From Alphaproteobacteria bacterium (GTDB lineage: Bacteria > Pseudomonadota > Alphaproteobacteria > Caulobacterales > Maricaulaceae), in assembly GCA_024742735.1 (NCBI GenBank), contig JANSXV010000001.1, forward strand, positions 124,001-188,000: DNA of 64,000 nt, given 5' to 3'. How positions within the stretch are numbered: position 1 is the first letter of the stretch; every line of letters starts with the position of its first letter. Under the pieces are notes generated by a model. It saw nothing but the letters and a program-made list of their open reading frames with translations, did no database searches and was not told the DNA's origin. The translations under genes were made by a program, and so were the position numbers. Of the stretch, positions 1 through 64,000 are shown one piece after another.

Positions 1-1118
1 ACTTCAACAACATGCTCACCGCCATCCGGCTCAATGTCGGCGAGCTGCTCAACCGTCACCCGGTCGGCGACCCGTCCTATTCCGATCTGCAGCAGATCAA
101 TTCCGTCGTGACCCGCCAGGCGGGGCTGGTGAAGAAGCTGCTCGCCTTCTCGCGCAAGCAGACCTTCCGCCTGACGGTGTTTGATCTGTCTGATGTGCTG
201 TCGGATTGCTCGGTCATGCTGGGCCAGATCCTGGAAGAGACGGTCAAGCTGGAGATCCGGCACGGTCGCGACCTGCCCCTGGTGCGGGCCGACCGGCACC
301 AGATCGACAACATCCTGGTCAATCTCGCCACCAATGCCCGCGACGCCATGAGGCCGAATGGCGGAACCCTGACCATCACCACTGAAGCGCTGGATGAGGC
401 CGCTGTGGCCAGGGCCGGCGCGCCTGATCCCAAGGCCGGGCGCTGGGCGGCGATCCATATTTCCGACACCGGCTGCGGCATGGATGAGGCGACGCAGGCG
501 AAGATTTTCGAGCCCTTCTTCACCACCAAATCCGCCGGGGAGGGCACGGGGCTGGGGCTCGCCACGGTCTACGGGATCGTCAAGCAGACCGGCGGCTATC
601 TGTTCGTGGAGTCTGCGCCGGGGGAGGGAACCACCTTCCACATCTACCTGCCCGAGCACATTCCAAGCGAAGAAGAAGCCGAAGAGATCAAGGCGGAGGA
701 GAAGGCGAAGTCCACCCCGGTCAAGCCGTCCGATCTCGCCGGGCATGGCCGGATCCTGCTGGTCGAGGACGAGGATGCGGTGCGCGCCTTTGCTGCGAAA
801 TCGCTGAAGCGCCGCGGCTATGAGGTGGTTGAGGCGCGCGACGGCGAGCACGCACTGGAAATCCTGGAAGACGAGCCGGAGAGTTTCGACATCCTGATCT
901 CCGACGTGGTCATGCCCGGGCTCGACGGCCCCTCGCTCCTGAAGGAGGCGCGCCAGTATCTGGGGCGGGCCCGAATCGTCTTCATGTCCGGCTATGCCGA
1001 GGAGGAGTTCTCCGACACGCTGTCGTCCGATCTCGACATCTCCTTCCTGCCCAAGCCCTTCGATATCCAGCAGCTCGCCGAGCGGGTGAAGCAGGAAATG
1101 GCGCACGTCCAGGTCTGA
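1..1118 (+). CDS. cckA: CckA-like hybrid histidine kinase, 3' part (5' end outside window)
   Basis: The reading frame is open from the first base, and the first codons read (D)FNNMLTAI. This is the end of an HDFNN-type H-box, so the phospho-accepting His lies just outside the window. A dimerisation helix follows, then a HATPase domain with an N-box (LVNLATNARDAM), a G1 box (DTGCGM), an F box (FEPFFTTK) and a G2 box (GTGLGLATV). A receiver domain covers roughly the last 120 residues, with the acidic pair in LLVEDEDA, the phospho-Asp in LISDVVMPG and the Lys in FLPKPF. This arrangement is that of CckA, which feeds phosphate through ChpT to the cell-cycle regulator CtrA. Position next to recA fits Caulobacter-type synteny. 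The sensor half is not visible, so another hybrid kinase cannot be excluded. Confidence 0.85.
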   Translation, partial: FNNMLTAIRLNVGELLNRHPVGDPSYSDLQQINSVVTRQAGLVKKLLAFSRKQTFRLTVFDLSDVLSDCSVMLGQILEETVKLEIRHGRDLPLVRADRHQIDNILVNLATNARDAMRPNGGTLTITTEALDEAAVARAGAPDPKAGRWAAIHISDTGCGMDEATQAKIFEPFFTTKSAGEGTGLGLATVYGIVKQTGGYLFVESAPGEGTTFHIYLPEHIPSEEEAEEIKAEEKAKSTPVKPSDLAGHGRILLVEDEDAVRAFAAKSLKRRGYEVVEARDGEHALEILEDEPESFDILISDVVMPGLDGPSLLKEARQYLGRARIVFMSGYAEEEFSDTLSSDLDISFLPKPFDIQQLAERVKQEMAHVQV

Positions 1119-1156
1119 GCCGCATCGTCGCCGGCGTTCCGGTCCACCGGACCAAT

Positions 1157-1171
1157 GTTCCTGTTGCGTTC
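1157..1171 (+). promoter_or_regulatory. LexA operator (SOS box) of recA
   Basis: The sequence GTTCctgttgcGTTC is an exact match to the alphaproteobacterial LexA box GTTC-N7-GTTC. It lies about 75 bp before the recA start and overlaps the -35 element of the proposed promoter, so LexA binding would block recA transcription. Confidence 0.9.
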
Positions 1172-1192
1172 GCGGAACAAAGTGGGTACAAC
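1164..1192 (+). promoter_or_regulatory. recA promoter (sigma70 type)
   Basis: TTGCGT (1164-1169) and TACAAC (1187-1192) are separated by 17 bp. The -35 hexamer sits inside the LexA box. Transcription would begin near 1199, leaving a leader of about 45 nt before recA. Assigned by eye from consensus. Confidence 0.6.
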
Positions 1193-1243
1193 TCCTTCGA
1201 TTGCTCGACTCAGGCGAGCGTGGAATAACGGGAGGACGCCCCA

Positions 1244-2332
1244 ATGGCCCAAGCAAATCTGCGTGTGGTGAAAGAGCCGGATATGGATAAACAAAAGGCG
1301 CTGGACGCCGCCCTCTCGCAAATCGACCGCGCCTTCGGCAAAGGCTCGGTGATGAAGCTGGGCGCCAAGCCGAACACGAATATTGAGGCGATCTCGACCG
1401 GCTCTCTGGGTCTGGATATCGCGCTCGGCGTCGGCGGTCTGCCCAAGGGGCGGATTGTCGAGATCTACGGTCCGGAGAGCTCGGGCAAGACCACGCTCGC
1501 CCTCCATACGGTGGCCGAATGCCAGAAGTCCGGCGGAACCGCCGCATTCGTGGACGCCGAGCATGCGCTGGATCCGATCTATGCCCGCAAGCTGGGCGTG
1601 GATGTGGGCGAGCTGCTGGTCTCCCAGCCTGACGCGGGCGAACAGGCGCTGGAGATCGCCGACACGCTCGTGCGCTCCGGCGCCATCGACGTGCTGGTGA
1701 TCGACTCCGTGGCCGCGCTGACCCCGCGCGCGGAACTGGAAGGCGAGATGGGTGATTCCCTGCCTGGCCTTCAGGCGCGCCTCATGAGCCAGGCGCTGCG
1801 CAAGCTGACCGGCTCCATCTCCAAGTCCAACTGCCTTGTGATCTTCATCAACCAGATCCGCATGAAGATCGGGGTGATGTTCGGGTCCCCGGAGACGACG
1901 ACGGGCGGCAACGCGCTGAAATTCTACTCCTCGGTCCGCCTGGACATCCGCCGCATCGGTGCGATCAAGGACCGTGACGAGGTCATCGGCAATCAGACCC
2001 GCGTGAAGGTGGTCAAGAACAAGGTCGCTCCGCCTTTCCGCGAAGTGGAGTTCGACATCCTTTACGGCGAAGGCATCTCCAAGACCGGGGAATTGCTCGA
2101 TCTCGGCGTGAAGGGCGGGATCATCGAAAAGTCCGGGTCCTGGTACTCCCATGACAGCCAGCGCATTGGTCAGGGCCGCGAGAACGCGCGCAAGTTCCTG
2201 GCCGACAATCCCGACATCGCCGACGTGATCGAGGCTCAGGTGCGCAAGAACGCCGGCCTGATCGCCGAGGAGATGCTCGCCGGTCCCGAAGCCGACGACG
2301 ACGATGAGGCTGGCGAGGAAGCCGCGGGGTAA
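1244..2332 (+). CDS. recA: RecA recombinase
   Basis: RecA forms ATP-dependent filaments on single-stranded DNA, catalyses strand exchange and triggers LexA self-cleavage. The 362 residues match the family length. Visible are the Walker A motif GPESSGKTT near residue 80, the [15 protein letters not shown] Walker B region, the L1/L2 DNA-binding segment around [17 protein letters not shown], and the usual acidic C-terminal tail ([14 protein letters not shown]). The ATG has a GGGAGGA ribosome binding site. The gene has its own LexA-controlled promoter and is monocistronic by spacing, with alaS about 145 bp downstream. Confidence 0.99.
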
Positions 2333-2369
2333 GGCTCCCGCAGGCGCTATCGCCTCAGGATTTCTACAG

Positions 2370-2396
2370 CGGGCGCTTGGCGAAGCCGGGCGCCCG
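2370..2396 (+). terminator. Possible recA terminator hairpin
   Basis: CGGGCGC (2370-2376) pairs with GCGCCCG (2390-2396) across a 13-nt loop, about 40 bp after the recA stop. Only a weak ttcgt follows and there is no real T-tract, so termination is uncertain. Confidence 0.3.
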
Positions 2397-2477
2397 TTCG
2401 TATATGGGCGGTGAAACAGGTCTCGGCGTGCTGCGCGCCGGGGCGCAGCCATGCGCGCGAGGCGCACAGGAGACGTC

Positions 2478-5156
<2,679 letters not shown>

Positions 5157-5240
5157 TTCGCCGCAGCCCGCGCCCTGCTTCGCCGGTGGCCGGGCGCGTC
5201 AGGCCCTGTATCCTGAGCGCCTTGCGAGTCGAGGGGCGCC

Positions 5241-6980
5241 ATGGCGGCTGAGGGACATGAGGTCTGGCTGAAGGACGCGGCGGTTTTCCTGGTCGCGGCG
5301 GGTGTCGTCGTGCCGGCGTTCAAGCGCCTGCGCATGAGCGCTGTTCTGGGCTTTCTGCTCGCCGGGCTGGCGCTCGGGCCCTATGCCTTGGGCGGCCTGG
5401 CCGATCGGTGGCCGGTGCTGGAGTGGGTCACGATCTCCTCGCCTGAGGCCGCCCAGCCTTTCGCCGAGCTCGGCGTGCTGTTTCTGCTCTTCCTGCTGGG
5501 CCTTGAGCTGTCATTCCAGCGGCTCTGGGCGTTGCGCCGCGCGGTGTTCGGCGCCGGCGGCCTGCAAGCGGGATTGAGCGCCGGCGCCATCGGCGGGGCG
5601 TGTCTGCTCATCGGCCTGACTGCGCCGGCCGCCGTTGTGGTCGGTCTGGCGCTCGCCCTGTCCTCGACCGCCATCGTCATGCAGATTCTCGCCGAACAGC
5701 GCCGGTCCGCGACGCCGGTGGGGCGGGCCTCGCTCGCCGTATTGTTGATGCAGGACATTCTCGTCGCGCCGGTCCTGATCCTGGTCGGTTTTCTCGCGCG
5801 CGACGGCGGGGCCGACCTGGGCGTTCTGCTGCTGGAGGCGCTGGTCCAGGGCGCCATCGCCCTTGCTGTGATCGTGTTCATCGGTCGCGTGGTTCTCAAG
5901 CCGGCGTTCCGCCTCGTCGCGCGAGCGGGAGGGCGCGATCTGATGATGGCGATCATCCTGGCCACGGTCGTGGGCGCCTCGCTGCTGACCGCCGAAGCCG
6001 GGCTGTCTCTGGCGCTCGGCGCGTTTCTGGCGGGCATCCTGCTGGGTGAGACCGAATTCAAGCACCAGGCCGAGGTCGACCTTGAGCCGTTCAAGGGCCT
6101 TCTGCTGGGCGTGTTCTTCACCACGGTCGGGCTGTCGCTGGATCTGGGAGCGGTATGGGCGAACCTGGCGATCGTGCTGGGCGGCTTGGCGGCCCTTCTG
6201 GTGGTCAAGTTCGTGGTCGTCTTCATCGCCTGCCGCCTGTTCGCCGGCGGCTCGGTCATGGCGCTGGAGACCGCCTTGCTGCTGGCGCCGGCGGGCGAGT
6301 TCGCCTTCGTCATACTCGCCGCCGCCAATGCCGGTTCGGTGGTGTCGCCGGAGGTCGTCGCCATCGTGTCGGCCATCGCAGGACTTTCAATGCTGCTCAC
6401 GCCGTTCCTGGGGGCCGCCGGCAAGCGTCTGGCCGCCGCGCTGGAGGACCGGGGCGGCACACCGGGCGCAGACGCGGCGTTGGAAGCTTATGCCGATCTT
6501 GAAGATCATGTGATCATCGCCGGTATGGGCCGGGTGGGCCGGGCGATCGCACGGGTTCTGGAGACCGAGAAGGTCGAAATCATCGCCCTGGACCGCAACG
6601 CCGAGCGCGTGGCCCAGACCCGGCTAGACGGCTGGCGGGTCTATTACGGTGATGCGTCCCATCCCGAGATGCTGGACCGGGCCGGCGCGGACAAGGCGGC
6701 GCTGTTCGTGGTCACCGCTGATGATCCCGACAAGGCCTGCGCCATGGTCGCGGCCATGCGCAAGCGCCGGTCCGGCGCGCCGATCCTGGCCCGCGCCCGC
6801 GACGCCGAACACGCCAGGCGGCTGAAAGAGGCCGGCGCCACCCACGTGACGCCGGAAGCCATCGAGGCGGCTTTGAACATGGCCGGCAGGGCGCTGGAGG
6901 TGTTCTCCATTCCCGCCGAAGCCATTCGAGACCGTATCGAGCAGGAGCGCGACGACGAGTACGCCCGCATCGAGCGCTGA
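5241..6980 (+). CDS. KefB/KefC-type monovalent cation:proton antiporter with TrkA-N domain
   Basis: A 579-residue inner-membrane protein of the CPA2 family. The first ~400 residues are a chain of about 12 hydrophobic segments with the family signatures LGVLFLLFLLGLELS and LSSTAIVMQIL. A cytosolic Rossmann-type RCK/TrkA-N domain (~415-530) begins HVIIAGMGRVGRAIARVLE, with LDRNAERV after the dinucleotide motif and FVVTADDPDKA later. Such proteins exchange K+ or Na+ for H+ and are gated by nucleotide or glutathione ligands. The ATG has AGGGGC upstream. It follows alaS by 84 bp and is likely a separate unit. Ion preference cannot be read from sequence. Confidence 0.88.
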   Translation: MAAEGHEVWLKDAAVFLVAAGVVVPAFKRLRMSAVLGFLLAGLALGPYALGGLADRWPVLEWVTISSPEAAQPFAELGVLFLLFLLGLELSFQRLWALRRAVFGAGGLQAGLSAGAIGGACLLIGLTAPAAVVVGLALALSSTAIVMQILAEQRRSATPVGRASLAVLLMQDILVAPVLILVGFLARDGGADLGVLLLEALVQGAIALAVIVFIGRVVLKPAFRLVARAGGRDLMMAIILATVVGASLLTAEAGLSLALGAFLAGILLGETEFKHQAEVDLEPFKGLLLGVFFTTVGLSLDLGAVWANLAIVLGGLAALLVVKFVVVFIACRLFAGGSVMALETALLLAPAGEFAFVILAAANAGSVVSPEVVAIVSAIAGLSMLLTPFLGAAGKRLAAALEDRGGTPGADAALEAYADLEDHVIIAGMGRVGRAIARVLETEKVEIIALDRNAERVAQTRLDGWRVYYGDASHPEMLDRAGADKAALFVVTADDPDKACAMVAAMRKRRSGAPILARARDAEHARRLKEAGATHVTPEAIEAALNMAGRALEVFSIPAEAIRDRIEQERDDEYARIER

Positions 6981-7119
6981 TCGCCGCAATTATCCGCTTG
7001 CATTTTCCGTAATTGGAGCATCATAGGCGCTGGAGCGTCGTACTCTGCGGACTCACTGGCCAAGGCCTGTCCGCTGATCCTTTCGCACCCGTCGACGCGG
7101 GTACGCCGGGCGTTTCATC

Positions 7120-7542
7120 ATGCTGCTCATCGACACCTATGTCGGTCCCAGCCCCATTGAGGGCGTGGGCGTTTTCGCGGCCGAGCCGATCAAGGCCGGT
7201 CAGATCATCTACCGTTTCGAGCCGGACTTCGACCGGCTGATCGCGCTGTCCGACGCCGACCGGCTGCCCGAGCCGATCCGGCGCTTCATCGACCGCTATA
7301 CCTATCCCCATCCGGGCGAAGCCGGCGTGGTGGTGCTGGACGCCGACAACGGCCGGCACATGAACCACAGCGAGACGCCCAACACCGATTTTCGCGACGC
7401 GATTGTCGGGCGGGCCATCCGCGACATCGCGCCGGGTGAAGAGATCACCTGCAATTACGCGGAGTTCGAGCCGGGCTTCGTGATGCTCGCCTCCATGGTG
7501 GCGGCCCATCGCCCGGCCGGTCTGGCCCTGCACGCAGAATGA
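7120..7542 (+). CDS. SET domain-containing protein (putative protein lysine methyltransferase)
   Basis: The 140-residue protein is almost entirely a small SET domain. It begins with GPSPIEGVGVFAAEPIKAGQ, then has the S-adenosylmethionine-binding NHS motif in GRHMNHSETPN and the closing GEEITCNYAEF with the conserved Tyr. There is no post-SET cysteine cluster. Stand-alone bacterial SET proteins of this size are common, but substrates are mostly unknown. The stop is 44 bp before the deacetylase-family gene on the same strand, so co-transcription is likely. No strong ribosome binding site is seen. Methyltransferase activity is inferred from the motifs. Confidence 0.85.
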   Translation: MLLIDTYVGPSPIEGVGVFAAEPIKAGQIIYRFEPDFDRLIALSDADRLPEPIRRFIDRYTYPHPGEAGVVVLDADNGRHMNHSETPNTDFRDAIVGRAIRDIAPGEEITCNYAEFEPGFVMLASMVAAHRPAGLALHAE

Positions 7543-7586
7543 TCCCGGCTGGCCGGACAGGAAGACGCGGGCTACATGCATGGTCC

Positions 7587-8510
7587 ATGAAAACCTTCGT
7601 CTACGCCTGTCCTGACAGCTTTGATCATCACCCGCCCGTGGGGCATCCCGAGCATGCCGGGCGGCTGCGCGCCGTGCTGGATGCGGCGCAGGCATGGGGC
7701 GGAGAGGTCGTTCCGTGGCGCGCCCATGCGCCGCGTGCGGCGCTGGAGCGGGTGCATCGGGTCGACCATGTCGACCGGGTCTTCACCGCCGCGCCGCCGG
7801 CGGGGGAAATCAGCCTGGACGCCGACACCTGGATGAGCCCGGGCTCGCTGGACGCGGCGCTGGCTGCGGCCGGCGCCGGGATCGCCGCAGTCGATGCGGT
7901 GCTGGACGGCGAAGCCGAAGCGGCGTTCGTGGCGGCCCGCCCGCCGGGCCACCATGCCGAGCCGGACCGGGCCATGGGGTTCTGCCTATTCAACACGGTG
8001 GCGATTGCGGCCATGCACGGGCTGGAGGCGCGGGGCCTGTCGAGTGCGGCGGTCGTGGATATTGATGTCCACCATGGCAATGGAAGCCAGGCCTTCGCCG
8101 AGACTGAGCCGCGCCTGACCTTCGCCTCGATCCACCAGGGCTGGATCTATCCCGGCACCGGCGCGGCCCACGAGACAGGCGCTCACGGCAATATCATCAA
8201 CCTGCCCATGGCGGCGGGAACGCGGGGAGAGGAGTGGCTGGACGCCATCAAGACCGTCATCCTGCCGCGCCTTGAGCAGGCGAAACCGGACATCCTGCTG
8301 GTGTCGGCCGGGTTTGACGCCCATGAGGCCGATCCGCTGGCCGGACTTGGCTTGAACGAGCGCGATTACGCCGCCGCCGGGGCCTTGCTGGCCAATGCTG
8401 CACAGAAGTGGAGCGGATCCCGGCTTGTATGCGTGCTGGAGGGCGGGTACGACTGCCCCGCCCTGGAGCGGTCCGTGCGCGCCTTCCTGGGTGCGCTGTC
8501 TAAGGCCTGA
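7587..8510 (+). CDS. Histone deacetylase family protein (class II / AcuC-like amidohydrolase)
   Basis: A 307-residue zinc-dependent deacetylase-fold enzyme. The start is placed at MKTFVYACPDSFDHH, because upstream codons in the ORF look non-coding. The hallmark features are present: RPPGHHAEPDRAMGFC (catalytic His pair), VVDIDVHHGNGSQ and SAGFDAHEADPL (zinc-binding Asp-His-Asp), and LEGGYD (oxyanion/tunnel region). Bacterial members remove acetyl groups from lysines, polyamines or other small amines; which one applies here cannot be told. It sits between a SET protein and a histidine phosphatase, with gaps of about 44 bp on each side, suggesting one transcript. Confidence 0.92.
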   Translation: MKTFVYACPDSFDHHPPVGHPEHAGRLRAVLDAAQAWGGEVVPWRAHAPRAALERVHRVDHVDRVFTAAPPAGEISLDADTWMSPGSLDAALAAAGAGIAAVDAVLDGEAEAAFVAARPPGHHAEPDRAMGFCLFNTVAIAAMHGLEARGLSSAAVVDIDVHHGNGSQAFAETEPRLTFASIHQGWIYPGTGAAHETGAHGNIINLPMAAGTRGEEWLDAIKTVILPRLEQAKPDILLVSAGFDAHEADPLAGLGLNERDYAAAGALLANAAQKWSGSRLVCVLEGGYDCPALERSVRAFLGALSKA

Positions 8511-8553
8511 AGGGGAGGGGCCGGCCGCGCCTGCCTGCTCCCCGCCGGTGACC

Positions 8554-9147
8554 ATGAACCGATCCGCCGACCCTTCCGCGAACCCGCGCATCATCATCGC
8601 GCGCCACGGGGAGCCCGACGCCGACCGGCGCGAGCGCCTGGACTGGCGCGGCTATGAGCGCTGGTGGGCCGGCTATGACGAGGCGGGCCTGCGCGCCGGT
8701 CAGACCCCGCCGCCCAGCCTCGTCGAGGCGGCCGCGGATGCGCACCTCATCTACGCCTCGACCCTGCCGCGCGCCATGGAGACGGCCAAGGCGGCGGCGC
8801 CGGGGCGTGAGGTGGTGTTTGATTCGATCTTCGTCGAGGCGCCGTTGCCGCCTCCGCAGATCTTGGGCCGCTTCACCGCGCGCACCTGGGGCGTGTTCGC
8901 CCGCTGCTCCTGGTGGCTGGGTCATTCACGCGGCCGTGAGTCGCGCGGACAGGCCGAGCGCAGGGCCGAGCAGGCGGCCGATCAGCTGATCGAAGCCTCA
9001 CGGCAGGGCACGGTCGCCCTGTTCGCCCATGGCTGGTTCAATCGCATGCTGCGCCCGGCCCTGGCGCGGCGCGGCTGGCGCTGTGCGCGCGACGGCGGAG
9101 ACTGGTACTGGTCCTGGCGCGCCTATACGCTGAAAAAGCCGCGCTGA
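8554..9147 (+). CDS. Histidine phosphatase family protein
   Basis: A 197-residue member of the phosphoglycerate mutase/SixA-like superfamily. The ATG at 8554 is chosen because the family sequence IIIARHGEPDADR begins right after it, while the longer ORF start overlaps the deacetylase gene. The phospho-accepting His is in ARHGEP, and the second catalytic His is in ALFAHGWFNRML near the C-terminus. STLPRAMETAKAA in between is the family's usual middle motif. The substrate is unknown. It is the last gene of the SET/deacetylase/phosphatase group, ahead of xseB. Confidence 0.85.
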   Translation: MNRSADPSANPRIIIARHGEPDADRRERLDWRGYERWWAGYDEAGLRAGQTPPPSLVEAAADAHLIYASTLPRAMETAKAAAPGREVVFDSIFVEAPLPPPQILGRFTARTWGVFARCSWWLGHSRGRESRGQAERRAEQAADQLIEASRQGTVALFAHGWFNRMLRPALARRGWRCARDGGDWYWSWRAYTLKKPR

Positions 9148-9220
9148 AGCGACGCGCCCGGCTTGATCGCCTGCGCGGTCCGGGGTTGTCTGGACCTGTG
9201 GCGTCAAGATGGAGACCGGC

Positions 9221-9466
9221 ATGGCCGACGCGGCGAGCGATATCCAGTCCTTAAGCTTTGAAGCGGCGCTCGCAGAGCTGGAGCGCATCGTGGAACAGCT
9301 GGAACGTGGTGAGGTCGAGCTGGAGAAATCCATCGGTCTTTATGAGCGCGGCGCGGCCCTGAAAGCCCATTGCGAGGCCCGTTTGAAGGAGGCCCAGCTC
9401 AAAGTCGACAAGCTGGTGGTCGGGGGCGACGGCTCGGTCAGCGCCGAACCGGCGGATATGGACTGA
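9221..9466 (+). CDS. xseB: Exodeoxyribonuclease VII small subunit
   Basis: XseB subunits wrap around XseA to form ExoVII, which degrades single-stranded DNA. The 81-residue product carries the diagnostic LSFEAALAELERIVEQLERG, then the long helix EVELEKSIGLYERGAALKAHC and a charged tail. The ORF track begins at 9209, but the ATG at 9221 has GGAG about nine bases upstream and the first ATG has none. It heads the isoprenoid cluster, the usual bacterial position for xseB before ispA. Confidence 0.95.
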   Translation: MADAASDIQSLSFEAALAELERIVEQLERGEVELEKSIGLYERGAALKAHCEARLKEAQLKVDKLVVGGDGSVSAEPADMD

Positions 9467-9469
9467 ACC

Positions 9470-9823
9470 ATGGGCGAGGCTCTGCGCGATACGATCGACC
9501 CGGCGGACTTCTTCCAAGCCGATCTGCGCGTGGGCCGCATTATCGCCGCCCATCCCTTTCCCGAGGCGCGCAAGCCGGCTTACAGGCTGGAGATCGATTT
9601 TGGGGAGCCAGTCGGCGTAAAGAAGAGCTCGGCGCAGATCACGGAGCATTATTCGCTGGAGGCGCTTCCCGGCCGCCTCGTGGTCGCGGTGGTGAACTTT
9701 CCGCCGCGCCAGATCGGGCCGGTCCGCTCTGAAGTGCTGGTTCTGGGAACCCACGATGAGACCGGAGCGGTCGTGCTGCTGGACCCGGGCCAGGACGCGC
9801 CGCTCGGCGCGCAGGTGAGCTGA
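9470..9823 (+). CDS. csaA: CsaA-like tRNA-binding domain protein
   Basis: A 117-residue stand-alone OB-fold tRNA-binding domain of the EMAPII/CsaA type. The family pattern is clear: DFFQADLRVGRIIAA at the N-terminus, ARKPAYRLEIDFG, KKSSAQITEHY in the middle and NFPPRQIGPVRSEVLVLG near the end. CsaA in Bacillus is described as a dimeric secretion-related chaperone, and related proteins bind tRNA. It begins three bases after xseB and ends two bases before ispA, so it is firmly inside this operon, though it has no obvious link to isoprenoid synthesis. Confidence 0.88.
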   Translation: MGEALRDTIDPADFFQADLRVGRIIAAHPFPEARKPAYRLEIDFGEPVGVKKSSAQITEHYSLEALPGRLVVAVVNFPPRQIGPVRSEVLVLGTHDETGAVVLLDPGQDAPLGAQVS

Positions 9824-9825
9824 CC

Positions 9826-10719
9826 ATGGCCGACTTTCAGTCCCGGCTGACCGAATGCGCGGATCGGGTGACCGTGGCGCTCGACGCGCTATTGCCGCGT
9901 GCGGATGGTCCGGAAAAGCCGCTCATATCCGCCATGCGGTACGCCGCGCTGGGACCTGGCAAGCGCATGCGGCCGTTTCTGACGATCGAGTGCGGCCGGA
10001 TGATGGGCGCGGACGAGCGCGGTCTGCTGCGCGCGGCCTGCGCAGTGGAGTGCATTCACGCCTACTCCCTGATCCATGACGATCTACCTTGCATGGACGA
10101 TGATGATCTGCGCCGGGGCCGTCCGACTGTGCACAAGGCCTATGACGAAGCCACAGCCGTGCTGGCCGGTGATGCGCTGCAGGCCCAGGCCTATGAGATC
10201 CTTGCTGATCCCGAGACGAGCCCTGACGCCGGCGCCCGCGCCGAGCTGGTGCGCCGCCTGGCTCTGGCGTCCGGCGCGCGGGGCATGGTGGGCGGGCAGA
10301 TGCTCGACATGGCGATCGAGGCCGGATCGCAGGACGTCGAGATCGCCCTCATAACCCGCTGCCAGCGGCTGAAGACCGGCGCGCTGATCGCCTTCAGCAC
10401 CGAGGCGGGCGCAATCCTGGCGGATGCCGGCAAGGACGAATGGATCGCACTTGAGGGCTTCGCGCATGATCTGGGCGTCTGCTATCAGATCGTGGATGAC
10501 CTTCTGGACGCAGAAGGCGACGAGAGCCTGACCGGCAAACGCACTCACAAGGACGCCGAGCAGGGAAAGGCCAACTTCGTCACTGTTCTGGGAATAGAGG
10601 GCGCGCGTGACCGCGCCGCCCGCCTGGCCGATCAGGCCAAGGACCATCTGGCTTTGTTTGGAGACAAAGCGTCAAGTTTGCGTGACACTGTGGATTATGT
10701 CTTAGATAGACAGTCCTGA
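9826..10719 (+). CDS. ispA: Polyprenyl (farnesyl) diphosphate synthase
   Basis: This enzyme condenses DMAPP or GPP with IPP to make farnesyl diphosphate in the cytosol. The 297 residues contain both Asp-rich motifs: the first in SLIHDDLPCMDDDDLRRGRPT, with the two-residue insertion typical of bacterial FPP synthases, and the second in YQIVDDLLDAEGD. GPGKRMRPFLT supplies the diphosphate-binding Lys/Arg. It lies between xseB/csaA and dxs, as in many Proteobacteria. Farnesyl rather than geranylgeranyl product is inferred from family resemblance and gene context. Confidence 0.94.
   Translation: MADFQSRLTECADRVTVALDALLPRADGPEKPLISAMRYAALGPGKRMRPFLTIECGRMMGADERGLLRAACAVECIHAYSLIHDDLPCMDDDDLRRGRPTVHKAYDEATAVLAGDALQAQAYEILADPETSPDAGARAELVRRLALASGARGMVGGQMLDMAIEAGSQDVEIALITRCQRLKTGALIAFSTEAGAILADAGKDEWIALEGFAHDLGVCYQIVDDLLDAEGDESLTGKRTHKDAEQGKANFVTVLGIEGARDRAARLADQAKDHLALFGDKASSLRDTVDYVLDRQS
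10678..10707 (+). promoter_or_regulatory. Possible internal promoter for dxs
   Basis: TTGCGT (10678-10683) and TTAGAT (10702-10707) are separated by 18 bp and overlap the 3' end of ispA. The gap to the dxs start is 51 bp. Consensus match only. Confidence 0.35.
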
Positions 10720-10758
10720 TGTCACGCTGGCGTCACTGGAATTTTCTGCGGAGCCCCC

Positions 10759-12666
10759 ATGCCCGACACTCCCCATCTCGATCAGGTCCAGTTTCCGGCC
10801 GATCTGAAGAACCGTGACCTGAGATTCCTGAAGTCGGTCGCAGACGAGTTGAGGGCCGAGGTGATCGACGCGGTTTCGGTTACGGGCGGCCATCTCGGCG
10901 CCGGGCTGGGCGTGGTCGAGTTGACGGTGGCGATCCACCATGTCTTTGACGCACCGAGGGATATCCTGATCTGGGATGTCGGCCACCAGTGCTACCCCCA
11001 CAAGGTGATCACCGGGCGGCGCGACCGGATTCGCACCGTGCGCCAGGGCGGGGGCCTGTCCGGCTTCACCAAGCGCAGCGAGAGCGAGTACGACCCGTTC
11101 GGGGCGGCTCACGCGTCCACTTCGATCAGCGCCGGGCTCGGTTTCGCCGTCGGCCGCGATCTCAAAGGGGAGACTGACCGCAAGGTCATCGCGGTGATCG
11201 GCGACGGGTCGATGAGCGCCGGCATGGCCTATGAAGCCATGAACAATGCCGGCGTTCTGGACAAGAACATGATCGTGATCCTGAACGATAACGACATGTC
11301 CATCGCCCCGCCCGTGGGCGCCATGAGCCACTATTTCGCCCGCCAGGTCAGCTCCAAGAGCTATCAGGACCTGCGCAAGCTGGGCAAGGGCGTCGCCAAG
11401 GCGCTGGGCGTTCAGGAACAGGCCCGCCGCGCAGAGGAGTATCTGCGCGGGATGGCCGTGGGCGGGACGCTGTTTGAAGAGCTGGGTTTCCGGTATCTGG
11501 GCCCCATTGACGGCCATAACCTGGACCATCTGATCCCGGTCTTGCGCAATGTGCGCGACGCGTCGGAGGGTCCGGTCCTGATCCACGCCGTGACCCAGAA
11601 GGGCAAGGGCTACGCCCCCGCTGAAGCCGCCTCGGACAAGTATCACGGGGTGTCCAAGTTCAACGTCGTCACCGGCGAGCAGCAGAAGAAGGCGCCTGGC
11701 GCACCCAGCTACACTTCGGTCTTCGCCAAGGCGCTCGTGGAGATGGGCGAGGCGGATGACAAGATCTGCGCCGTCACGGCCGCCATGCCGGGCGGGACGG
11801 GTGTCGACAAGTTCGCCAAGCGCTTCCCCGACCGCGCCTTCGACGTCGGCATTGCAGAACAGCATGCGGTGACGTTCGCGGCCGGGCTCGCGGCGGAAGG
11901 CCTGAAGCCGTTCGCGGCGATCTACTCAACCTTCCTTCAGCGCGGCTATGACCAGGTGGTCCACGATGTGGCGATCCAGTCTCTGCCCGTGCGTTTCGCC
12001 ATCGACCGGGCCGGTCTGGTGGGCGGGGACGGCCAGACCCATGCCGGTTCGTTCGATATCGGCTATCTGGGCCAGCTGCCGGGCATGGTGCTCATGGCCG
12101 CCGCCGACGAGGCCGAGCTTGCGCGCATGGTCGTCACGGCCGCGGGCATCGACGACCGGCCGAGCGCCTTCCGCTATCCGCGCGGCGAGGGGACGGGCGT
12201 TGAGATTCCCGCCAATCTGGAGCCGCTGGAGATCGGCAAGGGCCGGATCGTACGCCAGGGCTCCGGCGTGGCGGTGCTGAGCTTCGGAGCCCGCCTGCAG
12301 GAAGTGCTGAAAAGCGCAGACGAGCTGGCGACCTACGGTCTGTCGCCCACGATCGCCGACGCCCGCTTCGCCAAGCCGCTGGATGAAGACCTGGTGCTGC
12401 AGCTCGCCCGCGATCACGAGGTTCTGGTCACCATCGAGGAAGGCGCGCGCGGCGGCTTCGGCGCCTTCGTGCTGCACTTCCTGGCCGAGGCCGGTGCGCT
12501 GGATCACGGCCTGAAGATCCGCACCATGACCTTGCCGGATATCTTCCAGGATCAGGACAGCCCTTACGAGATGTACGAGGCCGCAGGTCTCAACGCCCGC
12601 CATGTCACCGCCACGGTGCTGCAGGCGCTGGGGCGGGCGGAGGACGCCGCCAAGGCGCTGGCCTGA
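10759..12666 (+). CDS. dxs: 1-deoxy-D-xylulose-5-phosphate synthase
   Basis: This thiamine-diphosphate enzyme joins pyruvate and glyceraldehyde 3-phosphate in the first step of the MEP pathway. The 635-residue length is normal. The thiamine-binding motif is [18 protein letters not shown] near residue 150. [11 protein letters not shown] and GGLSGF near the N-terminus, [15 protein letters not shown] (activating Glu), and [15 protein letters not shown] are all typical of Dxs. It follows ispA by 39 bp and is followed by tlyA after 13 bp. Dxr, the next enzyme, is at 48326. Confidence 0.98.
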
Positions 12667-12679
12667 GCTGCGCCCGCGT

Positions 12680-13405
12680 ATGCGCGCGGACCGATATCTC
12701 GTCGAGCAGGGCTATTTCGAGACCCGCGCGAAGGCGCAGGCCGCCATTGAGGCGGGCGGCGTGCGCGTGAATGGCGCGGTGCTGACCAAGCCATCCCAGA
12801 AGGTGCCCGACGGCGCGGTGATCCAGGCCGAACCGGCCCATCCTTACGTCAGCCGGGCGGCTCTGAAGCTCCTTGCGGGTCTGGACGCGTTCGGCGTCGA
12901 TCCGGCAGGGCTGACGTGTCTGGACGTGGGGTCGTCCACTGGCGGGTTCACGCAAGTGCTGCTTGAGCGCGGCGCGGCCTTCGTTGCAGCCGTGGACGTC
13001 GGCCGTGACCAGCTCCATGCGAGCCTGCACGCCGAGCCCCGGGTGCTCAGCCTTGAGGGGACGGACGCCCGCACGCTGATGCTGGACCAGATCGGGGGAC
13101 GGGCGCCGGAGCTGGTCGTGTGCGACGCCAGCTTCATCAGCCTTGAGAAAGTGCTGGCCCGCCCGCTCGAGCTCGCGGCGGCGAAGGCGCGGCTGATCGC
13201 GCTGTTCAAGCCCCAGTTCGAGGTCGGACGCGCCCATGTGGGCAAGGGCGGGCTCGTAAAGGACGCCGAGGCTGTGGAGCGCGCGGAAGAAAACGCCCGC
13301 GCCTTCCTGGCGCGGGCGGGGTTCAAGCTTCTAGGGTCGATCGAAAGCCCGATCACAGGCGGTGACGGTAATCGCGAGCGCCTGATCTTTGCGGTGAGGG
13401 CCTGA
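12680..13405 (+). CDS. tlyA: TlyA family rRNA methyltransferase / hemolysin-like protein
   Basis: A 241-residue protein with an N-terminal S4 RNA-binding domain (MRADRYLVEQGYFETRAKAQ, then VRVNGAVLTKPSQKV) and an FtsJ-like SAM domain (LDVGSSTGGFTQVLLERGA, DLSF-equivalent CDASFISL, FKPQFEVG). Mycobacterial TlyA 2'-O-methylates rRNA; many others are annotated as hemolysins. The start at 12680 follows dxs by 13 bp and gives the family N-terminus, while the ORF-track start lies inside dxs. TlyA next to dxs is a common bacterial arrangement. Its stop is four bases from the convergent gene at 13410. Confidence 0.93.
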   Translation: MRADRYLVEQGYFETRAKAQAAIEAGGVRVNGAVLTKPSQKVPDGAVIQAEPAHPYVSRAALKLLAGLDAFGVDPAGLTCLDVGSSTGGFTQVLLERGAAFVAAVDVGRDQLHASLHAEPRVLSLEGTDARTLMLDQIGGRAPELVVCDASFISLEKVLARPLELAAAKARLIALFKPQFEVGRAHVGKGGLVKDAEAVERAEENARAFLARAGFKLLGSIESPITGGDGNRERLIFAVRA

Positions 13406-13409
13406 CGCC

Positions 13410-14186
13410 TCAGGCCGGACGCCAGATGCCGTCCGCGCCCTGACACATCAGCACCAGCGCGCCATTGCCCGAGCGCATGTCCCGGCACGGGCCGGTGGAT
13501 CCGCCGACATAAGTCGGGCCTGCCGGCGCGGAGCGGGCGGTGTAGGCGCGGCTGTCGCGGCGGTAGTCCTCGCCGCCCAGAAGCTCGCCGGACGAGCGCT
13601 GGTCGTAGCCATATCCGTCGTCATAGCCATACCCGTCATCATAGGGGCGGCCATACTCGTCATAGATCGGCTCAGCGCCGCCGCGCGCCTGGCTGTAGCG
13701 CGTGTCCTGGCGCTGATCATATCCGTAATGGCCCGGCGCCTGGCCGTAGCCATAGCCCGTGCGGGCGTAGCGATCACAATCGCCCTGACCGGCGATCGCG
13801 GCCCCGGCCAGCGCGCCGACAGCGCCGCCGGCGACCACCGCGCCGTCATTGCCTTCTTCATGCCGATAGTCCCGGCGCCCATAGCGTCCGCGATGGTGTC
13901 CGCGCCCACGGTAATGACGTCCGCCGCGATAGCGGTCCTCGCGGGCCCGGTCCTGATGATCGTCATGGAGCTCCGCGCCTACGACCGCGCCGAGAATGCC
14001 GCCGATGACGGCGCCGGCGACCTGTCGGTTGCGCTGCTGGCGGACGCAGTCCTGGTAGCTCCCGGCGGTCTGGGCCGGGGCGTAGCGGCTGTCTGCGCCA
14101 TAGGTCTGGGCCTGGGCCGGGGCGGCCATGGCGAGGGCGGCCAGCGACAGGCCGGTCAGTGCGGCTAGGGTTGAAGAACGGGACAT
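13410..14186 (-). CDS. Exported glycine-zipper protein, function unknown
   Basis: A 258-residue predicted secreted or periplasmic protein. A Sec signal peptide is clear (MSRSSTLAALTGLSLAALAM, cleavage after APAQAQ). A glycine-zipper segment (GAVIGGILGAVVGAE) and a second one (GAVGALAGAAIAG) flank an Arg/Gly/His-rich stretch. The second half is Tyr/Gly/Asp-rich with DDGYGYDDGYGYD repeats, and it ends with a Cys pair around CRDMRSGNGALVLMC. A strong AAGGAGGA site precedes the ATG. Resemblance to 17-kDa surface-antigen/glycine-zipper families is only structural. The gene downstream in minus orientation is not coupled, and tlyA converges on its stop. Confidence 0.75.
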   Translation of the reverse strand: MSRSSTLAALTGLSLAALAMAAPAQAQTYGADSRYAPAQTAGSYQDCVRQQRNRQVAGAVIGGILGAVVGAELHDDHQDRAREDRYRGGRHYRGRGHHRGRYGRRDYRHEEGNDGAVVAGGAVGALAGAAIAGQGDCDRYARTGYGYGQAPGHYGYDQRQDTRYSQARGGAEPIYDEYGRPYDDGYGYDDGYGYDQRSSGELLGGEDYRRDSRAYTARSAPAGPTYVGGSTGPCRDMRSGNGALVLMCQGADGIWRPA

Positions 14187-14282
14187 GGGCGGTCCTCCTT
14201 GGCGGCGCGTCCGGCAGGGCTCGGACGGTCTTCTTGAACGTTATGCAAATCTTAAACCGGCGTCGATGAGCCGGACATGAAC

Positions 14283-14312
14283 GCGCCCGACGGAGGGGAG
14301 GCCGCCGGGCGC
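14283..14312 (-). terminator. Hairpin between the two exported-protein genes
   Basis: GCGCCCG (14283-14289) and CGGGCGC (14306-14312) form a 7-bp stem with a 16-nt loop, 28 bp past the stop of the Arg-rich repeat gene. No T-tract follows on the minus strand, so this is at best a weak or factor-assisted terminator. Confidence 0.25.
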
Positions 14313-14339
14313 AGATCAATGAGGGATGGGCGGCGGAGT

Positions 14340-15380
14340 CTACTGACGGCCCGCCACCTCCCAGCGGCCATAGCGATCCCGGCACATACGCACCCGGTCG
14401 TAGACCACCTGGCCGTTGGGCAGGAAGATCTCCGCATCGCCCCAGCGGCACTGGCGGGCATTCCAGCTGTGATAGTCGCGGGCATAGACTACGCCGCGCA
14501 CGCCGGTATGCGGATTGCCCCAGTAATAGGGCCGGTCATTGTGCACGGCTGAGTATAGCGCATAGCGATACTGGCCTCGGTCGCAGTCGCTGATCGCCGC
14601 GCCGAACCCGGCTCCGACCAGTCCGCCGGCCAGATAGGCGCCGGCGTCGCCGTCGCCTGCGATGCCGCCGAGCACCGCGCCGATCAGCGCGCTTGCGAGC
14701 ACCGTGTCTCCGTCCGCCTGACAGAAGCGGTCCGCGTACACGAAGCGATGGCGGGCATAGCGATCATGGTAGCGCGAGTGGTAGCGCCACGATGTGCGCG
14801 GCCCGTAGTAGGTGCGGCTCACGTGGTGGCGTGGCGGCGGCGCGTAACGACGGATCTGTCTGTGGTCGCGCCGGTAGTGCCTCTGGTCATAGCGCTGATG
14901 GCGGCGGTCAAAGCGCTGATCACGGCGGTCGTGACGAATCTCATGGCGAGGGTTGCGCCTGTCAAAGCGGTGGTCCCTGCGCTGATCGCGCCGGTCGAAA
15001 CGCTGATCGCGGCGATCATGACGAACCTCGTGGCGGCGCTCGCGGTGATCAAAGCGCTGATCCCGGCGATCTCCCCGAGCCTCATGGTGGCGTTCACGGC
15101 GGTCGAAGCGCTGGTCAGCGCGCCGGTGTCGACGATCCGAGCGTTGGTCTCGGCGGTCCCCACGCGCCTCCTGGCGGCGGCGCTCCTGAACGGCCTCGCG
15201 GCGTGGACGCTCGATGCGCTGGTCGGCGCGGCGATCGCGGCGGCTGTCTGCGCGATCTCTGTCGCGCTCGCGTTCCTGCATGGTTGTGGCGGCCGCCTCG
15301 GCGGTTGGGGCGGCGATCAGGACCGGACTTGAGAGCAGTCCGGCAACCAGAACGGCGTCGGCGAGTGATCGGATCGTCAT
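14340..15380 (-). CDS. Exported Arg/Asp-rich repeat protein with glycine zipper
   Basis: A 346-residue protein with a signal peptide (MTIRSLADAVLVAGLLSSPV, cleavage near TAEAA). Residues ~35-180 are extremely rich in Arg, Asp, His and Gln, with a repeated core DRRDQRFDRR. Then come a His/Tyr/Arg segment, a glycine-zipper stretch (ALIGAVLGGIAGDG, GGLVGAGFGAAI) and a conserved-looking C-terminal domain with three Cys (ARDYHSWNARQCRWGDAEIF ... VRMCRDRYGRWEV). The C-terminal part resembles small periplasmic or surface domains next to glycine zippers; the function is unknown. Orientation and codon usage support a real gene despite the low-complexity core. Confidence 0.72.
   Translation of the reverse strand: MTIRSLADAVLVAGLLSSPVLIAAPTAEAAATTMQERERDRDRADSRRDRRADQRIERPRREAVQERRRQEARGDRRDQRSDRRHRRADQRFDRRERHHEARGDRRDQRFDHRERRHEVRHDRRDQRFDRRDQRRDHRFDRRNPRHEIRHDRRDQRFDRRHQRYDQRHYRRDHRQIRRYAPPPRHHVSRTYYGPRTSWRYHSRYHDRYARHRFVYADRFCQADGDTVLASALIGAVLGGIAGDGDAGAYLAGGLVGAGFGAAISDCDRGQYRYALYSAVHNDRPYYWGNPHTGVRGVVYARDYHSWNARQCRWGDAEIFLPNGQVVYDRVRMCRDRYGRWEVAGRQ
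14865..15173 (-). repeat. In-frame tandem repeat coding for E-x-R-x-DRRDQR units
   Basis: Within the preceding gene, four copies of a 14-residue unit E(A/V/I)R(G/H)DRRDQR(F/S)D(R/H)R start at residues 71, 100, 118 and 147, with spacings of 29, 18 and 29 residues. The DNA is correspondingly repetitive. Copy number could vary between strains by slippage. Confidence 0.75.
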
Positions 15381-15524
15381 CGCGCTGGCCCTTTCTCAAC
15401 ATCGGGCGGAGTAGCCCTTGTTCAGATTGGGTTAACAAGACCAGCCTGACGCGAACATGAACGACAGGTTCAGCTTTCCTGATTCGCCTTGACGCTCAGA
15501 GAGTTCGCAGGCAAGGGGCGCACC

Positions 15525-16784
15525 ATGAACCGACGCCGAAAGCCCCAGCGCCAGCCTGCGCGCACGCAAATCCTGACCGCTCGGGAGCTCGGGGCGCGAG
15601 GCGATGCCGTGCTTCCCGGCCCGGTCTACGCGCCCGGTCTGCTGCCCGGCGAGGAGGCGCGCCTGGAAGTTCGCGGCGAGCGCGGACAGGTGCTGGAGCG
15701 GCTCAGCGACGCGCCGGAGCGGATTGCGCCCTTCTGCCCCGTTGCGGACCTGTGCGGGGGCTGCTCGTTGCAGCACTTCGAGGCGGCGGCCTATCGCAGC
15801 TGGAAGCGCGATCTCGCCGTCACGGCGCTGGCGCGCGCCGGGGTGAAGGCGGAGGTCGGCGAGCTGATCGACGCCCACGGCGCCGGCCGCCGGCGCATCA
15901 CGCTTCATGCCCAGCGCTTCGGGCGCAAGCTGGTGTTCGGCTTCGCCGAGCGGGCCGGGGACCGGATCGTCGACATCACCGACTGCCCCGCCGCCGCGCC
16001 GGCCTTGCGCAAGGCCATGCCCGCCCTGCGCGCCCTGGCCGAACAGGCCGCCCCCGCCAAGGGTCGCCTGGACATGGCCGTCTCCGCGCTGGAACCCGGC
16101 CTCGACATCCATGTTCGCGGGCTGCACGAGATACCGCTCAGTCTTCGGGAATTCGTCGCGTCGCGCGCTGCGCCTGAGGGCTGGTCGCGCGTGACGATCA
16201 ATGACGAGCCGGTGATCGAAACCGCTGCGCCGGTCGTCCAGTTCGGATCGGTGAAGGTGACCCCGCCGCCGGGCGGCTTCCTGCAGGCGACCGAATCTGG
16301 CGAAGCTGCGCTCGCCGCCGTCGTGGAGCAAGCGGCCGAGGGGGCGAAGCGCGCCGTTGATCTGTACGCCGGCTCCGGCGCTTTCGCGCTGCGACTGGCG
16401 TCGCGCATGCCGGTGCTGGCTGTGGAGGGCGAAGACGGCCCGCTGCGCGCGCTTCAATACGCCGCCAACCGCACGCCGGGCCTGAAGCCTGTGGACGCAA
16501 GGGTGCGCGATCTGGCTCTGGAACCGCTCAGCGTGAAGGAGCTGGAGGGCGCAGACCTGGTCGTGCTCGACCCGCCGCGCTCCGGCGCGAAAGCCCAGAT
16601 GGAGAGGCTGTCCGACAGCCTGGTCCCGACGGTCTGCTCGATCTCCTGCAACCCGGCCACGTTCGCCCGCGACGCCGCGATCCTGATCGAGGGCGGTTAC
16701 AGGCTGGAGGGTCCGGTCGTACCGGTCGATCAGTTCAAATGGACCGCCCATCTCGAGCTGGCCGCGGTGTTCCGGCGGCGTTAG
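15525..16784 (+). CDS. 23S rRNA (uracil-5-)-methyltransferase, RlmD/RumA-type (TrmA family)
   Basis: A 419-residue SAM-dependent RNA m5U methyltransferase. The ORF track begins at a TTG at 15489; the ATG at 15525 has AAGGGG upstream and is preferred. After a basic N-terminus and TRAM-like region come FCPVADLCGGC and a later TDCPAAAP, which together give the four cysteines that hold the 4Fe-4S cluster in RumA. The SAM site is VDLYAGSGAFALRLA, followed by LDPPRSGA and the catalytic Cys in SISCNPATFARD. Whether U747, U1939 or another base is modified cannot be decided. It converges on the hydroxybutyrate dehydrogenase gene with a 3-bp gap. Confidence 0.9.
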   Translation: MNRRRKPQRQPARTQILTARELGARGDAVLPGPVYAPGLLPGEEARLEVRGERGQVLERLSDAPERIAPFCPVADLCGGCSLQHFEAAAYRSWKRDLAVTALARAGVKAEVGELIDAHGAGRRRITLHAQRFGRKLVFGFAERAGDRIVDITDCPAAAPALRKAMPALRALAEQAAPAKGRLDMAVSALEPGLDIHVRGLHEIPLSLREFVASRAAPEGWSRVTINDEPVIETAAPVVQFGSVKVTPPPGGFLQATESGEAALAAVVEQAAEGAKRAVDLYAGSGAFALRLASRMPVLAVEGEDGPLRALQYAANRTPGLKPVDARVRDLALEPLSVKELEGADLVVLDPPRSGAKAQMERLSDSLVPTVCSISCNPATFARDAAILIEGGYRLEGPVVPVDQFKWTAHLELAAVFRRR

Positions 16785-16787
16785 GCG

Positions 16788-17588
16788 TCATTTCGCCGTC
16801 CAGCCGCCGTCCACGGTGATGGCGCCGCCGTTCATGTTCGCGCCGTCGTCACTGACCAGATAAAGCAGCGCGCCGATCAGCTGGTCATAGGTGACGAACT
16901 GCTTGGTCGGCTGGGCGGCGAGCATGACGTCGCGCACAACCTCTTCTTCGGTGATGCCGCGGGCCTTTGCAGTGTCCGCGATCTGGCCTTCCACCAGCGG
17001 GGTCTGGACATAGCCCGGATTCAGGCAGTTGATCGTGACACCGGTTTCGGCGGCCTCCAGCGCAGCGGTCTTGGTCAGGCCGTGCACGCCATGCTTGGCG
17101 GCGACATAGGCGGCCTTGAACGGGCTGGCGACCAGGCCGTGGACCGAGGCCAGGTTGACGATCCGACCGCGCCCCTGAGCTTTCATGATCGGCAGGGCGG
17201 CCTTCATGGCGTGGAAGACGCTCGACAGGTTGATGGCGATGATCGCGTCCCACTTGTCTTCGGGGAATTCGTCCACCGGCGCCACATGCTGGATGCCGGC
17301 GTTGTTCACCAGGATATCAAGGCGGCCCAGCTGGTCATGGGCGAAGCCGATCAGGTCCGCGATCTCGCCCGGCCGGGTCATGTCCGCGCCGTGATAAAGC
17401 ACGCTCACGCCGTGGTCGGACGACAGCCGGACGCGCAGGGCCTCGATCTCGCCGGCGTTTCCGAACCCGTTCAGAACGATGTTCGCACCGCTCCTGGCCA
17501 GGCCTTCTGCGAGCGCCGCGCCGATGCCGGAGGTGGACCCCGTGATGACGGCCGCCTGACCGGACAGATCGACTGAAACCGCGCCCAT
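16788..17588 (-). CDS. 3-hydroxybutyrate dehydrogenase (SDR family)
   Basis: A 266-residue short-chain dehydrogenase that interconverts D-3-hydroxybutyrate and acetoacetate with NAD, part of ketone-body and polyhydroxybutyrate use. The nucleotide motif is ITGSTSGIGAALAEGLARSG, followed by LVNNAGIQHV. The catalytic Ser is in NLASVHG and the Tyr/Lys are in AAYVAAKHG. The C-terminal half (NCLNPGYVQTPLVEGQI, then KQFVTYDQLIGALLYL) is characteristic of bacterial 3-hydroxybutyrate dehydrogenases rather than generic SDRs. GGAGTGAGG precedes the ATG. Ninety base pairs separate it from yaaA upstream; shared transcription is possible. Confidence 0.9.
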   Translation of the reverse strand: MGAVSVDLSGQAAVITGSTSGIGAALAEGLARSGANIVLNGFGNAGEIEALRVRLSSDHGVSVLYHGADMTRPGEIADLIGFAHDQLGRLDILVNNAGIQHVAPVDEFPEDKWDAIIAINLSSVFHAMKAALPIMKAQGRGRIVNLASVHGLVASPFKAAYVAAKHGVHGLTKTAALEAAETGVTINCLNPGYVQTPLVEGQIADTAKARGITEEEVVRDVMLAAQPTKQFVTYDQLIGALLYLVSDDGANMNGGAITVDGGWTAK

Positions 17589-17678
17589 GCCTCACTCCGC
17601 TTTGATGGGTTTGCTGCAGCGCAGAAAGACCGCACTGCGCGTGCAGGTCAAGAGGGCTGGGCCGCTTCTGGTGACCGC

Positions 17679-18458
17679 TTACGTCTTCGGCGCCGGCTGG
17701 GGCCGGGTGAAGAGCAGCTTGTCTTGCGACGAGCCTTCGGCGTCGTAGCGATAGCCTTCCAGATCGAAATCCCTGAGCTGCGCCGGGTCCTCGATGCGGT
17801 TTTCGATAATCCAGCGGGCCATGAGGCCGCGCGCCTTCTTGGCGAACACCATGAGGGCGCGTAGCTGGCCGTCCTTTTCTTCCTTGAAGTCGGCGGTGAT
17901 CACCGGAACCCCGAGGGAGTTCAGCTTCGCAGCCTTGGAATATTCATTGGAGGCCAGATTCACGACCGTCCGGCTCTTATGGCCTTCGAGATCGGATTTC
18001 AGCTGCCTGGCGATATCCTCGCCCCAGAACTCATAAAGGTTGGCGGCCTTCTTCACCTGTAGCCGCGTGCCCATCTCCAGCCGGTAGGGCTGGATCTGAT
18101 CAAGCGGGCGCAGGACGCCGTAGAGCCCGGACAGGATGCGCAGGCGCTGCTGGGCCCATTGCAGGTCTTCCGCCGACAGGGACGGTGCGTCCAGGCCGCG
18201 ATAGACCTCGCCGTTAAAGGTCAGGGCGGCCGGCCGGCCATCGGCCGCGTCCGGATCGAAGGCCTGGAACCGCTCCCGGTTCAGCCGGGCCAGATCATCA
18301 GACAGGCCCATGAGCGATTTCAGCTTCGGCGCCGTCAGCTTTGAGGTGGTCTTCGCCAGCTCGCGCGTACGGTCCAGCAGGGACGGCGTGGTCGCCGTCG
18401 GCGCGTGGCCGCGCTCGGAAAAATCGAGCTGCTTGGCCGGGGAGAGCAGAATCAGCAT
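17679..18458 (-). CDS. yaaA: YaaA family peroxide stress protein (DUF328/UPF0246)
   Basis: A 259-residue cytosolic protein with the full YaaA layout: MLILLSPAKQLDFS at the start, LMGLSDDLARLNRERF, LTFNGEVYRGLDA, LSGLYGVLRPLDQIQPYRLE and VVNLASNEYSK in order. In Escherichia coli YaaA lowers intracellular iron during hydrogen peroxide stress and has a helix-hairpin-helix-like DNA-binding fold. The ATG has a good GGAGG site. It is in a same-strand run with the FAD-linked dehydrogenase upstream. Confidence 0.93.
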   Translation of the reverse strand: MLILLSPAKQLDFSERGHAPTATTPSLLDRTRELAKTTSKLTAPKLKSLMGLSDDLARLNRERFQAFDPDAADGRPAALTFNGEVYRGLDAPSLSAEDLQWAQQRLRILSGLYGVLRPLDQIQPYRLEMGTRLQVKKAANLYEFWGEDIARQLKSDLEGHKSRTVVNLASNEYSKAAKLNSLGVPVITADFKEEKDGQLRALMVFAKKARGLMARWIIENRIEDPAQLRDFDLEGYRYDAEGSSQDKLLFTRPQPAPKT

Positions 18459-18517
18459 GGTCGGGCCTCCGTGTCGGTCAGACCCGAGATAGGGGGCGAG
18501 GCTCCGAAGGGCAATTC

Positions 18518-19927
18518 TCAGGACGGTTTGACGCCCAGCAGAATGCGCGGATTCATGATGTTGTTCGGATCGAGCGCGGCCTTGATCGCGCGCATGACCT
18601 CGGCTTCGACCGGTTTGCGGGCCAGGAGTTCGGCCTGCTTCAGCGTGCCGATGCCGTGCTCGGCGCTGATGGAGCCATGGTGCTTGTCCACCAGGTCATA
18701 GATCTGCGCGGTGATGGGGGCGATGCGTGAAATGAAGGCGTCGTCCGCGCCGGGCGCGCGCCGCGACACGTTGAAGTGGACATTGCCGTCGCCGACATGG
18801 CCGAAGGCGACGACCATGGCGTCTGGATCGGCGCTTTCGGCGAGCTCGATAGCTTCTTCCATGAACGCCGCCATGCGTGAGACCGGCACGGAGACATCGT
18901 GCTTGGCGGCCTTGCCGTGGGCCTTTTCGCCTTCGGGGATGGATTCGCGCAGCATCCAGAACTCGTGCGCCTGGGCTTCGGACTGGGCGATGACGGCGTC
19001 GCTCAGCAGATCCCTCTCGAATGCGCCTTCAAGCGCGGCTTCCATCAGCGTCGCGGCCCGGTCTTTCTCCGCGCTGGTCAGTTCGATCAGGACGGTCCAT
19101 TCCGGATCGCCGGCCAGCGGATGACGCGCGCCCGGGACGTGCTCGACCACCATGTCGAGCCCACGTTTCGGCATCAATTCGAACGCCGCGACCGCGCCGC
19201 CGGTGGCGTCCTTCATGTGACCGAGCAATTCGACCGCCTTGCGCGGGCTGTCCACCGCGGCGACGGCTACGGCGGTGGAGGCGGGCCTGGCGAACAGCTT
19301 CAGCGTGGCGGCGGTGACCACGCCCAGCGTGCCCTCTGCGCCGATGAAGAGCTGTTTGAGGTCGTAGCCGGTATTGTCCTTGCGTAGACCGGACAGGTCG
19401 CTCAGAACCCGCCCGTCGGGCAGTACGGCTTCCAGGCCTAGCACCAGCTCGCGCATCATCCCGTAGCGCAGCACATGAACCCCGCCAGCATTTGTGGAGA
19501 TCAGCCCGCCGATCATGGCCGACCCTTGGGCGCCCAGAGAGAGCGGGAACAGCTTGCCAGCCTCGGCGGCTGCGCCCTGAACCGTCTCAAGGATGGCGCC
19601 CGCTTCGCAGGTCAGCGAGTCGTTCTCGGAATCGATCACCCGGATCGCATTCATGCGTTTCAGGCTTATCAGCACTTCACCCTGGGGGGTGGAGCCGCCC
19701 ACCAGTCCGGTATTGCCGCCCTGGGGCAGCACGGCGATTCCGGCCGCATTGCAGGCGGCAAGGATCCGAGAGACCTCTTGGGTCGATCCCGGTTTCAGCA
19801 GCAAAGGCGTGTCGCCGCGATAGCGCCCGCGCCAGTCGCTGACATGGCCGGACAGCTCGGCCGGGTCATCAGACCAGGCTTTGGGATCGAGACTGGATTT
19901 CAGGTCGGAAAGGGCGGTCGTGCTCAT
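18518..19927 (-). CDS. FAD-linked 2-hydroxyacid dehydrogenase (GlcD / D-2-hydroxyglutarate dehydrogenase type)
   Basis: A 469-residue VAO-family flavoprotein. The ORF track begins at a GTG; the ATG nine bases later (MSTTALSDLKSSL) is taken as the start. The FAD-binding PCMH domain shows VLPQGGNTGLVGGS and LGAQGSAMIGGLISTNAGG. The cap domain carries the substrate/metal-site motif FGHVGDGNVHFNVS, and EHGIGTLK lies near the C-terminus. The GG-N-TG variant and length match the D-2-hydroxyglutarate/D-lactate dehydrogenase branch. The electron acceptor is not evident and no GlcE/GlcF partner is adjacent. Confidence 0.85.
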   Translation of the reverse strand: MSTTALSDLKSSLDPKAWSDDPAELSGHVSDWRGRYRGDTPLLLKPGSTQEVSRILAACNAAGIAVLPQGGNTGLVGGSTPQGEVLISLKRMNAIRVIDSENDSLTCEAGAILETVQGAAAEAGKLFPLSLGAQGSAMIGGLISTNAGGVHVLRYGMMRELVLGLEAVLPDGRVLSDLSGLRKDNTGYDLKQLFIGAEGTLGVVTAATLKLFARPASTAVAVAAVDSPRKAVELLGHMKDATGGAVAAFELMPKRGLDMVVEHVPGARHPLAGDPEWTVLIELTSAEKDRAATLMEAALEGAFERDLLSDAVIAQSEAQAHEFWMLRESIPEGEKAHGKAAKHDVSVPVSRMAAFMEEAIELAESADPDAMVVAFGHVGDGNVHFNVSRRAPGADDAFISRIAPITAQIYDLVDKHHGSISAEHGIGTLKQAELLARKPVEAEVMRAIKAALDPNNIMNPRILLGVKPS

Positions 19928-19971
19928 GGACGACACAATAAGCCGGCAGGCCGTGTTGAACAGGGGGCTGT

Positions 19972-20295
19972 TCAGGCCAGAGCGGGCGTAGGAGTGGCCT
20001 CGAACCGCAAGGATGGCGCCCGGTCGGCGCGACCTTCGAACACGTAGTTCGCACCCGTCTTGCGGCCTTTCAGCGTCAGCATGAAATCAGAATAGTCGCC
20101 AAAGACCGACATGCGCGTCTCATCATGCTGGCGAACGCGCAGGCTTACTTCGATCACACCGCCATCCTCGGTGATGGCGCCGGTGTAATACATGGCGGAA
20201 TCCCCCCCGCTCACGCTGTCTCCCTCAACGACGATGACGCCGCTCGCCTCATCAAGAGGCGTGCGGAACTTCGTGATGTAGAGGCCGGGCTCCAT
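19972..20295 (-). CDS. GrlR-like small regulatory-fold protein
   Basis: A 107-residue protein resembling the GrlR family, a small beta-barrel fold first known as a negative regulator of type III secretion. The match rests on the N-terminal GLYITKFRTP, the segment VEGDSVSGGDSAMYYTGAI (GrlR proteins have a similar GGDS-x-YYxG core) and the closing beta-rich half. The ATG at 20295 has AAGGTGG at proper spacing; the upstream ATG at 20301 lies too close to that site. No secretion genes are nearby, so a general regulatory or binding role is more likely. The local sequence is less GC-rich than its neighbours. Confidence 0.6.
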   Translation of the reverse strand: MEPGLYITKFRTPLDEASGVIVVEGDSVSGGDSAMYYTGAITEDGGVIEVSLRVRQHDETRMSVFGDYSDFMLTLKGRKTGANYVFEGRADRAPSLRFEATPTPALA

Positions 20296-20346
20296 GACCA
20301 TTCCACCTTTATAGCACAGGTTGTACAGCGCGCATACGTCGCGCGT

Positions 20347-21321
20347 TTATCGGGCGGCCGCGCGCCGGAGCCTGTCATTGATCGCCTCACCCAGCCCCAC
20401 TTCGGGTATGGGCGCGACGGCGATGCGAGCGTCCGGCGTGTCGAGCATCCTTAATGCAGAAAACAGGTTAGCGGCGGCTTCGGCTAGGTCTCCTGATGCA
20501 GAAAGGTTAAAATAATCAACTGCCTCAATTTTTTCGTGCGCCCCAAACGCCAGATAGGATTCCCCATGATTGGCGGCGGTTGCGTTAAGTCGCAGTGCAG
20601 CCCTTGGGGCGTAGTGGCTCTCCAGCTGGCCAGGCGCGGCAGGGTTTGCAGATTGGGCCTGAGGCGCCGCAAGCGGACCTGTGATCGCTTCCAGCGCGCT
20701 GCGCGCAAGGCCGCCCGGGCGCAGAAGGGCGGGGCCGTCGGAATCAATAAAGGACACGATGGTGCTCTCCACCCCGACCGGGCAGGCGCCGCCGTCGAGG
20801 ATCAGGTGAATGCGCCCGTTCAGGCCCGCCTTCACATGGTCGGCGCGGGTTGGGCTCACCTGTCCGGAGGGATTCGCGCTGGGTGCGGCCAGCGGACGGT
20901 CAAGCCGGTCCACAAGCGCCTGAAGCGCGCGGGAGGCCGGCAAGCGCACCGCCAGCGTCTCCAGCCCCGCCGCGGCGAGGTCGCTGACAGGCGCATCGCG
21001 CTTGCGCCGGGCCACCAGCGTCAACGGGCCGGGCCAGAAGGCCCTGGCGAGGTCGAGCGCCAGATCCGGCAGCTCGATCAGCGTCTGCGCGCGTTCCAGC
21101 GTATCGACATGGGCGATGAGCGGGTTGAAGCGGGGGCGGCCCTTGGCTTCGTAGATGCCCGCAACCGCTTCGCCCGACGAGGCGTCGGCGGCCAGGCCGT
21201 AGACCGTTTCGGTGGGCAGGGCGACGCAACCGCCATGGGCCAGAAGGTCGGCGGCGCGATCAAGCGCAGCCGGATCATCAGCGCTCAGAATCGGCGTTTC
21301 CTGGGGCGGGGGCGGACGCAT
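20347..21321 (-). CDS. L-threonylcarbamoyladenylate synthase, long Sua5 form
   Basis: The enzyme makes threonylcarbamoyl-AMP from Thr, bicarbonate and ATP for t6A37 in ANN-decoding tRNAs. The 324-residue product has a YrdC domain (~15-210: GGCVALPTETVYGLAADASS, KGRPRFNPLIAHV, FWPGPLTLVARR, RLPASRALQALV, APSANPSGQVSPTRADHV, GVESTIVSF) and a C-terminal Sua5 domain introduced by GQLESHYAPRA. The ATG at 21321 is preferred over the upstream TTG. The last ~150 bp of the gene contain an unusually AT-rich patch (aaggttaaaataatcaac), but the frame stays intact. Confidence 0.93.
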   Translation of the reverse strand: MRPPPPQETPILSADDPAALDRAADLLAHGGCVALPTETVYGLAADASSGEAVAGIYEAKGRPRFNPLIAHVDTLERAQTLIELPDLALDLARAFWPGPLTLVARRKRDAPVSDLAAAGLETLAVRLPASRALQALVDRLDRPLAAPSANPSGQVSPTRADHVKAGLNGRIHLILDGGACPVGVESTIVSFIDSDGPALLRPGGLARSALEAITGPLAAPQAQSANPAAPGQLESHYAPRAALRLNATAANHGESYLAFGAHEKIEAVDYFNLSASGDLAEAAANLFSALRMLDTPDARIAVAPIPEVGLGEAINDRLRRAAAR

Positions 21322-21365
21322 ATCCGGCTGCTTACGCCGGTCAGCGCCAGGCTGCAACGGGCCGG

Positions 21366-21911
21366 CTACTCGGCGCGGTCGGCTTCGATGTGAAGGAGGA
21401 CCTCGACCTCAGACCCGACATCGCCCCAGCCCGATCCGCCCACGCTGAAAGTATTGCGATCCACGGTGAAGGATCCCTCGGCCACCGCCCGGTCGCCGTT
21501 GATCTCCAGCGTGAAGGGAAGGACCAGCTCAATCTCCACGCCCTTGATCGACAGAACGCCGTGGGCTTCATAGCCGGCCTCGGCCGCGCGGATATCTTCG
21601 GACACAAAGCGCGCTTCGGGATGGCCGGACGGATCCAGGCCCTGCCCGCCGATCAGGGCGGATTGGTAATCGCGATTGCCCATGGCGCCGGACGCGGTGC
21701 GCACGATCGCCTCGATGCGGGCGGTCGACAGGTCGGCCGGATCCAGCGTGATATCGGCGCTGCAATCGCTGAATTCGCCGCGTGTCGATCCGCCGAAAAC
21801 GGTCGTTTCGAACTCCACCGTGCTGGCCTCTGAATCAATGAGCCAGTCGCTGGCGAAGGCCGGCGACCCCAGGAGCATGGCGACAGAGATGGCGGACAGA
21901 ATGCGGCGCAT
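21366..21911 (-). CDS. YceI family periplasmic lipid-binding protein
   Basis: A 181-residue lipocalin-like protein. The start is set at MRRILSAISVAMLLGSPAFA, which is a signal peptide with AAGGA upstream; the longer ORF start is not credible. The mature part starts SDWLIDSEASTVEFETTVFG and has the family elements GEFSDCSADITLDP and VDRNTFSVGGSGWGDVG. YceI proteins bind isoprenoid-type lipids such as polyprenyl pyrophosphate or quinones. It is the third gene of a YceI / cytochrome b561 / YceI set on the minus strand, about 120 bp after the cytochrome gene. Confidence 0.88.
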   Translation of the reverse strand: MRRILSAISVAMLLGSPAFASDWLIDSEASTVEFETTVFGGSTRGEFSDCSADITLDPADLSTARIEAIVRTASGAMGNRDYQSALIGGQGLDPSGHPEARFVSEDIRAAEAGYEAHGVLSIKGVEIELVLPFTLEINGDRAVAEGSFTVDRNTFSVGGSGWGDVGSEVEVLLHIEADRAE

Positions 21912-22033
21912 GGTCGGCAATCCTTTGATCAGCAGGCTTCGATGCTGAGCCATAGATACGCCGCCGCGCCGCCCGCTCAAGGCGGGTGGCGGAAACAACC
22001 GGCTTCCCGAATCTCAATGATCGCCGCTGCGCC

Positions 22034-22651
22034 TCAGCCCTTGGTCTGTGGCGGCGTGTTCAGTCCGGGGATCATGCGCTGCAGGATGCCGTCCCGGTCG
22101 ATGAAATGGTGTTTCAGCGCGGCCCCGGCGTGCAGTGCCAGCAGGATGAGGATCACCCATCCGCCTGCGCCGTGCATGGAGCCGGCCAGCTCATAGAAGC
22201 CCTCGGTCTGCGGCACCGGCAGGCGCGGCAGCGTCAGAGCGTCCACGTTGAACAGGTGCGTCGGGAACTGCGTCGAAGACGCTGTCACCCAGCCGCCGAT
22301 GGGCGCACCGATCATCACCGCATAGAACGCAACATGGGTGAAGCGGGCCAGAAAGGCCTGCCAGCCCGGGGTCGCGGCGGGAAGCGGCGGGACGGGATGG
22401 GTCAGTCGCCAGGCCAGACGCCCAAGCGAGAGCACAAGGATGATGATCCCGGCGGTCTTGTGCCAGTTATAGGCCGCCTGCACCTCGCCGAAGGTCATTT
22501 CGCCGGCGAGCGCCAGGTCACGCAGCTCCTCCATCCACCAGCCGTAGAAGACCATGGAGACCAGCATGACCGCGATCACCCAGTGCAGGGCGATGGCGAC
22601 GGTCGTGTAGCGGCTGGAGGGGGTCGGCGAGGGGGCGGTTTCGGCGGTCAT
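22034..22651 (-). CDS. Cytochrome b561 family protein
   Basis: A 205-residue four-helix inner-membrane b-type cytochrome. Haem-ligand candidates are His in IALHWVIAVML, AYNWHKTAGIIIL, the third helix (RFTHVAFYAVMI) and LLALHAGAALKHHFI. The hydrophobic segments fall near residues 18-40, 63-82, 105-125 and 158-180. CybB-type proteins oxidise ubiquinol or superoxide, and they are often encoded with YceI proteins, as here. GGAG precedes the ATG. It starts 16 bp after the upstream YceI gene, so the two are co-transcribed. Confidence 0.92.
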   Translation of the reverse strand: MTAETAPSPTPSSRYTTVAIALHWVIAVMLVSMVFYGWWMEELRDLALAGEMTFGEVQAAYNWHKTAGIIILVLSLGRLAWRLTHPVPPLPAATPGWQAFLARFTHVAFYAVMIGAPIGGWVTASSTQFPTHLFNVDALTLPRLPVPQTEGFYELAGSMHGAGGWVILILLALHAGAALKHHFIDRDGILQRMIPGLNTPPQTKG

Positions 22652-22667
22652 GATCGTCTCCGGAAGG

Positions 22668-23273
22668 TCAGTCGCGAAGGAACTCCGCCTCTATTCGTAG
22701 CCGAACTTCATCGCCGATAAAGTTCCCGGGCAGATTTCCGACCCCGAAATCGGTGCGGTCAATCGTCATGTACGCTCCGAAACCCAGCGCCTGCGCGCCT
22801 TCCAGCGGGTTGTACGTGCCGCCGTAGAACTCTGTTTCCAGAACGGCTTCAGCGGTGACACCCTTCAAGGTCAGCTCCCCATGAATGCGTCCCGTCGTCT
22901 CGCCGGTGACCACTATGCGGGTTGAGCGGAAGACGATCTGGGGGTGGCGGTCTGCGGCCAGCCAGCCCAACCCGCGCAAGGTATCGTCGAAGTCGGGATC
23001 GCCCGTGGAGACCGAGGCCGCGTCCACGATGGCGGTCAGCTGCGCGTCCTGCGGATTGGCCGGGTCAAAGCTCAGGCTCGCCTCGGCGGCATCGAAGCGG
23101 GCGGTGTACCAGGACAGGCCCAGATGGCGGACCTGCCAGGTCACGCTGGCGTGGGCGGGATCAAGGCTCCACTGCCCGGACGGAAGCTCGGCGGGGTCCG
23201 TCGTCGCCGGCGAGACGCAGGCGGACAGGCTGAGGGCGGCGGCGAGGATCATGAAAGGGCGGCGCATTGCCAT
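22668..23273 (-). CDS. YceI family lipoprotein
   Basis: A 201-residue YceI protein that is probably lipid-anchored. The ATG at 23273 gives MAMRRPFMILAAALSLSAC, a signal peptide ending in a lipobox-like LSAC; the GTG used by the ORF track is less likely. The mature sequence shows the YceI pattern (WSLDPAHASVTWQVRHLGLS, ASLSFDPANPQDAQLTA, TLRGLGWLAADRHPQIVFRS, TIDRTDFGVG). This copy resembles the prototypical E. coli YceI more than the copy at 21366. It heads the YceI / b561 / YceI set and may supply lipid or quinone to the cytochrome. Confidence 0.87.
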   Translation of the reverse strand: MAMRRPFMILAAALSLSACVSPATTDPAELPSGQWSLDPAHASVTWQVRHLGLSWYTARFDAAEASLSFDPANPQDAQLTAIVDAASVSTGDPDFDDTLRGLGWLAADRHPQIVFRSTRIVVTGETTGRIHGELTLKGVTAEAVLETEFYGGTYNPLEGAQALGFGAYMTIDRTDFGVGNLPGNFIGDEVRLRIEAEFLRD

Positions 23274-23314
23274 GAACCTAGACCGCTTCACTGCTGCGGC
23301 GAAGCCGGATCGGT

Positions 23315-23689
23315 TCAGCCGCGGCGCATCATGGCCTTTTCGCCGCAGCTCGGCCGGCGGATCTCCACCGCGACAAGGCCGGGCAGGGCCGGATCGAGCC
23401 GCTCGAACACCCAGCGGGCGATGGCCTCCAGGGAGGGATGCTCCAGGCCGTCCACGTCATTGAGCAGGCGGTGGTCGAGCTGGTCGCGGATCTTCTCGAT
23501 CTCCGCCTCGATCTCCCAGAAATCGCGCACCATGCCGCTGTCGGCCGCCGGGCGTCCGCGCAGGGTCACGGTGCCCGCGAACGAATGTCCATGCAGGCGG
23601 GAGAAGGGGTGGTCTTCATCCTTGTGGCCGAAATGGTGGGCGGCGTCGAAGGTGAAGTCCTTGGAGATTTCCAGCGACAGGTCGGACAT
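23315..23689 (-). CDS. QueD/PTPS-like protein lacking the catalytic cysteine
   Basis: A 124-residue member of the 6-pyruvoyltetrahydropterin synthase/6-carboxytetrahydropterin synthase fold. Zinc-site histidines are kept (FDAAHHF and RLHGHSF), as is the DHRLLND segment. Canonical QueD has a catalytic Cys four residues before HGH (C-x3-HGH); here residue 29 is Phe (FSRLHGH). The C-terminal Glu that anchors the pterin in QueD (KET in E. coli) appears as Arg-Arg. So the fold is secure but the QueD reaction is doubtful. No queC, queE or queF is adjacent. The start lacks a strong ribosome binding site. Confidence 0.78.
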   Translation of the reverse strand: MSDLSLEISKDFTFDAAHHFGHKDEDHPFSRLHGHSFAGTVTLRGRPAADSGMVRDFWEIEAEIEKIRDQLDHRLLNDVDGLEHPSLEAIARWVFERLDPALPGLVAVEIRRPSCGEKAMMRRG

Positions 23690-23789
23690 CAGCAGCGTTT
23701 CTGTTCAAGGCGAGGCGGGCCATATACACATGCGCCGCGCAAAAGAGAACCGCATGCGCCAGCGTGCAGCATTCGATAAGGACCCGATC

Positions 23790-23996
23790 ATGAACGAAGA
23801 CGACAAGCGCCAGCGCCCGGCGGTGACCGGATTTCAGGTCTTCAAATGGTCTCTGCCCGCGCTCGCGGGCTTCATCGTGAACCTGATCAGCATGGTGCAG
23901 GGCTGGGAGCCCTGGTTCGGCTTTGCGGCCATCATCGCGGGCGCACTGGGCTCGCTGATGTATGTGGGCCAGAGCCTGGGGATCGGCGGCGACTAA
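23790..23996 (+). CDS. Small two-span membrane protein, function unknown
   Basis: A 68-residue protein starting MNEDDKRQRPAVTGFQVFKW, with two hydrophobic spans (SLPALAGFIVNLISMV and FGFAAIIAGALGSLMYVG). The ATG at 23790 has AAGGA eight bases upstream; an in-frame ATG at 23754 is less favoured. The stop overlaps the stop of the convergent VOC gene by four bases. No family is recognised. Evidence is coding-like composition, a good ribosome site and membrane topology. Confidence 0.6.
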   Translation: MNEDDKRQRPAVTGFQVFKWSLPALAGFIVNLISMVQGWEPWFGFAAIIAGALGSLMYVGQSLGIGGD

Positions 23997-24400
23997 CCCT
24001 TCAGCGTCACCAGCGACCACACATGGCCGAAGGGATCGCGCACCTTGCCATGGGCGCCGAAAAACTCCTCAGTCACCTCCCGGATGGGCTCGCAGCCGGC
24101 CTTCACCGCCCGGTCGAACCAGGCCTTTGCGTCGTCGACATTCAGATTGACCGTCGTCGTCGTGCGCCCGCCCAGCGTCGGCGGGGCCACATTGCCGGTC
24201 ATGGCTTCGTGCTCGGGAAATTCATCGGCCAGGTAGAGCGCCCCGCCGTTCAGCTTCAGCGCGGCGTGGCCGACCTTGCCCTCAAATTCATAGACGTCCG
24301 CGCGTTCCGCGCCGAAGGCGGCTTCGTAGAACGCGATGGCCTTCATCCCGTCGCGCACCGACAGGTATGGCACGACCGGCGTGGGTTGATTGGAGCTCAT
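23993..24400 (-). CDS. VOC (glyoxalase/PhnB-like) family protein
   Basis: A 135-residue vicinal-oxygen-chelate protein of the PhnB type. Typical features are PVVPYLSVRDGMKAIAFYEAAFG at the N-terminus, a middle GHAALKLNGGALYLADEF, and the closing FGAHGKVRDPFGHVWSLVT, which carries the family His and Asp/His pattern. Members are metal-dependent enzymes or binding proteins with varied substrates; none can be assigned. It is divergent from rarA (64 bp gap). Confidence 0.85.
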   Translation of the reverse strand: MSSNQPTPVVPYLSVRDGMKAIAFYEAAFGAERADVYEFEGKVGHAALKLNGGALYLADEFPEHEAMTGNVAPPTLGGRTTTTVNLNVDDAKAWFDRAVKAGCEPIREVTEEFFGAHGKVRDPFGHVWSLVTLKG

Positions 24401-24464
24401 GACGTTGTCCCGCAGCTGACAGCGCCGTTGCGGCGCGTGGGCAGTCTAACCCATAGTCGCGGCC

Positions 24465-25778
24465 ATGGCTGATCTTTTCCAATCTGCAGGCCTTGAAAGC
24501 GAGGCGCCGCGCCCGCTGGCCGACCGGCTGCGTCCAAAAGCGCTGAGCGAGGTCGTGGGCCAGGACCATCTGATCAGCGAGACCGGACCGCTGGGGCGCA
24601 TGCTGGCTCAGCACCGCCTGTCCTCGGTGATCCTGTGGGGACCGCCCGGCGTTGGGAAGACCACCATCGCGCGGCTGCTGGCGGGCGAGGCGGGGCTGGA
24701 GTTCGACGCCATCTCGGCGGTCTTCTCAGGCGTCGCGGATCTGAAGAAGGCCTTCGACCGGGCCCGGGCGCGCCGCGCCTCGGGCAAGGGGACGTTGTTG
24801 TTCGTGGACGAGATCCACCGCTTCAACCGCGCCCAGCAGGACGGCTTCCTGCCGGTGGCGGAGGAGGGGATCATCACCCTGGTCGGCGCGACCACGGAGA
24901 ATCCCAGCTTCGAACTGAACGCCGCGCTGCTCTCGCGCTGTCAGGTGCTGGTCCTGAAGCGCCTGGACGCCGAGGCCATGGAGAAGCTCATGGCCCGTGC
25001 TGAAGCTCTGGAGGACAAGCCGCTGCCGCTGACGGCCGACGCGCGCGAAGGCCTGATCGCCATGGCCGACGGGGACGGGCGGTATCTTCTGAACCTCGCC
25101 GAAGAAATCTTCGCGCTCGCGCCGGAGCAGCCGCTGGAGCCAGCCGATCTCGCCGGCGCTCTGCAGCGCCGCGCCCCGGTCTACGACAAGGACCGCGAGG
25201 AGCATTACAATCTCATCAGCGCGCTGCATAAGAGCGTGCGCGGGTCGGACCCGGACGCCGCGCTCTACTGGCTGGCGCGCATGCTGGGAGCAGGCGAGGA
25301 CCCGCTCTATCTGGCGCGCCGCATCGTGCGCATGGCCAATGAGGATATCGGCCTGGCCGATCCCGGCGCCGTTCACGCGGCGCTCGCGGCCAAGGACGTC
25401 TATGACTTCCTGGGGTCCCCTGAAGGCGAGCTGGCGCTGGCCCAGGCGGTCGTGCATCTGGCGTGCGCCCCGAAATCCAACGCGGTCTACAAAGCCTGGA
25501 AAGCTGCGCAGAGGAGCGCGAAGGAAACCGGCTCCCTCATGCCGCCCAAGCATATCCTCAACGCCCCGACCAAGCTCATGAAGGGCGAAGGCTACGGCAA
25601 GGGCTATGAGTACGACCACGACGCTGAGGGCGGGGTCTCCGGCCAGGACTACTTCCCTGACGAGATGAAAGACCGCCCGGTCTTCTATCAGCCCAAGGAC
25701 GGCGGCCGGGAAGCGCAGCTGAAAGAGCGGCTGGAGACATGGCGGGCGCTGCGGCGCGAGCGAAGGGGTGGTTCGTGA
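24465..25778 (+). CDS. rarA: Replication-associated recombination protein RarA (MgsA)
   Basis: A 437-residue AAA+ ATPase that acts at stalled replication forks with SSB. Walker A is GPPGVGKTTIARLLAGE, Walker B is LLFVDEIHRFNRAQQDGFLP, sensor 1 is GATTENPSFELNAALLSR, and the MgsA C-terminal tetramerisation domain holds DPLYLARRIVRMANEDIGLADP and KSNAVYKAW. The N-terminus (PLADRLRPKALSEVVGQDHL) is the standard RarA opening. No LexA box is visible upstream. It is followed by crcB after 40 bp. Confidence 0.96.
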   Translation: MADLFQSAGLESEAPRPLADRLRPKALSEVVGQDHLISETGPLGRMLAQHRLSSVILWGPPGVGKTTIARLLAGEAGLEFDAISAVFSGVADLKKAFDRARARRASGKGTLLFVDEIHRFNRAQQDGFLPVAEEGIITLVGATTENPSFELNAALLSRCQVLVLKRLDAEAMEKLMARAEALEDKPLPLTADAREGLIAMADGDGRYLLNLAEEIFALAPEQPLEPADLAGALQRRAPVYDKDREEHYNLISALHKSVRGSDPDAALYWLARMLGAGEDPLYLARRIVRMANEDIGLADPGAVHAALAAKDVYDFLGSPEGELALAQAVVHLACAPKSNAVYKAWKAAQRSAKETGSLMPPKHILNAPTKLMKGEGYGKGYEYDHDAEGGVSGQDYFPDEMKDRPVFYQPKDGGREAQLKERLETWRALRRERRGGS

Positions 25779-25818
25779 CCCTTGCCGCCAACCCGCCTCC
25801 CGCCTATCCCTCCGCCCC

Positions 25819-26205
25819 ATGAACCACCTTCTCCTCATCGCGCTTGGCGGCGCGCTTGGCGCGGTTTCGCGCCATCTGGTCAACCAGGCCGGATTGCGCG
25901 TGCTGGGACCGGAATTGCCCTACGGCACCTTCCTCGTGAATGTGGGCGGCTCGCTGCTGATCGGGGTGCTGGTAGGGTGGCTGGCGTTTGCAGGCCGGGC
26001 CGACGCCACGGAGCTGCGCTTTGCGCTGGGCGTGGGGTTCCTGGGCGCCTTCACCACCATGAGCGCCTATGCGCTGGACGTGGTGATCTTCATCGAGCGC
26101 AAGGCCTATCTGACGGCGTTCTCCTATGCGGCGGGAACGGTCATGCTGAGCGTGCTGGCGGTGTTCGTCGGCATGCTGATCGCGCGAAGGGTGCTGGGAT
26201 CATGA
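25819..26205 (+). CDS. crcB: Fluoride exporter CrcB (Fluc channel)
   Basis: A 128-residue four-helix membrane protein that exports fluoride as a dual-topology dimer. The Fluc motifs are present: GGALGAVSRHLVN, GTFLVNVGGSLLIG with the pore Asn, and GFLGAFTTMSAYALD with the TTMS central-ion motif. The ATG at 25819 gives the standard N-terminus; the ORF-track start lies within rarA. No fluoride riboswitch fits in the 40 bp upstream, so expression is probably read-through from rarA. Its stop overlaps the next start by four bases (ATGA). Confidence 0.95.
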   Translation: MNHLLLIALGGALGAVSRHLVNQAGLRVLGPELPYGTFLVNVGGSLLIGVLVGWLAFAGRADATELRFALGVGFLGAFTTMSAYALDVVIFIERKAYLTAFSYAAGTVMLSVLAVFVGMLIARRVLGS

Positions 26206-27185
26206 GCGGGGTTCAGACCCTTGAGGTGACCGCCGACGAGGCGGAGATGCGTGTGGACCGCTGGTTCAAGAAGCGCTTCCCCCACGTGCCCCACGGCATG
26301 GTGGAGAAGCTGCTGCGCAAAGGTCAGATCCGCGTCGACGGCGGCCGGGTGAAGGGCGCCCAGCGCCTTGAGGAAGGCCAGGCGATCCGCGTGCCTCCGC
26401 TGCCCGATCCGGGCGAGGTGAAGGAGAGCGCGCCGCTGTCGCACGAAGACGCCGCGTTCGCGCGCTCGCTTGTGATTTACGAAGACGCCGAGCTGATCGC
26501 CCTGAACAAGCCCCATGGGCTGGCGGTGCAGGGCGGCTCGAAGCAGAGCCGCCATCTGGACCGCCTGCTTGAGGCCTTCGGCAAGGGCGATCAGAAGCCG
26601 CGCCTCGTTCATCGCCTGGACAAGGACACGTCCGGCCTGATCGTCGTGGCGAAGACCGGCCATGCCGCCAAGCGCCTGTCGCGCCTGTTCCAGACCCGCG
26701 ACGTGAAGAAGACCTACTGGGCGATCGCGCTGGGTCTGATCGTGCCGAAAGCCGGCGAGATCAAAGGCTTCATGAAGAAGTCGACCGGCCCGGACGGCGA
26801 TCGCGAGCTTATGGTCGCCGCACGCCATGGCGACGAGGGCGCCCAGCACGCCATCACGCGCTACGCCGTCGCCGACAATGCCGGCAAGCGCGCCTGCTGG
26901 GTCGTGCTGCGCCCTGAAACCGGGCGGACGCACCAGCTGCGGGTCCATCTGGCGGCCGTGGGACATTCGATTCTGGGCGACGGGAAATACACGTGCGACG
27001 TGCCCGTCCCTGAGGGCCTGTCCCACAAGCTCCACCTGCATGCGCGCAAGCTGGAGATTCCCCGCACGGGCAAGCCGCCGCTGGTGCTGGAGGCGGAGCT
27101 GTCCGCGCACATGAAGGACAGTTTCACGGCGCTGGGCTTCAACCCCGCCGACAATCTGATGCTGGTTGAGGAAGCGCTGGAATGA
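26202..27185 (+). CDS. rluC: RluA-family 23S rRNA pseudouridine synthase (RluC-like)
   Basis: A 327-residue protein with an N-terminal S4 domain (RVDRWFKKRFPHVPHGMVEKLLRKGQIRVDG) and an RluA-type catalytic domain. The catalytic Asp is in RLVHRLDKDTSGLIVVAKT, and the family motif LRPETGRTHQLRVHLAA comes later. The start at 26202 overlaps the crcB stop (ATGA); the ORF-track start belongs to another reading of crcB. In E. coli RluC modifies U955, U2504 and U2580; exact targets here are inferred. Coupled by ATGA to the HAD gene. Confidence 0.92.
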   Translation: MSGVQTLEVTADEAEMRVDRWFKKRFPHVPHGMVEKLLRKGQIRVDGGRVKGAQRLEEGQAIRVPPLPDPGEVKESAPLSHEDAAFARSLVIYEDAELIALNKPHGLAVQGGSKQSRHLDRLLEAFGKGDQKPRLVHRLDKDTSGLIVVAKTGHAAKRLSRLFQTRDVKKTYWAIALGLIVPKAGEIKGFMKKSTGPDGDRELMVAARHGDEGAQHAITRYAVADNAGKRACWVVLRPETGRTHQLRVHLAAVGHSILGDGKYTCDVPVPEGLSHKLHLHARKLEIPRTGKPPLVLEAELSAHMKDSFTALGFNPADNLMLVEEALE

Positions 27186-27904
27186 GCGATCTGAAGCTCG
27201 CGGTCTTCGATGTGGACGGCACGCTCGTGGATTCCCGCCAGGTCATCACCGAAGCCATGAACCGGGCCTTCCAGCGCGCCGGGCTGGGCGAGATCGGCTA
27301 TGAGCGCACGCGCACGATCGTTGGTCTCGAGCTGACCGAGGCGGTGCTGCGCCTGGCGCCGGAGGACTATCCCGCCGAACGCATCCCGGAGCTTGCGACC
27401 TATTACAAGCAGGCCTTCGTGGAGATGCGCGCTGAAGACGGGTTCAACGAGCCGCTCTATGAAGGCGCGCGCGAAACGGTGGAGCGCCTCGCCGATGAAG
27501 GCTGGCTGCTGGGCGTGGCGACGGGCAAGGCGCGCCGGGGCCTCGACATCGTGTTCGAGCATCATGGCCTGCATCGCTTTTTCCAGACCCTGCAGACCGT
27601 TGATCACGGCGTCGGCAAGCCGAACCCGCGCATGGTGCTGGACGCCATGGACGAGGTCGGAGCGCGGCCGCAGGAGACGGTCGTGATCGGCGACACCAGC
27701 TGGGACATGATGATGGCCCGCAACGCCCGCGCCGGCGCCTATGGCGTGACCTGGGGCTTCCATACGCCGCAGGAGATCGCCGCGGGCGGCGCCCATGAGA
27801 TCCACGACGCGTTCAGCGGGCTGAACGCCGCGCTCGACGGGTTTGCGCCCGGCGCTCACACTGGCGCTTCAACGCACACCGACGACAAGGGCGACGCCGC
27901 ATGA
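27182..27904 (+). CDS. HAD-superfamily hydrolase (phosphoglycolate phosphatase-like)
   Basis: A 240-residue haloacid-dehalogenase phosphatase. Motif I is LAVFDVDGTLVDS, motif II lies around GVATGKARRG, the Lys of motif III around GKPNPRMV, and motif IV is VVIGDTSWDMMMARNARA. A helical cap lies between residues ~20 and 90. The substrate cannot be assigned. It overlaps both the pseudouridine synthase and the ATP12 gene by ATGA, a conserved alphaproteobacterial order. Confidence 0.88.
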   Translation: MSDLKLAVFDVDGTLVDSRQVITEAMNRAFQRAGLGEIGYERTRTIVGLELTEAVLRLAPEDYPAERIPELATYYKQAFVEMRAEDGFNEPLYEGARETVERLADEGWLLGVATGKARRGLDIVFEHHGLHRFFQTLQTVDHGVGKPNPRMVLDAMDEVGARPQETVVIGDTSWDMMMARNARAGAYGVTWGFHTPQEIAAGGAHEIHDAFSGLNAALDGFAPGAHTGASTHTDDKGDAA

Positions 27905-28641
27905 GCATGTCGAAAGCCAAAGCCGAGAATCGCGAGCTTCCCCGCCGCTTCTACAAGCAGGCGGGCGTCGCTGGCGCAGAAGGCGGCTATGGCGTCATGC
28001 TGGATGGTCGGCAGGTGCGCACGCCAGACAAGAATGCACTGATCGTTCCCGCCGAAGACCTGGCCCACGCCATCGCCAATGAGTGGGAGAACCAGGTCGA
28101 GCGAATCAACCCCTTCACCATGCCGCTGACCCGGCTTTGCCATGTCGCGATCGACCGCATGAATGTTGCGCGCGAGGGCGCAGCCGCCGAGATCGCCAAA
28201 TACGCGTCCACGGATCTCCTCTGTTATCGCTCCGACGACGCGAAACTGGCCGAGCGTCAGGCCAGGATCTGGGACCCGTACCTGGCCTGGTCGCGCACGG
28301 CGCTGGACGCGCCGCTGGAGGCGACTCATTCGCTGACAGCCATCCCCCAGCCGGAAGCCTCTTTGAAAGCGCTGGAAGGCCGGGCCCTGGCTCTGGACGA
28401 TTTGCGGCTGACCGGACTTGTCTCCGCCACGCCGGTCCTGACCAGCGCCGTGCTCGCCTTTGCGCTCCTGGAGGAGGAAGGGGATGGGGAGGCTGTTTTC
28501 GCCGCCTCGCGACTGGAAGAGGACTACCAGATTGAGCGCTGGGGCGAAGATCACGAAGCCGCCGTCGCCGCGGCCAACCGCAAGCGCGATCTGCTGGCCT
28601 GCGAAGTCCTGTTCCGGACGCTGGACCGGGCGGGGGTTTAG
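27901..28641 (+). CDS. ATP12-family F1-ATPase assembly chaperone
   Basis: A 246-residue protein of the ATP12 family, which in mitochondria binds free F1-alpha subunits before assembly. Family features are RRFYKQAGVAGAEGGYGVMLDGR, the PAEDLAHAIANEWENQVERI segment, MPLTRLCHVAIDR, STDLLCYR and WDPYLAWSR. Bacterial homologues are mostly alphaproteobacterial, matching the mitochondrial link. It is the last gene of the ATGA-coupled chain and ends before a hairpin at 28642. Confidence 0.93.
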   Translation: MSMSKAKAENRELPRRFYKQAGVAGAEGGYGVMLDGRQVRTPDKNALIVPAEDLAHAIANEWENQVERINPFTMPLTRLCHVAIDRMNVAREGAAAEIAKYASTDLLCYRSDDAKLAERQARIWDPYLAWSRTALDAPLEATHSLTAIPQPEASLKALEGRALALDDLRLTGLVSATPVLTSAVLAFALLEEEGDGEAVFAASRLEEDYQIERWGEDHEAAVAAANRKRDLLACEVLFRTLDRAGV

Positions 28642-28673
28642 AAGCCGGCTCAATCCTCTTGAATGCCCGGCTT
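28642..28673 (+). terminator. Possible terminator hairpin after the ATP12 gene
   Basis: AAGCCGG (28642-28648) pairs with CCGGCTT (28667-28673) immediately after the stop codon, with an 18-nt loop and only a few T residues. Weak but well placed before the next promoter. Confidence 0.35.
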
Positions 28674-28736
28674 TGCGCCGCTCTGAGGTCTTGGCCGGGA
28701 AATCAATCGCCCATTGAGCAATAGAGCCCGCCCCGT

Positions 28737-28765
28737 TTGCCCCCGTCGACAAAGCGGTGCTAGAG
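28737..28765 (+). promoter_or_regulatory. Promoter of the acyl-CoA carboxylase beta gene
   Basis: TTGCCC (28737-28742) and CTAGAG (28760-28765) are separated by 17 bp, leaving a leader of about 30 nt. Assigned by consensus only. Confidence 0.45.
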
Positions 28766-28804
28766 CGGTGTGTGACATTCCGTTTCACGCTTCTGGAGCG
28801 CCCC

Positions 28805-30337
28805 ATGAAAGCCGTTCTCGACCAGCTTGACGCCAAGCGCGACGCCGCCCGCATGGGCGGGGGTGAAAAGCGCATCGCCGCCCAGCACGACAAGGGCAAG
28901 CTGACCGCGCGCGAACGTCTGGAGGTCCTGCTGGACGAGGGCAGCTTTGAAGAGTTCGACATGTTCGTCGAACACGACTGCACCGAATTCGGCATGGCCG
29001 ACAAGAAAATTCCCGGCGACGGCGTCGTCACGGGTTCCGGCACGATCAATGGCCGGCTGGTCTATGTCTTCGCCAAGGATTTCACGGTTTTCGGCGGGTC
29101 GCTCTCGCTCGCCCATGCGCGCAAGATCTGCAAGGTTCAGGACGCTGCGCTGAAGAACGGCGCGCCGATCATCGGCCTGTTCGACGCCGGCGGAGCCCGC
29201 ATCCAGGAGGGCGTGGACGCGCTGGGCGGCTATGCGGAGATCTTCCAGCGCAACGTGCTCGCCTCCGGCGTCATCCCGCAGATCAGCGTGATCATGGGCC
29301 CGTGCGCGGGCGGAGACGTCTACTCCCCGGCCATGACCGACTTCATCTTCATGGTGAAGGACACCTCCTACATGTATGTGACCGGTCCCGACGTGGTGAA
29401 GACCGTCACCAACGAGGTCGTCACCCACGAGGAGCTGGGCGGGGCGTCGGTCCACGCCAAGAAGTCCGGCGTCGCTGACGCAGCCTTTGAAAACGATATC
29501 GAAGCCCTGATCCAGGTGCGCCGCCTGATCGACTATCTGCCGCTGTCGAACCGGGAAGACCCGCCCGCCATCAAGAGCTTTGACAGCCCGACGCGGGTGG
29601 AGCCGAGCCTCGACACCCTGGTGCCGCCCAACCCCAACAAGCCCTACGACATCAAGGAATTGATCGAGAAGGTCGCCGACGAGGGCGACTTCTACGAGAT
29701 CGCCCCGGACTACGCCGCGAACATCGTTACGGGCTTCGGGCGCCTGGAAGGGCGCACGGTGGGCTTTGTCGCCAACCAGCCGCTGAGCCTGGCCGGCGTG
29801 CTGGACATCGACGCCTCGAAGAAGGGCGCGCGCTTCGTGCGCTTCTGCGACTGCTATGAAATCCCGATCATCACCTTCGTGGACGTGCCTGGCTTCCTGC
29901 CCGGCACCAAGCAGGAGTATGGCGGCCTCATCAAGCACGGCGCGAAACTCCTGTTCGCCTATGCCGAAGCGACGGTCCCCAAGCTCACCGTCATCACCCG
30001 CAAGGCCTATGGCGGCGCCTATGACGTCATGGCGTCGAAACACCTGCGCGGGGATATCAACTACGCCTGGCCCACCGCCGAAATCGCGGTCATGGGCGCG
30101 AAAGGCGCCGCGGAGATCATCCACCGCGCTGACCTGGGCGACGCCGACAAGATGGCCGCCCACACCAAGGCCTACGAAGACCGCTTCGCCAACCCGTTCG
30201 TCGCGGCCTCACGCGGCTATCTGGACGACGTGATCCAGCCGCGAAACACCCGCGTGCGCCTGATCAAGGCGCTTCGCACACTGCGGAACAAGGAGCTCTC
30301 CAACCCTTGGAAGAAGCACGATAATATTCCATTGTGA
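28805..30337 (+). CDS. pccB: Acyl-CoA carboxylase beta subunit (propionyl-CoA carboxylase PccB type)
   Basis: A 510-residue biotin-dependent carboxyltransferase subunit. The start is at [20 protein letters not shown] with GGAG upstream. Two crotonase-like carboxyltransferase halves are visible: the N half with [32 protein letters not shown] and [16 protein letters not shown], and the C half with [37 protein letters not shown] and [11 protein letters not shown]. Length and motifs match PccB, which carboxylates propionyl-CoA to methylmalonyl-CoA. The biotin-carrying alpha subunit is not in the window, so acetyl- or methylcrotonyl-CoA as substrate is less likely but possible. Confidence 0.93.
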
Positions 30338-30361
30338 GTGCTGGATTCGGACTACCTTCTC

Positions 30362-30440
30362 GTTGTCCTGAACTTGATTCAGGACTCAGGGCGTGGCCGC
30401 CGCAACTGGGTCCCAGGTCAGGCCCGGGATGTCGGGGGGA
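30362..30440. repeat. Palindromic intergenic repeat
   Basis: GTCCTGAA-cttga-TTCAGGAC (30365-30385) is an exact 8-bp inverted repeat, followed by an imperfect palindrome tgggtcccaggtcaggcccgggatg (30407-30431). The pair looks like a known style of alphaproteobacterial dispersed extragenic palindrome. It lies just after pccB and could act as a transcript-end structure. No gene is supported in this gap. Confidence 0.6.
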
Positions 30441-30456
30441 GGCGGAACCTCTGTCT

Positions 30457-30553
30457 GAGTTCCCGGCCAAGCCGCTTTAGCGGCACCGAGCCGGGACCTC
30501 TTGGATATTGCAGCCCGAGGCCCCAGGTCTGCGCCGCGCTTCGCCCGGGGGGG
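30457..30553. repeat. Dispersed ~100-bp palindromic repeat, copy 1
   Basis: The segment starts tcccggccaagccgc, continues agcggcaccgagccgggacct, and ends gcgcttcgcccggggg. The same order of blocks occurs at 35996-36093. It fills the rest of the gap between pccB and the convergent gene at 30567. Confidence 0.7.
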
Positions 30554-30566
30554 CAGTGAGGGAGCC

Positions 30567-31322
30567 TCACTCCCCCAGCCGGAACATCTCCACGGGAAAC
30601 TCTTCGCCCGTGGTGAAGCTGGTCCAGTAGATCTCGTTGGCCTTCACGCCGTCATAATAAAGGCGAACGCGCCCCGGCTGGAGCCAGCCGCCGTCCTCGT
30701 TGCGGTAGAACTGCGAATAGATCCGCTCATGCCAGCCGCGCGGGGTGTCGAAGCCGACGCGGACGACCGCGAAATCCTCGGTGCGGATGTTGAACAGGGT
30801 TTCTCCGCCCGCCGGATCGATGATGTGGACCGTGTAGGCGGGCGCGCCGTCCACATAGTCATCGGGGCCCCGCCGGACCGCATAGCCTTCGTCCAGGGCG
30901 TGGCGGATGACGCCGAAGCCGAAATTGCTGCTCCAGCGCTCGGAGTCAGCCTCTTCCTCCACCAGCCCGTTCTGGTCGTAGGTTTGCGTCCCATCGAAGG
31001 CGATCTGGAACACCACGTCGCCGTCATTGAAGGCTTCGATGCGCACCCGCCCGTCGGCGGCGTGGGCGTCGTCCTTCACCTGGGGATAGACCCGCCACAT
31101 GCGGTAGGGCTCATACCTCACAAAGCCTTCAGAGCCCCGCCAGAACAGGCCATAGCCCTCCATCAAAAGGCTTTCCGGGTTCACCCAGGCGTCCCCGCCG
31201 GCGTGCTCATACGCGCGTTCGATGATCTGCGTCGCCGTCCGATCATCCGGCGACGTGACAGGCGGGGCTTCGGCGAAAGCGGGGGCGGCGAACAGGACAG
31301 CGGCGGCGAGGGCGGTGCGCAT
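30567..31322 (-). CDS. Exported protein of unknown function
   Basis: A 251-residue predicted periplasmic protein with a clean signal peptide (MRTALAAAVLFAAPAFAEA). The mature part begins with a helical stretch (RTATQIIERAYEHAGGDAW) and continues as a beta-rich domain with many aromatic residues (GYGLFWRGSEGFVRYEPYRMW, TLFNIRTEDFAVVRVGFDTP), reminiscent of LolA-like or outer-membrane-associated lipid-binding folds, but no family can be named with confidence. It is divergent from the VOC enzyme gene; the TGGTATACCA palindrome lies between them and could act on both. Confidence 0.7.
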   Translation of the reverse strand: MRTALAAAVLFAAPAFAEAPPVTSPDDRTATQIIERAYEHAGGDAWVNPESLLMEGYGLFWRGSEGFVRYEPYRMWRVYPQVKDDAHAADGRVRIEAFNDGDVVFQIAFDGTQTYDQNGLVEEEADSERWSSNFGFGVIRHALDEGYAVRRGPDDYVDGAPAYTVHIIDPAGGETLFNIRTEDFAVVRVGFDTPRGWHERIYSQFYRNEDGGWLQPGRVRLYYDGVKANEIYWTSFTTGEEFPVEMFRLGE

Positions 31323-31362
31323 GGTGGATCACTTCCGGGCTTGCGTCAGGGCGTCGGGTAAA

Positions 31363-31372
31363 TGGTATACCA
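31363..31372. promoter_or_regulatory. TGGTATACCA palindrome, likely GntR-type operator
   Basis: TGGTATACCA is a perfect 10-bp palindrome in the 84-bp gap between divergent genes. GntR/FadR-type repressors often bind TGGTnnnACCA-like sites. A TTGCGT at 31341-31346 could be the -35 of a promoter for the VOC gene, with the palindrome over the -10 region. No GntR gene is in the window. Confidence 0.45.
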
Positions 31373-31406
31373 ACTCAGACCTGACATGAAAGAAGGCCGA
31401 TAATCC

Positions 31407-32288
31407 ATGAAGCTCCTGCGCGCCGCGACCCTTTCCGTTTCCGATCTCGACGCCGCCGAGGCGCGCTATCGCGATTATCTCGACTACACGACCATCGAGC
31501 GCGGCCCGCTGGGCGCGGACCTGGCCGAAGCCTTCGAGGCGCCCAAAGCGGCGGATGCGCGCACGGTGGTGATGCAGCCGGCCTCAGGCGCGGAGATCTA
31601 TCTGCGCCTTGTGGAGCAGCCGGCGGTGGAGGGCTACGCGCCGCTGCGCACCTATGGCTGGAACGCCATCGAGATCTGCGTGCAGGACGTGCTGGCGGTC
31701 CATGAGCGGGTGAAGGACAGCCCCTTTGAAGTCATCGGCCCGCCGCGCGAGATCGAGGGCCTGCCGGCGATCTATCCCATGCAGGTCAAAGGCCCGGACG
31801 GGGAGATCGTGTATCTGACCCAGATCCGCGACGACCTTCCCGCCTATGATCTGCCGCGCGCGACCGCGCCGATCGACCGGCTGTTCATCCTTGTGATAGG
31901 CGCGTCCGACATGCACGCAACCCTGAAATGGCTGGACAAGACGTTGGGCTTTGAGACCGGCCGCGTCATGGACATCGAATATCACATGCTCGCCGACGCC
32001 TACGGCACGCCCCGTACCGACATGCACACGATCTCCACCGGCATTCACGAGCGTGACGTGTTCCTGGAGGTCGACCAGTATCCCGACGCCGCAACGCCGC
32101 GCCCGCGCCAGGACGGCATGATGTGGCCGGGCGCGAGCGTGGGCAGCTTCCTGCACCCGGACTTCGACACGGTCTGCGGGGACTGGACTCAAGAGCCCAA
32201 AGTCCGTGAAGGCGCGATCTATGGCGGCAAGCGATCCGGCGTGCTGAAAGGCCCGGACGGACTGCTGGTCGAGGTGGTGGAGCTTTGA
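31407..32288 (+). CDS. Two-domain VOC family enzyme
   Basis: A 293-residue protein with two vicinal-oxygen-chelate halves. The first starts LLRAATLSVSDLDAAEARYRDYL and ends near PMQVKGPDGEIVYLTQIR; the second starts IDRLFILVIGASDMHATLKWLDKTLGFETG and ends with GPDGLLVEVVEL. The final Glu matches a typical metal-ligand position. Such duplicated VOC proteins include extradiol dioxygenases and isomerases, but the substrate is unknown here. An AAGAAGG site lies upstream. It probably works with the downstream MDR oxidoreductase and hydrolase. Confidence 0.8.
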   Translation: MKLLRAATLSVSDLDAAEARYRDYLDYTTIERGPLGADLAEAFEAPKAADARTVVMQPASGAEIYLRLVEQPAVEGYAPLRTYGWNAIEICVQDVLAVHERVKDSPFEVIGPPREIEGLPAIYPMQVKGPDGEIVYLTQIRDDLPAYDLPRATAPIDRLFILVIGASDMHATLKWLDKTLGFETGRVMDIEYHMLADAYGTPRTDMHTISTGIHERDVFLEVDQYPDAATPRPRQDGMMWPGASVGSFLHPDFDTVCGDWTQEPKVREGAIYGGKRSGVLKGPDGLLVEVVEL

Positions 32289-32331
32289 GGGCCGCCTCTT
32301 TTGCGGGGCCTGCCGGCCCGTTCGCTGCTTT

Positions 32332-32354
32332 CAATCGATCCACTGGATCGATTG
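32332..32354. repeat. Perfect 10-bp inverted repeat downstream of VOC gene
   Basis: CAATCGATCC (32332-32341) and GGATCGATTG (32345-32354) are exact inverted repeats with a 3-base spacer, 44 bp after the stop. It could be a transcript-end hairpin or a protein-binding site; no T-tract follows. Confidence 0.5.
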
Positions 32355-32376
32355 ATCGGCATCGCCGACCAGCGCT

Positions 32377-32490
32377 CACCCCCTCACCCTTACCCTCTCC
32401 CCCCGCAAGCGGGGGGAGAGGGGGCGGAAAGGTCTTGGAACTGTCTCCCCCTCTCCCCTCGCGGAGGGGAGAGGGTCGGGGTGAGGGGTG
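32377..32490. repeat. Nested double-hairpin REP-like element
   Basis: Two strong hairpins, CCCTCTCCCCCCGC/GCGGGGGGAGAGGG (32393-32422, loop of 2) and CCCTCTCCCCTC/GAGGGGAGAGGG (32449-32475, loop of 3), are enclosed by an outer inverted pair caccccctcaccc ... ggggtgaggggtg. This is the layout of extragenic palindromic doublets common in Proteobacteria. It separates the VOC gene from the MDR gene. Confidence 0.8.
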
Positions 32491-32520
32491 GATCGCCAAG
32501 CGTTTCCGGAGCGTCGCCTC

Positions 32521-33516
32521 ATGAAACAGGTCGTCCTCAGACACGCCATCGACCACAAGCCGCGCGCGGCGGACTTCGAGCTGATCGAGGCTGAACGCCC
32601 GGACTGTCCGGATAGCGGCGTGCTGGTGAAGCTATCCCACATTTCCATGGACCCTTATGTGGGCTCGCGCCTGCGCGGCCGTCACATGGGCGAGGCGCCG
32701 CCGCAGGCCGGCGTGGAGGCCATCCCCGGCCATGGCGTCGGCGAGGTGGTCGAGAGCCGCAGCGAGACGCACGCGGTCGGCGATGTCGCTTATGTCATGG
32801 AGGCGGGCTGGCGCGAGTTCGCCGCCGTCCCTGCGGACGGAGCGCGGAAGATCGACCCTGAAGGCCTTGATCGATCGGTGTTCCTGTCCAGCCTCGGCAT
32901 GCCAGGGCTGACGGCCTGGGCGGGCATGACGCAGCTGGCCGGTGTGGGCGAGGGCGATATGGTGCTGGTGGACGCCGCCGCCGGCGCGGTGGGCGGCTGT
33001 GTCGGTCAGATAGCCCGGGCGCGCGGCGCGGCGGAGGTCTACGGCATCGCCGGCGGGGCGGAGAAATGCGCCCTTGTCGAGAGAAGCTACGGCTTCGACG
33101 CCTGCTTTGACTACAAGGCCGAAGGCTGGGCCGATCAGCTGGCTGCGCGTGTTGCAGGGCGGCTGAGCGTCCACTTCGAAAACGTCTCGACCGACATGCT
33201 CACGCTCGCCCTGTCCAACTTCAAACCTTATGGCCGGGCGGTCCTGTGCGGGCTGGCCGCCCAGTATCATGCCGATGCGCCGCCGGCGGGCATCCCCACG
33301 GGCCTGATCATCGGCAAGCGGGCGAAGCTGCACGGGCTTGTGGTGTATGATTTCTACGACCGCTGGGACAGGTTCATGGACGAGGTCGCGCCGCTGGTGC
33401 GCTCCGGTGCGCTGACCATCGCCGAGGATCGCGCCGAGGGACTGGAAGCGGCTCCCGCGGTATTCGAGCGGTTGATGGACGGCGCCAATGTGGGCAAGGC
33501 CCTGGTCGCCCTGTGA
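32521..33516 (+). CDS. NADP-dependent MDR-family oxidoreductase (CurA/prostaglandin-reductase type)
   Basis: A 331-residue zinc-independent medium-chain reductase. The start is the ATG of MKQVVLRHAIDHKPRAADF, since the upstream GTG lies inside the repeat element. The family N-terminal core is VKLSHISMDPYVGSRLRG, the nucleotide motif is VDAAAGAVGGCVGQIARARGA, and FENVSTDMLTLALSNFKPYGRAVLCG follows. These enzymes reduce alpha,beta-unsaturated carbonyl compounds with NADPH. Its stop overlaps the hydrolase start (GTGA), so the two are translationally coupled. Confidence 0.88.
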   Translation: MKQVVLRHAIDHKPRAADFELIEAERPDCPDSGVLVKLSHISMDPYVGSRLRGRHMGEAPPQAGVEAIPGHGVGEVVESRSETHAVGDVAYVMEAGWREFAAVPADGARKIDPEGLDRSVFLSSLGMPGLTAWAGMTQLAGVGEGDMVLVDAAAGAVGGCVGQIARARGAAEVYGIAGGAEKCALVERSYGFDACFDYKAEGWADQLAARVAGRLSVHFENVSTDMLTLALSNFKPYGRAVLCGLAAQYHADAPPAGIPTGLIIGKRAKLHGLVVYDFYDRWDRFMDEVAPLVRSGALTIAEDRAEGLEAAPAVFERLMDGANVGKALVAL

Positions 33517-34604
33517 ATGCGGAAGGTGTGAGCGAGTCCGACCATCGCTGGGGCGTCCGCGGCGCGCTCTCCATCGATGGGCGCGCGGTGCACTATCGCC
33601 GGGCCGGCACGCCCGGCGCCCCGGCGGTGCTCCTGCTCCACGGCTCGCCGGAAAGCGCCTCGGCCCTGCACGGCGTGGCCGCGCCGCTGGAGGACCGGTT
33701 CGACGTCATCGCCATCGATACGCCGGGCAACGGCCTGTCGGCGCCGCTAGGCCATGACGAGCCCGACAGCGAGGCTTTCGCCCGCCACGCGCTCTCCGTG
33801 CTGGACGCTTTCGGCATCGAACGCGCGGGACTGTACGGCTTTCACACCGGCGCCGGCACGGCCATGAGCGCCGCGCTGATCGCGCCTGAGCGGGTCAGCG
33901 CGCTGGCGCTGGACGGCTATGCGGTCTGGACGCCGGCTGAGCGCGAGGCGCTGCTGGCGCAGTACTGCGTGGTCTACGAGCCGGTCTGGGACGGCTCGCA
34001 TCTGGCGCGCATCTGGGCGCGGCTGGAGGAGCAGCTGATCTTCTTTCCGTGGCATGATCGGCGCCTCAGCGCGCGCATGGACCTTCCGCTCACGCCTCTG
34101 GAAACGCGCCTGCGCCGCCTGCGCGACTGGCTGACAGCCTGGGAGACCTATCCGGCGGCCTATCTCTCCGCCTTCCGCCGGCGCGGAGAGGTCGGGCCCG
34201 ACCGGACCAACGTCCCGACCCTTATCGGCGCCATGGCGCGCGATCCGCTGGATGTGCATCTGGACCGGCTGAGCCATGTGTCGCGCGCCGTCCGGATCAA
34301 GCACTGGGGCGAGGACCGGGGCAGAGCGCTGTCTGACATCGCCGAGCATCTCACCGCCCATCCTGGCGCCCCCGCAACACGCGAACCCCGCGATGGCGCG
34401 CTCCTGGAGACCCTCGCAACACCCCAGCCCCTCGAAGGATGGGCGCCGGATGATCATGGCGGCTTCCTGCTCCTGCTCTGGAAGCGGCTTCGCGATAAGG
34501 CCATCGCCTCGGCGAAGACCGAGTCTGAGCTCGCCGAAGGCCTCGACCCGCTGCGTCTGAATGCCCGGGTGACCGCCGCGATCCAGGCCCATACCGGGCT
34601 TTGA
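33513..34604 (+). CDS. Alpha/beta hydrolase-fold protein with GFHTG in place of GxSxG
   Basis: A 363-residue alpha/beta hydrolase. The oxyanion-type motif LLLHGSPESA (~40-50) and the IAIDTPGNGLS strand-turn are normal. The nucleophile elbow reads LYGFHTGAGTAM, so His111 occupies the position where Ser, Asp or Cys is expected. Later segments (ALALDGYAV; VRIKHWGEDRGRALSDIAEHL) carry possible acid and His residues. The last ~80 residues are an extra tail. A GTG start overlapping the MDR stop is used; a second GTG lies at 33528. It is either an unusual hydrolase or a non-hydrolytic member. Confidence 0.82.
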   Translation: MNAEGVSESDHRWGVRGALSIDGRAVHYRRAGTPGAPAVLLLHGSPESASALHGVAAPLEDRFDVIAIDTPGNGLSAPLGHDEPDSEAFARHALSVLDAFGIERAGLYGFHTGAGTAMSAALIAPERVSALALDGYAVWTPAEREALLAQYCVVYEPVWDGSHLARIWARLEEQLIFFPWHDRRLSARMDLPLTPLETRLRRLRDWLTAWETYPAAYLSAFRRRGEVGPDRTNVPTLIGAMARDPLDVHLDRLSHVSRAVRIKHWGEDRGRALSDIAEHLTAHPGAPATREPRDGALLETLATPQPLEGWAPDDHGGFLLLLWKRLRDKAIASAKTESELAEGLDPLRLNARVTAAIQAHTGL

Positions 34605-34616
34605 CTGTTCGGGCCT

Positions 34617-35972
<1,356 letters not shown>

Positions 35973-35995
35973 GGGATCTCGCCCACTTGATCATT

Positions 35996-36093
35996 GAACT
36001 CCCGGCCAAGCCGCGAAGCGGCGCCGAGCCGGGACCTTTGTGCGAGCTCGCAACGAGGCCCCGGCGCTGCGCTTCGCTTGGCCGGGGGTTCAG
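35996..36093. repeat. Dispersed ~100-bp palindromic repeat, copy 2
   Basis: The left end gaactcccggccaagc and the right end gcttggccgggggttcag are inverted repeats of each other. The inner blocks gccgagccgggacct and gaggccccggcgctgcgcttcgc match copy 1 at 30457-30553. The element fills most of the 225-bp eno-proS gap and could fold into a long hairpin after eno. Confidence 0.75.
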
Positions 36094-36126
36094 GCAGCGA
36101 AGGCTGAACACCCCTCACACCCTCTG

Positions 36127-36154
36127 TTGCGCACCGGCGCCGCTGCGGTCTAAG
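36127..36154 (+). promoter_or_regulatory. Possible proS promoter
   Basis: TTGCGC (36127-36132) and TCTAAG (36149-36154), 16-bp spacer, about 45 bp before proS. Same layout as the eno promoter. Consensus match only. Confidence 0.4.
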
Positions 36155-36197
36155 TCTCAAGCTCTGTTCTTGACCTCATTCGCGAGCCCCTGACGCC

Positions 36198-37529
36198 ATG
36201 CGCCTGTCCCGCTTTTTCCTGCCTGTCCTGAAGGAAGTTCCCGGCGAGGCGCAGATCGTGTCTCACCGGCTGATGCTGCGCGCCGGCATGATCCGCCAGG
36301 AGGCGGCCGGCATATACGCCTGGCTGCCGCTGGGGCACCGGGTGCTGAAGAAGATCGAACAGATCGTGCGTGAAGAGCAGGATCGCGCCGGCGCGGTTGA
36401 AATGCTCATGCCCACGCTTCAGCTGGCCGACTTGTGGCGCGAAAGCGGGCGGTATGACGCCTACGGCCCGGAGATGCTGCGTATTGTGGACCGCCATGAG
36501 CGCGACCTTCTCTACGGGCCGACCAACGAGGAAATGATCACGGAGATTTTCCGGGCCTATTCAAGGTCCTACAAGGATCTACCCAAGCTGCTCTATCATA
36601 TCCAGTGGAAGTTCCGCGACGAGCGCCGCCCCCGCTTCGGGGTCATGCGCGGGCGCGAGTTCCTGATGAAGGACGCCTATTCCTTCGACCTGGACGAGGC
36701 CGCGGCGCGGATGTCGTACAACAAGATGTTCGCCGCCTATCTGAACACGTTTCAGCGGCTGGGCCTGAAAGCCGTGCCCATGCGGGCCGACACCGGACCC
36801 ATCGGCGGGGATCTGTCCCACGAGTTCATCATCCTGGCCGAGACCGGCGAGAGCGAGGTGTTCTGCGACGCCCGCCTGGTTGAGATGGGCGCGCCCGGCC
36901 TTGACCTGGACTTTGATGGCGACCTCCAGCCGGTGGTCGATGCACGCACGGCGCTCTACGCCGCCACCGACGAGATGCATGACTCGGCGCGGTTCGAGGC
37001 CGAAACCCCGGCCGAGCACCGCGTGTCCGCGCGCGGCATCGAGGTGGGGCATATCTTCTATTTCGGAACCAAGTATTCCGAACCCATGAAGGCGGTCGTC
37101 ACCCACCCCGACGGCCAGGACCGTCCGGTCCACATGGGCTCCTATGGCGTGGGCGTGTCCCGCCTGATGGGCGCGATCATCGAAGCTCACCACGACGAAA
37201 ATGGTTGCATCTGGCCGGAAAGCGTCGCGCCCTTCGGCGTCGGGATCATCAATCTGAAGGCCGGCGACGCCGAAACCGATCAGGCCTGTCAGGACGCCTA
37301 TGACGCCCTGACGCTCGCCGGCAAGGAACCGCTGCTGGACGACACCGACGCGCGCGCCGGCGGAAAGTTCGCGACCATGGACCTGATCGGCCTGCCGTAT
37401 CAGCTGGTGATCGGGCCACGCGGCCTGAAAGAAGGCAAGGCCGAGGTGAAGGTGCGCGCCACCGGCGAGCGTCACGAGCTGAGCCTCGCCGATGCGGTCG
37501 CCAGGTTGGCCGAAGGCGCCTTCTCGTGA
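36198..37529 (+). CDS. proS: Prolyl-tRNA synthetase, short alphaproteobacterial form
   Basis: A 443-residue class II synthetase charging tRNA-Pro. Motif 1 lies around [31 protein letters not shown] is the Pro/ATP site, motif 2 is [19 protein letters not shown], and motif 3 is [16 protein letters not shown]. The anticodon-binding domain occupies the last ~100 residues. The ~180-residue editing insertion seen in E. coli ProS between motifs 2 and 3 is absent, as usual in Alphaproteobacteria. The stop overlaps the lolC/E start by GTGA, an order (proS-lolC-lolD) widespread in this class. Confidence 0.96.
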
Positions 37530-38851
37530 CGCAAGCAGCCGCCCAGCAGAGCGCCGGCGGCGCCGGGCCGTTTTCCGGCTTTGAATTCATGCTGGCGATC
37601 CGCTACTTGCGCGCCCGGCGCAAGCAGGGCGGGGTGACGCTGATCTCGGTCATCTCGTTTGTCGGGATCATGCTGGCGGTGACCGCCCTGATCGCGGTGA
37701 TGAGCGTGATGAACGGCTTCCGCCATGAGCTGCTGACCCGTCTGCTCGGCGTTCAGCCCCATGTCTATGTCTACATGCCGGGCGACAGCCCGGTTGCTTC
37801 CGGCGACTTTGCAGACCAGATCCTCGCGCTCGACGATGTGCGCCAGGCCGGCCCGGTCGCCAGCGGCCAGGCTTTGGTGACGGCCGGGCGCAACGCCACC
37901 TTCGCGCAGGTCTCAGGCGTGCGGCCCCAGGACTTCGCCCGCTTTGATCTGATCACCGGCGCCAATGGTGCGCGCGAGGCTGGCGGCGGACTGATCCAGG
38001 GTTCGCTTGAAGGCTTCGGCGAGGGTCGCAATGGCGGCGACCGGATCGTCATCGGCTCGGCCATGGCGGCGACGCTGGGCGTGCGCGCCGGCGACGAGGT
38101 GACGCTGGTCTCACCGCGCGGCGCCTCCACGGTCCTGGGCGTGACGCCCCGGTCCAAGCGCTACACCGTCGCGGGCGTGCTGACCGTGGGCGTGCAGGAC
38201 CTGGATCAGATCCTGGTGTACATGCCGATCGAGCAGGCCGCCCTGTTCTTCAACCGGCCCGAGGACGGCGACTTCATCGATGTGCGCGTGGCTGATCCTG
38301 ATGCGCCGGACGCTGTGAAGGACGCGATCCGCGCCATCGCCCCGGACGGCACGCTGATCCTGGACTGGCGCGGCCAGAACCAGGCCTTCTGGAATGCCTT
38401 GCAGGTCGAGCGGGTCGCCATGCGGCTGATCATGATGATCATCGTGGCCATCGCCGCCATGAACATCATCTCCGGTCTCGTCATGCTGGTGAAGAACAAG
38501 ACCCGCGACATCGCCATTCTGCGCACCATGGGCGCCACGCGCGGGGCCATCACGCGCATCTTCCTGATCGCGGGCGCAGCCGTGGGTGTTCTGGGTACGG
38601 CGGCGGGCATCGTGCTGGGCCTTTTGGTCGTAGCGTTCATCGGCCCGATCCAGGATTTCGTCAGCTTCGTCAGCGGCGTGAACATCTTCGATCCCGAGGT
38701 CTATTCGCTCTATCGCCTGCCGGCGCGGCTGGACTGGGGCGAGGTTGTCTTCGTGGCCTTCTGGGGCTTCTTCACCGCGCTTCTGGCGACCTTGCCGCCC
38801 AGCTGGCGGGCGGGCCGCATCGATCCGGTGGAGGCGCTGCGCTATGAGTGA
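37526..38851 (+). CDS. Lipoprotein-releasing ABC transporter permease (LolC/LolE family)
   Basis: A 441-residue inner-membrane permease that extracts lipoproteins for LolA. The N-terminal [44 protein letters not shown]-type opening (quoted in part by the ORF as [16 protein letters not shown]) is diagnostic, followed by a ~200-residue periplasmic MacB-like domain. Three C-terminal helices contain [20 protein letters not shown] and [10 protein letters not shown], the coupling-helix region. Only one permease gene is present, suggesting a homodimeric LolF-like arrangement rather than LolC plus LolE. GTG start coupled to proS. Confidence 0.93.
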
Positions 38852-39545
38852 ACCGGTCCTGTCCCTGCGCGGCCTGAGCCGCATCTACGAGACCGAGGGC
38901 GAGCGCCTGGTGGTGCTGGACGGCGCGGACTTTGATCTCTTCCCCGGCGAGCTGGTCGGCCTGGTCGGGCCGTCTGGGTCGGGCAAGTCCTCGCTGCTGC
39001 ACGCCGCGGCGCTGCTGGAGAAGCCGACCGCCGGGTCCGTCACGATCGCCGGGCGCGATGCGCTCGCCTTGTCGGAAGCCCAGCGCACGGCCGTGCGGCG
39101 CAGCCAGATCGGCTTTGTCTATCAGTTCCACCATCTCATGCCGGAACTGGACGCTCTGGAGAATGTCGCCCTTCCGCGCCGGATCGCCGGCGCATCGGCG
39201 GCCCAGGCCAGGTCGGACGCGAAAGAGCGGCTGGTTTCGCTGGGCCTTGAAGGGCGCCTGAACCACCGGCCCGGCCAGCTCTCCGGCGGCGAGCAACAGC
39301 GCGTCGCCATCGCGCGGGCGCTTGTGAACCGTCCGGCCATCGTGCTGGCCGACGAGCCCACGGGCAATCTCGATCCGACCACGTCTGATCAGGTGTTCGC
39401 GGCGCTGGAGGCGGCGTGCCGGGAGGCCGGCGCCGCAGCGCTGATCGCGACGCACAACTTCGCGCTCGCCGAGCGCATGGACCGGGTTGTCACACTGAAG
39501 AACGGCGCCATCACGGCATGGGCCGGCGAGACCGAGCCCGCTTGA
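38844..39545 (+). CDS. lolD: Lipoprotein-releasing ABC transporter ATP-binding protein LolD
   Basis: A 233-residue ABC ATPase energising lipoprotein release. Walker A is [15 protein letters not shown], the Q-loop is [20 protein letters not shown] (typical of LolD), the signature is [16 protein letters not shown], Walker B is [13 protein letters not shown] and the H-loop is [14 protein letters not shown]. The ATG at 38844 overlaps the permease stop by eight bases; the ORF-track start lies in the permease gene. The SOS-like control region of the short ORF begins 11 bp after its stop. Confidence 0.97.
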
Positions 39546-39556
39546 GCCGGCTCCAA

Positions 39557-39571
39557 GTTCCTGTTCCGTTT
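39557..39571 (+). promoter_or_regulatory. LexA-like box A before the 30-aa ORF
   Basis: GTTCctgttccGTTT differs from the GTTC-N7-GTTC consensus by one base and shares the spacer ctgtt-c with the recA box (GTTCctgttgcGTTC). It lies about 30 bp upstream of the proposed -35 element. Confidence 0.65.
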
Positions 39572-39599
39572 CAGCTTTCCACAATTGATTCGAAACAGC

Positions 39600-39629
39600 T
39601 TGACGGTGAGAACAAAAGCAGAAAATATG
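39600..39629 (+). promoter_or_regulatory. Promoter of the 30-aa ORF (and possibly dnaE)
   Basis: TTGACG (39600-39605) is followed after 18 bp by AATATG (39624-39629) in an unusually A-rich stretch for this genome. LexA-like box B lies in the spacer and box C at the expected transcription start. The same TTGACG hexamer is the -35 of the lexA promoter. Confidence 0.6.
39610..39624 (+). promoter_or_regulatory. LexA-like box B
   Basis: GAACaaaagcaGAAA matches GAAC-N7-GAAC with one mismatch and is nearly the same as the second lexA box (GAACaaaaccgGAAA). It sits between the -35 and -10 hexamers, a typical repression position. Confidence 0.65.
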
Positions 39630-39634
39630 CAAGG

Positions 39635-39649
39635 GAACAAAACAGGAAT
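39635..39649 (+). promoter_or_regulatory. LexA-like box C
   Basis: GAACaaaacagGAAT, one mismatch from consensus, begins exactly 25 bp after box B. It would cover the transcription start. The half-site aacagGAA is shared with the recA operator read on the opposite strand (GAACgcaacagGAAC). Confidence 0.65.
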
Positions 39650-39685
39650 AAGCGCGCAGGCGCTTGTTCGATAGGGAGAAGTTCC

Positions 39686-39778
39686 ATGCGTGATTTTCTG
39701 CAAGACCTGACCTCCGCCGCCGTCATCCTGGGCTTCATGGGAGTCGCCCTGTCGCTCAGCGCAGCGTTCGCCGGCTGA
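39686..39778 (+). CDS. 30-residue single-span membrane peptide, SidA-like SOS division inhibitor candidate
   Basis: The ORF ([20 protein letters not shown]... ending SAAFAG) has a short charged N-terminus and one hydrophobic span of about 20 residues. The ATG has AGGGAGA eight bases upstream, one of the best ribosome sites in the window. Its promoter carries three one-mismatch LexA boxes. In Caulobacter crescentus, SidA is a 29-residue inner-membrane peptide induced by LexA loss that binds FtsW and delays division; as I recall it also lies next to dnaE. Size, topology, control and position fit, but homology at this length cannot be proved by eye. dnaE follows after 67 bp. Confidence 0.72.
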
Positions 39779-39845
39779 CCGGGGCGCCTCGCGCGCGCTA
39801 GTCTGGGCGGGTATCGAATCGACGCGCCGCCCGGAGCCGCCGACC

Positions 39846-42800
39846 ATGGACGCCACGCCCTTCGTGCACCTGCGCGTGCGCTCGCCCTATTCGCTGCTGG
39901 AAGGGGCGATCCGTATCAAGGAGACCGCCGAGCTGTGCAAGGCGCTCTCCATGCCGGCCGCCGCGCTTACGGACACCAATAATCTGTTCGGTGCGCTGGA
40001 GTTTTCCGAGGTGCTGTCAGGCGAGGGCGTGCAGCCCATCATCGGCTGCACGCTGTCGGTCCAGCTGGAGCCGCCGCGCCCTGGGGACCGGTCCTCGCCG
40101 GACGGAACTTTGGTGCTGCTGGCCCAGAACGAGGCCGGTTACGCCAATCTCATGAAGCTGTCCTCAGCGGCCTATCTGGAGGTCGGCGCCACGGACGAGG
40201 CGCACATCTCCATCGAGCGCGCCCTGGAGCACAATGACGGGCTGATTTGCCTGACCGGCGGCCATGACGGCGCGCTCAACCGGCTGGTCTGCGCGGGCCG
40301 GACCGGTCCGGCTGATGCGCTCCTGGACCGGCTGCAGGCCGCCTTTGGCGACCGGCTCTACCTGGAGCTCCAGCGCCATGGCCGCGCCGACGACGTGACG
40401 GCGGAAGACTATCTGATCGATCGCGCTTACGGGCGCGGCCTGCCCATCGTGGCGACGAACGAGCCGCACTTCCCCAGGCCCGAGCTCTACGGCGCCCATG
40501 ACGCCCTGCTGTGCATCGCCGAAGGCGCCTATGTCAGCCAGGAGGACCGGCGCAAGCTGACCCCGGAGCATGACTTCAAGTCCGGCGGAGCCATGGCGGA
40601 GCGCTTCAGCGATCTGCCTGAGGCCATCGAGACGACTTTGGAGATCGCCCAGCGCTGCGCCTTCCGGCCGCGCACGGCTGATCCGATCCTGCCGCGCTTC
40701 CCGACCGCGGGAGACCGGGACGAAGCTGAAGAGCTCGTCGTGCGCGCCCGCGAGGGCCTGGAGGCGCGCCTGGCCAAGGTCGAGGCGGCCGCTCCGCGCG
40801 AGGACTATGAGACTCGGCTGGAATACGAGCTGAAGATCATCAAGGAAATGGGCTTTCCCGGCTATTTCCTGATCGTGTCGGACTTCATCCAGTGGGCGAA
40901 GGCGAACGATATTCCGGTCGGGCCGGGGCGGGGTTCGGGCGCGGGCTCTCTGGTGGCCTGGTCGCTGACCATCACCGATCTGGATCCGCTGCGCTTCGGT
41001 CTGCTGTTCGAGCGCTTCCTCAATCCAGAACGCGTATCCATGCCCGACTTCGACGTGGACTTCTGCCAGGACCGGCGTGGGGAGGTGATCCGCTACGTCA
41101 AGGACCGCTATGGCTCCGACCGCGTGGCCCAGATCATTACGTTCGGCACGCTGCAGGCTCGGGCCGTGGTGCGCGACGTGGGCCGGGTGCTCCAGCTGCC
41201 CTTCGGTCTGGTCGACCGGATCGCCAAGCTGGTTCCGAACAATCCAGCCCAGCCCACGACGCTGGCCGAAGCGGTGAAGATCGAACCGAAGATCGGCCAG
41301 ATGCGCGAGGAGGACCCGCTCGTCGATCGCTTGCTCGAAGTGGCGCTGCAGCTGGAGGGCATGTTCCGCAATGCCTCCACCCACGCTGCGGGCGTGGTGA
41401 TCGGCGACCGGCCTCTGACCGAGCTGGTCCCGCTTTATCAGGACCCGCGCTCCGATCTGCCCGCGACCCAGTTCAACATGAAATGGGTCGAGCCGGCCGG
41501 CCTGGTGAAGTTCGACTTCCTGGGTCTGAAAACTCTCACCGTGATCGCCCGGGCGCTGAACTATATCGAGAGCGCCGGGGAGGAACGGCCCGATCTCGAC
41601 ACGCTGGGCTTTGACGATCCCGCGACCTATGAGCTTCTGTCCTCCGGCGCGTCCATCGGGGTGTTCCAGCTGGAAAGCTCAGGCATGCGCGACACGCTGC
41701 GCAAGCTGAAGCCGGACACGATCGAGGATGTGATCGCGCTGATCTCGCTCTACCGCCCCGGTCCGATGAAGAATATCGACGTCTATGTCGACCGGAAGTT
41801 CGGCAGGGCCGAGCCCGATTACCTGCACCCTGATCTGGAGCCGATCCTGAAGGAGACCTTCGGGGTCATCATCTACCAGGAACAGGTGATGCAGATCGCC
41901 CAGATTCTGTCCGGATACTCGCTGGGTGAAGCCGACTTGCTGCGCCGGGCCATGGGCAAGAAGAAGCCCGAGGAGATGGCCAAGCAGCGCGTCCGCTTCC
42001 AGGAAGGCGCTGAAGAACGCGGCGTGGACAAGGCCAAGGCGTCCTACATTTTCGATCTGGTGGCCGAATTCGCGGGCTACGGCTTCAACAAGTCCCACGC
42101 CGCAGCCTACGCCATGATCGCCTACCAGACCGGCTGGTTGAAGGCGAACCATCCGGTGGCCTTCATGGCCGCTCTGATGAGCCTGGACTCCGCCAACACC
42201 GACAAGCTCGCCGTCTTCTTCCAGGAAGCCCGGCGCATGGGGCTGGAGGTTCTGCCGCCCGACGTGAACGCGTCCGAAGCCGACTTCTCGGTGGAGGAGG
42301 GCAAGATCCGCTATGCGCTCGGCGCGATCCGCAATGTCGGCTTCGCGGCCATGGAGCATGTCGCGTCGGTGCGCCGTGAGGGCGGGCCCTTCAAGGATCT
42401 GTTCGATTTCGCCGAGCGGGTTGATCCGCGCCAGATCAACAAGCGCGCGTTCGAGAACCTGGCCCGGTCCGGCGCCTTCGACAGCCTCGAGCCAGACCGG
42501 GCGCGGGCGCTCGCGGCGGCGGAGACGCTGATCGCCATGGCCCAGAAGGCCGCCGAGGAGCGCGAAAGCGCCCAGGTCTCCCTGTTCGGCGGCCCGGCTG
42601 AAGGCGGTGGATCGGGGCTGGCTCGGCCGACCTTGCCCGATATCGAACCCTGGGACCCGGTGCGGCGCCTCGATGAAGAGCTCGCCGCCGTCGGCTTCTA
42701 CCTGTCCGGCCACCCGCTGGATGAGATGCGCGCCTCGCTCGCCCGGCGCGGCGTGGCGCTGTTCGCAGAGCTGCCCGCCAAGGCGGCGGAGGGCGCGCGG

Positions 42801-43295
42801 GCTGCCCGTCTGGCCGCGGTCGTGCGGCGCAAGCAGGAGAAGGTCTCCCGGCGCTCAGGCGAGAAGTTCGCCTTCGTGACCCTGTCCGATCCGTCCGGCG
42901 AGTTCGAGGCGCTGGTTCCTCCCAAAGTTCTGCGCGAGGTGCGCGAGGTGATGGAGCCGGGCTCGGCGGTCATGATCAACGCGAAGATTGAGGAACAGGA
43001 GGAGGGGCTGCGCCTGATCGTCGACGGGGCCGACCTGATCGATCCGTTTGCGGCCGAGCACGCCGGGGAAGGGCTGAAGATCCATATCTGCGATGTCGCC
43101 GCTCTGGACGGCGTGCGCAAGCGCATGGAGCGCGCCGATGAGCGCGAGGGCGCGCGCGGCGGCGTGCATTTAGTTGTACCGCTCGCCGATGGGCGCATGG
43201 CGGAGATCCGCCTGCCGGGGCGGCACGCCATCGATCCGGCCGCCCGCGCGGCGATAAAGGCGGTGGCCGGGGTGGACGCGGTCGAGCAGCTCTAG
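39846..43295 (+). CDS. dnaE: DNA polymerase III alpha subunit
   Basis: The replicative polymerase, 1149 residues. An N-terminal PHP domain opens [21 protein letters not shown]. The polymerase core has [16 protein letters not shown] and [18 protein letters not shown], the latter with catalytic Asp residues, and a further Asp likely lies near [12 protein letters not shown]. The tandem HhH region and an OB domain ([16 protein letters not shown]) follow, with a tail ending VDAVEQL. This is the DnaE1 type, not the error-prone DnaE2/ImuC, judging from the PHP N-terminus and length. The 67-bp gap to the short ORF means transcripts from the SOS-like promoter could extend into dnaE; no other clear promoter is seen. 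Confidence 0.97.
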
Positions 43296-43328
43296 ACAGC
43301 GTCTCCGGCGGCGGATTTCCCCCGGTTT

Positions 43329-43349
43329 CGCCTCACCTGCGCTGAGGCG
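43329..43349 (+). terminator. Hairpin after dnaE
   Basis: CGCCTCA (43329-43335) and TGAGGCG (43343-43349) form a 7-bp stem with a 7-nt loop, 33 bp after the dnaE stop. There is no T-tract. It is well placed to end dnaE transcripts before the rpsB promoter, but termination is uncertain. Confidence 0.35.
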
Positions 43350-43360
43350 CGCGCCAGCGC

Positions 43361-43389
43361 TTGCAGCCTGGCGTCATGACCCGTATAAG
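43361..43389 (+). promoter_or_regulatory. rpsB operon promoter
   Basis: TTGCAG (43361-43366) and TATAAG (43384-43389) with a 17-bp spacer form one of the best sigma70-type promoters in the window. Transcription would leave a GC-rich leader of about 135 nt before rpsB, long enough for feedback by S2; no known leader motif is recognised. Confidence 0.65.
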
Positions 43390-43530
43390 CGCGCGCAATC
43401 CCGCACGCGGAGCTATCGGCGCCTGATGGTCAGGCGTCGCTCCGGTGCCGCGTCCATCTCCGACCCGCTCCGGCGGGGAAGGCTGGCCGGCTCCGCTCCG
43501 TGGAGGCCAACCGGAAAAGGAAACACATCG

Positions 43531-44403
43531 ATGGCTCTCCCTGAATTCTCCATGCGCCAGCTGCTCGAGGCTGGCTGTCACTTCGGTCACCAGACCCACC
43601 GCTGGAACCCGAAGATGAAGTCTTTCATCTTCGGCGAGCGCGCCAACATTCACATCATCGACCTGTCCCAGACCGTGCCGCTGTTGCACCAGGCTCTGGT
43701 GAAGGTCCGCGAGGTGGCCGCTTCCGGCGGCCGTGTGCTGTTCGTGGGCACCAAGCGTCAGGCGTCCGAGCCGATCGCGGCTGCCGCCCAGCGCTGCGCC
43801 CAGTACTACATGAACCATCGCTGGCTCGGCGGCACGCTGACCAACTGGCAGACCATCTCCAAGTCCATCGGCCGCCTGCGTGAGCTGGAAGGCCTGCTGG
43901 ACGCCCAGGGCGGTCCGACCGGACTGACCAAGAAGGAAATCCTGATGCTCTCGCGCGAGCGTGAGAAGCTTGAGCGTTCGCTCGGCGGCATCAAGGAGAT
44001 GGGCGGCACGCCGGACCTGATGGTCGTGATCGACACCAACAAGGAAGCGATCGCGATTCAGGAAGCCAAGCGCCTGAGCATCCCGGTCGTGGCCGTGGTC
44101 GACACCAACTGCGATCCCGATCCGATCGATTTCCCGATCCCGGGCAATGACGACGCGGCGCGCGCCATTGCGCTGTATTGCGACCTGATCGCCGATGCGG
44201 TCCTGGACGGCATCTCCGACAGCCAGGCGGCTCTGGGTATGGATCTGGGCGAAAGCGAAGCGCCTAGCCCGGAAGCCTTGGGCGTGACCGAAGCCGCTGA
44301 AGCCGCCCCGGCGGAAGAGGCGCCGGCCGAACCTGCCAAGGCTGAGGAAGCGCCGGCCGAGGAAGCCGCGCCCGTCGCCGAAGAAGAGACCAAGTCGGAA
44401 TAA
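43531..44403 (+). CDS. rpsB: 30S ribosomal protein S2
   Basis: A 290-residue S2. The start at [21 protein letters not shown] is the family N-terminus with AAAAGGAAA upstream; the ORF-track start lies in the leader. Hallmarks are [44 protein letters not shown] and [12 protein letters not shown]. After residue ~240 comes an acidic Ala/Pro/Glu-rich extension ([20 protein letters not shown]) common in Alphaproteobacteria. First gene of the rpsB-tsf-pyrH-frr block. Confidence 0.98.
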
Positions 44404-44440
44404 AACCGACGCCTCCCCAGCGTTTTACAGGAGACCTACC

Positions 44441-45382
44441 ATGGCTCAGATCACCGCTTCGCTCGTCAAGGAGCTTCGCGAAAAGACCGGCGCCGGCATG
44501 ATGGACGCCAAGAAGGCGCTCGTCGAAGTCGACGGCGACATGGACGCGGCCATCGACTGGCTGCGCAAGAAGGGCCTGGCGAAGGCCGCGAAGAAGGCTG
44601 ACCGCGTCGCGGCGGAAGGTCTGGTGGCGGTGACCGCTGTCGAGCGCGGAAACGGCATGGCCGCCGCCGCGCTCGAGGTGAATTCCGAGACCGATTTCGT
44701 GGCCCGCAACGAGCTGTTCCAGAATGCGGTCTCCGAGATCGCCACGCTCGCCGTCGACGCCCCGGAAACCGAGGCTCTGCTCGCTGCGAAGATGGCGAAC
44801 GGGTCGTCTGTTTCGGACACCATGACGAATCTCATCGCCACGATCGGCGAGAACATGTCCGTGCGCCGCGCCTCGGCCCTGGCCGTCGATCCCGGCGTTG
44901 TGGCCGCCTATGTCCACAACGCCTCGGCCGAGAATATGGGCAAGATCGGCGTTCTGATCGCGCTGAAATCCGAGGGCGACAAGGCTGTGCTGGCTGAAAT
45001 CGGCCGCAAGATCGCCATGCACGTCGCCGCTGCATCTCCGGCTGCGGCTGTTGCGATCACGGAATCTGAAGTGGACCAGGCCATCGTCCAGAAAGAGCGC
45101 GACGTTTTCGCCGACCAGGCCCGCCAGTCCGGCAAGCCGGAGAACATCGTTGAAAAGATGGTCGAAGGCCGTCTGCGCAAGTTCTACGAAGAAGTTGTCC
45201 TCCTCAAGCAGGCCTTCGTGTTCGACCCGGACAAGTCCGTGGCCGACGCGCTGAAGGCCGCCGAAGCCGACGCCGGCGCCCCGATCGAGCTGACCGGCTT
45301 CGTACGCATGGTTCTGGGCGAAGGCATCGAGAAGAAAGAAGAAGACTTTGCGGCTGAAGTCGCCGCCGCCGTGAAAGGCTAG
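44441..45382 (+). CDS. tsf: Elongation factor Ts
   Basis: EF-Ts recycles EF-Tu-GDP. The 313-residue product has the UBA-like N-terminus ([22 protein letters not shown], shown in part), the core [11 protein letters not shown] equivalent [15 protein letters not shown], and the dimerisation domain with [24 protein letters not shown] precedes the ATG and 37 bp separate it from rpsB, so the two are co-transcribed. Confidence 0.98.
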
Positions 45383-45424
45383 ACTGCGCCCGCCTTCTGA
45401 TTCGATGCATTGGGGAGGGGCCCT

Positions 45425-46165
45425 GTGAGCCAGACTGAGACCACCGGAAAGCCGAAGGGGCGTTTCAAGCGCGTTCTTCTGAAAGTCTCCGGTGAAGCGC
45501 TCATGGGCGCCCAGCCCTACGGCATCGATATGGAGACCGCAGACCGCATCGCAGGCGAGGTGAGCGCGGCGGTCGCCGCCGGGTACGAGATGTGCCTCGT
45601 AATCGGCGGCGGGAATATCTTCCGCGGCCTCTCGGCTGCGGCCAAGGGCATGGACCGGGCCGCGGCCGACTATATGGGCATGCTGGCCACGATCATGAAT
45701 GCGCTGGCCATGCAAACCGCCTTGGAGCGCCAGGGCGTGTCCACCCGGGTCCAGTCCGCAATTCCGATGACCACGGTGTGCGAGCCCTATATTCGCCGCC
45801 GCGCCATTCGGCATATGGAAAAGGGCCGGGTCGTGATCTTCGCGGCCGGAACGGGCAATCCTTTCTTCACGACCGACACCGCCGCCGCTCTGCGCGCTGC
45901 GGAAATGGGCTGCGATGCGCTGTTCAAAGGCACCGGCGTTGATGGCGTCTATGACAGTGACCCGCGGACGAACCCGGACGCGGAGCGGTTTGAAACCCTT
46001 GACTACATGGACGTTCTGGCGCGCGATCTGAAAGTCATGGACGCTTCGGCCGTCACCTTGATGCGCGACAATCAGATCCCGATCGTGGTGTTCAATATCC
46101 GCGAGACCGGACGTCTGGCGCAGGTGCTCGACGGTGAAGGCGTCTGCACGGTGGTGGGCGGCTGA
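45425..46165 (+). CDS. pyrH: UMP kinase
   Basis: Hexameric amino-acid-kinase-fold enzyme phosphorylating UMP to UDP. The start is taken as the GTG at 45425 ([15 protein letters not shown]), preceded by GGAGGGG; the ORF-track TTG overlaps that ribosome site. The 246 residues contain [64 protein letters not shown] and [15 protein letters not shown]. Lies between tsf and frr, the canonical order. Confidence 0.97.
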
Positions 46166-46189
46166 ACCGCCCCGCCCTTGGAGGAAAGA

Positions 46190-46747
46190 ATGGCCGATTA
46201 CGATCTCAAGGACCTCAAGCGCCGCATGGACGGCGCGGTCGACAGCCTGAAGAAGGAATTCTCCGGTTTGCGCACGGGCCGCGCGTCCGCCGGGCTGCTC
46301 GATCCCATCAGGGTCGACGCCTACGGCTCCCCGACGCCGATCACGCAGGTCGCGACCGTCACTACGCCCGAGCCGCGCATGATCACGGTTCAGGTCTGGG
46401 ACCACAGCCTGTCCGGCGCGGTGGAGAAGGCGATCCGCAATTCCTCACTGGGCCTCAACCCGGTCTCCGAGGGCGCCACCCTGCGCATACCGATCCCGCC
46501 GCTGAATGAAGAGCGCCGCGCAGAACTGGCCAAGACCGCCAGCTCCTACGCCGAGAACGCCCGTATCGCCGTACGCAATGTGCGCCGGGACGGCATGGAC
46601 GCGCTCAAGCGCGCCGAGAAGGACGGCGACATCAGCGAGGACGAGCACAAGAAGCAGTCCGACCTCGTCCAGAAGGCGACCGACGCCAAGATCGCCGAGA
46701 TTGACGAGATGCTGAAGACCAAGCAGGACGAGATCACCCAGGTCTAG
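46190..46747 (+). CDS. frr: Ribosome recycling factor
   Basis: RRF splits post-termination ribosomes with EF-G. The 185-residue length is standard. The start is [16 protein letters not shown] with GGAGGAAAG upstream (the ORF-track TTG lies in that site). Family motifs are [70 protein letters not shown] and EDEHKKQSD. Confidence 0.98.
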
Positions 46748-46786
46748 ACGGCCCGAGAGGCGGCCAGGATCGAAGAGGCGCACGCC

Positions 46787-47500
46787 ATGGCCGACGACGC
46801 AGCCGAGAGTGCGGTCCCCCGTCACGTGGCGATCATCATGGACGGCAATGGCCGTTGGGCGAAGTCGCGCGGCCGTCCGCGCGCATTCGGTCACCATGCA
46901 GGCGTTGAAGCCGTGCGCCGGACCGTGCGCGCGGCGGGCGACGCCGGGATCGAGGCGCTGACATTGTTCAGCTTCTCGACGGAAAACTGGCGCCGCCCGG
47001 TGGAGGAGGTCGACGCGCTGTTCGACCTTTTACGCCGCTATGTGGACACTGACCTGGACCGGCTGCACGGCGAGGGCGTGCGCGTGCGCATGATCGGACG
47101 CCGGGAAGGCCTGTCGAAGGATCTGCTGGCGATCATTCATCGCGCCGAGACCCGCACGGCCTCCAATGACCGCTTCGACCTGATCATCGCGTTCAATTAT
47201 GGCGGGCGTGACGAGCTGGTGCGCGCTGTTCAGCGCGCTGCCGACGGGCCGGGCGGGCTTGATGGGCTCGATGAAGCTGGATTTGCGCAGTGCCTGGACA
47301 CAGCGGGGCTGCCGGATCCCGATCTGGTGATCCGCACCAGTGGAGAGCATCGCATCTCAAATTTTCTGCTCTGGCAGGCCGCCTATGCCGAGCTGTATTT
47401 CACCGACGTGCTGTGGCCGGACTTCGGCGAGGCTGAATTGCGCGCCGCCCTGGTCGAGTACGCCCGCCGGGAGCGGCGCTATGGCGCGGTCAAGTCCTGA
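46787..47500 (+). CDS. uppS: Isoprenyl transferase (undecaprenyl diphosphate synthase)
   Basis: A cis-prenyltransferase adding IPP units to FPP to make the C55 carrier for peptidoglycan and O-antigen. The 237 residues show HVAIIMDGNGRWAKSRG with the catalytic Asp, GHHAGVEAVRRTV, LTLFSFSTENWRRP, IAFNYGGRDE, PDLVIRTSGEHRISNFLLWQ and ELYFTDVLWPDF. It uses product from the ispA/dxs cluster at 9826. Its 3' end overlaps cdsA by 20 bp. Confidence 0.98.
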   Translation: MADDAAESAVPRHVAIIMDGNGRWAKSRGRPRAFGHHAGVEAVRRTVRAAGDAGIEALTLFSFSTENWRRPVEEVDALFDLLRRYVDTDLDRLHGEGVRVRMIGRREGLSKDLLAIIHRAETRTASNDRFDLIIAFNYGGRDELVRAVQRAADGPGGLDGLDEAGFAQCLDTAGLPDPDLVIRTSGEHRISNFLLWQAAYAELYFTDVLWPDFGEAELRAALVEYARRERRYGAVKS

Positions 47501-48329
47501 TCCGGATCGAGCGCGGCGGCGCCCGCCCGGCGATCCGGTCTTTTTGCGCCGGACGGCCTCCGCCCTGATCCTGGGTCCGGTCTCCCTGGGACTCGTGGTC
47601 GCCGGCGGCCATGCCTTTGCGATCTTCATCGCCGCGTTCGCCGCCGCCATGGCCTGGGAATGGGTGCGCATGTCCGACAAGGCCGCTCCGCCGCGCGCGT
47701 TCGCCACAGCGACCGGTACGGCGGTGGGCGCTGCACTCCTTTCGGCCCAGGACGCCTATGGCTGGACCGTGTTCTGGATCCTCGCCGGAGCCGTCGGCGC
47801 CATGGCCGATCGCTGGCCTCGCGGGCGCGCCTGGGAGGCGTTCGCCGGAGTCGCCTACGTCTCCGGGACCGTAGCCGTGCTGGTGAGCCTGCGCAGCGGG
47901 GAGCATGGCGGGCTGCAGGCGGTGATCTTCCTGCTGGCCGTGGTCTGGGCTGCGGACATTTTCGCCTATCTCGCCGGCTCCTGGATCGGCGGGCCCAAGC
48001 TTCTGCCGGCGGCAAGCCCGAACAAGACCTGGGCGGGTCTGATCGCCGGCCTCGCATTCGGGGTCGGGGCGGGTCTGTCGCTGGCCGACTGGGTTGGCGT
48101 CACGGCGACGCAGGCCGTTTTCGTGGCCGCGCCGACGGCGGTGGCGGCGGTGCTGGGCGATCTTCTGATGTCTCTGGCCAAGCGGCGCTTCGGCGTGAAA
48201 GATGCCGGTTCGCTCATTCCCGGTCATGGCGGCGTGCTGGACCGGGTGGATGCATTGATGCTGGCCACGCTGCTCGCCGGCGCCTGGGCGCTGATCGGGC
48301 CGGGCGGCTGGCCGGGAGGAGGATCATGA
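47481..48329 (+). CDS. cdsA: Phosphatidate cytidylyltransferase
   Basis: A 282-residue polytopic membrane enzyme making CDP-diacylglycerol for phospholipids. The start MARSSPDPDRARRRPPGD lies inside the uppS 3' end with GGGAG upstream; the longer ORF is not real. About seven hydrophobic helices follow. The CDP-diglyceride signature is near the C-terminus: SLAKRRFGVKDAGSLIPGHG then GVLDRVDALMLA, with the expected Lys-Asp, His-Gly-Gly and Asp-Arg-x-Asp. ATGA overlap with dxr. Confidence 0.95.
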   Translation: MARSSPDPDRARRRPPGDPVFLRRTASALILGPVSLGLVVAGGHAFAIFIAAFAAAMAWEWVRMSDKAAPPRAFATATGTAVGAALLSAQDAYGWTVFWILAGAVGAMADRWPRGRAWEAFAGVAYVSGTVAVLVSLRSGEHGGLQAVIFLLAVVWAADIFAYLAGSWIGGPKLLPAASPNKTWAGLIAGLAFGVGAGLSLADWVGVTATQAVFVAAPTAVAAVLGDLLMSLAKRRFGVKDAGSLIPGHGGVLDRVDALMLATLLAGAWALIGPGGWPGGGS

Positions 48330-49522
48330 CCGCGCGCACCGTCACGCTGCTCGGCGCCACAGGCTCGGTCGGACGGTCCACGCTGGACCTGATCGGTTCG
48401 GCGCCGGAGGGCGCATTCGATGTGGTGGCCATGACCGCCAACGGCAATGTCGAAGGTCTCGCCGAGGCCGCCCGCCGTTTCCGTCCGAAATTCTGCGCCG
48501 TCGCCGATGAAGAGGCGGGCCCTGCGCTGAAATCAGCGCTGGACGGGACCGGGATCGCCTGCGGGGCGGGCGAGGGCGCCGTGCTGGATGCGGCCGCGAT
48601 GGATGCAGGCTGGGTCATGGCGGCGATTGTCGGCGCGGCCGGGCTGAAGCCGACGCTCGAAGCGGTGCGACGCGGCGCCCAGGTCGCCTTCGCCAACAAG
48701 GAAGCGCTCGTGTGCGCCGGCCCGCTCTTCATGGATGCGGCGCGCCGGTCCGGCGCCGCCCTCTTGCCGGTGGATTCAGAACATAACGCCATCTTCCAGG
48801 CCTTCGATGAGGCGCGCCGGGACGGCATCCGCAGGATCATCCTGACCGCGTCCGGCGGCCCGTTCCGCACAGCCAGTCTGGAGGAGATGGCGTCCATGAC
48901 GCCCGCTCAGGCGGTGGCCCACCCGACCTGGTCCATGGGCGCAAAGATATCGGTCGACAGCGCGACCATGATGAACAAGGGGCTCGAGATCATCGAGGCG
49001 TGCCACCTGTTCGATCTGCCGGAAGACCGCATCGACGTGCTGGTCCATCCCGAATCCATCGTCCATGGCCTGGTGGAGTACGCCGATGGCGGCCTGCTCG
49101 CCCAGATGGGCGCGCCGGACATGCGCACGCCCATCGCCCATGCGCTGGCCTTCCCCGACCGCATGGAGACCTGTGTGGAGCGCCTGGACCTGGCGCGGCT
49201 TGGCACGCTGAGTTTCTTCGAGCCTGATCCGCGCAATTTCCCGGCGCTGGATCTGGCCCGCGCAGCCTTCCGCGCCGGCGGCTGCGCGCCAGCGGTCCTC
49301 AATGCGGCCAATGAGATTGCGGTGGACGCCTTTCTGAATGGTAAGATTGGGTTTCTTGACATCGCCGCAGCGGTTTCTGACGCTCTGGGCGAAGCGGAGC
49401 GATCGGGTTACAGCCAGATCGCGCCGACCGATTTCGAAGCGGTCTACGCCGCCGACGCAGAAGGCCGCCGTTTGGCCAGCGTCGCCGTAGCCGCGCGTGG
49501 CGAGCAACGCATTCAGGCCTGA
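48326..49522 (+). CDS. dxr: 1-deoxy-D-xylulose 5-phosphate reductoisomerase
   Basis: Second enzyme of the MEP pathway, NADPH-dependent, the fosmidomycin target. The 398-residue product begins MTARTVTLLGATGSVGRSTL. ANKEALVCAG, LLPVDSEHNAIFQ, LTASGGPFRT, HPTWSMGAKISVDSATMMNK and HPESIVHGLVEYADG are all in place, covering the metal and substrate loops. The start overlaps the cdsA stop (ATGA) after a GGAGGAGG site. The ORF-track start belongs to an antisense-like extension in cdsA. Confidence 0.98.
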   Translation: MTARTVTLLGATGSVGRSTLDLIGSAPEGAFDVVAMTANGNVEGLAEAARRFRPKFCAVADEEAGPALKSALDGTGIACGAGEGAVLDAAAMDAGWVMAAIVGAAGLKPTLEAVRRGAQVAFANKEALVCAGPLFMDAARRSGAALLPVDSEHNAIFQAFDEARRDGIRRIILTASGGPFRTASLEEMASMTPAQAVAHPTWSMGAKISVDSATMMNKGLEIIEACHLFDLPEDRIDVLVHPESIVHGLVEYADGGLLAQMGAPDMRTPIAHALAFPDRMETCVERLDLARLGTLSFFEPDPRNFPALDLARAAFRAGGCAPAVLNAANEIAVDAFLNGKIGFLDIAAAVSDALGEAERSGYSQIAPTDFEAVYAADAEGRRLASVAVAARGEQRIQA

Positions 49523-49548
49523 GCGTCCTGCGATAAAGCGGAGACTTG

Positions 49549-50757
49549 ATGATCGACCTTCTCGGTTCCGGCCTTCTGTCCGTGGCCGCCTTCCTGGCGG
49601 TCATCTCGTTCGTGGTGGTGATCCACGAACTCGGTCACTACTGGGCCGGGCGGGTCTTCGGGGTCCATGCCGAGGCCTTCTCCATCGGATTCGGATCGAC
49701 GCTGGTGAGCTGGACCGACCGTCTTGGCACCCAGTGGCGCATCTCTGCGCTGCCGCTGGGCGGCTTTGTCCGGTTCCGGGGCGACGAGAATGCGGCCAGC
49801 GCTCCGGACCGCGAGACCCTGGCCCGCCTGCGTGAGGAGCGCACCGACGCCGACACCGTGCTGCATTTCAAGCCGGTCTGGCAGCGCGCCATCATCGTGG
49901 CGGCCGGACCTGTTGCGAATTTCATCCTGGCGGCGGTGCTGTTCGCCGTTATCGGTCTGGCGCGTGGCGAGGTGACGGTGCAGCCGCTGATCGGCGTCGT
50001 ACAGGCCGGCGAGCCGGCGGCGGAGGCGGGGTTCCAGCCTGGCGACGAAATCCTGACGATGGACGGCCGCCGCGTCGACAGCTTCCTGGACGTGATGCAG
50101 CACGTCGGTGTCCGCGCCGGCGTGCCGGTGGACTTCACCGTCAGCCGCAATGGCGAAACGGTGGCGCTGACGGCGACGCCCGCGCGGCGCATGCGGGAGG
50201 ATGGTCTGGGCGGCGAACGGGCGCTTGGTTTCCTGGGGATCGGGCTCTCACGTGAAGCTGAACGCACCCGGGTATGCTGCAATCTGGTGCAGGCGCCCAT
50301 CCACGGCGTTGAACGCACGTTCGAGATCGCCGGAACGATCGCCAGCTATATGGCCCGTCTTGTCACCGGCCGGGCCTCTCTGGAGCATGTGAACGGACCG
50401 CTGGGGATCGCCACGACCGCTGGTCAGGTGGCCAATGCTGCGGCGTCGGGCGGTGCGGCGTCTGCAGGTGCGGCGGGAGAAGGCCCGACCGCGCTGGAAC
50501 GGGCCGGACGCGTCGCGATCTCGCTTCTGGCCTTCTCCGCGCTGCTGTCGGTGGCGCTGGGACTCATGAATCTCCTGCCCATCCCGGTACTCGACGGCGG
50601 CCACCTCGTGTATTACGCCTACGAGGCTGTTACGCAGCACCCGCCGAGCGCGGCGCTGCAAGATGCCGCGTTCAGGGTGGGTTTCATGCTCCTGATAGGA
50701 GTTATGATCGTGGCCACCTGGAATGATTTGAGTTATCTGCGCGCTCTGTTCTCTTGA
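49549..50757 (+). CDS. rseP: RIP zinc metalloprotease RseP (site-2 protease)
   Basis: A 402-residue intramembrane protease that cleaves anti-sigma factors and remnant signal peptides. The ATG at 49549 with GGAG upstream is chosen over the TTG three bases before. The active-site helix is FVVVIHELGHYWAGRVFGVH, a PDZ domain (~125-205) includes IGVVQAGEPAAEAGFQPGDEIL, and the second zinc-ligand region is LMNLLPIPVLDGGHLVYYAYE. Four transmembrane helices are predicted. It sits between dxr and bamA, the standard order. Confidence 0.96.
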   Translation: MIDLLGSGLLSVAAFLAVISFVVVIHELGHYWAGRVFGVHAEAFSIGFGSTLVSWTDRLGTQWRISALPLGGFVRFRGDENAASAPDRETLARLREERTDADTVLHFKPVWQRAIIVAAGPVANFILAAVLFAVIGLARGEVTVQPLIGVVQAGEPAAEAGFQPGDEILTMDGRRVDSFLDVMQHVGVRAGVPVDFTVSRNGETVALTATPARRMREDGLGGERALGFLGIGLSREAERTRVCCNLVQAPIHGVERTFEIAGTIASYMARLVTGRASLEHVNGPLGIATTAGQVANAAASGGAASAGAAGEGPTALERAGRVAISLLAFSALLSVALGLMNLLPIPVLDGGHLVYYAYEAVTQHPPSAALQDAAFRVGFMLLIGVMIVATWNDLSYLRALFS

Positions 50758-50778
50758 GTACGGCGTGCGCGACGAGGA

Positions 50779-53223
50779 ATGAGAGCGTTGATGAAGGCGA
50801 TCATCCAGGGCCTTGCGGCCATCCTGGCAGGGCTGGCCGTGACCTGCATCAGCCAGGCGGCGGCGCAAGACGCGCCGGCCGAACCTGAAGCGGTCGTTGA
50901 AGGCCTTGTGGAGCAGGACGGCGCTGCGCCGCAGGCCGTTGCTCCACGCCAGCAGGCCATCCAGCCGGTCCTGCGCATCCAGGTGGAAGGCAATCAGCGC
51001 GTGGAGGCGGACACGATCCTCTCCTATCTGCTGGTGCGCCCAGGCGAGATTCCCGATCCGCGTCTCATCAACCTGTCGATCCAGACGCTTTACGGCACGA
51101 ACCTGTTCTCCGACGTCCGCATCGCCATCGACGGACCGGCCATGGTCGTGTTCGTCGAGGAGAACGCGATCGTGAACCGCGTGATTCTCGAGGGAAACCG
51201 CGCGATCGCCGATGACAAGATCACTGAAGAGATCGAGCTGCAGCCGCGCGCGATCTTCACGCGCGCCCGGGTGCAGTCCGATGTGCAGCGCATCCTGCAG
51301 GTCTACCGCCAGTCGGGACGCTTCGCCGCTCAGATCACGCCGAAGATCGTGGAGCTGCCCCAGAACCGTGTCGATCTGGTGTTTGAAATCTCCGAAGGCC
51401 CGGTCACCGGCGTGCGCCGGATCGCCTTTCTGGGCAATGAGACCTATTCCGACCGCGAGCTTCGCGGCGAGATCGTGACCACCGAGGCGCGGTGGTGGCG
51501 CTTCTTCTCCTCGAACGACAATTACGACCCCGACCGGATCGAGTATGACCGCGAGCAGCTGCGCACATTCTACAACGACCGCGGCTATGCCGACTTCCGC
51601 GTGAATTCCGTTGTCGCGGAACTGACGCCGGACCAGTCCGCCTTCTATGTGACGTTCAACATGGAAGAAGGCCGCCGCTATCAGTTCGGCGAGATCACGG
51701 TCGAGACGGCGATCGAAGACCTGAACACCGATTTTCTCGCAGCCGGGCTGCCGACCCAGGAAGGCCAGCTCTATGTGGGCAGCCTGATCGAGGAATCCGT
51801 GGATCAGCTGACCTTCGCGGCAGGCGCCGCCGGGTACGCCTTCGTCGACGTCAACCCACGGGTCTCGGTCAATCGTGAAGACCAGACGGTCGACATCAAC
51901 TTCGTCATCAACGAAAGCCCGCGCGTCTATATCGAGCGCATCGACATCATCGGGAACACGCGCACGCTGGACCGCGTTATCCGGCGTGAGCTGGACATTG
52001 TTGAAGGCGACGCTTTCAACCAGGTGCTCCTGAATATCTCGGAATCCCGTGTGAATCGTCTGGGCTTCTTTGAAGAGGTGAGCGTCGAACCGATCCAGGG
52101 CTCAAGGCCGGATCGCGCCCAGGTCCAGGTCCAGGTGACCGAGCAGCCGACCGGCGAACTTGCCTTCGGGGCCGGCTTCTCGTCGACCGACGCCTTCCTG
52201 ATCGACTTCTCCATCTCCGAGCGGAACCTGCGCGGGCGCGGACAGTTCCTGCGCTTCCGCGTGTCGGCCAGTTCGCGCCGTCAGCAGGTGGATATCCGGT
52301 TCACCGAGCCGCGCTTTCTGGACCGCAACCTGGCCGCCGGCTTCGACCTGTTCCAGGTGCGCTCCGACTTCTCCAGAGAGGCCTCGTTCGAGACTGAGTC
52401 GACCGGTTTCTCGCTGCGCGCCGGCTTCCCGCTGACCCGCGCCGTTCAGGCGGGCGTCAGCTACACGCTGCGCAGCGACGAAGTGCGCGCCTTCCAAGGA
52501 TCCACGGCATCCATTGAGCGCGCCGCCGGATCCCGCGTCACGTCTTTGTTCGGATATTCATTGAGCTGGAACCGTCTGGACAACCCGGTCGAGCCTCGCA
52601 ACGGCTTCCGTGTGGCCTTCAATCAAGATTTCGCCGGATTTGGGGGCGATGTTCGCTATGTCCGGTCTGAGCTGCAGGCCGGCATCTATCGGAATGTATT
52701 CCGCAGCGACGTGGTGTTCAGTGTGACGGGTGAAACCGGGTATCTGTTTTCCTGGGGGGGTGACACCGCCCGGATCAACGACCGCTTCTTCAAGGGCGGA
52801 AACTCGTTCCGGGGCTTTGAGACCGCCGGTATCGGTCCTCGCGTCGTCCAGAGGCGCGCGACCACGGAGGACAATGATGATCCGTTCGTGTCGGGTGATG
52901 CGCTGGGCGGCAACTTCTACGCCATCGGTGCGGCTGAGCTGACGTTCCCGCTGGGACTGCCGGAGCAATACGGCATCCGCGGCAGTCTCTTCACCGAAGT
53001 CGGGACGCTCGGATTGCTGCCTGATGAAGATCAGATACCCGATGACGGCTCCGCGGACGCCGTTTACACCGTCGATGAACTGGCGCCTCGCGCGTCTGCG
53101 GGCCTCAGCGTGTTCTGGGATTCGCCTTTCGGTCCGGTCCGTTTCGACTTCGCGCATGCCTTCGTGAAGGAAGATTATGACCGCGGCCGCTTCTTCCGCT
53201 TCAGTACGAGAACAGGGTTCTAA
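50779..53223 (+). CDS. bamA: Outer membrane protein assembly factor BamA
   Basis: BamA inserts beta-barrel proteins into the outer membrane. The 814-residue precursor has a signal peptide ending near SQAAAQD, five POTRA repeats (~residues 70-430, starting LRIQVEGNQRVEADTILSYL) and a C-terminal Omp85 barrel ending in FRFSTRTGF, with the aromatic C-terminus recognised by BAM itself. The L6 loop motif is GPV-RFDFAHAF-like SPFGPVRFDFAHAF, and the FKGGNSFRGFETAGIGPR segment holds the conserved VRGF/Y-type element. The start could be 50779 or the ATG at 50791. skp follows within three bases. Confidence 0.96.
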   Translation: MRALMKAIIQGLAAILAGLAVTCISQAAAQDAPAEPEAVVEGLVEQDGAAPQAVAPRQQAIQPVLRIQVEGNQRVEADTILSYLLVRPGEIPDPRLINLSIQTLYGTNLFSDVRIAIDGPAMVVFVEENAIVNRVILEGNRAIADDKITEEIELQPRAIFTRARVQSDVQRILQVYRQSGRFAAQITPKIVELPQNRVDLVFEISEGPVTGVRRIAFLGNETYSDRELRGEIVTTEARWWRFFSSNDNYDPDRIEYDREQLRTFYNDRGYADFRVNSVVAELTPDQSAFYVTFNMEEGRRYQFGEITVETAIEDLNTDFLAAGLPTQEGQLYVGSLIEESVDQLTFAAGAAGYAFVDVNPRVSVNREDQTVDINFVINESPRVYIERIDIIGNTRTLDRVIRRELDIVEGDAFNQVLLNISESRVNRLGFFEEVSVEPIQGSRPDRAQVQVQVTEQPTGELAFGAGFSSTDAFLIDFSISERNLRGRGQFLRFRVSASSRRQQVDIRFTEPRFLDRNLAAGFDLFQVRSDFSREASFETESTGFSLRAGFPLTRAVQAGVSYTLRSDEVRAFQGSTASIERAAGSRVTSLFGYSLSWNRLDNPVEPRNGFRVAFNQDFAGFGGDVRYVRSELQAGIYRNVFRSDVVFSVTGETGYLFSWGGDTARINDRFFKGGNSFRGFETAGIGPRVVQRRATTEDNDDPFVSGDALGGNFYAIGAAELTFPLGLPEQYGIRGSLFTEVGTLGLLPDEDQIPDDGSADAVYTVDELAPRASAGLSVFWDSPFGPVRFDFAHAFVKEDYDRGRFFRFSTRTGF

Positions 53224-53226
53224 CTT

Positions 53227-53841
53227 ATGCAACGCCACTTTATCGCCCGCCTTGGCGCGCCAGTCCGCGCCGTGGCAGCCGCGCTCGCGCTTGCGGTCGG
53301 CTTCGCCGCTCTGGCCCAGGCCCAGCAGGTCCTGGTCATGAGCGAGGAGCGCATCTTGCGCGAAAGCGCTGTCGGCCAGCACATCGCCACCGAGCTTCAG
53401 CGCATCGGACAGGAAATCCAGGCTGAACTCGCCCCGCTGGGTCAGTCCATCCAGCAGGAAAACGAGGCCCTGACCGCCGAGACCTCGGCGTTGTCAGAGG
53501 AAGCCATCCGCCAGCGTCCGGATCTGTTGTCACGCTTGCAGACGCTGCAGCAGGACGCCCAGCAGTTCGAACTGCGCCGTCGTCAGGCCCAGCAGGAAAT
53601 CGTCGCGACCGAACGTGCGGCCATGCAGCCGGTTCTGGAGACGCTTCAGGGCGTCCTGCAGGAAATCGTTCAGGAGCGCGGCGCGGCCGTGCTGCTTGAC
53701 CGGTCTGCTGTGGTCTACGCCGGTGAGAGCATAGACATCACCGCGGCCGCTATCGAGCGACTGAACCAGCGTATCGCCACGACGCCGGTGAACCGCGTCC
53801 GCCTGCCCCAACAGGGTCAGGGCGGGGCCGCCCAGCAGTAA
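53227..53841 (+). CDS. skp: OmpH/Skp family periplasmic chaperone
   Basis: A 204-residue precursor with a signal peptide (VRAVAAALALAVGFAALAQA). The mature part starts QQVLVMSEERILRESAVGQH, then a long coiled coil (residues ~50-150: AELAPLGQSIQQENEALTAE, RLQTLQQDAQQFELRRRQAQ), then the small base domain (AAVLLDRSAVVYAGESIDIT). Skp trimers hold unfolded outer-membrane proteins on the way to BamA. It starts three bases after bamA and ends 10 bp before lpxD. Confidence 0.9.
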   Translation: MQRHFIARLGAPVRAVAAALALAVGFAALAQAQQVLVMSEERILRESAVGQHIATELQRIGQEIQAELAPLGQSIQQENEALTAETSALSEEAIRQRPDLLSRLQTLQQDAQQFELRRRQAQQEIVATERAAMQPVLETLQGVLQEIVQERGAAVLLDRSAVVYAGESIDITAAAIERLNQRIATTPVNRVRLPQQGQGGAAQQ

Positions 53842-53851
53842 GGCGAACGCC

Positions 53852-54871
53852 ATGGGGGCCGATCCCCGCTTTTTCGAGCGGCTCGGTCCGCTAGGCGTTT
53901 CCGGGCTCGCAGAGCGTATCGGCGCTGTCGTTCAGGGCGACAGCGCCGTTCGCGTCACCGACCCTGTCGAGCCTTCGGCGTCAGGGCCCGGAACCCTGTG
54001 CTTTCTCGCCAAAACGCCGCGCGAACCGTTTGACGCTGAGGGCGGCGTCGTCCTTGCGCCGTCGCAAGAGGCGGCGGCGCAGGTTCGAGGCGCGGCCGCA
54101 ACCCTGGTCAGCGACAATCCCAAGGCGGCTTTCGCTCGCGCCACCGCGCAGCTGATCGCGCTGCGCCGCCATGAGGGCGGCGCGCTCATCGACAAGACCG
54201 CGCGGATCGCCGAGGACGCCCATATCGCGCCCGGCGCGATCATCGGCGCCGATGCTCAGGTCGGCCCGCGTGCGGAGATCGGCGCGGGAGCGGTCATCGG
54301 CCCAGGCGTCGAGATCGGCGCCGACACCCGTATCGGGGCGCGGGCGGCGATACAGTGCGCGTTGATTGGCGAGCGCTGCGAAATCTATGCCGGCGCCGTT
54401 CTGGGGGAGGCCGGCTTCGGTCTGGCGCCCGATGGCGATGTCCTGATCTCCATTCCCCATATTGGCCGTGTCATTGTCGAGGACGATGTGACGGTCGGCG
54501 CCAATTGCACGGTCGACCGCGGCATGCTGGGCGATACGCGGCTTGGCCGAAGCTGCCGGATCGATAATCTCTGCCACATCGCCCATAATGTGCAGGTCGG
54601 ACCGTATGCGGTCATGGCTGCGTTCGCCGGGATTTCGGGGAGCGTCACGGTCGGCGCCGGCGCCCAGTTCGGCGGACGGGTCGGCGTCGCCGACCATCTG
54701 GTCATCGGGGACGGGGCGCGTCTGGCCGCTGATGCGGCCGTCATGCGCGGCGTTCCTGCAGGAGAAACCTGGGCCGGCTCACCGGCTCAGCCGATCCAGC
54801 GCTTCATGAGAGAAACCGCGTGGCTGCGCCAGGCGGCGGGTAAACGCAAACGGGACAAGGGGGGCAAATGA
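53852..54871 (+). CDS. lpxD: UDP-3-O-(3-hydroxyacyl)glucosamine N-acyltransferase
   Basis: Third acylation step of lipid A synthesis. The 339-residue protein has an N-terminal uridine-binding domain (VTDPVEPSASGPGTLCFLAK) and a left-handed beta-helix of hexapeptide repeats (~110-320). The catalytic His is in NLCHIAHNVQVGPYAVMAAF, and GERCEIYAGAVLGEAGFGLA is typical of LpxD. Ends with a basic helix. Four-base overlap with fabZ. Confidence 0.96.
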   Translation: MGADPRFFERLGPLGVSGLAERIGAVVQGDSAVRVTDPVEPSASGPGTLCFLAKTPREPFDAEGGVVLAPSQEAAAQVRGAAATLVSDNPKAAFARATAQLIALRRHEGGALIDKTARIAEDAHIAPGAIIGADAQVGPRAEIGAGAVIGPGVEIGADTRIGARAAIQCALIGERCEIYAGAVLGEAGFGLAPDGDVLISIPHIGRVIVEDDVTVGANCTVDRGMLGDTRLGRSCRIDNLCHIAHNVQVGPYAVMAAFAGISGSVTVGAGAQFGGRVGVADHLVIGDGARLAADAAVMRGVPAGETWAGSPAQPIQRFMRETAWLRQAAGKRKRDKGGK

Positions 54872-55344
54872 GCCAGGATCAGGCCGCCAGCGGACAGTTG
54901 ATCGGCCCGGACGAGATTCTTCGTCGTCTGCCGCACCGTTACCCGTTTCTGCTCATTGATCGCGCCGAGAATTTTCTCGAGGGGCAGTCGATTACCGGAA
55001 TCAAATGCGTCGCCGCGTCCGAGCCGCATTTTCCCGGCCATTTCCCCGACAATCCGGTCATGCCCGGCGTACTGATCATCGAAGCGCTTGCTCAGACCGG
55101 CGCTCTGTTGATGTCGAAGACGCTGGATGCTGACATCTCCAACACGCTGATCTTCTTTCTCGGCGTGGACAAGGCGCGCTTTCGCAAGCCGGTCCGTCCG
55201 GGCGACGTGCTGGAGATGCCGGTGCGCATCGTGAAGAACCGGCGCGGCGTCTTCATGTTCGAGGGAGAGGCGCGGGTGAACGGCGTGCGTGTCGCCGACG
55301 CCGCCTTCTCGGCCACTTCCGCTCCACGTGAGCCTGAAGCATGA
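54868..55344 (+). CDS. fabZ: 3-hydroxyacyl-ACP dehydratase FabZ
   Basis: A 158-residue hot-dog-fold dehydratase of type II fatty acid synthesis, competing with LpxA and LpxD for hydroxyacyl-ACP. DEILRRLPHRYPFLLIDRAE opens the domain, and the active-site His and Glu are in EPHFPGHFPDNPVMPGVLII and EALAQTG. FFLGVDKARFRKPVRPGD is the expected second half. Overlaps lpxD and lpxA by four bases each. Confidence 0.97.
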   Translation: MSQDQAASGQLIGPDEILRRLPHRYPFLLIDRAENFLEGQSITGIKCVAASEPHFPGHFPDNPVMPGVLIIEALAQTGALLMSKTLDADISNTLIFFLGVDKARFRKPVRPGDVLEMPVRIVKNRRGVFMFEGEARVNGVRVADAAFSATSAPREPEA

Positions 55345-56135
55345 GCGCGGAGATCCATCCCACCGCCATTATCGAGGACGGCGCGGAGTTGGGTGAGGGC
55401 GTTAAAGTCGGTCCCTACTGTATCATAGGGCCGCAGGCGCGGATCGGGGCGCGCACGCAGCTGCTGTCGCATGTCAGCATAACCGGTCGCACGACGATCG
55501 GTCAGGACTGCATCATCCACCCCTTCGCTGCGCTCGGCTCGCCGGCCCAGGATTTCAAGCACAAGGATGGTGACGAGGTCAGCCTGGAGATCGGAGACCG
55601 CAACGTCCTGCGCGAGCATGTGACCATGCATATGGGCACGAAGGCTTCGCGCGGCGTGACGCGGGTCGGCTCCGGCGGTTTCTTCATGGTCGGAGCGCAC
55701 GTCGCCCATGACTGCGTGGTCGGCGACAATGTCGTCTTCGCCAACAATGTCGCAGTCGGGGGCGGATCGGATGTGGGCGATTTCGTGATCATGGGCGGGC
55801 TTTCCGCGCTTCACCAGCAGTGCAGGATCGGGCGCTACGCCTTCGTCGGCGGCGGCGCGGCAGTCGTCGGCGACGTCATCCCGTTCGGCATGGCGGACAA
55901 TCATGGCTATCTGGCGGGACTCAATCTGGTCGGTCTGAAACGCCGGGGTTTCTCGCGCGAGGTGATCCACGATCTGCGCGCGGCCTATCGGCTGTTGTTC
56001 GCCGAAGAGGGCGCATTCACCGAACGTGTCGAGGACACGGCGCGCATCTTTGAGAGCCGGGACGAAGTCCAGTCCATCATCACCTTCCTGCGCGCGCCCG
56101 CCCGCCGTCCGCTCTGCTTTCCTGCTCCTCGCTAG
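55341..56135 (+). CDS. lpxA: UDP-N-acetylglucosamine O-acyltransferase
   Basis: First step of lipid A synthesis. The 264-residue protein is a left-handed beta-helix (IHPTAIIEDGAELGEGVKVG onward) with the catalytic His in VGAHVAHDCVVGDNVVF and the substrate-specificity region NVLREHVTMHMGT. The C-terminal helical domain starts around GFSREVIHDLRAAYRLLF. ATGA coupling with fabZ, 9-bp gap to lpxI. Confidence 0.97.
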   Translation: MSAEIHPTAIIEDGAELGEGVKVGPYCIIGPQARIGARTQLLSHVSITGRTTIGQDCIIHPFAALGSPAQDFKHKDGDEVSLEIGDRNVLREHVTMHMGTKASRGVTRVGSGGFFMVGAHVAHDCVVGDNVVFANNVAVGGGSDVGDFVIMGGLSALHQQCRIGRYAFVGGGAAVVGDVIPFGMADNHGYLAGLNLVGLKRRGFSREVIHDLRAAYRLLFAEEGAFTERVEDTARIFESRDEVQSIITFLRAPARRPLCFPAPR

Positions 56136-56144
56136 GAGACCGCC

Positions 56145-57002
56145 ATGGCCTGGTCGCGTCTCGGACTGATTGCTGGGGGCGGGGAGCTTCCCGTTCATGT
56201 CGCCGAGGCGGCTCGTCGCGAGGGCCGCCTGGCGTGCGTGATCGCGCTGCAGGGCTTCGCCGAGCCTGAACGCTATGAGGCTCCGGTCAGCGTCGGGCTG
56301 GGCCAGCTTGGAGGCGTGCTCAAAGCCTTGGCGGCCGCTCAGTGCGACGCGGTATGCTTTGCGGGGATCGTGCCCCGGCCGGATTTTTCGAATCTCAAGC
56401 TCGACATGAAGGCTGTGGCGAGCTTCCCGAAGGTGCTGGCGGCAGCCGCGCGGGGCGATGACGCCTTGCTGCGCGCCGTTGTGCGGATCTTCGAGGCTGA
56501 GGGGCTCGCGGTCGTGGGGGCTGATGAGATCGCCTCGCAGCTCACTGTGCGCGAAGGCCTGGTCGGAGCTATCGGTCCAGACGACCAGAGCCGCGCGGAT
56601 GCGCTGAAGGCGCTGCATGTTGCGGGTGTGATCGGGGCGGAGGATATCGGCCAGGGCGCTGTCGTCGCCGATGGGCTGGTCCTTGCTGTGGAGGCTCAGG
56701 AGGGCACTGACGCCATGCTCTCAAGGGTCGCGTCGCTGCCTCAGGCCGTTCGCGGTCAGAGCCAGGCGCGGCGTGGGGTTCTCGCAAAGCGGCCGAAGCC
56801 CGGTCAGGAACGCCGCGTCGATCTGCCGGTGATCGGCGTCTCTACAATTGAAGGTGCGGCCCGCGCCGGTTTGGCCGGTGTCGCCGCGCCCGCGGGCGGG
56901 GCGCTGATCCTGGGCCGGGAGGCGGTGGCGGCGGCGGCGGACGCCGCCGGCCTGTTCGTGTGGGGTGTCGCGCCCGAACAGATGAGCGTCGGCGATGACT
57001 GA
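56145..57002 (+). CDS. lpxI: UDP-2,3-diacylglucosamine pyrophosphatase LpxI
   Basis: The 285-residue alphaproteobacterial alternative to LpxH, hydrolysing UDP-2,3-diacylglucosamine to lipid X. LGLIAGGGELPVHVAEAARRE opens the N-terminal domain, and the catalytic region includes GAIGPDDQSRADALKALHVA, GQGAVVADGLVLAVEAQEGTD and the C-terminal RVDLPVIGVSTIEGAARAG. Formerly DUF1009. It ends 8 bp into lpxB. Confidence 0.94.
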   Translation: MAWSRLGLIAGGGELPVHVAEAARREGRLACVIALQGFAEPERYEAPVSVGLGQLGGVLKALAAAQCDAVCFAGIVPRPDFSNLKLDMKAVASFPKVLAAAARGDDALLRAVVRIFEAEGLAVVGADEIASQLTVREGLVGAIGPDDQSRADALKALHVAGVIGAEDIGQGAVVADGLVLAVEAQEGTDAMLSRVASLPQAVRGQSQARRGVLAKRPKPGQERRVDLPVIGVSTIEGAARAGLAGVAAPAGGALILGREAVAAAADAAGLFVWGVAPEQMSVGDD

Positions 57003-58185
57003 GCGCGCGCCGCGCATCTTCCTCGTCGCGGCTGAGCCGTCCGGTGACGCGCTGGCGGCGGATCTCATTGATGCGCTGCGCGCAGCCTGTCCGAATGTCG
57101 AAGTCGCAGGGGTCGGCGGCGCGGAAATGGCCGCGCGGGGCGTCATCTCGCCTTTCGACATATCCGAGCTGTCGGTGTTCGGCCTCTTCGACGGCCTGAA
57201 AATCATCAATCTGGTCCACCAGCGCGCCGAAGAGACCGCCGAGGCGGCCGCAGCTTTCGGCGCGGATGCAGTCGTCCTGATCGACAGCTGGGGTTTCATG
57301 CTGCGCGCGGCCTGGAAGCTCGCCGAGCGCCTGCCGCAGGCGCCGCGCATCAAGTATGTCGCCCCGCAGGTTTTCGCCGCCCGCAGAGGCCGGGCGAAAG
57401 TCACCGCTGAGACTTTTCACCATCTGCTCGCGATCCACCCGTTCGACGCGCCTTACTTCGAGCCGCATGGCCTGGACGTGACCTTCGTGGGCAATCCTGC
57501 GCTGGAACGCGACCTGTCCGGCGATGGGGCGGGCTTTCGCGACCGCCATGGCGTCGCGGTTGACGATCAATTGCTGCTGCTCCTGTTCGGCAGCCGCCGC
57601 AGCGAGCTGAGCCGGCTGTTCCCGCGCTTCGCCGATGCGGCGCGGCGGTTGAAGGCCGAGCGCCCGGAGCTGCGGCTGGCCACTGCGCTGAGCCCGTCCA
57701 TCGCTGAGGAGGCGCGCGCACTGATCGCGAAAGAGCCGGGGCTTGAGGATTTGATCATCGCCGACACCGGCGAGCGCCGCGACGCCTATCACGCGGCAGA
57801 TGTTGCGCTGGCCTGTTCGGGCACGGTGACCCTGGAGCTCGCCCGGATCGGAACGCCGACGGTGACGGCCTATCGCCTGGGCTGGCTGGCCTGGGCGGCG
57901 GCGCGCTTTTTCCTGATGAAGGCGAAATACATCTCGCTCGCCAACCTGGCCGCCGATGAAATGCTGATCCCGGAATACGTCCAGACGCGCTGTACCGGCG
58001 AGAAGCTGGCTTCGGCCGTGTCGGCCTTGCTGGATGATCGCGAGCGCAGAGCGGTTCTGTCTGACCAGCTCAGATCGGTGACGGCGCGCATGGCCGGCGC
58101 CACCCAGCCCAGCCGTGAAGCGGCTGCAGCGACCCTCGCGATCGCCGAACGCAAGGGCGGACACGAAAAAGCCGGCGAGGCCTGA
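56995..58185 (+). CDS. lpxB: Lipid-A-disaccharide synthase
   Basis: A 396-residue GT19 glycosyltransferase joining UDP-2,3-diacylglucosamine and lipid X. Motifs include FLVAAEPSGDALAADLIDAL, ISPFDISELSVFGLFDGL, VLIDSWGFMLRAAWKL, KYVAPQVFAARRGRA, VTFVGNPALER and LACSGTVTLELARIGTPTVTAYR, which covers the nucleotide-sugar site. It overlaps lpxI by 8 bp. Its last codons form one arm of the hairpin used by the convergent gltA terminator. Confidence 0.97.
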   Translation: MTERAPRIFLVAAEPSGDALAADLIDALRAACPNVEVAGVGGAEMAARGVISPFDISELSVFGLFDGLKIINLVHQRAEETAEAAAAFGADAVVLIDSWGFMLRAAWKLAERLPQAPRIKYVAPQVFAARRGRAKVTAETFHHLLAIHPFDAPYFEPHGLDVTFVGNPALERDLSGDGAGFRDRHGVAVDDQLLLLLFGSRRSELSRLFPRFADAARRLKAERPELRLATALSPSIAEEARALIAKEPGLEDLIIADTGERRDAYHAADVALACSGTVTLELARIGTPTVTAYRLGWLAWAAARFFLMKAKYISLANLAADEMLIPEYVQTRCTGEKLASAVSALLDDRERRAVLSDQLRSVTARMAGATQPSREAAAATLAIAERKGGHEKAGEA

Positions 58186-58197
58186 CCCCGCCGGCTT
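58166..58197 (-). terminator. Rho-independent terminator of gltA, overlapping the lpxB 3' end
   Basis: AAGCCGGCG (58169-58177) and CGCCGGCTT (58189-58197) form a perfect 9-bp stem with an 11-nt loop. On the minus strand the stem is followed by TTTTT (58170-58166), giving a textbook terminator 26 bp after the gltA stop. On the plus strand it may also slow lpxB transcripts, but no T-tract follows there. Confidence 0.8.
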
Positions 58198-58222
58198 CCC
58201 TGGTTTCAGTCGTGTCGGCCGA

Positions 58223-59527
<1,305 letters not shown>

Positions 59528-59938
59528 TGCTAATCCCCGTTCTTCTCGACCCACCTTTTCGCCGGACGGTGTGAGGGGCGCCGGCGGACGGATCCTTTTA
59601 AGTCAGCTGACCGCGATAAGGCGCCTGGGCGCCTGGCACGAGGCCGATTGAATTCCCTTGTCCATACGCCGCCTGAGCCTTCACTGCGTGGAGATAGGCC
59701 CGATCGGCGCGTGCGGCGATGCGGTTTTTCACCGCTCCCGCCGCCCTGTGAAGCCAGACTTTCGAAGCATCGCGCTGCTGGCGGGGTCGCCCCGCCGACG
59801 CTGCGGACAATTGCCTAACGATATCGAGCCGGTGTTGCACGTGCGAATGTCGTGTTGCGCTGCGAAGTCAGCGGGTGTTTAGCACGGCGTTGCGGCGAAG
59901 AGATAGTCTCCGTCTGAGCTTCGCGTCATTATTGGCGA
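59528..59938. other. 411-bp gap between gltA and comEC without a supported gene
   Basis: This divergent control region should hold promoters for gltA and comEC, but no clear hexamer pair stands out. Two inverted repeats are visible: AGGCGCC-tg-GGCGCCT (59619-59634) and GGCGGGG-tcg-CCCCGCC (59780-59796). The overlapping ORFs of 74 and 80 codons lack ribosome sites and look like chance frames. The latter part is locally less GC-rich (cgtcattattggcg). Confidence 0.5.
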
Positions 59939-62056
59939 GTGAGCCAGACGAATATTCCCGCAATGCGCGAGCTGGGGCCATGGGGGCGCCGGCTCGACGC
60001 GGTCTTCGGCGCGCCGATTGGCGTGACTGCGCCGGATATCTCGCGCCTGGTCATCTGGATCCCGGCTGTTCTGTGCGCCGGCGCGGCCGCCTACTTCATG
60101 ACGCCGTTCGAGCCCCCGCGGATCGTGGCTCCGCTCGGCCTCTTCGCAGCCTTCGTCCTGATTTGCGGTGCAGCCTTCGTGCGGGGGCGCGCCACCGCCC
60201 TGTTCACCGTCCTGCTCAGCGCTGCGCTGATCGCGGGATTCAGCCTCGCTCAGAATCGGACCTTGTCGAGCGCCCCGCCGCCCATCGCGGTTTCAGATCG
60301 CGCGGTCGAGGTCACAGGCTGGATTGAAGCGGTGGAGCGCGGTGGGTCGCGCCCGCGCCTGTTGATCCGGGTGCGCTCGCTTGACGGGGCGGACGATCCG
60401 CCCCGGCGCGTGCGGATCAGGGCCCGGCTCGGCGCGTACATCCCCGGTGACGCCATCGCCGTGAGGGCTGTGCTGTCCCGCCCACCGGGCCCGGCGGCTC
60501 CGGGCGGATACGACCCGGCGCGGGCGGCCTGGTTCGACGGCGTTGCGCTCACCGGCTTCGCGATCTCTGATCTCGACGCCGCTGAGATTGCGCCGGGCGA
60601 GGAGGTTCAGCGCGCGCTCGCGGGCTTTCGCTGGAAGCTGGCCGAACGCATCCGCGCCAGGGCCGGGGAGCGCACCGGCGGCGTCGCCGCCGCCCTCCTG
60701 ACCGGCGAGCGCTCGGGTGTCAGCGAGGCGGACGCCGAAGCCCTGCGCCTGTCGGGCCTTGGCCATATTCTGGCGATTTCCGGCCTGCACATGGCGCTGT
60801 TCGCGGGCGGGGTGTACATGGCCGCACGCTTCGTCCTCGCGGCCATCGAGCCCTATGCGCGCGCGCACGATCCCCGAAAACCCGCCGCGATCATCGCGCT
60901 TCTCGCCGCGACCGGATACCTGGTGCTGTCCGGCGCGGCGGTCTCGACCCAGCGCGCCTGGGTGATGGCGGTGGTCGTCCTGCTCGGGGTGCTGCTTGAC
61001 CGGCGCGCCTTCTCCATGCGCTCGCTGGCACTGGCGGCGTTCGTGGTGGTGATCCTCGCGCCGGAAAGCGTGATCGAAGCCGGTTTCCAGATGAGCTTCG
61101 CGGCGGTCGCGGCGCTGATCGCGGTCTACGACGTCTGGATGCGCATCAAGCCGGAGCGCTACGGCAAGCCGGGCCTGGTCGACCGGGCCCTGGACTCCCT
61201 GGGCGGTCTGTCCACGACCAGCGTCGTAGCGGGCGCAGCGACCGGGGCCTTCGCCGCCTTTCATTTCCAGCGCATGGCCGCCTACGGCCTGATCGCGAAT
61301 CTGGCGGCGATGCCGGTCTTCACATTCTGGGTCATGCCGGCCGGCGCGGTCGCGCTGGTTCTGGCGCCCGTCGGGCTGGACGGGCCGGCCCTCATGGTCA
61401 TGGACGCAGGTCTCAGGGTCGTTCTCGCCATCGCGCACTGGACCGCCGGGCTTCAGGGGGCGGGCGTGTCGGTCGTCGCGGCTGACGGCGCCGTGATCGC
61501 GCTTTACGGCGCAGGCTTCGCGCTCGCGACGCTGGGCCTCGGGCTGGTCCGCCTGAGCGGCATGATCGTGGCGATCGCGGCGCTGGCCCTGTGGCAGCTG
61601 CAAAGTCCGCCTGCGGTGATGATCAGCGACGCCGGCGTCGTGCTGGCGCGCTTCGAAGGCGAGTCGGGTCTGCAGGCTACGAGCCTTCGCCGGTCTCGCT
61701 TCGACACCGGTGTCTTCCTGCAAAGAGCCGGCGAGGGCGGCGCCCGGCCGGAGCGCGCGGCGCTGCAATGCGACGCGCTGGGCTGTACCGGCGTCACGCA
61801 GGAGGGGCTCAAGCTGGCGATCACCAGCCGGCCCGAAGCGCTCGCGGAGGACTGCCGGCGCGTCGACATCGTCGTGTTTGACGGACGCGCCACATCCTGG
61901 CGGCGGCGACGATGCGAGGCGCTTCTGCTGGACGACACCGCAAGAGAAAACAGCGGCGGAACCGAGCTCTGGGTCCGCGAGGGCCGGATCGTGCGTCTGC
62001 GCAGCGCTGAATCCGGACATGACCGGCGCGTCTGGTCACGTCCGGCCGAGCTCTAG
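59939..62056 (+). CDS. comEC: ComEC/Rec2 family DNA-uptake channel protein
   Basis: A 705-residue polytopic membrane protein that carries single-stranded DNA across the inner membrane during transformation. An N-terminal DUF4131/OB-like part (~110-230) precedes the competence domain with LSGLGHILAISGLHMALFAG, AVSTQRAWVMAVVVLLGVLL and the long helix bundle. The C-terminal ~150 residues resemble the shortened domain of alphaproteobacterial ComEC and lack the metallo-beta-lactamase HxHxDH motif. The start is a GTG at 59939; the ATG at 59963 is possible. Convergent with lexA. Confidence 0.9.
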   Translation: MSQTNIPAMRELGPWGRRLDAVFGAPIGVTAPDISRLVIWIPAVLCAGAAAYFMTPFEPPRIVAPLGLFAAFVLICGAAFVRGRATALFTVLLSAALIAGFSLAQNRTLSSAPPPIAVSDRAVEVTGWIEAVERGGSRPRLLIRVRSLDGADDPPRRVRIRARLGAYIPGDAIAVRAVLSRPPGPAAPGGYDPARAAWFDGVALTGFAISDLDAAEIAPGEEVQRALAGFRWKLAERIRARAGERTGGVAAALLTGERSGVSEADAEALRLSGLGHILAISGLHMALFAGGVYMAARFVLAAIEPYARAHDPRKPAAIIALLAATGYLVLSGAAVSTQRAWVMAVVVLLGVLLDRRAFSMRSLALAAFVVVILAPESVIEAGFQMSFAAVAALIAVYDVWMRIKPERYGKPGLVDRALDSLGGLSTTSVVAGAATGAFAAFHFQRMAAYGLIANLAAMPVFTFWVMPAGAVALVLAPVGLDGPALMVMDAGLRVVLAIAHWTAGLQGAGVSVVAADGAVIALYGAGFALATLGLGLVRLSGMIVAIAALALWQLQSPPAVMISDAGVVLARFEGESGLQATSLRRSRFDTGVFLQRAGEGGARPERAALQCDALGCTGVTQEGLKLAITSRPEALAEDCRRVDIVVFDGRATSWRRRRCEALLLDDTARENSGGTELWVREGRIVRLRSAESGHDRRVWSRPAEL

Positions 62057-62077
62057 CGGCGGCAGGGCGCTGAAGCG

Positions 62078-62761
62078 CTAGTGATAGCGCCGGATCAGGC
62101 CGACCAGCTTGCCCTGAACCTTCACTTCGCCGGGGCCGAAGATGCGGGTCTCATAGGCCGGGTTGGCCGCTTCCAGGGCGATGGACCCGCCCTTCTTGCG
62201 CAGGGTCTTCAGCGTGGCTTCCTCGTCGCGCACCAGCGCCACGACAATCTGGCCGTTATCGGCCGTGTCGGAGCGGCGGATGATCACCGTATCGCCATCC
62301 AGAATGCCGGCTTCGATCATGGAGTCGCCGTGGACCTCCAGGGCGAAGTGTTCGCCGCCAGCGACCATGGCGCTGGGCACGCTCAACCGGTCGGTCTCGT
62401 GCTGGATGGCTTCGATCGGCACGCCGGCGGCGATGCGGCCGAGCACCGGCACTTCGATATTGCGCTCCTCACCTGACGCCTGGGACCGTCCGAAGGACGC
62501 CTCGACCACGTTCGAGCCCACTTCGGCGGGCGCGGCGGGTTGGGACCCGCCGGGCATTTTCAGGACTTCCAGAGCCCGGGCCCTATGAGCGAGCCGGCGG
62601 ATGAAGCCGCGCTCCTCCAGCGCGCTGACCAGCCGGTGAACGCCGGACTTCGACGCCAGACCCAGCGCCTCCTTCATTTCATCGAAGGACGGGGAGACGC
62701 CGTCTTCCGACAGGCGCTTGTTGATGAACAGCAAAAGTTCGTGCTGCTTCCTGGTGAGCAT
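62078..62761 (-). CDS. lexA: LexA repressor
   Basis: The SOS regulator, 227 residues. The N-terminal winged helix ([20 protein letters not shown], then [20 protein letters not shown]) binds the boxes. The C-terminal S24 peptidase domain has the Ala112-Gly113 cleavage site in [11 protein letters not shown], the catalytic Ser147 in [10 protein letters not shown] and Lys185 in EATLKTLRK. Activated RecA stimulates self-cleavage. The gene has its own promoter with two LexA boxes, so it is autoregulated, and it starts 81 bp after trpC. Confidence 0.98.
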
Positions 62762-62778
62762 GGCGTCCTCGACGTCTG

Positions 62779-62793
62779 GAACAAAACCGGAAA
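62779..62793 (-). promoter_or_regulatory. LexA box 2 of lexA
   Basis: Plus-strand GAACaaaaccgGAAA matches GAAC-N7-GAAC with one mismatch. It lies just inside the transcribed leader, exactly 25 bp from box 1, and is almost the same as LexA-like box B at 39610. Confidence 0.7.
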
Positions 62794-62803
62794 CTGTACC
62801 GGT

Positions 62804-62818
62804 GTTCTATAACTGTTC
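62804..62818 (-). promoter_or_regulatory. LexA box 1 of lexA
   Basis: GTTCtataactGTTC (GAACagttataGAAC on the coding strand) is an exact operator overlapping the -10 hexamer of the lexA promoter. Confidence 0.9.
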
Positions 62819-62833
62819 CGGAGTTAACGTCAA
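62806..62833 (-). promoter_or_regulatory. lexA promoter
   Basis: On the minus strand TTGACG (62833-62828) and TATAGA (62811-62806) are 16 bp apart. The -10 lies inside LexA box 1. The start would be near 62799 with a leader of ~40 nt. Confidence 0.65.
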
Positions 62834-62842
62834 GTGAAGGGC

Positions 62843-63634
62843 TCAAGCTCCCAGCAGGGTCCGTGTGGCGGCGGCCACATCGTCCTGCCGCATCAGGCTT
62901 TCACCCACCAACAGGCCTTGTGCGCCGGACTTGCGGACCCGCGCCACGTCGTCAGGGGTGAAGATGCCGCTTTCCGCGACAAGGAATCGGTCTGCGCCCG
63001 CCATGGGGGCGAGGCGTTCGAACGTCGCCAGGGATGTGTCGAACGTGCGCAGATTGCGATTATTCACGCCGACCAGGGGCGAAGGCAGGGCGAGGGCGCG
63101 GCGCATCTCGTCTTCGTCATGGACTTCGACCAGTGCATCCATGTCCCAGCGAAAGGCCTCCTCGATGAGGGCGCCGGCCGTCGGGTCATCCACGGCGGCG
63201 AGAATCACCAGAATGCAGTCTGCTCCCAGCGCGCGCGATTCGGCGACCTGCCAGGGCTCGTAGAGGAAATCCTTGCGCAGGACCGGCAGGCTGACCGCGG
63301 CGCGCGCCGCGATCAGAAACTCCTCATGGCCCTGAAAACTGGGTCCGTCGGTCAGCACGGACAGGCACGCCGCGCCGCCGTCTGAATAGGCTTCAGCGAG
63401 CGCCGGCGGATCAAAGTCGGCGCGGATCAGGCCTTTGGAGGGGCTGGCCTTCTTCACTTCGGCGATCAGCGCGACGCCGGTCTCCTCCGCCTTGCGGCGT
63501 AGCGCGCCCAGAAAGCCGCGCGGCGCATCGGCGCGTTCAGCCGCTTCGGCGACGGCGTCATAGGCGCGCTCGGCCTTGCGCGCGGCGATCTCCTCGCGCT
63601 TGTAGGCTTCGATGCGTTTGAGCGCGTCGCTCAT
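62843..63634 (-). CDS. trpC: Indole-3-glycerol phosphate synthase
   Basis: A 263-residue TIM-barrel enzyme of tryptophan synthesis closing the indole ring from CdRP. Catalytic segments are [18 protein letters not shown] (Glu and Lys), [15 protein letters not shown] (Lys), [23 protein letters not shown] and [14 protein letters not shown]. The length is standard for the monofunctional enzyme. The start overlaps the trpD stop by ATGA, giving the usual trpD-trpC coupling. lexA follows from its own promoter. Confidence 0.98.
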
Positions 63635-64000
63635 ACCGTCTCTCCATGGCTGGCTGCGGCGAGGCGCTCCAGCGCCTGTTTCGCGCGGCCGTCATCAATC
63701 GCGGCGGCGGCGAGCGCTGCGCCGGATTTCAGATCGTCCGCCAGCCCCGCCAGCTTCAGCGCCGCCGCAGCGTTCAGCACCACGATATCGCGATAGGCGC
63801 CCGGCGCGCCGTCGAGCAGGGTGCGGATGGCCGCTGCGTTCTCGTCCGGCTCCCCGCCTTTGAGATCATCCAGCGCTGCGCGGGCCAGGCCCGCATCCTC
63901 CGGGGTGATCTCATATTCGGTGACGGCGCCGTCGGGATGCAGCTCGGCGGCATATGTGACGCCTGTCGTCGTGATCTCGTCCAGCCCGTCGGAGCCGTGA
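63631..64000 (-). CDS. trpD: Anthranilate phosphoribosyltransferase, C-terminal part (start outside window)
   Basis: The minus-strand frame entering from the window end reads [20 protein letters not shown], the TrpD signature around the anthranilate/PRPP site, and continues through [13 protein letters not shown] and [20 protein letters not shown] to the stop overlapping trpC. About 122 residues are visible. It is absent from the ORF track only because its start codon lies beyond 64000. TrpD transfers phosphoribose to anthranilate. Confidence 0.95.

Follow-up and report, generated by a model that had tools for sequence, protein, structure and literature searches.

A 30-codon open reading frame (ORF) in the gap between a lolD-like gene and dnaE of a bacterium of the Maricaulaceae (Alphaproteobacteria; Caulobacterales) is likely to encode a LexA-controlled, divergent homologue and probable orthologue of the division inhibitor SidA, part of an old lolD-sidA-dnaE locus and serving SOS arrest of the late divisome. 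The gene lies in a stretch of 64,000 nucleotides (GenBank assembly GCA_024742735.1, contig JANSXV010000001.1, positions 124,001 to 188,000), hereafter called the window. SidA of Caulobacter, a peptide of 29 residues in the inner membrane, is controlled by LexA and acts on FtsW (PMC4211646, PMC12700426), in agreement with the facts on length, membrane, FtsW and LexA that an initial annotation of this DNA had given. Its gene is CCNA_02004 (PMC11034885), and Caulobacter dnaE is CC1926 (PMC1839093).

The locus is composed of the following elements, in window coordinates:
38844..39545, plus strand: lolD-like ABC transporter ATPase, the upstream syntenic neighbour (named from sequence; start inferred)
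39557..39571, plus strand: third LexA-like box, GTTCCTGTTCCGTTT, the weakest of three (one mismatch)
39600..39605, plus strand: -35 element TTGACG (TTGAC in every aligned genus member)
39610..39624, minus strand: LexA box 1, GAACAAAAGCAGAAA on the plus strand, in the promoter spacer and overlapping the -10 (one mismatch; conserved in the genus alignment)
39624..39629, plus strand: -10 element AATATG (sequence; genus promoter alignment)
39635..39649, minus strand: LexA box 2, GAACAAAACAGGAAT on the plus strand, at the expected transcription start (one mismatch; 25 bp from box 1)
39650..39665, plus strand: hairpin AAGCGC-GCAG-GCGCTT directly after LexA box 2, in the presumed 5'UTR
39673..39679, plus strand: Shine-Dalgarno sequence AGGGAGA, just 5' of the sidA-like ATG (sequence)
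39686..39778, plus strand: sidA-like ORF, 30 aa (sequence, conservation, pN/pS, HMM rank)
39846..43295, plus strand: dnaE, DNA polymerase III alpha, the downstream neighbour (TIGR00594, 1200.8 bits)

Direct reading of the sequence gives the ORF an ATG start, 30 codons and a TGA stop, 67 bp before dnaE, and hydropathy analysis finds a single hydrophobic span in the peptide; the ORF, its AGGGAGA site and the one span are all as the initial annotation had described them. All three one-mismatch LexA boxes that it placed on a TTGACG/AATATG promoter are present as well. The spacer between the two promoter elements is 18 nt, and a generic sigma-70 scan gave no score to this promoter. Boxes were sought with the pattern GTTCN7GTTC, allowing one mismatch, and 50 such matches were observed in the window against 37.9 expected, so a lone one-mismatch box is weak evidence and the weight rests on clustering and conservation. 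In this respect the boxes differed: those at 39610 and 39635 keep a fixed 25-bp spacing throughout the genus and in some sister genera, but the box at 39557 varies in position among relatives and was ruled out as a member of a conserved triple. Since box 1 falls within the spacer and reaches the -10, and box 2 lies at the expected start site, LexA bound at both would be expected to block RNA polymerase. The hairpin that follows box 2 recurs in most genus members with different bases that still pair (AAGCGC/GCGCTT, AGCTGC/GCAGCT and GCCGC/GCGGC are examples of its stem); as loop lengths differ, it was assessed by a shuffle test of stem length, in which individual P values were modest.

The same genome carries a LexA regulon with which these operators can be compared. 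Perfect GTTCN7GTTC boxes precede recA, lexA, ssb/uvrA and imuA, and the relevant elements in the window are:
1157..1171, plus strand: perfect LexA box upstream of recA, which starts at 1244 (pattern match)
62078..62761, minus strand: lexA (TIGR00498, 185.1 bits)
62779..62818, minus strand: lexA promoter boxes, imperfect at 62779-62793 (GAACAAAACCGGAAA on the plus strand) and perfect at 62804-62818

The two lexA promoter boxes show the 25-bp spacing seen at the sidA-like ORF. Because lexA's own imperfect box has the matching form and the pair the same spacing, the imperfect boxes at the sidA-like ORF are likely to be genuine operators. Elsewhere in this genome, a perfect box, GTTCTTTCTCTGTTC, lies about 160 bp upstream of mraZ (L204:737, G000:C26:48936-48950), where the division and cell wall cluster begins, and may represent a second link between SOS and division. 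Another perfect, AT-rich box, GTTCTTGTATTGTTC, immediately precedes a PA0069-family radical SAM gene (L209:767, G000:C30:852266-852280), which we regard as a candidate member of the LexA regulon.

In Caulobacteraceae (f3), a single-span ORF of 28-31 aa and its LexA boxes precede dnaE in 136 of 136 loci, a set that includes some overlap between samples and of which 80 carry organism titles. The SidA model NF033228, with a curated cut-off of 35 bits, scored 72.7 bits on the Caulobacter vibrioides OR37 ORF and 65.6 bits on one from Phenylobacterium; its matches in these and other genera fall in the gap before dnaE, and in genomes of the order they coincide with that gap wherever both were mapped. 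Because the matches fall at that place, the gene directly before dnaE in Caulobacteraceae is, by sequence, SidA. Among 299 genomes of the order, matches above the cut-off occurred only in Caulobacteraceae, and of the 14 control genomes Caulobacter vibrioides alone gave a match. Two Caulobacter genomes (L113, L114) start the SidA ORF with GTG instead of ATG. One Caulobacteraceae genome has a weaker second match below the cut-off (28.5 bits) away from dnaE, at G050:C3:315102-315185, possibly a SidA paralogue.

The arrangement is retained in the window's own family (f1), where the dnaE start could be read in 36 genomes and 34 of these carry, in the lolD-dnaE gap, a single-span ORF of 30-31 aa with at least one box upstream; the lolD-like neighbour is also visible upstream in some relatives. 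Of the two exceptions, one (L013) has different upstream DNA, and the other (L028) has a LexA box directly before dnaE and no ORF. Inspection of this gap in relatives, which had been proposed as a check, thus recovered both the ORF and the two boxes 25 bp apart. Comparison of 14 genus members confirmed that the sequence evolves as coding DNA in the annotated frame only: pN/pS was 0.37 in that frame, against 1.07 and 2.48 in the two alternatives, and differences per site at codon positions 1, 2 and 3 were 0.28, 0.12 and 0.50. The peptide and boxes also stand before dnaE in 5/6 and 6/6 genomes of two sister families, and a SidA-like peptide is absent from 6/6 genomes of a further family of the order (f2). 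Outside the order, a LexA box, a SidA-like peptide and dnaE occur together in 7 of about 42 alphaproteobacterial families, counting those with a readable dnaE start among the loci examined. In these seven (L232, L236, L237, L248, L253, L275 and L280) a perfect LexA box, a single-span ORF of 33-47 aa and dnaE follow one another in that order, and in L237 a lolD-like gene lies directly upstream. The peptide is present in 27/30 genomes of the order to which L232 belongs (for example ...GWLKDIAALASITAFIFTAVTWVEIAKGLMG), many of them with two boxes 25-26 bp apart; the lone ORFs outside that order were chosen by rule (hydrophobic, near a box) and are individually candidates.

Homology of the window peptide to SidA was recovered through intermediates and by permutation, but not by direct search. 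NF033228 matched neither the ORF nor anything else in its genome, and since the 35-bit level was not reached the ORF is not filed as an NF033228 equivalog; an HMM of Caulobacteraceae SidA alone likewise gave no match to it, and Pfam and NCBIfam returned nothing useful for the peptide, a weak TAT-signal match falling below its own cut-off. The Caulobacteraceae HMM did find the peptides of the L232 order, at E values down to 3.5e-8, with 18 of 20 outranking all 1593 decoys (reading segments of the window), and the reverse HMM, built from those peptides, placed 101 SidA sequences above its first decoy; by these sequence measures the peptides of the L232 order are secure SidA homologues. An HMM lacking any f1 sequence found other f1 genera at 1.5e-7, but it does not single out the window ORF. 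When only the window genus was withheld from the HMM of all SidA-like peptides, the window ORF ranked first of 1593 (E 2e-4; the next at 0.48). In an ungapped column-permutation test, which preserves hydrophobic composition, SidA resembled the f1 peptides with P 3e-4, offset 0 being the best of 13, and the subset like the window genus with P 0.003. We accordingly place the ORF in a wider SidA-like family, defined here by homology, which it shows through intermediates, and by a position directly upstream of dnaE; LexA operators of the GTTCN7GTTC type at the promoter and a length of about 29 residues with one span are further features of SidA found here. Taken together, the intermediate HMMs, the shared locus and the shared operators make the window ORF a probable SidA orthologue, and the proposal of a SidA counterpart outside Caulobacter is supported by synteny before dnaE, LexA operators and homology through intermediates.

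Another reading is that the peptide acts on the membrane itself, in the manner of TisB and DinQ. TisB is a toxin under antisense RNA control. DinQ is an SOS peptide of the same kind in E. coli (PMC3567139). A peptide of this type would depolarise or damage the inner membrane and slow growth without binding the divisome, and the small size, the one helix and the control by LexA would suit it just as well; we nevertheless judge it unlikely, because the window peptide shares both sequence homology and locus with SidA, and no antisense RNA partner was seen, though not by a systematic search.

The proximity of dnaE raises another question, namely whether the ORF serves its neighbour. On the plus strand no terminator was found in the 67-bp gap, so the transcript may continue into dnaE. 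In L028 (G016) and L050 (G059) a perfect LexA box lies directly before dnaE with no SidA-like ORF, so LexA may control dnaE itself in these two genomes; the missing terminator and these peptide-less boxes suggest that LexA may also influence dnaE. The short distance, the recurring 5'UTR hairpin and the ORF-less box of L028 would all suit a translated leader that tunes dnaE by attenuation or translational coupling and whose peptide does little. Conservation at the amino-acid level, homology to SidA, which is a working inhibitor, and the much larger distance to dnaE in other lineages make this very improbable. A chance ORF with chance boxes, for which the abundance of one-mismatch matches in the window might speak, is already refuted by conservation across the family and beyond, by pN/pS and by SidA homology.

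We favour a SidA-type checkpoint and propose the following model. As long as the DNA is undamaged, LexA bound to the two promoter-overlapping operators would keep the sidA-like gene off, as the boxes and their layout suggest. Upon DNA damage, RecA would trigger LexA cleavage and the 30-residue peptide would be made and would enter the inner membrane as a single helix; there, by analogy with Caulobacter SidA, it would hold the late divisome (FtsW/FtsI/FtsN) inactive so that septation waits for repair, while the transcript may run on into dnaE. Division arrest through FtsW is thus predicted for the window peptide by homology. Two FtsW residues, F145 and A246, are mutated in SidA-resistant Caulobacter (PMC4211646), and the window genome has F and A there, as do the remaining f1, f3 and f4 genomes that were checked (positions are counted on the assumption that FtsW of a Caulobacter genome begins MATQTTHAF, and RodA and FtsW were told apart by sequence). 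Position 145 is L in both f2 genomes examined, which have no sidA-like gene; F145 fails as a marker of SidA presence, as L also occurs in one sister-family (f5) genome that has a SidA-like gene, and we take the conservation of the two residues as no more than suggestive of a SidA target. A 2026 AlphaFold 3 study placed SidA on FtsW TM7 with low confidence (PMC13396833).

The distribution of the locus suggests that SOS checkpoints of the SidA type, tied to dnaE, extend much further than the literature on Caulobacter would lead one to expect. Tentatively, and with more doubt than conviction, we raise the broader possibility that SidA is the standard SOS division checkpoint in a large part of the Alphaproteobacteria, forming one LexA-controlled unit with dnaE that couples arrest to polymerase supply, and that it was overlooked outside Caulobacter because of its small size. 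NF033228 recognises the Caulobacteraceae branch only, so other branches are probably unannotated. The open-licence literature yielded no report of a SidA-like gene with LexA boxes before dnaE across alphaproteobacterial orders, and what was found there mentions SidA as a Caulobacter inhibitor only. Division stop after DNA damage in alphaproteobacteria is known mainly from Caulobacter; the conserved succession of lolD, LexA boxes, sidA-like gene and dnaE provides a ready test list across many genera and points to the peptide positions that may be in contact with the divisome. It also raises the possibility, open to experiment, that a division checkpoint and the replicative polymerase are linked.

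Among known systems, YneA of Bacillus, SosA of Staphylococcus, ChiZ of Mycobacterium and DivS of Corynebacterium are likewise small membrane proteins that are induced by SOS and inhibit late division, and all four proteins are longer than the SidA-like peptide. One study (PMC13396833) classes SidA together with YneA, ChiZ and SosA as inhibitors directed at FtsW, and yneA, divS, chiZ and sidA are unrelated genes (PMC4211646). Caulobacter DidA is also a small, single-helix, damage-induced division inhibitor (PMC4211646), but it has 71 aa, is SOS-independent (DriD) and binds FtsN. DinQ and TisB of E. coli are SOS-controlled small inner-membrane peptides as well, with no sequence or locus link to the window peptide seen; DinQ is a toxin with antisense RNA control (PMC3567139). 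From Caulobacter SidA itself the window peptide differs in lacking both W19 and M20, in having two imperfect boxes spaced by 25 bp, whereas spacings of 15-18 bp prevail in Caulobacteraceae, and in escaping NF033228, which detects Caulobacter SidA; its function is a prediction. The two have in common the place directly before dnaE, a length of 29-31 aa with a single helix, a promoter carrying LexA boxes, and an ungapped pattern with an acidic residue at position 7, a small residue at 16 and F at 17.
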